A stretch of DNA of 38,387 bases, taken from an uncultured Bacillota bacterium (GTDB lineage: Bacteria; Bacillota_I; Bacilli_A; Erysipelotrichales; Erysipelotrichaceae). Position 1 is the first letter of the stretch. Every line of letters starts with the position of its first letter. The notes beneath the pieces are model-generated. The model did not search any database. It saw only the letters and a list, made by a program, of their open reading frames with translations, and was not told the origin of the DNA. Of this stretch, positions 1 through 38,387 are shown in pieces. The position numbers and the translations under genes are program-made. Where the stretch lies: contig CASEQH010000069.1 in the NCBI GenBank assembly GCA_949290085.1, positions 1 through 38,387 on the forward strand. The letters are read 5' to 3'.

Positions 1-1
1 A

Positions 2-217
2 GATTATTTCATCCTTTTAAACAAGCATCAAGTAATTGATTCAAAATTATTTGGTTATGGGGAGAATGATACGACCTTTGAATCATTCTTAGGTGACTAT
101 GTCGCTATCGCTAAAAGCACTATGGCTCTGACTTATGGAGATAGTGTTATGCCTGTAAACCATGGTGGTATCTTAGATAGTGAAGTCTATGTGCCATTTA
201 TAATTTATCAAAAATAA
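2..217 (+). CDS. C-terminal end of an alkaline-phosphatase-superfamily phosphodiesterase (partial)
   Basis: This is the last 71 residues of a protein whose start lies before the window; the frame is open from base 2 to the TAA at 215-217. The residues MPVNHGGILDSEVYVPFIIY resemble the metal-ligand histidine segment near the C-terminus of alkaline-phosphatase-superfamily enzymes (HGG followed by a 'VP' strand), as in type I phosphodiesterases and nucleotide pyrophosphatases. The preceding stretch, FLGDYVAIAKSTMALTYGD, fits the helix before that segment. The substrate cannot be inferred from this fragment. A terminator follows directly. The family assignment is fairly good; the exact function is unknown. 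Confidence 0.6.
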   Translation, partial: DYFILLNKHQVIDSKLFGYGENDTTFESFLGDYVAIAKSTMALTYGDSVMPVNHGGILDSEVYVPFIIYQK

Positions 218-240
218 AAAAGCCGATTGGCTTTTTGTTT
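216..240 (+). terminator. Rho-independent terminator after the phosphodiesterase gene
   Basis: An 8-bp stem AAAAAGCC (217-224) / GGCTTTTT (229-236) with a GATT loop is followed by more T residues. It starts inside the stop codon of the upstream gene. Confidence 0.85.
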
Positions 241-247
241 ATATATA

Positions 248-332
248 TGGTGCACCAGACAAGACTTGAACTTGCACGGGAAACCCCACACGCCCCTCAA
301 GCGTGCGCGTCTACCAATTCCGCCACTGGTGC
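248..332 (-). tRNA. tRNA-Leu, anticodon GAG
   Basis: An 85-nt class II tRNA read on the minus strand. The acceptor stem GCACCAG (332-326) pairs with CTGGTGC (258-252), followed by discriminator A and an encoded CCA (250-248). The anticodon loop TTGAGGG lies at 300-294 with anticodon GAG at 298-296, closed by a CACGC/GCGTG stem. The long variable arm and the D-loop sequence AATTGGTAGA are typical of leucine tRNA. It reads CUC and CUU codons. It is flanked by its own promoter at 343-371 and by the terminator of the opposing gene. Confidence 0.95.
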
Positions 333-342
333 ATACTTTATA

Positions 343-371
343 ATAATATAAATCTTGATTTAGATAGTCAA
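343..371 (-). promoter_or_regulatory. Promoter of tRNA-Leu
   Basis: On the minus strand, -35 TTGACT (371-366), a 17-bp spacer and -10 TATTAT (348-343) put the start a few bases before the mature tRNA 5' end. It overlaps the divergent typA promoter. Confidence 0.7.
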
Positions 372-383
372 GATGAATATAAT
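355..383 (+). promoter_or_regulatory. Promoter of typA, giving an almost leaderless mRNA
   Basis: -35 TTGATT (355-360), a 17-bp spacer and a consensus -10 TATAAT (378-383). The ATG of typA is at 392, only 8 nt past the -10 box, so the transcript would carry about 0-2 untranslated bases. No Shine-Dalgarno sequence lies before the ATG. Confidence 0.75.
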
Positions 384-391
384 ATTTTAGT

Positions 392-2218
392 ATGGATTTT
401 CAGAAAATTATTAATGTAGCTGTTATCGCTCACGTAGACGCAGGAAAAAGCACCCTTGTTGATGCTCTTTTAGCTCAATCTCATGTCTTTAAGGAACATG
501 AAGAAGTAGTGGAAAGAGTGATGGATTCTAATGACCTAGAAAGAGAAAGGGGAATAACAATCTATTCTAAGAATTGTAGTGTCAATTATCTGGACTATAA
601 GATTAATATCGTTGATACACCAGGGCATGCTGACTTTTCTAGTGAAGTAGAGAGAATTATTAAGACAGTAGATACCGTTATTCTGTTGGTCGATTCCTCT
701 GAAGGGCCAATGCCTCAGACACGCTTTGTCTTGAAGAAGTCATTAGAAGCTAATTTAAAACCTATTCTTTTAATCAATAAGATTGATAAGAAAGATGCTA
801 GACCTAATGAAGTAATCGATGAAGTATATGATTTATTCCTAGATTTAAATGCTAGCGATGAACAGTTGGATTTCCCTATCCTCTATGGCATTGCTAAACA
901 GGGTATAGTTCGCTATGAAATAGAAGATGAAAATGAAGATGTTGAACCTCTGTTCAAGACCATCATCTCCCATGTCGATGCTTATCCAAATAAGATAGAT
1001 GAAGGATTGAAGATGCAAGTTTCAGCTTTGGCCTATGATGATTATATCGGTCGTATAGGCATTGGTAGAGTTTATAGTGGCATCATCAAAGCTAACGAAA
1101 ACATCAGCGTATGTAATAATAATGGTAAGTTTAAGACTTGTAAGATTGCCAATCTGTTTAATTATCAAGGTTTAAATCGCATATCTATTTCTGAAGCTCA
1201 ATGCGGTGATATTGTTTTAATCAGTGGTATCGATGATATTGAAATAGGCGATACTATCTGTACTAATGGCATCAATGAACCATTGCCCCAGATTGCTATC
1301 GAGGAACCTACGCTATCGATGAATTTCATGGTTAACACTTCACCATTTCAAGGCCGTAGTGGTAAGTATGTGACATCAAGAAATATAAAAGAACGTCTGG
1401 AAAAAGAATTAGAGGTAAATGTGGGATTACGTGTCGAAATGACCGATTCAACCGATACTTTTAAAGTTTCTGGCCGTGGTGAATTGCATCTGTCCATCCT
1501 TTTAGAGAATATGCGTCGTGAAGGCTATGAAGTAGCTGTATCTCGACCTGAAGTTATTATGAAGACCATTAATCATGAGTTATGTGAACCAATTGAAGAA
1601 GTTATGTGTTCTGTTCCTAATGATTACAGTGGTACAGTTATCAATAAATTAAATCTTCGTAAAGGTCAGATGATAGATATTATTGACGAAGGTTCTTATA
1701 CTAAGATTGTCTACCATGTACCTACAAGAGGACTTCTTGGCTATCGTAGTGAATTTATTAATGATACCAAGGGTGAAGGAGTAATGGTTCATAAGTTTAT
1801 TGAATATGCTCCATATAAAGGTGATATTCCTTCGCGCCAAAACGGTGTACTTATCTCTTGTGATAATGGTAAGGCTATGACTTATGCTTTATGGAATATC
1901 CAAGAGCGTGGGCAATTATTTATCGGACCACAAACTGAAGTATATGAAGGCATGATAGTTGGTATGGCATCTAAAAATATGGATATGGAAGTTAATCCAA
2001 TCAAGAATAAGAAGATGTCGGCAGTTCGTTCTACTGGTAACGATGAAGCGATGAAACTTGTTCCACCACGCATCTTATCTTTAGAAGAAGCACTAGAATT
2101 TATCAATGATGATGAACTAGTTGAGATTACACCAGATGATATTCGTCTAAGAAAGAAATATTTGACTAATCTTGATCGTCGTCGTCATATGCGTGAAGTA
2201 AATAAAGAAGAAAACTAA
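392..2218 (+). CDS. typA: TypA/BipA ribosome-associated GTPase
   Basis: A 608-residue translational GTPase of full family length. The G1 loop AHVDAGKST is at about residues 13-21, the switch I motif RERGITI near 50, DTPGH near 77 and NKID near 130. An EF-Tu domain II, an EF-G-like domain, and the BipA-specific C-terminal domain (NDTKGEG, then TALWNIQERG) follow. In the family it binds 70S ribosomes and assists large-subunit assembly, especially at low temperature and under stress. The start is set by the G1 distance and by the -10 TATAAT just upstream; there is no ribosome-binding site, so translation is probably leaderless. It is a single-gene unit, ended by a hairpin at 2223-2249. Confidence 0.97.
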   Translation: MDFQKIINVAVIAHVDAGKSTLVDALLAQSHVFKEHEEVVERVMDSNDLERERGITIYSKNCSVNYLDYKINIVDTPGHADFSSEVERIIKTVDTVILLVDSSEGPMPQTRFVLKKSLEANLKPILLINKIDKKDARPNEVIDEVYDLFLDLNASDEQLDFPILYGIAKQGIVRYEIEDENEDVEPLFKTIISHVDAYPNKIDEGLKMQVSALAYDDYIGRIGIGRVYSGIIKANENISVCNNNGKFKTCKIANLFNYQGLNRISISEAQCGDIVLISGIDDIEIGDTICTNGINEPLPQIAIEEPTLSMNFMVNTSPFQGRSGKYVTSRNIKERLEKELEVNVGLRVEMTDSTDTFKVSGRGELHLSILLENMRREGYEVAVSRPEVIMKTINHELCEPIEEVMCSVPNDYSGTVINKLNLRKGQMIDIIDEGSYTKIVYHVPTRGLLGYRSEFINDTKGEGVMVHKFIEYAPYKGDIPSRQNGVLISCDNGKAMTYALWNIQERGQLFIGPQTEVYEGMIVGMASKNMDMEVNPIKNKKMSAVRSTGNDEAMKLVPPRILSLEEALEFINDDELVEITPDDIRLRKKYLTNLDRRRHMREVNKEEN

Positions 2219-2222
2219 ATGA

Positions 2223-2249
2223 ATAAGCACCCTAACTCAGGGTGCTTAT
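2223..2249. terminator. Hairpin terminator between typA and the opposing small unit
   Basis: An 11-bp perfect stem ATAAGCACCCT (2223-2233) / AGGGTGCTTAT (2239-2249) with loop AACTC. There is no clear T-run on the plus side. On the minus side it is followed by a T-rich stretch, so it may stop both typA and the small minus-strand transcript. Confidence 0.65.
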
Positions 2250-2345
2250 CATACTACATAATAACTTATAACATTTTGTTGTTATACAACATCAATCACG
2301 TTGAGATTGATACTTTCGGGCTTTATGCCTTCTTAATAAAAATAT

Positions 2346-2396
2346 TTAATTTTTTTGATTGAGACCGAAGGTCTCAGCATCTATAGTAGGTGTCAT
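2346..2396 (-). CDS. Candidate 16-residue peptide in a short structured transcript
   Basis: A short ORF encodes MTPTIDAETFGLNQKN. It has a strong Shine-Dalgarno GGGAGG (2411-2406) 9 nt before its ATG. An overlapping GTG two bases earlier (2400-2398) opens a second frame of eight codons. An extended -10 (TGC TAATAT, 2437-2429) lies upstream. Inside and after the ORF the RNA can form GAGACC-TTC-GGTCTC, then an ATCAATC/GATTGAT stem, a GTTGT/ACAAC stem, and finally the 2223-2249 hairpin. AGGTGT (2426-2421) could pair with ACACCT (2393-2388) and enclose the ribosome-binding site. I do not recognise the peptide. It may be a leader peptide, a small regulatory RNA or a microprotein. Confidence 0.35.
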   Translation of the reverse strand: MTPTIDAETFGLNQKN

Positions 2397-2479
2397 TCAC
2401 TTTGACCTCCCTTTCTTTTTACACCTTTATATTAGCAAATATCTACCAATTAACCAGTCTGTTTTTACAAATTTTTATA

Positions 2480-2488
2480 TGATATAAT
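2480..2488 (+). promoter_or_regulatory. Extended -10 promoter of the 114-residue membrane protein
   Basis: TGA TATAAT (2480-2488) is a TG-extended consensus -10. A start near 2495 leaves a leader of about 20 nt with the Shine-Dalgarno AAGGA at 2503-2507. Confidence 0.65.
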
Positions 2489-2515
2489 TAAAATGTTGAG
2501 TGAAGGAAAAAATAT

Positions 2516-2860
2516 ATGTATAAGAAATATATTATGCCGATAATTGTCTTATTGATTATGTCTGTTGGCCTTAGATGGTTAGACCTAATCCTCACAGGGC
2601 AAATCGGTTTTATCATTATTACTGTTCTTAGAGCCTTGCTTCTATTCTGGTTTGGATTGACGCTCAATGTCACTCATCGCAGAAGAAATGAAACATGGCT
2701 TAGAAAGGTTATCATATCCTTTGTCTTCATCTTCTTTCTAGTATGGGACTTAGGCTATATCATGATACCAGAATTGAAAAATCTCTTTGATTCTATTGGC
2801 TTATATGGCTATATAGTTTACTTAATATACACTTATTGTGGTTGGGATTTCTTTGATTGA
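2516..2860 (+). CDS. Small integral membrane protein, function unknown
   Basis: A 114-residue protein that is mostly hydrophobic. Segments at about residues 5-20, 28-50, 66-85 and 92-108 look membrane-spanning, with a basic cytoplasmic patch THRRRNETWLRK in the middle. The start is supported by AAGGA 8 nt upstream and an extended -10 at 2480-2488. It runs convergently into folT, and the two coding regions overlap tail to tail by 28 bp with no terminator between them. I do not recognise a family. Its reading frame, promoter and ribosome-binding site make it a likely real gene. Confidence 0.6.
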   Translation: MYKKYIMPIIVLLIMSVGLRWLDLILTGQIGFIIITVLRALLLFWFGLTLNVTHRRRNETWLRKVIISFVFIFFLVWDLGYIMIPELKNLFDSIGLYGYIVYLIYTYCGWDFFD

Positions 2861-3387
2861 AAGCTTATTTTTTTATTTCCATCATCTTTAATTAAATCCA
2901 TCTTTATAAAATATGGATAGATTAGTTTATAGAAGATAATAAATAGGATTATTTCTATAGGTAATAAGATGATATTTTTTATACTTCCACTAATTAGATA
3001 ATAGACAAAGCCCTTAGAATATAAGATGGCTGACCAAAGACTATTCAAGATTATATTACAGAAGATATTTACCGAAGTCTTGGCGAGAATAATTCTAGTA
3101 ATAGTGACCTTCTTATTTAGGAATATTAGATAGATGGCCATACCGGCTAATGCCGTCAGAGTATAGCCGATAAAAAAAGGCCCTGTCGGATATATGAAGA
3201 ATGCTAATAAATCTTCGATTATAGCGTAACCCAAGGCAATTTTTGGCGGAAATATTATAGCGATATTCATCACGATTAAATATGTGAAGTAGACACGTAA
3301 ATTATCGCTGACTTGAATATAGAAAAAACTCAAGAATATATGTAAAGCCAGAAATAGAGATAAATAGGCTAGTTTTTTAGTCATCAT
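2833..3387 (-). CDS. folT: Folate-type ECF transporter S component
   Basis: A 184-residue protein with about six membrane helices. The pattern 'FxIxVSDNLRVYFTYLIVMNIAIIFPPKIAL' then 'IIEDLLAFFIYPTGPFF' and 'GYTLTALAGMAIY' is the signature of FolT-type substrate-binding (S) subunits. In this family the S unit captures folate and works with a shared EcfA-A'-T energising module, which is not in this window. The start is one of two adjacent ATGs (3387 or 3384). No Shine-Dalgarno is present; an extended -10 (TGG TAAAAT) ends 6 nt before the first ATG, so the mRNA is probably leaderless. The basic tail after residue 160 is variable. Confidence 0.8.
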   Translation of the reverse strand: MMTKKLAYLSLFLALHIFLSFFYIQVSDNLRVYFTYLIVMNIAIIFPPKIALGYAIIEDLLAFFIYPTGPFFIGYTLTALAGMAIYLIFLNKKVTITRIILAKTSVNIFCNIILNSLWSAILYSKGFVYYLISGSIKNIILLPIEIILFIIFYKLIYPYFIKMDLIKDDGNKKISFQSKKSQPQ

Positions 3388-3393
3388 GAAGTT

Positions 3394-3402
3394 ATTTTAC
3401 CA
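3394..3402 (-). promoter_or_regulatory. Extended -10 of folT, leaderless start
   Basis: On the minus strand TGG TAAAAT occupies 3402-3394, leaving 6 nt (AACTTC) before the ATG at 3387. The expected transcription start is the A of the start codon. Confidence 0.6.
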
Positions 3403-3408
3403 TGATTG

Positions 3409-3417
3409 TGTTAGAAT
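3409..3417 (+). promoter_or_regulatory. Extended -10 of trhP1, leaderless start
   Basis: TGT TAGAAT (3409-3417) is followed by ATCACT and then the ATG at 3424. This is the mirror image of the folT promoter within the same 36-bp intergenic region. Confidence 0.6.
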
Positions 3418-3423
3418 ATCACT

Positions 3424-4293
3424 ATGAATTTATTATGTACCTTATCGTCTAAAGATAGACTGGATACCATATTCCCTTATGTGGATGGTGTGATATGTGG
3501 TTCTTATTTTTCTGATCGCCACTACCATTCTCTTAGTGATATGCAATATATCGCCAAGAGATGCAAGGCTTTGAGTCTAGATTTTTATGTTTTGATGGAC
3601 ACAATGGTCAAAGAAGAAGATATACCGCTATTGTATGAATATTTATACTTTCTTAAAGATTTAGATGTCGATGGCATCTACTTTGCTGATTTAGCAGTTC
3701 TAGAGGCCGGAATAGAATTGGGCATAGAAAAAAAGATGATATATGAAAGTGATACATTGATGACTAATTCTCTGGATGCTTCTTTCTTTTTAAAAAAAGG
3801 TCTTAAATCTGTCGTTTTAGCTAAGGAGATCACTTTAGATGAGATGATGAAGATTGCGGATAATACTAAACATAGAGTAGATGTTCATCTATTTGGTTAT
3901 CAGAAGATGTCATCTTCAAAAAGGCACTTTCTCACTAATTATTTCAATCATTTAGCAAGCCCTAAAGACTTAAAAGATAATATGAACTTGCGCATTATTG
4001 AAGAGACGAGAAATTATTCTATGCCTATTTTAGAAAATGAATATGGCACTAAGATTTATTCTGACTATATTTTATGCATGTATGAGGAGAGTTTATTATT
4101 AGCTGACAAAATCAATAATGGCATCATCGATGACCTGTTTATCGATTTTGATATATTGATGACTGTGCTTAAAGATTATCGCAAGCTTAATAAAGATAAT
4201 GCAACAAAATTAGAAGAAGAATTAAAAAGTAAATATCATGATGTGACTTTTGATAAGGGATATCTATATCAAAAGACTAATATTACAAAGTAG
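3424..4293 (+). CDS. trhP1: U32-family protein, YrrN/TrhP1 type, tRNA U34 hydroxylation partner
   Basis: A 289-residue U32 'peptidase-family' protein. It has the TIM-barrel pattern of the short Bacillus YrrN-type members: VDGVICGSYFSDRHYH near the N-terminus, LDVDGIYFADLAVL in the middle and HLFGYQKMSSSKRHFLTNY near residue 160. In B. subtilis the YrrN/YrrO pair makes 5-hydroxyuridine at tRNA position 34 from prephenate. It lacks the cysteine cluster seen in the next gene, which fits the division between the two subunits. It heads a four-gene plus-strand operon. No ribosome-binding site is present; the -10 box lies 6 nt before the ATG. Functional transfer from B. subtilis is inference. Confidence 0.75.
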   Translation: MNLLCTLSSKDRLDTIFPYVDGVICGSYFSDRHYHSLSDMQYIAKRCKALSLDFYVLMDTMVKEEDIPLLYEYLYFLKDLDVDGIYFADLAVLEAGIELGIEKKMIYESDTLMTNSLDASFFLKKGLKSVVLAKEITLDEMMKIADNTKHRVDVHLFGYQKMSSSKRHFLTNYFNHLASPKDLKDNMNLRIIEETRNYSMPILENEYGTKIYSDYILCMYEESLLLADKINNGIIDDLFIDFDILMTVLKDYRKLNKDNATKLEEELKSKYHDVTFDKGYLYQKTNITK

Positions 4294-5499
4294 GTGGATA
4301 TGAAGAAGATAGAATTGTTGGCTCCTGCCAAGGATTTACATAAGGCTAAGATAGCTATTTTATATGGTGCAGATGCGGTTTATGTCGGTGGTAAACAATT
4401 TTCATTGCGTTCAAGAGCGTCTAATTTTGATTTAGCTGATATCGAGGAACTGGTTGAATTTGCCCATAAAAGAAATGCCAAGGTCTATGTGACTGTCAAT
4501 ATTGTCTTTCATGACGAAGACTTATATGGCATAAAAGAATACTTACAAAAATTAGATGATATGGGTATCGATGCCATCATTGTTGAGTCTTTAGGTATTG
4601 TGACCATATCTAAGAAGATGAATCTTAAATTTGAATGCCATATCTCTACGCAACTTTCTAGTCTTAATAGCCTGACTTGTGAACTTTTAAAATCTTATAA
4701 GGCAGATAGAGTAGTCTTGGGAAGAGAAGTATCGATGAAAGAGATAGAGATGATAGCTTCTAAGGTAGATGTTCCTCTAGAAGTATTTATCCATGGAGGA
4801 ATGTGCTCTAATTATTCTGGTCGTTGTACTTTATCTAATCGCATGACTTTAAGAGATGCTAATCGTGGTGGATGTGCGCAGAGTTGTCGTTGGAAATATC
4901 ATATTTATGAAAATGGCGAACTCATATCTGATAGGTCTTGTCCTTTATCGATGTCATCTAAGGACCTTAGGGCATCATCCTATATCGCTGATTTAATTAA
5001 GGCCAATGTGGCATCTTTGAAGATAGAGGGCCGAATGAAATCTGACTATTATATTGCACAAGTAGTCAAGACTTATCGCAAGATGATAGATGAGATTATG
5101 GATAAGGGCAATTTAGATGATGATAGAATTGCCTATTATGATAATGAATTATCTAAGGCTGAAAATAGACCGAGTGATGATGGCTTTTTTGCTGGCGACC
5201 CTGATGAGAGTAAACATCTCTACGGCATCAATGGAGCTGGGGTTACGCATGACTATGTAGCTTATGTCAAAGCTTATGATGAAGATAAAAAACTAGCTTT
5301 AGTCGAAGTTAAGAATAAGTTTGCCATTCATGATAAACTAGAAGTCTTTGGACCAAATATCGATAATGAAGTAATTGAAAATGTCTTGATGTTGAATGAG
5401 GAATGGGATTTAGTTGAAGTAGCTAATAAACCGACTGAATTATTGTATATTCATATTCCTTTTAAGGTTAGTGAACATGACATGATAAGGAAGGCTTAA
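4294..5499 (+). CDS. trhP2: U32-family protein, YrrO/TrhP2 type, with Fe-S cysteine cluster
   Basis: A 401-residue U32-family protein opening ELLAPAKDLHKAKIAILYGADAVYVGG, the hallmark N-terminus of this family. A cysteine cluster (MCSNYSGRC at about residue 169, then RGGCAQSC) is the likely iron-sulfur site. SLKIEGRMKS near residue 245 and the C-terminal beta domain are also typical. With the preceding gene it should form the prephenate-dependent tRNA U34 hydroxylase pair. The start is either GTG at 4294, immediately after the upstream TAG, or ATG at 4300; both have poor spacing to AGGTGG, so translation is probably coupled to trhP1. Confidence 0.85.
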   Translation: MDMKKIELLAPAKDLHKAKIAILYGADAVYVGGKQFSLRSRASNFDLADIEELVEFAHKRNAKVYVTVNIVFHDEDLYGIKEYLQKLDDMGIDAIIVESLGIVTISKKMNLKFECHISTQLSSLNSLTCELLKSYKADRVVLGREVSMKEIEMIASKVDVPLEVFIHGGMCSNYSGRCTLSNRMTLRDANRGGCAQSCRWKYHIYENGELISDRSCPLSMSSKDLRASSYIADLIKANVASLKIEGRMKSDYYIAQVVKTYRKMIDEIMDKGNLDDDRIAYYDNELSKAENRPSDDGFFAGDPDESKHLYGINGAGVTHDYVAYVKAYDEDKKLALVEVKNKFAIHDKLEVFGPNIDNEVIENVLMLNEEWDLVEVANKPTELLYIHIPFKVSEHDMIRKA

Positions 5500-5502
5500 A
5501 AG

Positions 5503-6219
5503 ATGATTATAGAAGGTTCTATTGCCATCAAGGCTGCTATCAAAGGGAATAACAGAAAGATAGATAAAGTTTATATCGATAAGCATAAAAGGACTAAGGA
5601 TTTTAATTATATTCGTTTTTTATGCCGTGAAAATAATATTGAAATACTCCCTGTTGATAGAGAATATATCAATAGTGAAGCCAAGGGCAGTAGTCATGGT
5701 GGCATTATCGCTTCTGTATCTTTGCGTGAGTTTGAGCCTATTACCGAATTAGTAAATACTAAATACTTATTTTATATTGACGGCATCGAAGACCCTTATA
5801 ATCTAGGCTATGTCTTAAGAACACTATTCGCTTTTGGCTTTAGGGATGTTATATTGCCAAAGCGAAATATGGAAAGTTTTGAAGCGACACTATTAAAATC
5901 ATCGGCTGGAGCCTATGATTTGATGAATATTTATTTAAGCGAAGATTTATCGAAGGATATCACTTATCTAAAAGCTATGAATTATCATATCTATGCCTTA
6001 AATCGTTCTGATTCTTCGATTGATATCTTTGATTGCCGATTCGAAGACAGGGCTTGTTTCTTAGTTGGTGGTGAGAAAAGAGGTATCTCATCACGCATTC
6101 TTAATGTAGTTGATACATCATTATATATACCTTATGGCAATGATTTTAAGATGGCATTAAGCGCCGCTAGTTCCACTGATGTGCTAGCGACCGTCGTATT
6201 TCAAGGAAGTAGAAAATGA
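5503..6219 (+). CDS. SpoU/TrmH-family RNA 2'-O-ribose methyltransferase
   Basis: A 238-residue SPOUT enzyme. An N-terminal substrate-binding domain (to about residue 75, with SHGGIIASV) resembles RlmB/TrmH-type L30e-like domains. Motif 1 is GIEDPYNLGYVLRT with its conserved Asn and Arg, motif 2 is FLVGGEKRGIS, and motif 3 is YIPYGNDFKMALSAASSTDV. It would transfer methyl from S-adenosylmethionine to a ribose in rRNA or tRNA; the target is not predictable here. Motif 3 normally reads IPM.....SLNVSVA, so the FKMALSAAS version is divergent. A good AAGGAAGG site lies 8 nt upstream. It overlaps the next gene as ATGA. Confidence 0.85.
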   Translation: MIIEGSIAIKAAIKGNNRKIDKVYIDKHKRTKDFNYIRFLCRENNIEILPVDREYINSEAKGSSHGGIIASVSLREFEPITELVNTKYLFYIDGIEDPYNLGYVLRTLFAFGFRDVILPKRNMESFEATLLKSSAGAYDLMNIYLSEDLSKDITYLKAMNYHIYALNRSDSSIDIFDCRFEDRACFLVGGEKRGISSRILNVVDTSLYIPYGNDFKMALSAASSTDVLATVVFQGSRK

Positions 6220-6938
6220 TTAGTTCTCTTAGTAATGATCGCGTTAAAAAGTGGATGAAATTATATATCAAGAAATATCGCCAGGATAATTATTTAATAC
6301 TCGATAGCGATATTTGTCTTAAAGCTTACCAAAATGGTTTTTTAGATACTTTAATCTATGTGGGTGCTAAACCCTTTGATTTTGATAATGCCTTTGAAGT
6401 GAGTGCAGAAGTAATGGATAAACTCACTAAAGGAAAGATGACTGCTTATATAGGCATAGGCAAAAAGAAAGAACTTGCAATAAGCAAAAAGGTAGAAAGA
6501 ATCTTATTATTAGATGAACTACAGGACCCTTTAAACATTGGTAAGATTATTAATTGTGCTTATTTATTTGGTTTTGATGTTATATATCTTTCTAAAAATT
6601 GTGCTGATGTCTTTAGTGAAAAGAGTGTCTTACAATCTGGCGGCGCTATCTTTAAGATGCCTCTATATTATGTAGATTTGGAGGATATAATCTTAAAATT
6701 ACAAAATGAAGGTTTTAAAGTTTATGCCACTGGCCTTAGAAGAGACAATTATGAATTAGCTGATGTCAAAGCTGAATCTAAGATGGCTTTTATATTAGGA
6801 AATGAAGGAAGTGGCGTAAGAGAAAAGATTATGGACATGTCTGATGGCATAATAAAAATAGATATGCGCAACATCGACTCACTAAATGTAGCCATGGCTG
6901 CTTCTATCATCATGCATCGCTTTAGTAAAGAATTCTAA
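6216..6938 (+). CDS. Second SpoU/TrmH-family methyltransferase, motif-1 arginine absent
   Basis: A 240-residue paralogue-like SPOUT protein. Motif 1 is QDPLNIGKIINCAYLFG, motif 2 FILGNEGSGV and motif 3 KIDMRNIDSLNVAMAASIIMHRF, the last being canonical SLNVA. The arginine that normally follows in motif 1 (IIRTA in TrmH/RlmB relatives) is Asn-Cys here. That Arg is implicated in catalysis in characterised members, so activity or target may differ. It starts at an ATGA overlap with the preceding methyltransferase, with AAGGA 8 nt upstream. It is the last gene of the operon and overlaps acyP tail to tail by 17 bp. Confidence 0.85.
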   Translation: MISSLSNDRVKKWMKLYIKKYRQDNYLILDSDICLKAYQNGFLDTLIYVGAKPFDFDNAFEVSAEVMDKLTKGKMTAYIGIGKKKELAISKKVERILLLDELQDPLNIGKIINCAYLFGFDVIYLSKNCADVFSEKSVLQSGGAIFKMPLYYVDLEDIILKLQNEGFKVYATGLRRDNYELADVKAESKMAFILGNEGSGVREKIMDMSDGIIKIDMRNIDSLNVAMAASIIMHRFSKEF

Positions 6939-7194
6939 AAAACTTTTCATCGTCTATAATTTCTATTCTTTTGAGATGGTAGTCATCTACGCGAATAAAG
7001 CCTTGATTTTTTAAGATATCAGCTAACAACTTATCGATATCTTTTTCGTTGCCTTGGACTTCAGCTTCGACATTGCCATCAAATAGATTTCGACAATAGC
7101 CAGTCAGGCAATAAGTCTTCGCTAAATGAGCAAAAGTGCTTCGAAAACCTACGCCTTGAACTCGTCCTTTAAATAAAATATAGTACCTCTTCAT
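6922..7194 (-). CDS. acyP: Acylphosphatase
   Basis: A 90-residue protein, the usual length for this family. GRVQGVGFR near residue 10 supplies the phosphate-binding loop and catalytic Arg, and GYCRNLFDGNVEAEVQG near residue 32 supplies the catalytic Asn. It hydrolyses acyl phosphates in the cytoplasm. The frame stays open upstream to 7368, but the family start is the ATG at 7194: a consensus -10 TATAAT (7206-7201) lies 6 nt before it and there is no ribosome-binding site. The IS30 element begins only about 15 bp upstream of that -10 box. It converges on the SpoU operon. Confidence 0.92.
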   Translation of the reverse strand: MKRYYILFKGRVQGVGFRSTFAHLAKTYCLTGYCRNLFDGNVEAEVQGNEKDIDKLLADILKNQGFIRVDDYHLKRIEIIDDEKFFRILY

Positions 7195-7200
7195 AATTAA

Positions 7201-7206
7201 ATTATA
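7201..7206 (-). promoter_or_regulatory. -10 box of acyP, leaderless start
   Basis: A perfect TATAAT on the minus strand (7206-7201) is followed by TTAATT and then the ATG at 7194. The -35 region (about 7224-7229, ACTTAT) is poor and overlaps the insertion-sequence end. Confidence 0.55.
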
Positions 7207-7221
7207 ACTTATTTGTAAAAA

Positions 7222-7246
7222 GCATAAGTGAAAACTTAAATTCAAC
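7222..7246 (+). repeat. Left outer inverted repeat of the IS30 element
   Basis: GCATAAG followed by the 18-nt core TGAAAACTTAAATTCAAC. It matches the complement of 8885-8909 at 23 of 25 positions; the core is perfect. Confidence 0.75.
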
Positions 7247-7286
7247 CATGATGTCTTATTAACTAATTTGTTGAATATAATCTTAC

Positions 7287-7321
7287 AGATCGTGATATAA
7301 ACATGTATCATGATCTTTTTC
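7287..7321 (+). terminator. Plus-strand terminator inside the IS left end
   Basis: AGATCGTGAT (7287-7296) pairs with ATCATGATCT (7307-7316), 10 bp with one G-U, followed by TTTTT. It would stop transcription entering antisense to the transposase, a common protection in insertion sequences. Confidence 0.6.
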
Positions 7322-7459
7322 TTTATAGAAATATTCTTTTTTGATATATTAACTATAGACAGTAACACTTAATTCAACCACGCTCAAAAGGACAGTTGAA
7401 TTAGTTAATTTTTAAAGAGTAAGATTAAATTCAACTGCCACATAGTGTATTGACATAAG

Positions 7460-7473
7460 TGGTATCTTCTGTC
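7460..7473 (+). repeat. Inner inverted repeat, left copy
   Basis: TGGTATCTTCTGTC, 10 nt beyond the transposase stop codon. A perfect 14-nt inverted copy is at 8783-8796. It is either the real end of a 1.34-kb element or a subterminal transposase site. Confidence 0.6.
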
Positions 7474-7482
7474 GAAAAGTGT

Positions 7483-8748
7483 TTATTTTTTGATTAGATC
7501 CGGAGTAAGAGTCACATTATCCGGGTCTATTTCTTTTATATGAAGTCTTTCTAATAATTGAGACTTTGGTTCAAAAAACTTAAAGACTTCAATTGGGCTT
7601 TTATCGTTTAATGAACCTCGACCATAAGAATTGATATGAGAGAAGATGAGGTCAAGATCATCTTGTCCTTTAAGACCTAGGGCATATAAATCTTTTTCCT
7701 TAGGACATATGCATCTTAGTAAGCGATGGTTATTTTCAACGTGGGGCTTTTGCCAACTTGCCATGGGGTCACAATAGAAAATTTTTGAACCTAAAGATTC
7801 AATTTCATTAGCCATTGTGAATTCGCTTCCTCTATCAGTTAAGATGATGGCTAGATACTTTTTAAATAAATCATGTCCTAAAAGATTATGAATAATTTTT
7901 ACGCCTTCATACATCGATTTGGCATTTTTCTCTTTGTGATAGATACCAACCATGAGATTATACTTAGTAAATTGAAAGGTCTGAATAAAAGGGCTATTTG
8001 TCACATCGTTATAGACCGTATCCATTTCGACAATATCTTGATAGGGATGAGATGCCACATACTTTTCAAAGTCATCATAAGTTCGCTCTTTAAGATATCT
8101 TCTATCTTCTCGCTTTTTATAAAGGTTTTTCTTTTTCTTAGTCATCTTTCTTTTGACTTTAAGTCGTAAGCTTAAGTTATCTATTCCAAATGGAGAAAAG
8201 ACACCATCTTCAATAAAGTTATATATTGTCTTTTCACAATATGGTATCTCACTATGATTAGATAGGATTATAGCTATAGATTGACCTTTTAAAAGTAAGG
8301 GTTTTAAGATAGCGGCTAGTTTTTGAGCTTCACTATAAGTAATATCTCTTCCTTCTCTTAAACTATGAAGATCTTCTTCGTATTCTTTTTGAGCGCGACT
8401 AGCTTCATAAATCTTCTTATCTAGTTTACAAGAATGATATATATCGCAACCATTACATACACCACTCACTTTATCTTTTCGTTTACAGCCTATCTTTTGG
8501 ATATTTTCACATATCTTTGTGCAATAAGTGTTATAACCGCAATCTGCAATGTGAGTACAATCATAAGTCCCTTTACCTTTGCCATAGATGTTGCGAGGTA
8601 CAATTTTGACGTGTCTTTTAATCTCTTTTAGAATCGTAGACTTATCTTTATTCAAAGTGTCAGCTATTGCCTTTAAACAAGCGCCATTACTAAGACCTTT
8701 CTCGATGGTGATTCTATCATCAAGTGTTAGATGTTTATTATTCGACAT
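7483..8748 (-). CDS. IS30-family DDE transposase
   Basis: A 421-residue transposase. The N-terminus LTLDDRITIEKGLSNGACLKAIADTL and DKSTILKEIKRH is the helix-turn-helix typical of IS30 proteins. It is followed by a cysteine-rich insert (about residues 60-105) and the catalytic DDE core: EMDTVY, LTDRGSEF, and KPHVENNHRLLR with its Glu. The C-terminus SPIEVFKFF is also canonical. The length is normal to slightly long for the family and no frameshift or stop interrupts it, so it may be active. An AAGGAG site lies 10 nt before the ATG. It sits between two host genes, acyP and the PBP, without disrupting either. Confidence 0.95.
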   Translation of the reverse strand: MSNNKHLTLDDRITIEKGLSNGACLKAIADTLNKDKSTILKEIKRHVKIVPRNIYGKGKGTYDCTHIADCGYNTYCTKICENIQKIGCKRKDKVSGVCNGCDIYHSCKLDKKIYEASRAQKEYEEDLHSLREGRDITYSEAQKLAAILKPLLLKGQSIAIILSNHSEIPYCEKTIYNFIEDGVFSPFGIDNLSLRLKVKRKMTKKKKNLYKKREDRRYLKERTYDDFEKYVASHPYQDIVEMDTVYNDVTNSPFIQTFQFTKYNLMVGIYHKEKNAKSMYEGVKIIHNLLGHDLFKKYLAIILTDRGSEFTMANEIESLGSKIFYCDPMASWQKPHVENNHRLLRCICPKEKDLYALGLKGQDDLDLIFSHINSYGRGSLNDKSPIEVFKFFEPKSQLLERLHIKEIDPDNVTLTPDLIKK

Positions 8749-8782
8749 AATCTAATATCTCCTTATCCTTATATTTTCATAT

Positions 8783-8796
8783 GACAGAAGATACCA
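8783..8796 (-). repeat. Inner inverted repeat, right copy
   Basis: The perfect inverted copy of 7460-7473, located 35-48 nt upstream of the transposase start. Confidence 0.6.
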
Positions 8797-8884
8797 AACA
8801 AATAATAACAGTTGTAAGATTAAATGCACCAGTATATAAAGTTGAACTTATTGTAAAGATAAACTCAACAAATGATATGAGGGT

Positions 8885-8909
8885 GTTGAATTTAAGTTTT
8901 CAGTTAAGC
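8885..8909 (-). repeat. Right outer inverted repeat of the IS30 element
   Basis: Read on the minus strand it is GCTTAAC followed by the same 18-nt core as the left repeat. It lies 75 bp before the start codon of the PBP gene. Confidence 0.75.
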
Positions 8910-8945
8910 CACATAAAAGATTGATTATAACTAATTATTTTATAA

Positions 8946-8973
8946 TTGTATTGTGATTTTTTTATAGTAGAAT
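8946..8973 (+). promoter_or_regulatory. Promoter of the PBP gene
   Basis: -35 TTGTAT (8946-8951), a 16-bp spacer and -10 TAGAAT (8968-8973). The ATG at 8984 is 10 nt beyond the -10, so the leader would be only about 3-4 nt; no Shine-Dalgarno is present. Confidence 0.5.
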
Positions 8974-8983
8974 ATATATACGT

Positions 8984-11659
8984 ATGAGAAAAAAGGATAT
9001 ATTAAAAAGAAAGAAGAGGAAAAAAACTCTTCGTGAGATAAGAAAAGTAAATCATAGTCATTCCAATATTCAAAGACATCAATTCAAAAAGAAGACTAAT
9101 GAGAAAAAGCACGATACTAAAAAGACAGAGACAAAAGCGGAAGTAAAGAATTCTAATAAGCGTCCTAAGGGTAAAAAGATTACCTTTGTCTTAGCTATTA
9201 TCACTTCTGTCATAGTAGCTTTATGTCTAATTGTCGGATGCATATGTCTCAAGTTTGGTTTAGATATGTTAGAAACTAAACCAGAACTCAATCTCGAAGA
9301 TTTACAATCACCAAACTCATCATTGATACTTGATAAAGATGGCAATACTGTCATGGAATTAGGTATGTACTTAAGAGAAAATATCGAATATGAAGATATG
9401 CCTAATTGTCTAATTGATGCTTTCTTATCGATTGAAGACTCACGTTTCTTTTCCCATTTCGGTTTCGATATTCCACGTTTTACGATGGCAGCCATCGCCA
9501 ATTTAAGGTCAGGTAACTTTGACCAAGGCGGCTCAACCATCACCATGCAGCTAATCAAGAATACTTACTTCCAAATCGATGCCGATTCTGAATCGACTAT
9601 GGCTGATCGTGATGGCTTGGCTGGTGTTAGAAGAAAGTTACAAGAAATAGTCTTGTCGATAGAATTAAACTTCAAGCTCTCTAAACAAGAGACCTTCGCT
9701 TTATTCTTAAATAAGATAAACTTTGGCAATAATATCCGTGGTGTTGAAAAAGCGGCCCAGTATTATTTTGATAAGAGTGCTAGTGAATTAAATCTAGCTG
9801 AAAGTGCCTTCTTAGCTGGTATTATCAACTCACCAAATAACTATAATCCATATAACGAATTATATAAGGATAATCCTAATTATATCTACTTGAGTTCGGA
9901 TATTGAATATCTCCAAAATGCGACCGAAAGAAGAAATGAAGTATTAGACTTAATGGTCTACCATGGCTACATCAGCGAAGAGGAAGCTGAATTAGCTAAG
10001 GCCATAAAGATGGAAGATATGTTGGCAGGCTTTGGTGAAGAATATTCACAAACTAGTGAATACTATCAAAGTTATATCGATGCCGTCATCGATGAAGTCA
10101 TCGAACAGACAGGCGATGACCCATATGTCGTACCAATGGTCATTCATACGAATATGGATCCATATATGCAAGAATTAGTCTATAATATCCAAAATGGTAA
10201 TACCGACATTGAATTCAGACTAGATTCTATGCAATCAGCAATATCCATCATGGATAATCAAACTGGCGCTTTAATAGCCATCGGCGGCGGCCGTGGTCAA
10301 ACCGAATCAAGAATGTTCAATCGTGCAACTAGTGCTTATGTGCAACCTGGTTCGACAATTAAGCCAATCTTTGAATACGCCCTAGCCTTTGAGCATCTAG
10401 GTTGGGCAACTTCCCATACCATCACTGACCAGCCTATTTGGTTATATGGTTCTGACCACTTAATCAGAAACGCTGGAGGTCAGGGATATACTGGCGATAT
10501 GTTACTCACGGAAGCAGTCGCCCGTTCCCTCAACACCCCTGCCATCCAAACTCTTCAAGCTGTAATTGACGAGATAGGTGAAGAGGCCTGCGTCGATTAC
10601 TTAAAGTCTATAGGCTTTGATGTGGAATATGAAGACTTTGATTTACAATTCGCCATCGGTGGCAATAAATTATTAACGACACCTGTTCAATTAGGCGCTG
10701 CCCATGCCATCTTGATGAATGAAGGATATTATATCAAACCACATACTATCGATTATATTGAATACTACGATGAAAGAGACAATTATGTAGCTGATACTGT
10801 AGGCAATCAAGTTCTATCAGCTGGCGCTGCTTACCTATCGGCCTACTTAGAGGAATATAATGTCTCTGGCCCATTCTTCAACTACATGCAGATACTTCGC
10901 AGTGATTATCCAGTCTATGCCAAAACTGGTACAACTGACTGGGGCGATTCTGGATTAGAATATGGTATCCCACGAGGTGCTGCTAAGGACTCATGGCTAG
11001 TCACCCAAACTTCAAATTATACTACTACTATCTGGTTAGGATTTGACCGTGCAGCTACTGGCACATATTTCACAACATATGATGATAACTATAATGCCAA
11101 GGGTAGAATAGGAAGACTCATACTCGATGAATTAGAAAGCCATTTCCAATATGAACCACATGAAATCGAAATGCCAGATGAAGTGTCAACTATCACTCAT
11201 ATTCGTGGCTTATATCCTTATGCCTACCCTGATAGAGGTACACCAGTTACTGGTTTAATCTTAGATAAATATAACGAATTAGTAAGTGCTGATTCTATCC
11301 CTACCGAGATTAAGCAAGGTACACTTACTGGTATGGGCGGCACTGTTGATGACAGCGGCAACTATACAATCAACTGGTATGGCTATGGCAGTATCTCTGA
11401 TGGTGTCATGGATATCTCTGCTACTAATCTAAATGGCAAGACAGAATTTGCGACTGGTAGATGTTACTATCCTAGATTTACCGTCATCGGCGCTTCAAGC
11501 TACTACGCTCGTATTTTAGTAGATGGTAGCGAAGTCGCTAGCATTGAAAGCTCTTCACCAAGTTATTCAGGAACTATCTCTTATACTCCTGGTCAAAGTG
11601 TCCAAGTCTGCGGATGGACATCTAATGGTGAAGGTGAAAAATGTGAAACAATTAGATAG
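8984..11659 (+). CDS. Class A penicillin-binding protein (glycosyltransferase-transpeptidase)
   Basis: An 891-residue bifunctional cell-wall synthase. A very basic cytoplasmic tail of about 65 residues precedes one membrane helix (about 67-92). The glycosyltransferase domain carries SIEDSRFFSHFGFD near 150, GGSTITMQLIKN near 181 and RKLQEIVLSIEL. The transpeptidase domain carries PGSTIKP near 456 (catalytic Ser), SLNTPA near 514 and AKTGTTDWG near 646. It polymerises and crosslinks peptidoglycan outside the membrane. The C-terminal 150 residues form an extra beta-rich domain with cysteines at the very end (CGWTSNGEGEKC). It resembles PBP1a/PonA proteins. It is a single-gene unit with no ribosome-binding site before the ATG. 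Confidence 0.95.
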   Translation: MRKKDILKRKKRKKTLREIRKVNHSHSNIQRHQFKKKTNEKKHDTKKTETKAEVKNSNKRPKGKKITFVLAIITSVIVALCLIVGCICLKFGLDMLETKPELNLEDLQSPNSSLILDKDGNTVMELGMYLRENIEYEDMPNCLIDAFLSIEDSRFFSHFGFDIPRFTMAAIANLRSGNFDQGGSTITMQLIKNTYFQIDADSESTMADRDGLAGVRRKLQEIVLSIELNFKLSKQETFALFLNKINFGNNIRGVEKAAQYYFDKSASELNLAESAFLAGIINSPNNYNPYNELYKDNPNYIYLSSDIEYLQNATERRNEVLDLMVYHGYISEEEAELAKAIKMEDMLAGFGEEYSQTSEYYQSYIDAVIDEVIEQTGDDPYVVPMVIHTNMDPYMQELVYNIQNGNTDIEFRLDSMQSAISIMDNQTGALIAIGGGRGQTESRMFNRATSAYVQPGSTIKPIFEYALAFEHLGWATSHTITDQPIWLYGSDHLIRNAGGQGYTGDMLLTEAVARSLNTPAIQTLQAVIDEIGEEACVDYLKSIGFDVEYEDFDLQFAIGGNKLLTTPVQLGAAHAILMNEGYYIKPHTIDYIEYYDERDNYVADTVGNQVLSAGAAYLSAYLEEYNVSGPFFNYMQILRSDYPVYAKTGTTDWGDSGLEYGIPRGAAKDSWLVTQTSNYTTTIWLGFDRAATGTYFTTYDDNYNAKGRIGRLILDELESHFQYEPHEIEMPDEVSTITHIRGLYPYAYPDRGTPVTGLILDKYNELVSADSIPTEIKQGTLTGMGGTVDDSGNYTINWYGYGSISDGVMDISATNLNGKTEFATGRCYYPRFTVIGASSYYARILVDGSEVASIESSSPSYSGTISYTPGQSVQVCGWTSNGEGEKCETIR

Positions 11660-11669
11660 ATAAATTTAT

Positions 11670-11716
11670 AAGGAGCTGTTAAGAATGAATAATCATTTCT
11701 AACAGCTCCTTTAATT
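11670..11716 (+). terminator. Terminator after the PBP gene
   Basis: A 12-bp stem AAGGAGCTGTTA (11670-11681) / TAACAGCTCCTT (11700-11711) is extended by a further imperfect AGAATGA/TCATTTCT pairing. It is followed by TTAATTG and later a T-run. Confidence 0.75.
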
Positions 11717-11719
11717 GTA

Positions 11720-11938
11720 TTATTTTTTAATTACAGGTATCCAAATCTCACTATAGGCATAGTCTTTCTTTTCATCATTTAGTAAGCTTTGATAGGTAGT
11801 ATATCAAGATTAGTACTAATGTTTAGTTAAGATGCCAATTAAATGCGTCAATTCACCAGCTTCTTTTAAAAGGTTTGTATCTGATTCATAGGAGGCATTC
11901 ACAATTTCATATGGCTCAATATTCTGTAGACTGTACAT
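11720..11938 (-). pseudogene. Remnant of a GyrI-like (effector-binding domain) gene
   Basis: Two open fragments remain on the minus strand. 11938-11816 reads as 40 residues starting MYSLQNIEPYEIVNASYESD and ends at a TAG. After in-frame stops, the stretch 11780-11720 reads DEKKDYAYSEIWIPVIKK then TAA, very like the C-terminus of GyrI-like small-molecule-binding domains of AraC/MerR regulators. Upstream, 11939-12005 carries another open frame. The middle of such a domain (about 80 residues) is missing, so this is a decayed gene. The C-terminal match is good; the assignment of the 40-residue piece to the same gene is inference. Confidence 0.5.
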
Positions 11939-12135
11939 CGTCTCTTTCTGTTTTTGACTTATACTCCACAATCGCGTTATTCACTCCCTCAAATTGTAAT
12001 GGTACTAGTATACTAACTCCTACAAAATTGAATTTTCAACAACCCTAAATTTCATCAAGTATCACCCCTTAAATTTAAGGATATCAAAACTTATAATTAT
12101 ATGCTGAACACTATTATTAAAAGAAAGAAAATCTA
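11939..12135. other. Non-coding remainder of the PBP-gpsA gap
   Basis: I see no gene here. It contains a perfect 14-bp palindrome CCTTAAATTTAAGG (12067-12080) of unknown meaning and possible 5' debris of the decayed gene. Confidence 0.4.
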
Positions 12136-12162
12136 ATAAAAAGGCTGAATCAAATTCAGCCT
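12136..12162 (-). terminator. Terminator of the cmk-der-gpsA operon
   Basis: On the minus strand AGGCTGAAT (12162-12154) pairs with ATTCAGCCT (12150-12142) around a TTG loop, followed by a run of T residues. It begins 3 nt after the gpsA stop. Confidence 0.9.
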
Positions 12163-12165
12163 ATC

Positions 12166-13158
12166 CTATATTATCTCAGCTTTCAATTCCCTGCTCATCA
12201 AATCATTAATAGCTAAAGATGGCTTTTTATGTTCATACAATACTTTATAGACCTCAGTAGTAATAGGCATATTGATATCATATTTCATCGCTAATTCATA
12301 TACTACTTTAGTAGTTAAGACGCCTTCTGTCGTCTTATGGTTATTCTTGAGGAACATAGTAGCATCATCATTTTTACCAATAATTAGACCGGCTTGGAAG
12401 TTACGCGAATGATATGATGAGCAAGTTACAATCAAATCACCGACACCATTAAGACCTAGGAAAGTTGACTCTTTGCCACCAAAAAATAAACCGAATCTAG
12501 TCATCTCAAATAAACCTCTAGTCATTAGAGCCGCTCTGGCATTATCGCCTTGATTTAGGCCTTGTAAAACACCAGAGGCAATCGCAAAGATATTCTTACA
12601 TGCAGCCGCAATTTCTGCTCCAACTACATCAGTATTGCGATATACGCGGAAGTATTGATTGGCAAATAGTTCTTGTACCTTAGCTGCTACTTCTTCATTT
12701 TCACATACACTATTAACTGTCGTTAATAGCCTCTGTATTACTTCTTCAGCATGTGAAGGGCCGATTAAAGATATTACATCTATACATTTATCCTTAGCTA
12801 TTCTTTTAATAAAAACGGATAAGCGTTCAAATGTCTCAGGGTGAAAACCTTTAGAAACATTAATGAAGTAGACAGGATGATCTAATATTTCTAATATTTG
12901 ATGCATAACTCCTTCAATGGCTTTAACTGGTGTAGCCAGCAAAATGATATCAGCATCATTGATGATATTTAAATCATTGCTGGCCTTGATACCCTCAGCT
13001 ATATCTACATCAAAGAACTTATCATTGCGATGATTATTATTGATATCATCAATCTCATCTTGAGATATGCCATATAATAGGACATCTTGTCCATTATCAA
13101 CTAATACCTGAGCTAGAGCAGTAGCCCAACTTCCAGTTCCAATTATTCTAACTTTCAT
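12166..13158 (-). CDS. gpsA: NAD(P)-dependent glycerol-3-phosphate dehydrogenase
   Basis: A 330-residue enzyme that reduces dihydroxyacetone phosphate to glycerol-3-phosphate for phospholipid synthesis. The nucleotide-binding loop [12 protein letters not shown] is at the N-terminus. [16 protein letters not shown] and [11 protein letters not shown] follow, then [18 protein letters not shown] with the catalytic Lys, and [24 protein letters not shown] completes the signature. The ATG overlaps the der stop codon as ATGA, with AAGGAC upstream, so translation is coupled. It is the last gene of the operon. Confidence 0.97.
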
Positions 13159-14468
13159 TTGCTGTCCTTCTTTCTAGCGATGATGCGAATAGGAACTCCT
13201 TCGAAACCAAAGGCTTCACGAAGTTTATTCTCAATATAACGCGAATAAGAGAAATGCATCAATTCTGGATCATTGACAAATAAGACAATGACACAAGGAG
13301 CAACCTGTACTTGTGAGGCATAATAAATCTTAAGTCTTTTGCCATTATGAGTCTTAGGTGGATTAGTCGCTTGAGCGTCATAGATGACCTCATTGAGAAC
13401 ATTAGTCTTAATTCTAAGATTTATATTATCATAAACCATATTAATTAGGGGAAAGAGAGTATGCACTCGCTTTTTATTAATCGCTGAGACAAAGGCTATC
13501 GGTGCATAGTCAAGATAGGCAAATTCTTGTCTAATCTTCTTTTCTGTCTCAGCCATAGTCTTTTCATTCTTCTCAATCAAATCCCACTTATTATAGACTA
13601 TGATAACACCCTTTAAAGCTTCATGAGCTAAACCAGCGACATGTTTATCCTGTTCGATAATGCCCTTTTCTCCATCGATTACCACAAGGATTACATCAGC
13701 TCTATCAATAGCTGCCTTAGCTCTTAAAACAGAATACTTCTCGACATTTTCATATATCTTGCCACTTTTTCTAATACCAGCTGTATCAATAACGACATAG
13801 GCTTTATCATCATATTTAAAGGCGGTATCAATGGCATCTCTAGTCGTGCCTTCTACATTAGATACGATAACTCTCTCTTCATTCAAAAAGGCATTGGTCA
13901 AACTGCTCTTACCGACATTAGGACGACCAATAATCGCAAACTTTATCATGCCTTCATAATTATCTTTAGTCTTTAAAGGCAAATTCTCTATACACTTATC
14001 TAAGACATCACCAATACCTATACCATGCGAGCCAGATACAGCAATAGGGTCTCCTATGCCTAAAGAATAAAATTCATATATATTATTAATCTTATCAAAA
14101 TCATCAATCTTATTGACGGCTAAAATAACTGGTTTACCACTCTTGCGCAAAAGCTTAGCGATATATTCATCATCATTAGTCAAACCCTCTTGACCATTAG
14201 TGATAAAAATGATGACATCAGCTTCCTCAATGGCAATATCTACTTGGGCCTTAATCTCTTTTTGAAATGGTACATCAGCAATCTGTATACCACCTGTATC
14301 GATAAATCTAAGAGTCTTAGAAAGCCATGAAGCTTCACCATATATTCTATCTCTAGTCACACCTGGCAAGTCTTCAACTATTGAAACACGTTCTTCTAGA
14401 ATACGATTAAAAATCGTTGATTTCCCAACGTTTGGTCTACCAACGATTGCTACTGTTCCATCAATCAA
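13155..14468 (-). CDS. der: Ribosome-assembly GTPase Der (EngA)
   Basis: A 437-residue protein with two tandem G domains. The first P-loop GRPNVGKST is at residues 10-18 with DTGG and NKIDD; the second, GRPNVGKSS, is at about 180 with DTAGI and NKWDL. A C-terminal KH-like domain carries [19 protein letters not shown] and the [19 protein letters not shown] ending. It acts in late 50S subunit assembly. The start is TTG at 14468, not ATG: the frame begins TTG-ATT-GAT and has an excellent AAAGGAGG 8 nt upstream. It overlaps gpsA downstream and follows cmk by 14 nt. Confidence 0.97.
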
Positions 14469-14482
14469 TAGAATATCCTCCT

Positions 14483-15142
14483 TTATGCTAGTTTGGAATT
14501 TACAATTTGTAAAATATAGTCAACTACCTCATCGATAGTTAAGTCAGATGTATCTATTTCTATGGCATCTTGAGCCTTAGTCAAAGGTGATATCGCTCTA
14601 TGCATATCTTGATAATCTCTTTTTTTAATATCATCAAGAACTTTATCATAATCACAAGCAATTCCCTTGGCGGCATTTTGACTAACTCGGCGCTTAGCTC
14701 TTTCTTCACTACTTGCCACCAAGTATATTTTTACTTCCGCATCCTTGAGCACTACTGTACCAATATCGCGACCATCGAGAATATAGCCCTTACTAGCAGC
14801 GATTTCTTGTTGCAAAGAGACTAGATATTTACGTACTGCATCATATTTAGAGACATCAGATGCCGCTAGAGAAATGCTCTCTGTTCTAAGCATATCAGTG
14901 ACATCTTCACCATTTATATAGACTCTACCATCATTATTGATTTTTAAGGAAATATCTTTAAGAGCAGCGACAATCTTTTCTTCGTCATCGAGTTTGATGC
15001 CATTTTGAATAAGATAATAGGCAACAGCTCTGTACATGGCTCCTGTGTCTAGATGAACATAAGAAAGCTTGCTGGCAAGAATATCTGCAATACTGCTCTT
15101 ACCAGCAGCGCTAGGTCCATCTATAGCGATATTAATTTTCAT
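14483..15142 (-). CDS. cmk: Cytidylate kinase
   Basis: A 219-residue (d)CMP kinase. [19 protein letters not shown] is the P-loop, [14 protein letters not shown] the CMP-binding site, [11 protein letters not shown] the conserved acceptor loop and SSEERAKRR the lid. It phosphorylates CMP and dCMP with ATP. The ATG overlaps the upstream stop as TAATG, and AAGGA lies 8 nt before it, so it is coupled to the acidic membrane protein gene. The cmk-der-gpsA order is also found in many Bacillota. Confidence 0.97.
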
Positions 15143-16440
15143 TATAGAATTCCTTGAGCTAATAGAATCCAGTAAATAATAACACCCAATACAGCCAATA
15201 ATACAACAATCAATACAATGAGAATTATATTTAGTATCTTATTTGGTGTTGAATCTTCTTCCTCTTCTACAACTTCTTCTTTGCTTTCTTCATTAGTGTC
15301 AATTACGAAAGGAATAGTATCATTTAAGAGTTTCTCATCTTTAGTCGTATCACTATCAGCAATCAAAAGATCAACCTTGGTCTTTTCAATCTCTTCTTCT
15401 ATCTTCGCTGTCTCAATCTCTTTTTCTTCTTCGCTCATCTCAGGAACTTCGATAGCTTGAGCAACCACTTCATGACTCTCTTCAATTGGCTCAGCCTTGA
15501 GATATGGTTTTAGTAATTCAGCAGCTTCTTTAGAAATACCAGCTGTAGCGAATAATTTTTCTAAGTCGACATTAGTTGTATCAGTGCTCTCCTGTGTAGG
15601 TTCTTCTTCTTGAACTTCTTCAACTACTTCTTCGCTTTGTGGCTCTTCTTCCATTGAAGCTAAAATCTTTTTAATTTCTAAAGTGACAGTATTATTTAAA
15701 TCTTCACTTTCTTCTTTTACTTCTTCAACGGCAGTTCCACGAACTTCACCTAAGATGCGTTCAGGAACATCATCAGCAGTCAACAAACCTTGAGCTTTAT
15801 TATATTGATTAACTTCTTCTAAAGTCTTTTCTAAATAATCATCACCTGAAGTTTGTACTTCAACTGTCTTTTCTGTAACCTCTTGGGCAGAAGCTTCTTC
15901 AACTACTGTTTCAGTTTGTGGTGTCTCTTCAACAACTTCCTCAACTGTTGGTTCAACAACTTCTTCAGATACTACCTCAGTCTCTTGAACTTCTTCAACT
16001 ACTTCGGGATTAGAGACTACTGTCTCTTCTACTTCTTCGACGCTTGGAATTGTTTCTTCTTGAACTTCTTCAACTACTGTTTCTTGAGCAGGACTTTCTT
16101 CTGCTTTTGAAACTCCCTCAGTACTTTCTTCAGATACCAAATCTAATAAGTCTAATAAGTCTTCAGATGAATTATTATCTTCATTAAGGTTTTCTTGCAT
16201 TTCTTCAACAGTTTGTACTTGTTCAATGATTGTCGTTTCTGGTTCTTTAATCTCTTCTGGTGCTGCAGAAACAGGCACTTCTTCTTGAACTTCTTCAGTT
16301 GGCACCTTTAATGCCTCTTCGACACTCTTTAATTTATTTTCATATGTTGAAAGATCTGCAGTTTTACCTTCTATTTCATTATTATTCTCTAATTGATTTC
16401 TTAAATCAGAATATTTTTTTGTTCTTGTTTGTCTTTCCAT
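15142..16440 (-). CDS. Highly acidic, low-complexity, tail-anchored membrane protein
   Basis: A 432-residue protein with no recognised domain. Residues 1 to about 405 are extremely rich in Glu, Val, Thr and Ser, with repeated VVEEVQEE-like blocks, and should be disordered and strongly negative. About residues 407-430 form one hydrophobic helix at the extreme C-terminus (NIILIVLIVVLLAVLGVIIYW), so the body would face the cytoplasm as a tail-anchored protein. No signal peptide or LPXTG motif is seen. A more ordered segment may lie at LEKLFATAGISKEAAELLKPYL. GGAGG sits 7 nt before the ATG. It is the first gene of the cmk-der-gpsA operon. Function unknown. Confidence 0.8.
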   Translation of the reverse strand: MERQTRTKKYSDLRNQLENNNEIEGKTADLSTYENKLKSVEEALKVPTEEVQEEVPVSAAPEEIKEPETTIIEQVQTVEEMQENLNEDNNSSEDLLDLLDLVSEESTEGVSKAEESPAQETVVEEVQEETIPSVEEVEETVVSNPEVVEEVQETEVVSEEVVEPTVEEVVEETPQTETVVEEASAQEVTEKTVEVQTSGDDYLEKTLEEVNQYNKAQGLLTADDVPERILGEVRGTAVEEVKEESEDLNNTVTLEIKKILASMEEEPQSEEVVEEVQEEEPTQESTDTTNVDLEKLFATAGISKEAAELLKPYLKAEPIEESHEVVAQAIEVPEMSEEEKEIETAKIEEEIEKTKVDLLIADSDTTKDEKLLNDTIPFVIDTNEESKEEVVEEEEDSTPNKILNIILIVLIVVLLAVLGVIIYWILLAQGIL

Positions 16441-16530
16441 GAGAAAACCTCCGTATAACTTATTATAGCAAAGCCACTATTAAAAATAAACACTATATAG
16501 GGCTAAAATATGCATTAAAAGGGCATTTTC

Positions 16531-17127
16531 TCACTTTAATAAAGGCGATATGTGTTTATAAATAATTAAGGTAATGACTGATGATAAGATACCCTTGATT
16601 AAATTAAATGGCGTCGTGCAACAAAGGACGAGTAAAAATGTCGAATCGATAAAAGGAAAAATACTGCTAGCCATGGCAATAATGCTTTCTAGCGGCAGAT
16701 TCATAATTTTTACATAGGCTGGAATGACAAAGAAAAGATTGGAAATAAAACCGATGACAGCCATCGAAATAACACCGACCGATAGACCGATGATGGCATT
16801 TTTCTTAGTCTTTTGATGACGATATATAAGACTGGTTGGAACCACAAAGGCGCAACCGACAATAAAATTAGATAGTTCACCGACAAAGGCTGTTTCCGTT
16901 CCTTGGAATATCACATTTAATAAATTCTTAAATAATTCGATGATGACGGCTGCCATAGGTGATATCGCAAATCCACCAATCAATACAGGTATTTCTGAAA
17001 AGTCGATTTGATAAAATGGCGGAGCAATAAACGGCAGTGGAAACTCAAAGTACATAAGCACAAAAGCGATGACAGCCAAAATAGAAATCTTGACCATATT
17101 TCTTGTAGATAATAACCTATTTTGCAT
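16531..17127 (-). CDS. ribU: Riboflavin ECF transporter S component
   Basis: A 198-residue integral membrane protein with about six helices. FEFPLPFIAPPFYQIDFSEIP near residue 28 is the RibU substrate-binding signature, followed by KNLLNVIFQGTETAFVGELSNF and the C-terminal TPFNLIKG. It binds riboflavin outside the cell and needs the shared EcfA-A'-T module, encoded elsewhere. GGGAGG lies 6 nt before the ATG. An FMN riboswitch with an intrinsic terminator precedes it, so FMN should repress it; this independently supports the vitamin assignment. Confidence 0.95.
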   Translation of the reverse strand: MQNRLLSTRNMVKISILAVIAFVLMYFEFPLPFIAPPFYQIDFSEIPVLIGGFAISPMAAVIIELFKNLLNVIFQGTETAFVGELSNFIVGCAFVVPTSLIYRHQKTKKNAIIGLSVGVISMAVIGFISNLFFVIPAYVKIMNLPLESIIAMASSIFPFIDSTFLLVLCCTTPFNLIKGILSSVITLIIYKHISPLLK

Positions 17128-17142
17128 AAAAATCCTCCCAAA

Positions 17143-17164
17143 AGAAAAAAGGTTTTGTAACCTT
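17143..17164 (-). terminator. Riboswitch-controlled terminator before ribU
   Basis: On the minus strand AAGGTT (17164-17159) pairs with AACCTT (17154-17149), followed by a run of T. It lies between the FMN aptamer and the ribU ribosome-binding site. Confidence 0.75.
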
Positions 17165-17191
17165 CTCTGGGCATGAATGATATTTAAAAAA

Positions 17192-17300
17192 AACTATCTT
17201 TCATCCAGACTTTACTGTCGCCACTTGAATCACACAAGTTCAACCCGAAGGCTCGCGGGGTTTACCGCCGGTCAGGAATTTCACCTTGCCCTGAAGTTTT
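17192..17300 (-). promoter_or_regulatory. FMN riboswitch (RFN element) controlling ribU
   Basis: Reading the minus strand, the conserved blocks appear in order: CTTCAGGGCAAGGTGAAATT, CCTGACCGGCGGTAAA, CCCGCGAGCC, then GGCGACAGTAAAGTCTGGAT followed by GAAAGATAG. These are the hallmark segments of the RFN aptamer. The downstream hairpin at 17164-17149 with its T-run is the expression platform, giving transcriptional attenuation when FMN is bound. Confidence 0.97.
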
Positions 17301-17336
17301 ACACCTAAATCTTAACATCAAAATAAAGATTTGTTA

Positions 17337-17365
17337 ATAAAAAAAAGGGATAATTATTATCCCTT
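17337..17365 (-). terminator. Terminator of efp, overlapping its stop codon
   Basis: AAGGGATAA (17365-17357) pairs with TTATCCCTT (17353-17345) around a TAA loop, followed by eight or so T residues on the minus strand. The first bases of the stem belong to the efp stop codon. Confidence 0.85.
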
Positions 17366-17921
17366 AAGCACGGCTTGAATATTTACCGTCAGCAGTTGAA
17401 ACTAGCACTCTTTCGCCTTCTTCGATGAATAGAGGAACACGGATTTCTAAGCCTGTTTCACATTTTGCATTCTTTTGTGCATTAGTAGCTGTATCGCCTT
17501 TAACAGCTGGCTCACATTCAACTAGTTCTAATTCAACCTTATCTGGTAGAATTACACCCAAGATTTCATTTTCATACATTTGGATATCAACTTCTAGATT
17601 AGGTGTTAAGAAGTTCATTTCCCAAGTAAGACGATCTTTTTGAATTTCTACTTGGTCATATGTCTCATTATCCATAAATACTAAAGCGTCGCCGCTATCG
17701 TAAAGATATTGCATCTTCTTCTTTTCGATCATAGCTTGTTCAACCTTATCGCCACCAGTAAATGATATTTCGTTAATTACTCCTGTGCGAAGATTCTTAA
17801 CTTTAACTTTAACAATCATCTGGCGCATAGCTGTCTTGTTGCGATCGACATCTAATACCACATAAATATTTCCTTCGTTTTCAAATGTTGTTCCTGGTTT
17901 TAAGTCATTTACAATAATCAT
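17364..17921 (-). CDS. efp: Elongation factor P with a non-canonical loop tip
   Basis: A 185-residue, full-length EF-P with all three beta-barrel domains (KNLRTG, FTGGDKVE, YLYDSGDALVFMD, ECEPAVKGDTAT and the final VSTADGKYSSRA). It relieves ribosome stalling at polyproline runs. The domain I loop that usually reads KPGKG(N/A), carrying the modified Lys or Arg, reads DRNKTAMRQM here (residues 26-34). Lys29 aligns with the first Lys of KPGKG, and the modified position becomes Met or a neighbouring Arg. The variant looks lineage-specific rather than damaged because the rest is intact. GAGGTG precedes the ATG, and its own promoter lies at 17949-17976. Confidence 0.97.
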   Translation of the reverse strand: MIIVNDLKPGTTFENEGNIYVVLDVDRNKTAMRQMIVKVKVKNLRTGVINEISFTGGDKVEQAMIEKKKMQYLYDSGDALVFMDNETYDQVEIQKDRLTWEMNFLTPNLEVDIQMYENEILGVILPDKVELELVECEPAVKGDTATNAQKNAKCETGLEIRVPLFIEEGERVLVSTADGKYSSRA

Positions 17922-17948
17922 TGTTTCACCTCTTTATTTTCCCATTCT

Positions 17949-17976
17949 ATTTTACTGTAAAATGCTTAATTGTCAA
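17949..17976 (-). promoter_or_regulatory. Promoter of efp
   Basis: A consensus -35 TTGACA (17976-17971), a 16-bp spacer and -10 TAAAAT (17954-17949) on the minus strand. The -35 box lies within the last codons of comGG. The leader is about 20 nt. Confidence 0.8.
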
Positions 17977-18325
17977 AGGAAATAAGCTCATAATCATATA
18001 TTTTACCCTCACTTATCTCTAAGTCAATGACAATATCCTTATAGCTAACACGATAAGTATTTCCATTTTGAAAGATATCGACCGCATAACTATCTAAGTT
18101 CAAATCATGCATATCCCATCCATTTAAAAGGGCACATTTCATAAATAAAACGACTCTAGCTTCTTGAATGAAGACTTCTTCTTTAGCTCTTAGATTATCA
18201 TATACTTCACTCGCTGTCTTCAAATGATTTTGATACATCAAAAGAAAGCTCATCACTGCCATCATCGCCATCCAAAAAGGTGTCGATAGAAAAGCTGTCC
18301 GCTTTTGCCAAACATATTTTTTCAT
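17966..18325 (-). CDS. comGG: ComGG-like competence pseudopilus protein
   Basis: A 119-residue protein ending the comG operon. The N-terminus is basic (KKYVWQKRTAFLS), followed by one membrane helix at about residues 14-33 and a globular part. The prepilin-type site is atypical, with no Glu at the fifth mature position, as is common for ComGG. The start at 18325 has AAGGA 8 nt upstream; an in-frame ATG also exists at 18334. Its first 119 nt overlap the end of comGF in another frame. Identity comes mainly from operon position. Confidence 0.65.
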   Translation of the reverse strand: MKKYVWQKRTAFLSTPFWMAMMAVMSFLLMYQNHLKTASEVYDNLRAKEEVFIQEARVVLFMKCALLNGWDMHDLNLDSYAVDIFQNGNTYRVSYKDIVIDLEISEGKIYDYELISFDN

Positions 18326-18686
18326 ACTTTTCATCCTTCAATATCTCTAAATATATGCAATCATTCTCAATATAAAATGACGCATCTAGTACATCCTCAT
18401 AGATGATTTGCGTACCCGGTGTCATGATGAGATGGCCATTTGTAAGATATATCTCGTAATCTTTATCTTGATAATTAAAACTTAAATAGTTGTCATTCAC
18501 CTCAATATCATATGAAAGTAATAATATCTTCCTAAGTTGGACTATACTCATATTGCCAGAGACATCATAATAGTAAAAATCTAGACTTGCGATGGACTTA
18601 TAAATATTCAAAAGTAAAGGCAATAATAGGAGAAAAATATAGACACTGACCACTAATTCTAACTTGCTGAATCCTCTTTTACGCAT
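18207..18686 (-). CDS. comGF: ComGF-like pseudopilin
   Basis: A 159-residue protein with a clear class 3 prepilin leader, KRG|FSKLELVV, and a hydrophobic helix to about residue 28. A beta-rich region (DYEIYLTNGHLIMTPGTQIIYEDV) matches the style of ComGF. The C-terminal 40 residues are acidic (LDGDDGSDELSFDVSKSFEDSE) and are encoded over the beginning of comGG. It overlaps comGE by 28 nt. It is a minor pseudopilin of the competence pseudopilus. Confidence 0.8.
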   Translation of the reverse strand: MRKRGFSKLELVVSVYIFLLLLPLLLNIYKSIASLDFYYYDVSGNMSIVQLRKILLLSYDIEVNDNYLSFNYQDKDYEIYLTNGHLIMTPGTQIIYEDVLDASFYIENDCIYLEILKDEKYEKICLAKADSFSIDTFLDGDDGSDELSFDVSKSFEDSE

Positions 18687-18862
18687 GGTCTTATCTCTTT
18701 AAAGACATATTCTAAACGTTCATTAGAAGCTTCGCGATAATTAATATATCCTCTTTCATAATTATTAACACTTCGATATAACATCAATACTGATGAAGAC
18801 AAGATGGCGATAATCATAATGATAAATAGGGCATCAAATAATAAATAAGCCTTTCTAGTCAT
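18659..18862 (-). CDS. comGE: ComGE-like minor pseudopilin
   Basis: A 67-residue protein with prepilin-type N-terminus TRKA|YLLFDALFIIMIIAIL, where Asp replaces the usual Glu at position five, followed by a short soluble tail. The start overlaps the comGD stop as ATGACTAG. Its length and position between comGD and comGF fit ComGE. Confidence 0.7.
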   Translation of the reverse strand: MTRKAYLLFDALFIIMIIAILSSSVLMLYRSVNNYERGYINYREASNERLEYVFKEIRPCVKEDSAS

Positions 18863-19169
18863 AACTGATACTTCCGTTACCTAGATGTATTATTACCTTA
18901 GCGAAGTCAAATATTAAAGTCTGGGCCATATTGACTGTACCATCAGCTGTAAAGCGAATAGGTGCCGCCTTTTGAAAATCATAATCACTCTCTAATTGTC
19001 TAGCTTCATTATTAACTAAAGCCTCACTTTGCACCTTTAAATATTCATCCATGAAATAGTAATGAGCATAATCATTCTTAGGAAAAGAAGTAAAAGAAAT
19101 ACTTGTAAAGATGGCGATGATAAAAACTACCACCACCATCTCTAGTAAGACAAAAGCCTTCTTAGTCAT
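18855..19169 (-). CDS. comGD: ComGD-like minor pseudopilin
   Basis: A 104-residue protein with prepilin leader MTKKA|FVLLEMVVVVFIIAIF. I place the start at 19169, where ATGACTAA overlaps the comGC stop; the frame is open further upstream but that part only shadows comGC. After the helix it has a short globular region ending VIIHLGNGSISYD. It is expected to be processed by ComC-type peptidase and to join the pseudopilus tip complex. Confidence 0.8.
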   Translation of the reverse strand: MTKKAFVLLEMVVVVFIIAIFTSISFTSFPKNDYAHYYFMDEYLKVQSEALVNNEARQLESDYDFQKAAPIRFTADGTVNMAQTLIFDFAKVIIHLGNGSISYD

Positions 19170-19458
19170 AGGTTGCATGTCCATCAACCAATCTAATCGC
19201 CTTCCCGTTTGAACAAGTCGTCTGTTCCTCAGAGATATAGCCGCCACTGACTAAGTCTTGTAAAGATGACGGCATAGTATCATAGTCAAGTTTAAATTGT
19301 ACTATGGCCGTATCGATGACCTTAGTCAAGGCGTCACAAGCCTTATTGTCAACCGACTCAATAACCTTGGTCACATTAGGCACTGTCAACAAAAATAAGA
19401 TGGATATAATCATCACTACTACTATCATTTCTAGTAATGTAAATGCTTTTCTTTTCAT
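19162..19458 (-). CDS. comGC: Major competence pseudopilin ComGC
   Basis: A 98-residue major pseudopilin. MKRKA|FTLLEMIVVVMIISILFLLTVPNV is a textbook class 3 leader with Glu at mature position five. Two cysteines (NKACDAL and QTTCSNG) could form the disulfide known in ComGC proteins. The start at 19458 is supported by AAGGAG 6 nt upstream. It is the main subunit of the filament that moves DNA to the receptor. Confidence 0.93.
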   Translation of the reverse strand: MKRKAFTLLEMIVVVMIISILFLLTVPNVTKVIESVDNKACDALTKVIDTAIVQFKLDYDTMPSSLQDLVSGGYISEEQTTCSNGKAIRLVDGHATYD

Positions 19459-19468
19459 TCTATTCTCC

Positions 19469-20467
19469 TTAAAGCTGTCCAATTGCCTGCATAGGCAAAA
19501 ATAAGATTTGGTAAATAAAAATAATGAGTAAACCTACCAAAAGATAGACAGAAGTCTGTACTGCTTTGGTATAAAATTTAATCTTTCTAAGCAATTCTAA
19601 TTTTGTAAATTCGACATAGTTATTAATCATATTATCAAAATCATTAGACAAGATAGCTATCTTCATAAAAGCTGAGACGCGATTATCTAGATACTTTGTG
19701 TGCATGGCTTCATCCATATTTTTACCCTCAAGAAATGCCTCTTTCACATGATAAGCTATGAAGGATACTATCGGTTTATCCTTGAGTGAGCGGAGTATCT
19801 CTATACTTTCTTTGGTCTTATAGCCCATGCGATAAGTCAAACGATAAAGTGAGATAAATTCTTGGCTGTAATAAGTCTCTAGTAATGAATTAGGCATGTA
19901 ACGCACTAATAAGATATAAAAATAAACTATGCGCTTACGTGATTTAAATATCAAAAAGATAGACATTAAAACCATAGTGATTAGATATATCACATTAGTA
20001 AATATCCTAAGTATCACTCTAATTAGTTCAAAAGCTCGCGTATCAATTTCAAATGATTTAAGAATAGTAAAGATGCTATCTAAACCATAGACTTCAAATA
20101 GATAAAGACCTGTCATAGAGAAGAAAAATAATAAGGCCGGATAGAGGATATTCTTTCTAATCTCCTTGTTTCTATCATTTTCATAATCAAAGCTATTTAA
20201 AGACAAGTTCAAGGCCTTATTAAGGGGTAATATTTTAATAAAAGAAGAAAAGGTGTTTTGTAGCTCTTTACAGATATATGGCTTTAAGACAGTTTCATAA
20301 TCCTTGCCCATCTTTAAATCAGTGAATATCTTCTTAAAGATATGTGAATTTTTCTTATTTTCGATAAGGGCCAAACATTCCTGTAGGGGGAGGTTTGTAT
20401 TTAATAAAGAATGAATGGCTCGCCAATCATCGAGACATATCTCTTCTCTGTGCAAGAGTATTTTCAT
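19469..20467 (-). CDS. comGB: Competence pseudopilus platform protein ComGB
   Basis: A 332-residue type II secretion F-family membrane protein. A cytoplasmic N-terminal part is followed by three membrane segments at about residues 130-150, 175-200 and 305-325, with the second repeat LVRYMPNSLLETYYSQEFISLYRLTYRMGYKTKESI between them. It anchors the assembly ATPase to the growing pseudopilus. The start is placed at 20467, where AAAGGA lies 7 nt upstream; a TTG 21 nt earlier is less likely. It overlaps comGA by 41 nt. Confidence 0.92.
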   Translation of the reverse strand: MKILLHREEICLDDWRAIHSLLNTNLPLQECLALIENKKNSHIFKKIFTDLKMGKDYETVLKPYICKELQNTFSSFIKILPLNKALNLSLNSFDYENDRNKEIRKNILYPALLFFFSMTGLYLFEVYGLDSIFTILKSFEIDTRAFELIRVILRIFTNVIYLITMVLMSIFLIFKSRKRIVYFYILLVRYMPNSLLETYYSQEFISLYRLTYRMGYKTKESIEILRSLKDKPIVSFIAYHVKEAFLEGKNMDEAMHTKYLDNRVSAFMKIAILSNDFDNMINNYVEFTKLELLRKIKFYTKAVQTSVYLLVGLLIIFIYQILFLPMQAIGQL

Positions 20468-21410
20468 TGATAATTCCTTTATCGGCAAAGTATTTCAACT
20501 GTTTATTGACATCGATATAGTCCTTAAGATGTCTTCCCTGTTTAAAATAGTAATCTAAATCTTCTTTAGGCATCATCTCATAGAGGACTATCCTTTTATG
20601 AGCATTAGAATAAATCATTTTCTGATAACTCAATAAGAGTAAGACATCCTTTAACTGTTCGAGACTCACACCTAGTTCCAACATTCTCGATATCGAACCA
20701 CTGGCACTAGTGGCATGAATACTGCTGACTACTAAGTGTCCGGTATTAGCCGCTCTGATGGCCATCCTAGCTGATTTTTCATCTCTAATCTCACCTATCA
20801 TGATTATGTCGGGATCATGGCGCATAATCTGCTTAATACCTACATCGTAATCAAATCCGATAGCCTCATTGATTGATATCTGGACAAAATCATCATTTAC
20901 AACTTCAATCGGATCTTCTAAGGTATATATCTTCTTTTGCTTAACGCTCTTTAATAAACTATATAAAGTCGTCGTCTTGCCACTTCCGGTCGCTCCTGAA
21001 AATAAGATGAGGCCACTATCTTTATTAATAGCCTCAATCAGGCATTTGTTTTGCCATTCAATCAAAGATAATTTATAGGGGTCCAATTTAATCTTTTTAT
21101 TTAAGATTCTAAGAACGCCATTAGTAAAGTGGGCATTGGCAATGACGGCATAACGTAAAGATAAGATATTGCCATCGACTTCATATTCGAATTGCCCTGT
21201 TTGAGGCATTAGAATATTACCGACATCAAGACCTGATAGATATTGTATATAAGCCAATAAACGGATATCTTGAGCTTCTTTTTTAACTTCATACATCTTC
21301 TCTTGAATACGCATCTCTATCTTTAAATCAAAGTGCCTGCGCGTAAAATGAATATCTGTCGCATCTTTTAATAACGCTAGTCTAAGTAATGCTCTTAAAC
21401 GTCTTTCCAC
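20427..21410 (-). CDS. comGA: Competence pseudopilus assembly ATPase ComGA
   Basis: A 327-residue GspE/PilB-type ATPase. Walker A is FSGATGSGKTTTLYSLL, the Asp box is TLEDPIE, Walker B is HDPDIIMIGEIRD, and the His box is TGHLVVSSIHA. The tetracysteine zinc motif of longer relatives is missing, as usual for short ComGA proteins. The start is placed at the GTG at 21410, 5 nt after a perfect AAGGAGG; an earlier in-frame GTG at 21425 lacks a site. It is the first gene of comGA-GG. I saw no ComK-type or SigX-type box upstream. Confidence 0.93.
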   Translation of the reverse strand: MERRLRALLRLALLKDATDIHFTRRHFDLKIEMRIQEKMYEVKKEAQDIRLLAYIQYLSGLDVGNILMPQTGQFEYEVDGNILSLRYAVIANAHFTNGVLRILNKKIKLDPYKLSLIEWQNKCLIEAINKDSGLILFSGATGSGKTTTLYSLLKSVKQKKIYTLEDPIEVVNDDFVQISINEAIGFDYDVGIKQIMRHDPDIIMIGEIRDEKSARMAIRAANTGHLVVSSIHATSASGSISRMLELGVSLEQLKDVLLLLSYQKMIYSNAHKRIVLYEMMPKEDLDYYFKQGRHLKDYIDVNKQLKYFADKGIINENTLAQRRDMSR

Positions 21411-21457
21411 CTTTTCCTCCTTCACTTCATTATTGACATACTATATTTCATTTCCTA

Positions 21458-21480
21458 TTAAAAAAGACCGCTAGGGTCTT
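21458..21480 (-). terminator. Terminator of the MBL hydrolase gene
   Basis: AAGACC (21480-21475) pairs with GGTCTT (21469-21464), followed by T residues. The gene's TAG stop lies in the hairpin loop, so the last two codons form the left arm. Confidence 0.8.
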
Positions 21481-22082
21481 AAATAAATATTGTACATAAA
21501 TTCATGGCCTAAGGTGCTCTCTTCGTCATGACCGGGATGAACAATAAGTTTTGGATCAAGACTTTTAATAAAATGTAAGGAATCTTTTAATAATCTATTA
21601 CTGCCCCCAACCAAATCAGTTCTTCCAACACCTTCTTTAAATAAGGTATCGCCAGTAAATAAATCATCATTAAAACGATACAAGACACTGCCCATAGTAT
21701 GACCTGGTGTATGATAAACTTCAAACTCAAATGGTCCAATCTTTTGTATTCCTTCTTGAATACTTGTAATGGGGCTAGTAATCTTGCCAGAGACGCCAAA
21801 TATCTTCATATTTTCTTGATATAAGCTTTCATCAGTAGCCAAAAAGACATCTTCGCCATGTAATAAAATGGGTATGTGATATTCTTTATAGATTTCATCT
21901 ACCCCTCTGATATGATCGAAATGACCATGAGTCAACAATACTCCCAAGACTTTCTTATCTTTTAATAAATCAAATAATTTCTTACTCTTACTAGCTGGAT
22001 CAATAATTAATACTTCACCATCTATCTCTAAGTAGTAAGTATTAGTCGCTAAAGGGCCTAATATTAATCGCTTGATTATCAT
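21471..22082 (-). CDS. Metallo-beta-lactamase-fold hydrolase (YqgX/glyoxalase II-like)
   Basis: A 203-residue MBL-fold enzyme. THGHFDHIRGV is the HxHxDH metal motif near residue 54, HTPGHTMGSVLY the third ligand, GDTLFKEGVGRTDL the bridging Asp region and HPGHDEESTLG the last His. It resembles the YqgX subgroup, which often lies next to comG in Bacilli. The frame is open to 22226, but the true start is the ATG at 22082 (MIIKRLILGPLATNTYYLE). No ribosome-binding site is present. TATATT at 22093-22088, inside the T-tract of the rpmG terminator, may be its -10. The substrate is unknown. Confidence 0.9.
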   Translation of the reverse strand: MIIKRLILGPLATNTYYLEIDGEVLIIDPASKSKKLFDLLKDKKVLGVLLTHGHFDHIRGVDEIYKEYHIPILLHGEDVFLATDESLYQENMKIFGVSGKITSPITSIQEGIQKIGPFEFEVYHTPGHTMGSVLYRFNDDLFTGDTLFKEGVGRTDLVGGSNRLLKDSLHFIKSLDPKLIVHPGHDEESTLGHEFMYNIYLRP

Positions 22083-22092
22083 ATATAAATAT

Positions 22093-22117
22093 AAAATAAG
22101 CCATGACGGCTTATTTT
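22093..22117 (-). terminator. Hairpin at the end of rpmG
   Basis: A 10-bp stem AAAATAAGCC (22117-22108) / GGCTTATTTT (22102-22093) with a GTCAT loop. The rpmG stop codon TAA is part of the left arm. The T-tract is interrupted (TATATTTATAT), so termination may be partial. Confidence 0.6.
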
Positions 22118-22260
22118 TTCTCCTTATGAACAGTTTTCTTATTACATCTAGGGCAATATTTTTTGATTTCCATCTTTTCCGGATGTTTCTTTTTATTTCT
22201 TGTACCGATGTAATTTTCTTCACCACATTCTGAACACTTGAATGTAATATCTTCTCTCAT
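22111..22260 (-). CDS. rpmG: Ribosomal protein L33
   Basis: A 49-residue ribosomal protein of normal length. Its two CxxC pairs (CSEC near residue 9 and CPRC near 38) mark the zinc-binding form of L33. YIGTRNKKKHPEKMEIKKYCPRC is the conserved core. The start at 22260 has AAGGAGG 9 nt upstream; an upstream in-frame extension has no site. It is transcribed from its own promoter, whose -35 overlaps the glgB stop codon. Confidence 0.97.
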   Translation of the reverse strand: MREDITFKCSECGEENYIGTRNKKKHPEKMEIKKYCPRCNKKTVHKEKK

Positions 22261-22289
22261 TGATATAACCTCCTTGGTAATGCTAATAA

Positions 22290-22318
22290 ATAATATCAAA
22301 AAATATAGTTAAAATCAA
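22290..22318 (-). promoter_or_regulatory. Promoter of rpmG
   Basis: -35 TTGATT (22318-22313), a 17-bp spacer and TG-extended -10 TATTAT (22295-22290). The -35 contains the TGA stop of glgB, so there is no room for a terminator between the two units. Confidence 0.8.
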
Positions 22319-24162
22319 TCTTTTTTGGTGCTCTTATTAGTCTTGCGTGGTTTTTTCCGCTTCGCTTCAAAGATAATAGCTGCAAATGGTGCAATTCTGA
22401 TTTTCATTGAATAGTCCAAATTATGTTTAGGCTTTTTAACGGCCTTCACTGGTTCAAAGTTGCACATGTTGCAACCACTGTAGATATCTTTTTCACTATT
22501 CATAATCTCGGTATAGCTGCCGCTATATGGCACGCCTATAACATAACTTTCATAAGCTATTGGCATCATATTTAAGACAACTACATAACACATCTTATCA
22601 TCATAGCGGATGTAGGAATAGATGCTTTGAGCATTGTTGTCGGCATCTATCCATTTAAAATAGCGATAGTCATAGTCATATTTATAAAAAGCTTCATGAT
22701 TTTTATAAATGAGACACATATCTCTAAAGAAACGGGCAAAAGAATCATGTAATGGATACTTCAGCATGAACCAATCCATCTCTTTTTTCTCATCAAATTC
22801 TCTAAACATCGCTATTTCATTGCCCATGAAATTAAGCTTTTTGCCAGGATGGGTAAACATATAGACATACAAATTGCGACATAAATGGAATTTTTCTTCA
22901 TAAGTGCCAAACATCTTATCGATGATAGTTCCCTTAGAATGGACCACCTCATCATGCGATAGAGGCAATAAGAAACGTTCTGAATAGAAATAAGCCATAG
23001 AGAAAGTAAGCATATTATGATGATACTTTCGATATTCATGGTCCATCTTATAATATTTGAGCGTATCGTTCATCCAGCCCAAATCCCACTTATAGTCAAA
23101 GCCCAAGCCCCCATAAGGTACTGGTTTAGTGACATTAGGGTAATCGCTAGAATCTTCAGCAATGAGCATGGCGCTAGGGTGTATTTGCTTAAGCATGAAA
23201 TTGGTGCGCTTAATAAAGGCCTGCCCTTCGACATTTTCTCCCTTATCTTTATTTCCCTGGTGATATATAAAATGGCTAATGGCATCAAAACGCAAACCAT
23301 CGATATGATATTCTTTTAAGAAAAAATTAGCGCTAGACATCAAAAAAGAGATGACTGGTCCACTATTTAAATCAAAGTAATAGCTATCCCACTCGCTTTT
23401 CATCAAGTGTTTTTCTGGATATTCATAAAGAGGTTCAAAATCAAAATTAATTAAACCAAAATCATCCTTCACAAAATGAGCATAGACGACATCAAGTATG
23501 ACACCTATGCCCTTTTGATGACAAGCATTGATAAAATCCATCAAGTCATAAGGGGTCCCATAACGCGAAGTAGCACTGAAAAAACCAGTCGCTTGATAAC
23601 CCCATGAGCCATCAAATGGATGTTCAAATAAAGGCATTAATTCGATGTGTGTAAAACCATTTTCAAGCACATATGGAAGTAGTTCCTCCTTGGCTTGTCT
23701 ATAACTATATAAACCATTTTCACTCTTTTTAAAGCCATTTAAATGCACTTCATAGATATTGATAGGCTCATCATAGTTTAAACGTCTATCATTCATATAG
23801 TAGTAATCATCAAATTTGTAATAGTTTAAGTCATACATACATGAAGCCGTCTCGGGTCTTAGTTCACTATATAGAGCATATGGGTCTATCTTATCATGAT
23901 AGGTAAATTCATCTTTATAGATACGATAGCGATAACTGTAGATAAATTCGAGATTGTCGATATAGAGATACCAAATGCCTCTAAAATCAACTTTATCCAT
24001 CGGATGCCCTTTCGCCCAATCATCAAAAGAGGATATCACTTCAACCTTATAGGCATGGGGTGCCCACAAGATGAATTCAACCCCACTTCCGTATTTATGA
24101 GCTCCAAATAGTTTATAGGCTTCTAATTCTTCTCCTTTAAAAAACTTATCGTAATTCTTCAT
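22315..24162 (-). CDS. glgB: 1,4-alpha-glucan branching enzyme
   Basis: A 615-residue GH13 enzyme. It starts directly with a CBM48 module (about residues 15-105) without the extra N1 module of long forms. Catalytic motifs appear in order: DVVYAHF, DGLRFDAISHF (nucleophile Asp near 291), LIAEDSSDYP (acid Glu near 337) and PLSHDEVVHSKG (Asp near 405). It makes alpha-1,6 branches in glycogen. The C-terminus ends in a basic Lys/Arg-rich tail. It is the last gene of the glg operon, starting one base after the glgA stop. Confidence 0.95.
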   Translation of the reverse strand: MKNYDKFFKGEELEAYKLFGAHKYGSGVEFILWAPHAYKVEVISSFDDWAKGHPMDKVDFRGIWYLYIDNLEFIYSYRYRIYKDEFTYHDKIDPYALYSELRPETASCMYDLNYYKFDDYYYMNDRRLNYDEPINIYEVHLNGFKKSENGLYSYRQAKEELLPYVLENGFTHIELMPLFEHPFDGSWGYQATGFFSATSRYGTPYDLMDFINACHQKGIGVILDVVYAHFVKDDFGLINFDFEPLYEYPEKHLMKSEWDSYYFDLNSGPVISFLMSSANFFLKEYHIDGLRFDAISHFIYHQGNKDKGENVEGQAFIKRTNFMLKQIHPSAMLIAEDSSDYPNVTKPVPYGGLGFDYKWDLGWMNDTLKYYKMDHEYRKYHHNMLTFSMAYFYSERFLLPLSHDEVVHSKGTIIDKMFGTYEEKFHLCRNLYVYMFTHPGKKLNFMGNEIAMFREFDEKKEMDWFMLKYPLHDSFARFFRDMCLIYKNHEAFYKYDYDYRYFKWIDADNNAQSIYSYIRYDDKMCYVVVLNMMPIAYESYVIGVPYSGSYTEIMNSEKDIYSGCNMCNFEPVKAVKKPKHNLDYSMKIRIAPFAAIIFEAKRKKPRKTNKSTKKD

Positions 24163-24163
24163 A

Positions 24164-25606
24164 CTATCTTTCTAGTAATTTTTGATAGAGATTTTCATAT
24201 TCTCTAGCCGATGTTTTAAAACTCACATCGTATGACATCGCATTATGTATCAACATATCCCAATTATCTTTATGATAGTAGTATTGATCATAAGCATAAT
24301 CAAAGACATGGTCAAAGGCATATTGGTCAAACGGTCCAAAACTAAAGCCCCTACCCGTTTTATCATATTCATTTAATGGCTCTACTGTATCTTTTAGGCC
24401 ACCGGTCTCTCTAACTAGAGGAAGTGTTCCATAACGCATGGCTACAAGCTGTGATATACCACATGGTTCAAATAGTGAAGGCATGATGAGCATATCAAGT
24501 CCTGCATACATGCGATGAGCTAAAGCTTCGTTGTAACCGCAATAATAGACTGCCTTATGTTTATAACGCTCTTCCATCATCTTTAAAGCGTACTCATATC
24601 GCGATTCACCACTTCCTAGTATCGCTACTTGTACATCGCGATGCAAGATTCTAGGTAGGGCATTAACTAATAAATCAAGTCCCTTTTGCCAAGTTAAACG
24701 GGAAATCATACCTACCAATAAGGTATCTGGCCTATCTTCTAGACCAAGTTCATATTGTAAGGAACGCTTGTTTTCAACCTTGCGCTCTTTGACGGTCTTA
24801 ACGGTATAATTCTTAGCTATATTATCTGTCGATGGATTGAATAAATCGGTATCGATGCCATTGACAATACCATATAAGTCTTCACGACGATATTGTAAGA
24901 TGACATCAAGATTTTCACCATATTCGCTAGTCTGTATCTCATAGGCATAGGTCTTAGAGACAGTTGTGACAATATCGGCATAGACAATAGCTATCTTCAT
25001 GAAGTTGCAACAATCATTAAAGCGCAAAGAGCCATCTTCATAATAGCGATATTCAAAAGCTAAAAGGTCAAATAATACCTTCTTGTCATAGACACCTTGA
25101 TATGCAAGATTATGAATAGTAAAAATATGTTTAATGCGGCGAATACTCTCTATCGCATTATATCTAATCTTACATAGAGCAGGTAAAACTCCTGTATGAT
25201 AATCATGCTCATGGCAGATGTCAGGATAATAATCTAATTTAATCATCATCTCTAAGACAGCGACATTGAAAAAAGAAAATCTTGCTGCATCATCATCATA
25301 GCCATAGACACCATCACGATTAAAGAAGGTATCATTTTCGATAAATAGATATTCTATTCCTTCATTCACATAGGAATAGACATTAGCTTCTTCATTAATC
25401 ATACCGCTATGAACATAGATATGATCAAGATATGTAAGCCCGTCATAGTAATGTTCCTTAATCACTTTGAAAAGAGGCATTACAACACGCACTTCATATT
25501 TTCTTTTATCTATCGCTTTTGGAAGGGCATAGACAACATCAGCCAATCCTCCAGTCTTGACAAAAGGCAATGACTCAAAACTGACAAATAATAATTTAGT
25601 GCTCAT
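24164..25606 (-). CDS. glgA: Glycogen synthase (ADP-glucose)
   Basis: A 480-residue GT5 enzyme. FVKTGGLADVVYALPKA with the KTGGL ADP-glucose site is at residues 17-21. HEHDYHTGVLPALCK, NGIDTDLFNPSTD, SRLTWQKGLDLL and the C-terminal PSLFEPCGISQLVAMRYG acid-base segment follow. It extends alpha-1,4-glucan from ADP-glucose. The ATG overlaps the glgD stop as TGATG, giving tight translational coupling. Confidence 0.97.
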   Translation of the reverse strand: MSTKLLFVSFESLPFVKTGGLADVVYALPKAIDKRKYEVRVVMPLFKVIKEHYYDGLTYLDHIYVHSGMINEEANVYSYVNEGIEYLFIENDTFFNRDGVYGYDDDAARFSFFNVAVLEMMIKLDYYPDICHEHDYHTGVLPALCKIRYNAIESIRRIKHIFTIHNLAYQGVYDKKVLFDLLAFEYRYYEDGSLRFNDCCNFMKIAIVYADIVTTVSKTYAYEIQTSEYGENLDVILQYRREDLYGIVNGIDTDLFNPSTDNIAKNYTVKTVKERKVENKRSLQYELGLEDRPDTLLVGMISRLTWQKGLDLLVNALPRILHRDVQVAILGSGESRYEYALKMMEERYKHKAVYYCGYNEALAHRMYAGLDMLIMPSLFEPCGISQLVAMRYGTLPLVRETGGLKDTVEPLNEYDKTGRGFSFGPFDQYAFDHVFDYAYDQYYYHKDNWDMLIHNAMSYDVSFKTSAREYENLYQKLLER

Positions 25607-26718
25607 CAGATTCTATCCCTTCTTTTTACATAAGCTGGATTTTCCTTAGTACCTTTAATCTCCTTGACATGAGTGACAATGGCATAACGGTCTACAATAG
25701 CATTTTCAATATGCACATCTTTATTGATAAAGGCTCCTGGTAAAATAACAGAATCTTTAATTACAGAACCTTCTTTAATTACAACTCCTCGACCAATGAC
25801 ACTATTGATGACTGTGCCTTCTATCTCACAACCATTGCCGACGATAGAATTAGTTGCTGCTCCATCATTGCGATATAGAGTCGGGCATGAATCATTAGTC
25901 ATTGTATAGATTGGCCACTCATCAGATATCATCTCATGTAATTCTTTCTTTTCGTGCATCTGCATACTAGTATCATAGTAAGCTTTTAAAGAGTTAATAC
26001 AAGAAGCATAGCCACGATGTTGGTAAGCTTGAACCTTTAACTCATTGATGCAGTCAGCAATGACATTTTTAAACCAGAATAAGCTAGAAGTCTCTTGAGC
26101 TCTCTTGACTAGTTTGATAAATAAACTCTTAGATAGACAATAACATTCTAAAGAAATATCACGGCTCTTATACTTACCCATATTTGTTGCAAATCCAGTA
26201 ACATATTTATCACTATCAAGTGTCAAACTATCACACATGATAAAATTCTCTTTGGCATTACTGCAATTCTGATAGAGAATAGTAATATCGTTACCATTGG
26301 AAATATGATGCTCTAACATCTCACTAAAATCTTGGATATAGACAAAGTGTGATGGAGCCACAATGACATATGAAGCACTACTGTCTTCAATATATTGCAT
26401 ATTAGCTGCAAAAGAAGCAACATCGTTATTATAGAATTCACTCAAGAATGGTTTTTCGCCATGAAGGATATGAATATGTCCACGTTTGGAGTTGATATTG
26501 TAATTAGTGTGTTGAACATGTTCGATAACTGAGCGTGGGAAATTCTTAATATAGATTTGAATATCATCAATCTTGGAATTAGTAAAATTAGACATCATAA
26601 AGTCCATGATACGATATCTTCCCAAGAAACTCACAGCACTAATTGTTCTAAAATCGCTTAAACCACCAACGGTAGCTTCACTAGATTCAAAATTTAATAT
26701 ACCTAAAACCTTAGACAT
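25606..26718 (-). CDS. glgD: GlgD subunit of ADP-glucose pyrophosphorylase
   Basis: A 370-residue GlgC homologue. It keeps RYRIMDFMMSNFTNSKI but lacks the GGxGxRL pyrophosphoryl loop at the N-terminus, which reads NFESSEATVGGLSDFR. That loss is characteristic of GlgD, the non-catalytic partner known from Bacillus and Geobacillus that boosts or modulates GlgC. A left-handed beta-helix with hexapeptide repeats (IVGNGCEIEGTVINSVIGRGVVI) fills the C-terminus. The ATG overlaps the glgC stop as TAATG. Confidence 0.95.
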   Translation of the reverse strand: MSKVLGILNFESSEATVGGLSDFRTISAVSFLGRYRIMDFMMSNFTNSKIDDIQIYIKNFPRSVIEHVQHTNYNINSKRGHIHILHGEKPFLSEFYNNDVASFAANMQYIEDSSASYVIVAPSHFVYIQDFSEMLEHHISNGNDITILYQNCSNAKENFIMCDSLTLDSDKYVTGFATNMGKYKSRDISLECYCLSKSLFIKLVKRAQETSSLFWFKNVIADCINELKVQAYQHRGYASCINSLKAYYDTSMQMHEKKELHEMISDEWPIYTMTNDSCPTLYRNDGAATNSIVGNGCEIEGTVINSVIGRGVVIKEGSVIKDSVILPGAFINKDVHIENAIVDRYAIVTHVKEIKGTKENPAYVKRRDRI

Positions 26719-27866
26719 TATTTTTCACCTGCCTTACTAACAACTTGTCTAGTAACTAATAATATTTTCTCTGAATCCTTATCACCTAGTACCATGCCAT
26801 CAGGAATCTTGACATCATCCATCACTAGACATCTAGTAATCTTGGCACCCTTACCAACAGTAGCGCCATTCATGACAACTGAATCGATTACCTTGGCATC
26901 AGCTTTAACTTCAGCATCGGTAAATAAGACAGAGTGAATAACTTCGCCATCGACAATGCAACCCTGAGTGATATAAGCATTATTAATCTTGGCATTTTCA
27001 CCTATATATTGTGGGCATGTATTGGCATCATCAGTATAAATCTTCCAACTAGGGTCAAATAAATCTAGCTTAGAACTGTGGTCTAACAAGTCCATATTTG
27101 CTTCCCAGAGGCTATCGACAGTTCCGACATCCTTCCAATAGCCATCAAAGCGATAAGCTTGTAATTTTAAACCATCACGCAAATAAGCAGGAATGATATC
27201 CTTACCGAAGTCATGACTAGACTCTGGATTCTTAGCATCTTCAACTAAGTATTTTCTCAATGTCTTATAGCTATAAATATAGATACCCATGCTAGCAAGA
27301 TCAGATTTAGGCTTTGCAGGCTTTTCTTCAAAGTCGATTATATTATCATTTTCATCACAATTCATAATACCGAAACGGCTAGCTTCACGCATTGGCACCT
27401 TAATGACAGCAATAGTTGCGTCAGCTCCTGTCTCGATATGTTTCTTTAACATCTTTTCATAATTCATCTTATAGATGTGGTCACCTGACAATACTAAAAC
27501 GTAGTCAGCCTCTTCTTGGTCTAAGAAATCGAGGTTTTGCGAAATAGCATCCGCCGTACCCTGATACAGACCAAAACCAGTCTCATCCTTTTCTCTAGGT
27601 GGAAGGACATAAACACCACCACCAGCACTGTCTAAGCCCCAAAGATGATCACGGGCAACATATGAGTTTAGTAATACTGACTCATATTGGACAAGCACTC
27701 CCACCGTAGAAATATAGGAGTTGGCACAATTGGACAAGGCAAAATCGATGATGCGATATTTACCACCAAAGTGCACAGCTGGTTTAGCTACCTTTTTAGT
27801 CAAGTCAAAAAGGCGAGAGCCACGACCTCCAGCAAGAATCATAGCTACCATTTTTCTCTGTTTCAT
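26718..27866 (-). CDS. glgC: Glucose-1-phosphate adenylyltransferase
   Basis: A 382-residue ADP-glucose pyrophosphorylase. [20 protein letters not shown] is the nucleotide loop, with [14 protein letters not shown] next. [16 protein letters not shown] (metal-binding Asp), FEEKP and [19 protein letters not shown] are all present. The C-terminal beta-helix carries hexapeptide repeats. It makes ADP-glucose, the first committed step of glycogen synthesis. AGGGG lies about 10 nt before the ATG. A possible -10 TATAAT is at 27908-27903. It is the first gene of glgC-D-A-B. Confidence 0.97.
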
Positions 27867-27959
27867 ATCATTATTCCCCTACTTTACTTCCTTTATATTT
27901 TCATTATACACATTTTTATATTAATGAGAAAGCCCTTTCAGTTTATCAAGACTTCATTT

Positions 27960-28009
27960 TAAAAAAGTAATAGTTATTCCAGTCCTAAAACGACTATCTA
28001 ACTATTACT
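27960..28009 (-). terminator. Terminator of the pst-phoPR operon
   Basis: An 11-bp stem AGTAATAGTTA (28009-27999) / TAACTATTACT (27976-27966) with an inner GTC/GAC pairing, followed by TTTTTT on the minus strand. A T-run on the plus side makes it possibly bidirectional. Confidence 0.85.
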
Positions 28010-28014
28010 ATTTT

Positions 28015-29679
28015 TTATTCTATATCTTTCTTTTTGGGCAAAGTGATAGTAAATGTACTGCCTATATTAACTTTTGATGTCAATTTGATATTTCCACCAT
28101 GTAGAAGAACACCATGTTTGACGATAGATAAACCTAGACCTGTTCCCCCTAAGCTCTTAGAATGGGATTTATCCACACAATAAAAGCGTTCAAATACTCG
28201 TGACTGGTCACTATAAGGTATACCTATACCATTGTCTTCTACCTTGATGATAATATTTTGCTCATCTTCACTTGTGCAAACTTCTACATAACCATTTTCT
28301 TTGCCATATCTAATCGCATTGTCACAAAGATTGTAGATGACTTCTTCAATGACACTCTCTATGCCATGATAACTAATATCATTAGCTTTATGTCTAAGCT
28401 CAATATTCATCTTCTTAGCTGACTTATCAAGCGTATGGAAGATGTCTTCTATTAATTCAGACAACTTAAAATCACTCATCGATACGGCGATATTATTATC
28501 TTCTAAAGAAGATAGATGAATAGTATCATTGATGAGATTGATTAAGCGATTGGCTTCATTATAGATATCGCTAGCTATCTCCTTGACATCTTCTTTATCG
28601 ACCATACCATTTTTCATTATTTCCGCAAAGCCTAAGATAGAAGTTAGAGGCGTCTTTAATTCATGCGATACATTAGCACTAAATTCACGACGCATCTTCT
28701 CTTGTCTTTCGATTTCTGTCACATCGCGAATTAAGATGACGGCACCCTCGACTATACCATTTTGATTAACAGGTGATATCAATATTTGATAGACCTTATA
28801 ATCTAAGTCCATGCGTAGATTTTGCACCTTATTTTCCTCAAGAGCCAGATTGACCGCATCAATAAAACTAGTTGCGTGGTAAAATTGGAAGACACTTTGT
28901 TTGCCTTGAATATTCTGCGTCTTAAAAATGCGAATAGAGCTATTATTGAAAGATAACACTTCCGCTTTGCGATTGATAACTATGAGACCTTCTTGCATAT
29001 TCTCAGTGATGGAAGTGAATTCTTCAGCTCGCTTGCGAAGCTCTTCAATCTGTTCATTGATGATAATATTTTGACTCTGTATCTTATTTACTAGCGGTTG
29101 TAGTTCGTGATAGCAAGCTATCTTATCTTGATTGATATCCATACTGTTGATAGGTTTAACTATCTTTTCACTAGCTCTTTTCGCCAATAAGAAAGCAATA
29201 ATGACCACTAAAACAATAATCCAGAAGATATGCGAAGACATACCTAATAACAATGATGAGATGGTTTGTCTAGTAGTTGAAACTCTAAGAATATTGCCAT
29301 CACTCAACAAGGTCGCATAATAAATGCTCTCTTGCCCAATCGTATCTGAGCGTCTAGTGGCAAAACCCTCACCATAAGTTAAGGCCGCAATTACTTCTTC
29401 TCTATTTAGATGATTATCATTATTTTCTCTACTTCTATTATCGTATAAGACATTTCCTTCCGCATCAATCAGTGTGATTCTATCGCGAGAATTCAATGAT
29501 TCAAAATAACTGATTCCTTCAATTTCATAAGCATGGACAAGATATGTAGTCTCATTTTTGAGGATGTTGTTGATTTGATCACCAAAATAATCATATAGAA
29601 CAGACATAAAGAGTCCTATAATCACAATCGTAGAAGCTACTACTGACAGAATAATATGTTTAAATATCTTATTTGTCAT
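28015..29679 (-). CDS. phoR: PhoR-type sensor histidine kinase
   Basis: A 554-residue membrane kinase. A first helix (about 9-28), an extracytoplasmic sensor of about 115 residues, a second helix (about 150-165), a linker, a PAS domain (about 215-320) and a HisKA/HATPase core. The H box is ANVSHELKTPL with the phosphorylated His at 339; the N box, DNGIGIP (G1) and GGTGLGLSIV (G2) are intact. It senses phosphate status, probably together with PstSCAB and PhoU, and phosphorylates PhoP. It overlaps phoP by 4 nt (ATGA) and is the last gene of the operon. Confidence 0.95.
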   Translation of the reverse strand: MTNKIFKHIILSVVASTIVIIGLFMSVLYDYFGDQINNILKNETTYLVHAYEIEGISYFESLNSRDRITLIDAEGNVLYDNRSRENNDNHLNREEVIAALTYGEGFATRRSDTIGQESIYYATLLSDGNILRVSTTRQTISSLLLGMSSHIFWIIVLVVIIAFLLAKRASEKIVKPINSMDINQDKIACYHELQPLVNKIQSQNIIINEQIEELRKRAEEFTSITENMQEGLIVINRKAEVLSFNNSSIRIFKTQNIQGKQSVFQFYHATSFIDAVNLALEENKVQNLRMDLDYKVYQILISPVNQNGIVEGAVILIRDVTEIERQEKMRREFSANVSHELKTPLTSILGFAEIMKNGMVDKEDVKEIASDIYNEANRLINLINDTIHLSSLEDNNIAVSMSDFKLSELIEDIFHTLDKSAKKMNIELRHKANDISYHGIESVIEEVIYNLCDNAIRYGKENGYVEVCTSEDEQNIIIKVEDNGIGIPYSDQSRVFERFYCVDKSHSKSLGGTGLGLSIVKHGVLLHGGNIKLTSKVNIGSTFTITLPKKKDIE

Positions 29680-30350
29680 AATTCTTCCCCTATTTTATAG
29701 CCCACTCCTCTAACCGTCTTGATGTAGTCACCAGCTTCCTCAAGCTTAGACCTCAACATGCGGATATGAACATCGACTGTTCTTGAAGAATCGATAAAAT
29801 CATAGCCCCATACTGCTTCTAATAATTCTTCTCTAGAAAAACATCTCTCTGGTTTAGATAAGAGTAAGCATAATAAATCAAATTCTTTTCTCGTCAAGAC
29901 AATATTCTTATCTTTGACTTTAACCGTATGTTTAGTGAATGAGACAGACAAATCTTTATAGTGCATATCTTCGGCTTGATTCAACTTTTGATAACGACGT
30001 AAAACTGCTTTTATCCTCGCTACTAATTCCATAATGCCAAATGGTTTAGTGACATAGTCATCTGCTCCTTCATCTAAGCCTAAGACCTTATCATATTCAC
30101 TAGTCTTGGCTGTCAACATGATGACTGGAATCTGTTTAAAGACATAATCATGTTTAAGATATTTGAGTATCGATAAGCCATCTTCTTCTGGAAGCATGAT
30201 ATCTAAAAGAATTAAATCAGGCACTTTCTCATTTAAAGCTTCATAGAAAAGACTGGGTTTTTCAAAACCTTTATTCTCTAGTCCTTCCTTATTTAAAGTG
30301 TACATAATCAGCTTTAAGATACTAGCATCATCTTCCAAAATATAAATCAT
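29676..30350 (-). CDS. phoP: PhoP/PhoB-type response regulator
   Basis: A 224-residue OmpR-family regulator. The receiver has the acidic pair ED-D at residues 6-8, phosphoacceptor Asp50 in LILLDIMLP, and MLTAKTS with the conserved Lys. The C-terminal winged helix carries RKEFDLLCLL and the recognition segment SSRTVDVHIRMLRSKLEE. It should bind the tandem TTAACA repeats upstream of pstS. It follows phoU by 6 nt and precedes phoR, which fixes its identity. Confidence 0.96.
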   Translation of the reverse strand: MIYILEDDASILKLIMYTLNKEGLENKGFEKPSLFYEALNEKVPDLILLDIMLPEEDGLSILKYLKHDYVFKQIPVIMLTAKTSEYDKVLGLDEGADDYVTKPFGIMELVARIKAVLRRYQKLNQAEDMHYKDLSVSFTKHTVKVKDKNIVLTRKEFDLLCLLLSKPERCFSREELLEAVWGYDFIDSSRTVDVHIRMLRSKLEEAGDYIKTVRGVGYKIGEEL

Positions 30351-30356
30351 AATTAA

Positions 30357-30995
30357 TTATTCACCCACTACAAAGCTTACCCATTCAGCTATATTGACTG
30401 AATGATCACCTATTCTTTCAAAATACTTAGCTATCATCAAAATATCGATTAAAGATTCACTGAAATCTTCATCATCACCGATACGTCTGATGACTTCTTT
30501 TTTAACATCTAAGAATAGTTCATCGATTAAGGCATCTTCTTCATAGACTTTCTTAGCTAGCGAAGCATCTCTACGAATAAATGAATCGACACTATCCTTT
30601 AACATCTTAGCACATGCTTCGGCCATCTCATTCAACTTATCATGTTTAATACCATGAATATTTTCTGATTCTTCCAAAAGGTGCATGATGTCTAAATTCT
30701 GATCGGCAATGCGCTCTAAATCAGAAATCATCTTTAAAACCGAAGAAATCAAGCGCAAGTCACTAGCCACTGGCTGTTGAGAAAAGATAAGTTTAAGACA
30801 CATGGATTCTATCTTCTTTTCTTGCTTGTCACTTTCTTCTTCTAATAATACGACACGCTCTAGTTGAGCTTCATTGAAATGAGGCTCCTTAATCGCTTTG
30901 ATAACAATATCAGTTCCTTCTTCACACATCGAACCCATCTTGACAAGTTCAGTACTCAACTGGTCTAATTCTTCAATAAATTTATTACGCATCAT
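30357..30995 (-). CDS. phoU: Phosphate transport regulator PhoU
   Basis: A 212-residue all-helical protein with two PhoU repeats. The metal-binding-type motifs [20 protein letters not shown]-like and [14 protein letters not shown], and later [15 protein letters not shown], define the family. It links the Pst transporter to PhoR signalling. It starts at ATGATG overlapping the pstB stop, with AGGAAGG upstream. Confidence 0.96.
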
Positions 30996-31747
30996 CCAAA
31001 CCTTCCTGTAATATAATTCTCTGTTCTGATATCATTCGGACTTGAAAAGATAATGTCCGTCTTGTCACATTCAACTATTTCACCCAATAAGAAGAAAGCT
31101 GTGATATCAGATATTCTGGCAGCTTGCTGCATATTGTGCGTAACGATGACAATAGTATAATTCTTCTTTAGTTCCAATACTAAGTCTTCAATCTTTGATG
31201 TAGAGATTGGATCAAGAGCACTAGTGGGTTCATCCATCAAGATGACTTCTGGTGACATAGCGATACATCTAGCGATGCATAGACGTTGTTGCTGACCGCC
31301 AGACAAGCCAAGAGCTGAAGCATCTAAATTGCCCTGTACTTCTTCATAGAGAGCAGCTTGTTTAAGCGAACGCACAACTATTTCATCTAATTGTTTTTTA
31401 TCTTTAAGTCCTTGGCATCTTGGCCCATAGGCAATATTGTCATAGATGCTCATAGGAAAGGGATTAGGTTTTTGAAAGACCATTCCCACCCTGGTTCTCA
31501 AATCGACGATATCTTGTTTAGAAGAATAGATATCGATACCATCTTTGATTATCGTACCTTCAACTTTACAACCTTCAATGAGGTCATTCATACGGTTTAG
31601 ACAACGAATAAATGTCGACTTGCCACAACCAGATGGTCCGATAAAAGCTGTTACTTTATTCTTATAGATATCAAGATTAATATTCTTCAAAGCTTGTTTT
31701 TCGCCATAGAACAAATTGACATCTTTTACTTCAAAAGCTTTTTCCAT
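30992..31747 (-). CDS. pstB: Phosphate ABC transporter ATPase
   Basis: A 251-residue ABC ATPase. Walker A is [20 protein letters not shown] near residue 35; the Q-loop [20 protein letters not shown] is the PstB-specific form. The signature is [14 protein letters not shown], Walker [14 protein letters not shown], and the switch His is in [12 protein letters not shown]. It powers PstCA. It follows pstA by 11 nt. Confidence 0.98.
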
Positions 31748-31758
31748 AGTCTTCCTTT

Positions 31759-32967
31759 CTAACTAAATGATTTAGCAAAATGTTTGCCTATTATCTTAAC
31801 TATCGTATTGATGGCAAATACTATCACTAAGATGATTAGAGAAATAGCACTAGCTAATTCAAAGTTAGGTTGTTCACCAGACATGATAGACCATATCATG
31901 AGGGCTAATGAAGTACCTTGTGAAAGTATTGTCGGATAGTCATTAATAACGGTACTAGTCGTATAAACTAAAGCTGCTGATTCACCTATAACTCTGCCTA
32001 TACTTAAAAGAACACCAGTCAAGATACCATTCATCGCACATGGTAATACGACTTTAAAGATGGTCTGCGACTTCGTTGCTCCTAAAGATAAAGAGGCATC
32101 ACGCAAGCTTTGAGGAACGATAATCAAAGCTTCCTCCGTTGAACGAATAATAGTTGGAAGAAGAATGATAGCTAGGGTCAAGCCACCCAACAAGATACTT
32201 GTAGATGTGGCACCGACTAATTGTGTAATTGGGAATAATACGGTTACTCCCATTAAACCATAAATAATACTAGGTATGCCAGTCAAAGTATCAATACCCT
32301 GTCTAATTAAAGAATTAATCTTATTCTTATTTGCATACTCGTGAAGATATATCGCACTAGAGATGCCGATAGGTAATGAGAGAGTTAGAGAAATTAGTAT
32401 CAGATATAGAGTTGTAATGATGGAACCCTTAATACCGCCACCCAATGACTGATAGTTAAGGCTGACAATCTCCGTCACTTCATTTTCCAGAATATTGGCT
32501 AAATTCTCAGCACTTTCCATCTTTCCTTGGGACAGGTATACCTGATTTCCTTCGGCATCATTATAATATAAATTATTAATTACATAATTATTCTCAAGGC
32601 TTTGTCTTGTGCCTTCTTGGCCAGCAATCAAAGATTCTAGATGAGCAAAAGGAGAATTTGAATCGACATAAGCTACAGATATCTCATTAGTCTTGTGGAC
32701 TGTTTCGACATCTTCAAAAGCCACCCCCCATTTGGCACTATAATACCCATCATAATCTTCAACTTCCATAGGACTATAGACATAATCATCGGCTACTTTC
32801 GCATTAAAAGTCTCGGCGTTGTAATTACTGGTGATGAGGTCCATATTGATAGAAGATAGACCATGGTCAACTAGATAAATCAAGATAGAAGCTAAGACGA
32901 TTACCGATATAGCACTAGCGGCATATGTGACAGCTTTGAGCAAATTGTCCTTTACTTTTCTGCTCAT
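31759..32967 (-). CDS. pstA: Phosphate ABC transporter permease PstA with an enlarged outer loop
   Basis: A 402-residue permease, about 100 residues longer than usual. The first membrane helix (about 12-33) is followed by LITSNY and then an insert of roughly 110-130 polar residues, running to [19 protein letters not shown] near 178, where the normal sequence resumes. The core has the EAA-type loop [22 protein letters not shown] and [11 protein letters not shown]. The insert lies in the first extracytoplasmic loop and would sit near the PstS docking face. The reading frame is clean, so the insert is real. It overlaps pstC by 4 nt (ATGA). Confidence 0.95.
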
Positions 32968-33887
32968 ACAGTATTACCTATCCTTTTCTTGACAAAATTA
33001 AGTATAAAATTACTTACAAAAATAATGACAATTAAAACTAGACCGACAGAAAATCTGATATCATAGTCAAGACCTGTCGTCTCTTTTAATCCCGCTAGCA
33101 TCGTACTAGTCAATGTTCTGGTGATATCAAATGGATTAAATGTTGGTCCAAATAATTTATTACCTGCGACCATCGCAACTGCAGTAGCTTCGCCATATGC
33201 TCGTCCTAAACCTAAGATAGCTCCAGCGAAGATGCCTGATTTTGCTGTCGTCAAGACAACTTTAAAGTTGGTCTGAGTCTCTGTTGCTCCTAGAGCTAAA
33301 GATGCATGTTCTAAGCTAGGATCAACTGATCTAATTGCCGTGATAGATAGCGATGTAAGAGTAGGAAATATCATAATCGCTAGTAGCATGATAACTGCTA
33401 GTAAAGATGAACCACCAAAGGTTGAATAACCAAATAATGATGCTAGATATTTTACTATTTCAGTTATGACACCGGCAGCAAATACACCATAGACAATGCT
33501 TGGAACGGATGCTAGTAATTCTACGACATTCTGCATGATTGCACCTAATTTCTTAGGTGCAATTTTAGCTATGAAGAGGGCAGTTAATACCGAGATAGGG
33601 AAGGCTATAAGCAATGCCAAGAATGCCGACAGTATCGTGTTGATGACGATAAAGCCAACTCCATAGATGCCTTGGTCTTGCCTATATACTGTTCCCGTCA
33701 AAAAAGAAATAAAATCAACCTGCCCATATTCATAGTTTGGTAAAAAAGGCGAAATACCCTTCGAACATACAAAGAGTATTATTATTACTATAAAGCTACT
33801 TGATAGTAATGCCATCGCCATGAAGAAGTATCGAAAGAATTTGTCCCAGGATTTATTCCTTTTAACTTTATTCTTATCGATGACCAT
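32964..33887 (-). CDS. pstC: Phosphate ABC transporter permease PstC
   Basis: A 307-residue permease of normal length with six helices. Typical segments are FLTGTVYRQDQGIYGVGF, ELLASVPSIVYGVF, and the coupling loop LGATETQTNFKVVLTTAKSGIFAG followed by LGRAYGEATAVAMVAGN. With PstA it forms the phosphate channel. It starts 6 nt after the pstS stop. Confidence 0.97.
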   Translation of the reverse strand: MVIDKNKVKRNKSWDKFFRYFFMAMALLSSSFIVIIILFVCSKGISPFLPNYEYGQVDFISFLTGTVYRQDQGIYGVGFIVINTILSAFLALLIAFPISVLTALFIAKIAPKKLGAIMQNVVELLASVPSIVYGVFAAGVITEIVKYLASLFGYSTFGGSSLLAVIMLLAIMIFPTLTSLSITAIRSVDPSLEHASLALGATETQTNFKVVLTTAKSGIFAGAILGLGRAYGEATAVAMVAGNKLFGPTFNPFDITRTLTSTMLAGLKETTGLDYDIRFSVGLVLIVIIFVSNFILNFVKKRIGNTV

Positions 33888-33893
33888 AATTTA

Positions 33894-34859
33894 CTATTCT
33901 ACTTCTGTGAAATCTGTTAATGTACCTGCGTAGATATCATGTAATTGAGCTGCTGTGATGTTTTCTAATGTGTTTTCTGCATTTACAACAGCTACAACAG
34001 CATCTAAGCAGAATGAACCACTTGCCATAGCGCTTGTTACATCTTCTTCAGCATTGAATGGACGAGAAGCGAAGCCGATTTCAACTGCATTAGCGCCATC
34101 TTTTTCAGAACCTAATGTACGAAGGTGTCCATCAGAAGAACCGCTTTGATTCATTGCGAATTGAACGTTTCCAGCTAGAGGTTGGAAAGATTCTAATGCA
34201 GCACGGATTACTTTTTCAACTGATGTAGAACCACCTGTGCGAATAGTTAATGAAGAGTTGTCTTGATTTAATACTGGGTAATCTTGAGCAACTTCTGACC
34301 AAGGTCTAGCATTTTCAAATGATACGATACCACCATTTTCTTCGATAACAGTTAAACCTTCTGTAGATTCAGTGATATAGGCGATGAAAGCTGCAACTAA
34401 TTGTTCAAGATCATCTGAAGAGTAATCACCAGCAGCTCTTGTAACATAGTTGAATGGTCTTTGCATCTGGTAAGAACCATCTAATACAGTTTCAGAAGAA
34501 GCTTCAACACCTTCGAATGATAATGGTTTGATATTGTTTGCTTCAAAATCAGTAGTAAGTGAAGTATAACCTATGCCTGATGCATCGCTACCTACACGAG
34601 TAGCCATATCACCATTTGAGCTAACTTCTGAAGCACTAGAAGTTAATGCACCTTCTTCTAAACCGATTGCACCTTCAAAGGCTTCTCTTGTACCACTAGA
34701 TGAATCTCTTGTATATACATGAATTGTAGTAGAAGTTGTATCTTCTGTAGTAGTTCCCTCTGTAGTAGTACCTTCTGTACTAGCAGGAGTACTTGATTGG
34801 CAGCCTACAAGGCCAAGAGCCAATAGAGCAATTAACATAAAACTAAGTATTTTTTTCAT
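33894..34859 (-). CDS. pstS: Phosphate-binding lipoprotein PstS
   Basis: A 321-residue lipoprotein. The signal peptide MKKILSFMLIALLALGLVGC ends in the lipobox LVGC, so the protein is anchored by lipidation outside the membrane. A short Thr/Ser/Glu-rich linker follows. Phosphate-binding motifs such as TRDSSSGTREAF and later TRTGGS/GSSDGHLRTL fit a PstS with two related lobes. The start at 34859 has AAAGGAG 6 nt upstream. It is the first gene of the pst-pho operon, behind the PhoP box. Confidence 0.95.
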   Translation of the reverse strand: MKKILSFMLIALLALGLVGCQSSTPASTEGTTTEGTTTEDTTSTTIHVYTRDSSSGTREAFEGAIGLEEGALTSSASEVSSNGDMATRVGSDASGIGYTSLTTDFEANNIKPLSFEGVEASSETVLDGSYQMQRPFNYVTRAAGDYSSDDLEQLVAAFIAYITESTEGLTVIEENGGIVSFENARPWSEVAQDYPVLNQDNSSLTIRTGGSTSVEKVIRAALESFQPLAGNVQFAMNQSGSSDGHLRTLGSEKDGANAVEIGFASRPFNAEEDVTSAMASGSFCLDAVVAVVNAENTLENITAAQLHDIYAGTLTDFTEVE

Positions 34860-34890
34860 ATTTTCTCCTTTGTGCCTAAACACATTTATT

Positions 34891-34896
34891 AATATA
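34891..34896 (-). promoter_or_regulatory. -10 box of the pst operon
   Basis: TATATT on the minus strand, 9 nt downstream of the nearest PhoP repeat; no good -35 is present, as in activator-dependent Pho promoters. Confidence 0.55.
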
Positions 34897-34905
34897 CTTG
34901 GTCTA

Positions 34906-34944
34906 TGTTAAAGAAGATAAATTCTATTGTTAAATCTATGTAAA
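34906..34944 (-). promoter_or_regulatory. PhoP box: four direct repeats at 11-bp spacing
   Basis: On the minus strand TTTACA (34944-34939), TTAACA (34933-34928), ATTTAT (34922-34917, weak) and TTAACA (34911-34906) repeat at exactly 11 bp. This is the Bacillus-type PhoP binding pattern and predicts induction of pst-phoPR by phosphate limitation. It touches the T-run of the HAD gene terminator. Confidence 0.85.
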
Positions 34945-34969
34945 AAAAGTAGCTGATTACTCAGCTACT
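34942..34969 (-). terminator. Terminator of the HAD phosphatase gene
   Basis: AGTAGCTGA (34969-34961) pairs with TCAGCTACT (34956-34948), followed by seven T residues. The TAA stop codon of the gene spans the loop. Its tail runs into the distal PhoP repeat of the pst promoter. Confidence 0.9.
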
Positions 34970-35685
34970 ATATCTTTATCTTTTAAATGATAGATAACAT
35001 TCTTTCTTTCAACAATAATATTAATTTTATCAGCAACTTCCTGATCTTCTTTTATAATATCCAATAATTCCTTAGTCGGATTTATCGCAAAAGGATGACC
35101 TGTCATTTGAAACATGGAAAAATCACCACTAGTATCGCCATAGGCAAAACTTTCTTTCAAATTGATGTCATACTTGTCAACCAACATATTTAAAGCCTTA
35201 GCCTTGCTGATATGATCCCACATCGGTATGACTTCACCATTATATTTGCCTTCTCCATCAGTCACATAAATTGTTCCAAAATAATCATCAAAGCCATATT
35301 TTTCGGCCATGACTTCAACTAATTCCAAAGGTGAGCCAGATACCGCAAAAACTAAATGCCCCATTTTTTTATGTTTAGCAATAGCATCTCTAGTAAAGCG
35401 ATAGACACGGTCACCTTTTTGAGCAATTACAACATCAGCGATATGCAAAATATGTTCTTTAGACAATCCGATTAAAGTCGATTTGTAAATATCAGCAATT
35501 TTCATCAGATAATCATCATAATCTCCTTGTCTTCTATCGTATTTAGTAAAGAAAGGTTTTACATCATCATACCACTTCGAACGATCAACAAGTTCATATG
35601 TGATAAACTTCTTAAATACCTCAGTCAATAAACTATCCCGATATAGAGTTCCATCTATATCAAAAAATGCAGCCACTTTTTTCAT
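34957..35685 (-). CDS. HAD-superfamily (HAD-IB, SerB-like) phosphatase
   Basis: A 242-residue soluble hydrolase. Motif I is FFDIDGTLYRDS with nucleophile Asp9 and acid Asp11, motif II AVSGSP, motif III Lys in HISKAKAL, and motif IV AYGDTSGDFSMF. The helical cap of about 70 residues and the IVTDGEGKYNGE-like strand fit HAD-IB phosphatases (phosphoserine phosphatase-like). Its substrate is unknown. No ribosome-binding site is present; an extended -10 (TGT TAAGAT) ends exactly 6 nt before the ATG, so the mRNA is probably leaderless. Confidence 0.88.
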   Translation of the reverse strand: MKKVAAFFDIDGTLYRDSLLTEVFKKFITYELVDRSKWYDDVKPFFTKYDRRQGDYDDYLMKIADIYKSTLIGLSKEHILHIADVVIAQKGDRVYRFTRDAIAKHKKMGHLVFAVSGSPLELVEVMAEKYGFDDYFGTIYVTDGEGKYNGEVIPMWDHISKAKALNMLVDKYDINLKESFAYGDTSGDFSMFQMTGHPFAINPTKELLDIIKEDQEVADKINIIVERKNVIYHLKDKDIVAE

Positions 35686-35691
35686 AGTATT

Positions 35692-35700
35692 ATCTTAACA
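35692..35700 (-). promoter_or_regulatory. Extended -10 of the HAD gene, leaderless start
   Basis: TGT TAAGAT (35700-35692) on the minus strand, then AATACT and the ATG at 35685. It sits directly next to the terminator of the preceding lctP unit. Confidence 0.6.
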
Positions 35701-35701
35701 T

Positions 35702-35731
35702 AAAAAAGAGTCATCTATGAAAGATGACTCT
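35702..35731 (-). terminator. Terminator of the lctP unit
   Basis: AGAGTCATCT (35731-35722) pairs with AGATGACTCT (35716-35707) around TTCAT, followed by TTTTTT. A strong intrinsic terminator. Confidence 0.93.
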
Positions 35732-35759
35732 AATAATAGATTAATAATTTTTCTATTGA

Positions 35760-35915
35760 CTAGCAATTCATGTATGCGAAGCCACAACCTACAACAGTTA
35801 AAGCGATAGCAGCCCATTGGAATGTAGCGCCTTGACTTAAAGATAAGTATAGAACAACCATGCAAATAATGATTACTAGAACAGAAAGCAACTTCATTTT
35901 TACAGCTTTTGGCAT
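35760..35915 (-). CDS. 51-residue membrane microprotein downstream of lctP
   Basis: A short ORF encoding a 51-residue protein. A basic start (MPKAVKMK) is followed by two hydrophobic segments at about residues 9-26 and 33-49, separated by SQGATFQW, with an MNC end. An AGGAGG site lies 9 nt upstream and overlaps the end of lctP, so the two are co-transcribed before the terminator at 35702-35731. The strong site, clean hydrophobic design and operon position make it a likely real gene. I do not recognise a family; a role as a small partner of the lactate permease is inference. Confidence 0.7.
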   Translation of the reverse strand: MPKAVKMKLLSVLVIIICMVVLYLSLSQGATFQWAAIALTVVGCGFAYMNC

Positions 35916-35931
35916 TGAATTCAACCTCCTA

Positions 35932-37569
35932 CTATAAACCTAGACCCATACTGATTAGTATGAAAGCTAAAATACCTACTAATAGACCTTGGAGTATGTT
36001 GTAAACACCAGTTGCTGCAAGGATTTCACCTTCTCTACCAGCCTGATTAGATACACCAGTACCAAGAGCAGCATTTCCTGGAGAGAATGAGTTAGATAAT
36101 GCAGCTGCTGCAGATTGTTCAGAAAGAACGATTGGAGCAGAAATACCAAGTACATCAGCAACATTGTATTGTAATGCAGTGAATAGGATGTTAGAAGAAG
36201 TACCTGAAGATGTAACGAATCCACCAAGAATAGCGATAAATGGAGCTAAGATTGGATAGAATGATCCAGCAACGATAGCGATACCATAAGCGATATAAGT
36301 AGTCATACCAGCTTCTGTTAATAATACAGCCATCATTGTCATAGGGATGATTGTAGTAGTAGAACCAATTGATTGTTTAATTGTCTTAGACCAAGCTTCT
36401 CCTACTGCACCTTGTTTTAACATACTTTGAGATTTGTAGAACAAGATAGCTAAGAAAGAAGTCAAGAAAATTAATGTACCAGGAGCAGTGAAAATCTTAA
36501 TTGCAGAGTATTTTTCAACTGCAGCATTAGTGAATCCACTAGCGATACTGTTAGCAGGGAATGCTAAACCGATTTGGAATGCTGGACTCTCTAAGAAAGT
36601 CTTAATTGGAGTAATTAAGTAAACAGCGAATACTACAACTAATAGGATGATGTAAGCAGAGAATGCTTTTAAGAAATCGCCCCAAGAAGTGTGTTCTGTA
36701 GCATCTGCACCTTCAGCACTCTTGTACATGCCAAGTCTTGGAAGTACTAATACACCTAAGATTAGGCCAACAGCACCAGAAACGAAACATCCTAGTTCAG
36801 GAGCAACGAAGCTCATACCGATAATTGTAGCACCCATTACGATAGATAAGAATAATACAGCAACTGTACCTTCAGCAAATGCTTTACCTACATTCTTATA
36901 AACTTTAACACCGTAGTTATGAATAATACAGAAACCTACGATTAAGCCACCGAATGCAACCATAACAGCACCCCAGAATGCAACATCACCAGTATGTTCA
37001 GCTCTGAATGCTTCTGGTAAGTTGTTAAGCATTGTATTGTACATTGATCCTAAAGAACCGAATGCAACACCCCAAGAGTGACCTAGCAATGCAGTAATAA
37101 CTGATACCATTGGATCGAATCCTAGACCGATTAATAATGGAGTAGCAACAGCAACTGGAACACCGAATCCACATACACCTTGGATGAATGTTGGGAATGC
37201 CCAACCTAAAATCAAGATTTGAAGAACGCGGCTTCCGTTAGTCATTTCAGTGAACTTATCAGCGATTGTCTTGAAACTTCCTGTTTCGTTAACAACGTTG
37301 TATAAGAACATTGAAGACCAGATGATATAAAGTACGAATAGCGTAGACCAGAAACCTTTAACTGTACCAGCAGCTATAACTTCTGGGCCACCTTGGAAGA
37401 CAAAATAAACAATTACGCCAGTCAAAACCCAAGCGATGATACCCGAACGAGCTCCACTAACTTTTAGTGCAAGCATCAATGCGAGGATTACAACGATTGG
37501 TAAAATTGCAAGTACCCATGTAAGGATATCCATTGCAGGTAGACCGACTGCGGTTACATCAATACCCAT
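35932..37569 (-). CDS. lctP: L-lactate permease
   Basis: A 545-residue LctP-family transporter with about 13 membrane helices. WAFPTFIQGVCGFGVPVAVATPLLIGLGFDP is the family signature near residue 130, followed by GHSWGVAFGSLG and, near the C-terminus, GGFVTSSGTSSNILFTALQ and SFSPGNAALGTGVSNQAGREGEIL. It exchanges or symports lactate (or glycolate) with protons. AGGAGGAGG lies just before the ATG. The codons are noticeably more uniform than in its neighbours, suggesting high expression. The promoter region carries a 12-bp palindrome. Confidence 0.96.
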   Translation of the reverse strand: MGIDVTAVGLPAMDILTWVLAILPIVVILALMLALKVSGARSGIIAWVLTGVIVYFVFQGGPEVIAAGTVKGFWSTLFVLYIIWSSMFLYNVVNETGSFKTIADKFTEMTNGSRVLQILILGWAFPTFIQGVCGFGVPVAVATPLLIGLGFDPMVSVITALLGHSWGVAFGSLGSMYNTMLNNLPEAFRAEHTGDVAFWGAVMVAFGGLIVGFCIIHNYGVKVYKNVGKAFAEGTVAVLFLSIVMGATIIGMSFVAPELGCFVSGAVGLILGVLVLPRLGMYKSAEGADATEHTSWGDFLKAFSAYIILLVVVFAVYLITPIKTFLESPAFQIGLAFPANSIASGFTNAAVEKYSAIKIFTAPGTLIFLTSFLAILFYKSQSMLKQGAVGEAWSKTIKQSIGSTTTIIPMTMMAVLLTEAGMTTYIAYGIAIVAGSFYPILAPFIAILGGFVTSSGTSSNILFTALQYNVADVLGISAPIVLSEQSAAAALSNSFSPGNAALGTGVSNQAGREGEILAATGVYNILQGLLVGILAFILISMGLGL

Positions 37570-37601
37570 GAAATTCCTCCTCCTTCATAATTATCAATGT
37601 G

Positions 37602-37611
37602 TTTTCATTCT
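37602..37611 (-). promoter_or_regulatory. Probable extended -10 of lctP
   Basis: On the minus strand TGG TAGAAT lies within about 37611-37602, giving a leader of roughly 30 nt that includes the AGGAGG site. Confidence 0.5.
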
Positions 37612-37634
37612 ACCACATATTTTACAAAAATTAC

Positions 37635-37646
37635 ACATAATTATGT
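37635..37646. promoter_or_regulatory. Palindrome upstream of the lctP promoter
   Basis: ACATAATTATGT is a perfect 12-bp palindrome located just upstream of the lctP -10 region, within a wider CACA...TGTG pattern. It could be an operator; the regulator is not identified. Confidence 0.35.
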
Positions 37647-37664
37647 TTAAATTGTGTGATAGAT

Positions 37665-37697
37665 ATCAAAAAACCCTTATTGAAAGGGCTTTTTGAT
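37665..37697 (-). terminator. Hairpin terminator between the small membrane gene and lctP
   Basis: ATCAAAAA plus CCCTT pair with AAGGG and TTTTTGAT around ATTGA. T-runs occur on both strands, so it may act both ways; on the minus strand it would end the 37822-38103 unit. Confidence 0.7.
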
Positions 37698-37821
37698 GGA
37701 TATTTTCTTGTTAAAAAATTATTTTTCTAGTCAAATTATACTATTATACAAATCCGAATGGATTCTAATTAACCCACCCGGATCCCTCAAACTATATTAT
37801 TTATATAATGCGAATATATAC

Positions 37822-38103
37822 TTATAGTATAGATATTAAGTTTTTAATAGTTAGATAGACACCTAATGCCAAAATAATAATATTAACTACCATATATATT
37901 TTATTTGATGTCTTATCATATTCTTTAAAAGCGGTAACTCGATAAACTTGTACCGCACAACTTAGAGTAAGAAATAAATCAAATAATAAATTGCCAATCC
38001 TATCATATTGTGTGCTTGGCAATAAAAGAGGAACGGCAAAAGCGATTATAAGAAGTACAACGCTTATTCCATTTAGTTTTTTTGCACTCATGTTTGTACT
38101 CAT
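37822..38103 (-). CDS. Small membrane protein, function unknown
   Basis: A 93-residue protein with three probable membrane segments at about residues 12-28, 38-53 and 68-88, the last followed by NLISIL. The frame is open to 38178, but the start at 38103 (MSTNMSAKKLNG) has AAAGGAGC 8 nt upstream, which decides it. The earlier part lacks a site. No family is recognised. It is a single gene, with a hairpin terminator at 37665-37697 and a long inverted repeat about 85 nt upstream. Confidence 0.65.
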   Translation of the reverse strand: MSTNMSAKKLNGISVVLLIIAFAVPLLLPSTQYDRIGNLLFDLFLTLSCAVQVYRVTAFKEYDKTSNKIYMVVNIIILALGVYLTIKNLISIL

Positions 38104-38188
38104 GCTGCTAGCTCCTTTACTTAAAAAGTCTTTGTTCCTATCACAATAAATAAATAATAGTATTAGAGTAATAGGCAATACTTGATTT

Positions 38189-38256
38189 TTATAGTTGGAA
38201 GCTATATGGCAAAAAGACTATTATTATCATAAAGTCCATATAGCTTCCAACTATAA
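38189..38256. repeat. Perfect 21-bp inverted repeat with a 26-nt spacer
   Basis: 38189-38209 (starting TTATAGTTGGAAGC) and 38236-38256 are exact reverse complements. The spacer is 38210-38235. There is no T-run suitable for a normal terminator on the minus side. It could be a miniature transposable remnant, an RNA hairpin upstream of the small membrane gene, or a recombination site. Confidence 0.75.
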
Positions 38257-38325
38257 TAAAATACCATTTCTATACCTGTGATTATTATTATTAATTCTTA
38301 ACATATATTATGTCCTCTTATTTAT

Positions 38326-38342
38326 TTACAATTTAATTGTAA
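38326..38342. promoter_or_regulatory. Operator-like palindrome near the window end
   Basis: TTACAATTTAATTGTAA is a perfect 8-1-8 inverted repeat resembling Fur/PerR-class (7-1-7) or TACA/TGTA-type operators. TATAAG (38346-38351) and an ATG at 38360 follow, so it may control a plus-strand gene that continues outside the window. Confidence 0.4.
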
Positions 38343-38387
38343 GGTATAAGTTATTTGTTATGCAAATTTTATGGGAAAATCAGGACT

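Follow-up and report, generated by a model that had tools for sequence, protein, structure and literature searches.

Among known bacterial genes, those of the leaderless TANNNT type come closest to the arrangement described here. According to the available text of Zheng et al. 2011 (PMC3160421), a TANNNT box lies some 12 bp before the start of such genes, and 56 of 209 Firmicutes genomes are of the leaderless type, concentrated in Lactobacillales and Mycoplasma. A second point of comparison is provided by five E. coli bidirectional promoters (Warman et al. 2026; PMC12825309), in which, as far as the accessible part of that article goes, the divergent starts are likewise too close for two polymerases together, transcription at basal activity is too weak to make polymerases compete, and strong activation of one side is needed before the partner is repressed. 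As to the genes themselves, folT with the same divergent neighbour is found in relatives under control of the THF riboswitch (Rfam RF01831). In B. subtilis, following the portion of PMC6599085 at hand, TrhP1 corresponds to YrrO, which has a C-terminal motif, and TrhP2 to YrrN, which has U32 only.

In the window, by which we mean the whole analysed stretch of 38,387 nucleotides, folT and a U32 tRNA-hydroxylase gene diverge from an ATG-to-ATG interval of exactly 36 bp (Table 1). One strand of the gap reads TGGTAAAAT-N6-ATG and the opposite strand TGTTAGAAT-N6-ATG (TGT-TAGAAT-ATCACT-ATG on the plus strand, TGG-TAAAAT-AACTTC-ATG on the minus strand). The original prediction of 36 bp between the ATGs, a TG-extended -10 ending 6 nt before each of them and hexamers 12 bp apart is thus confirmed in the sequence. 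The two hexamers do not overlap, the predicted starts lie 37 positions apart, and no Shine-Dalgarno (SD) sequence precedes either start in the gap, both starts being scored as leaderless and not SD. The gene called trhP1 in the prediction has the U32 domain only and is therefore of the TrhP2/YrrN type under the published naming; it forms with the next gene a tandem pair in the same arrangement as B. subtilis yrrN-yrrO. This naming rests on domain content and the available text of PMC6599085, and the NF011996 match of the second gene is under the NF011996 cut-off. Downstream of the hydroxylase pair, two SpoU-type methyltransferase genes stand in tandem (window 5503-6938).

Table 1. Features of the divergent gap and its flanking genes, in window coordinates
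Feature	Position	Strand	Size	Basis
Divergent folT/hydroxylase gap, both promoters inside	3388..3423	.	36 bp	
folT, folate ECF transporter S component	2833..3387	-	184 aa	TIGR04518, 66.3 bits (cut-off 60, exceeded)
Discriminator, folT side; predicted transcription start at A of ATG 3387	3388..3393	-	6 nt	Sequence; start inferred
folT -10 TAAAAT, ending 6 nt 5' of its own ATG	3394..3399	-		Sequence; TANNNT-N6-ATG in 9/10 compact genomes, N7 in the tenth
TGG extension of folT -10	3400..3402	-		Sequence; TG in 4/10 compact genomes, by eye
TGT extension of hydroxylase -10 (in TGTGT, TRTG type)	3409..3411	+		Sequence; TG in 10/10 compact genomes, by eye
Hydroxylase -10 TAGAAT, ending 6 nt 5' of its own ATG	3412..3417	+		Sequence; TANNNT-N6-ATG in 10/10 compact genomes
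Discriminator, hydroxylase side; predicted transcription start at A of ATG 3424	3418..3423	+	6 nt	Sequence; start inferred
Peptidase U32 protein, TrhP2/YrrN type (U32 domain only)	3424..4293	+	289 aa	PF01136, 88.8 bits; naming from PMC6599085
TrhP1/YrrO-type hydroxylase (U32 + U32_C), second gene; SD-like GTAGGTGG before start, by eye	4300..5499	+		PF01136, PF16325

On both sides of the gap a -10 box ends some 6 nt upstream of the start codon, as in leaderless genes, and on both strands TG stands one base before the -10 with a weak or absent -35, as in extended -10 promoters. Each -35 region had been expected to lie within or beside the other gene; with spacers of 16-18 bp both fall instead within the gap, over the -10 and discriminator of the other promoter. 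Their agreement with TTGACA is 2-3 of 6 bases on the hydroxylase side and 2-4 of 6 on the folT side in the six genomes printed (2/6 and 4/6, respectively, in this genome), and with such poor matches both promoters look like the extended -10 type without a real -35. The window contains a single mirrored pattern with the same spacing (TANNAT type), against a mean of 0.02 in 100 shuffles, two of which contained one. A generic promoter scan of the window picks up the folT site (9/12, with TG), but such matches are at background, with 48 found versus 45.4 expected. This background level and the AT-rich region would both suit another reading, that transcription starts further upstream, inside the opposite gene, that the -10-like sites are chance matches, and that translation proceeds without SD from a long leader.

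Compact-gap genera have a genome-wide SD-poor leaderless class with an extended -10 ending 6 nt before the ATG. Whole-genome counts of TGNTANAAT-N6-ATG against an N9 control are 31 versus 10 in this genome (G000), 33 versus 11 in G001 and 48 versus 4 in G003; for genus g46 they are 36 versus 8 (G046), 18 versus 7 (G084), 42 versus 13 (G108), 24 versus 9 (G129) and 26 versus 6 (G143). No excess of N6 over N9 is seen in the whole genomes of G053 (25 versus 28), G045 (22 versus 19), G021 (26 versus 25) and G031 (5 versus 13), so the leaderless class varies between genera of the family. A very strong leaderless signature was noticed in G040, with 65 N6 sites versus 6 N9 sites. In sampled stretches, analysed with a simple ORF caller and with the N6 signal set against its own mean over k = 8-30, the values are 37 versus 9.9 in G046, 43 versus 12.9 in G003, 21 versus 9.7 in G001 and 11 versus 4.4 in G091, while the sampled signal is not above the mean in G038 (2 versus 4.4) and G053 (1 versus 3.6). 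For the sample of this genome the plain N6 form gives 13 versus 8.1 expected (p 0.07, not significant) and the TG form 5 versus 0.9 (p 0.0025). The TG form was not found in the sample of G091, a member of a leaderless genus, yet genome-wide it amounts there to 42 versus 4. SD sites accompany 1/13 of the N6-signal genes in G000, 1/21 in G001, 3/37 in G046 and 0/43 in G003, as against 131/217, 131/272, 154/293 and 120/293 of all scored genes in the same samples.

Box, position, TG peak in low-GC genomes and absence of SD are all shared with the leaderless genes of PMC3160421. The present case differs in that both flanks of a divergent 36-bp gap have these features, and in belonging to Erysipelotrichaceae, a family not named in the available text of that paper. 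Among the matches listed by a literature search (subscription papers mostly outside its reach) no paper dealt with leaderless genes of Erysipelotrichaceae, and a search of the same reach joining leaderless with divergent or bidirectional found none.

Two family searches were run over 145 genomes, and adjacent divergent pairs were then counted by eye among the matches listed. On this basis folT and the hydroxylase gene are adjacent and divergent in at least 26 genomes of ten genera, to which weak hydroxylase matches may add further pairs; among these matches, 7 pairs are compact (this genome, G001 and five of genus g46) and 19 have a longer gap. G078, G103, G125 and G021, where the two genes diverge but lie 1.5 to 1.9 kb apart, were left out of the counts. 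A scan of named genomes (27 loci, six others of which are G genomes already in the 145-genome set) yielded three further compact loci, in Erysipelotrichaceae or Bacillota MAGs, which brings the compact genomes to ten. Eight of these have a 36-bp gap, one has 37 bp (CASEHR010000138) and one 56 bp (JAQXNC010000103). Conservation of the gap length and of both -10s had been proposed as a check: the -10s at their N6 distance came through it almost completely (Table 1), whereas 36 bp proved common and not fixed. By eye, the folT-side TG is present in this genome, G001, G143 and JAQXNC103 and absent in the other six. Across the eight 36-bp gaps mean identity is 85% in the -10 hexamers versus 53% elsewhere in the gap, the genomes being related and the count therefore not independent. 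A stricter mirrored pattern occurs at 8 places in 7 of the 145 sampled family genomes, five of the eight being the folT/hydroxylase pair, and its reversed-pattern control occurs 0 times in the same set.

The conservation over ten genomes and the SD-poor genome-wide class with the same spacing support the predicted pair of mirrored leaderless extended -10 promoters. Upstream starts with long leaders are, on the same grounds, unlikely: the N6 spacing is exact on both strands over the ten genomes, the N6 class is SD-poor throughout the genome, and the -10 hexamers are better conserved than the rest of the gap.

Matches to the THF riboswitch (RF01831) are found in 79 of the 145 genomes, 72 of them over the Rfam cut-off. 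Among the matches listed, the riboswitch lies inside the folT-hydroxylase gap in 17 of 19 longer-gap relatives (10 matches exceed the cut-off and 7 fall short of it) and in 0 of the 7 sampled compact genomes; upstream of folT, RF01831 has no match in the window or in this genome, nor, at E up to 5, in the ten compact loci. The compact genomes, a small group of gut bacteria, thus differ from the riboswitch-controlled folT of their relatives in having neither the riboswitch nor the SD leader. Leaderless folT calls in G124, G075, G032, SVBN21 and JAFUCL125 were rejected by eye as internal ATGs with SD-led starts upstream, and the script gap lengths for these genomes are too long. G075 and G032 (loci L221 and L222) have no THF riboswitch match and keep the SD leader of folT, which makes riboswitch loss and leader loss separable. 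Elsewhere in the window an FMN riboswitch was detected (RF00050, 17188-17302, minus strand, 100.8 bits).

The original prediction had named long, SD-bearing gaps in related genomes as evidence against it. Such relatives do exist, folT being SD-led in all 19 of the sampled longer-gap relatives among the matches listed (three corrected by eye), but they belong to other lineages on the FolT tree, so that the compact gap would be derived rather than erroneous. The ten compact rows form one side of a branch in the FolT tree (support 100/99), and a single loss of riboswitch and leader on the FolT lineage is the best reading of these sequences. In the hydroxylase tree the compact group is not one branch and needs 2 changes, because rows of genus g19 fall among the compact rows. 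In g19 the hydroxylase gene is leaderless-like in 3/3 genomes while the gap is long and riboswitch-bearing, which suggests that the hydroxylase side became leaderless first and that the folT side changed later. Dihydropteroate synthase (TIGR01496) reaches the cut-off in 0 of the 145 family genomes (5 weak matches) versus 12 of 14 control genomes; hence the family looks folate-auxotrophic and appears dependent on folate uptake, and FolT probably matters greatly in it.

The mirrored layout itself also occurs at other loci. In seven sampled genomes 10 mirrored leaderless pairs were seen versus 6.7 expected if the sides are independent (a comparison of small numbers); their gaps range from 34 to 76 bp. 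This same genome also has another mirrored leaderless gap of exactly 36 bp (G000:C63:3826-3867; locus L171, gap 1504-1539); its flanks, labelled by eye, are P-loop kinase-like (minus) and VanZ-like (plus) and unrelated to folT and the hydroxylase. A special module was considered for mirrored pairs and rejected, their frequency being about what independence predicts, and the idea of a fixed 36-bp spacing as a functional lock is weakened by the 37- and 56-bp gaps and by the range of the other pairs. With pair frequency near independence and gaps this variable, such mirrored pairs seem to arise as a by-product where closely spaced divergent genes both use leaderless promoters, a gap of about 34 bp being the lower limit.

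Geometry and the size of the polymerase footprint imply that two polymerases would exclude each other at this gap. The original prediction took this further, suggesting that folate uptake and tRNA hydroxylation may be reciprocally expressed; in such a switch the mirrored promoters would compete for RNA polymerase and set the two functions in opposition. The predicted footprints nearly coincide, and both the prevalence of the 36-bp gap in compact genomes and its recurrence at an unrelated gene pair of the same genome would agree with such a switch. We nevertheless hold it to be improbable: two compact genomes depart from 36 bp, mirrored pairs are about as frequent as expected by chance and variable in gap, and in the accessible text of PMC12825309 none of the five E. 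coli promoters tested shows competition at basal activity. Given these E. coli promoters without mutual effect at basal activity, reciprocal expression is an unsupported possibility. It is similarly improbable that, on one Erysipelotrichaceae lineage, the riboswitch gave way to a spacing-constrained pair of leaderless promoters set head to head, and that polymerase exclusion in the 36-bp gap and leaderless translation now tie tRNA hydroxylation to folate uptake.

A small region with mirrored -10 elements, one on each strand, also recalls a pseudo-symmetric bidirectional promoter, that is, one site recruiting polymerase in both orientations. Such promoters have overlapping symmetric elements and, in the available text of PMC12825309, start distances most often of 18 bp and frequently also of 10 or 23 bp. 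Here 37 positions separate the predicted starts and 12 bp the two -10s, which do not overlap; this explanation is very unlikely. The same accessible text contains the word 'leaderless' 0 times.

We therefore favour, with good though not full confidence, two extended -10 promoters arranged head to head in minimal space, with both first genes leaderless, the riboswitch and leader having been lost on one FolT lineage. The A of each ATG would be the first transcribed base, giving leaderless mRNAs for both first genes, members of what appears to be a minority class in this genome. In the layout common in the family the gap measures roughly 200 bp, and folT lies behind a THF riboswitch and SD leader; on one FolT lineage, if the direction of change is as we infer, the leader would have been lost and the folT -10 moved directly to the start codon. 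Folate uptake would thereby have lost its cis-acting sensor of folate. Only one polymerase would fit on the gap at any time and, the promoters presumably being weak and constitutive, the two genes are probably expressed independently.

The locus offers a comparative case, in which a riboswitch- and SD-controlled vitamin transporter gene can be set against the same gene in leaderless form, without riboswitch and with its neighbour kept. A leaderless gene class, indicated in several Erysipelotrichaceae genera, also bears on start-codon annotation and on the reading of promoters in compact genomes. Elsewhere in the window (7483-8748, minus strand) an ORF resembles, by eye, an IS30-type transposase.
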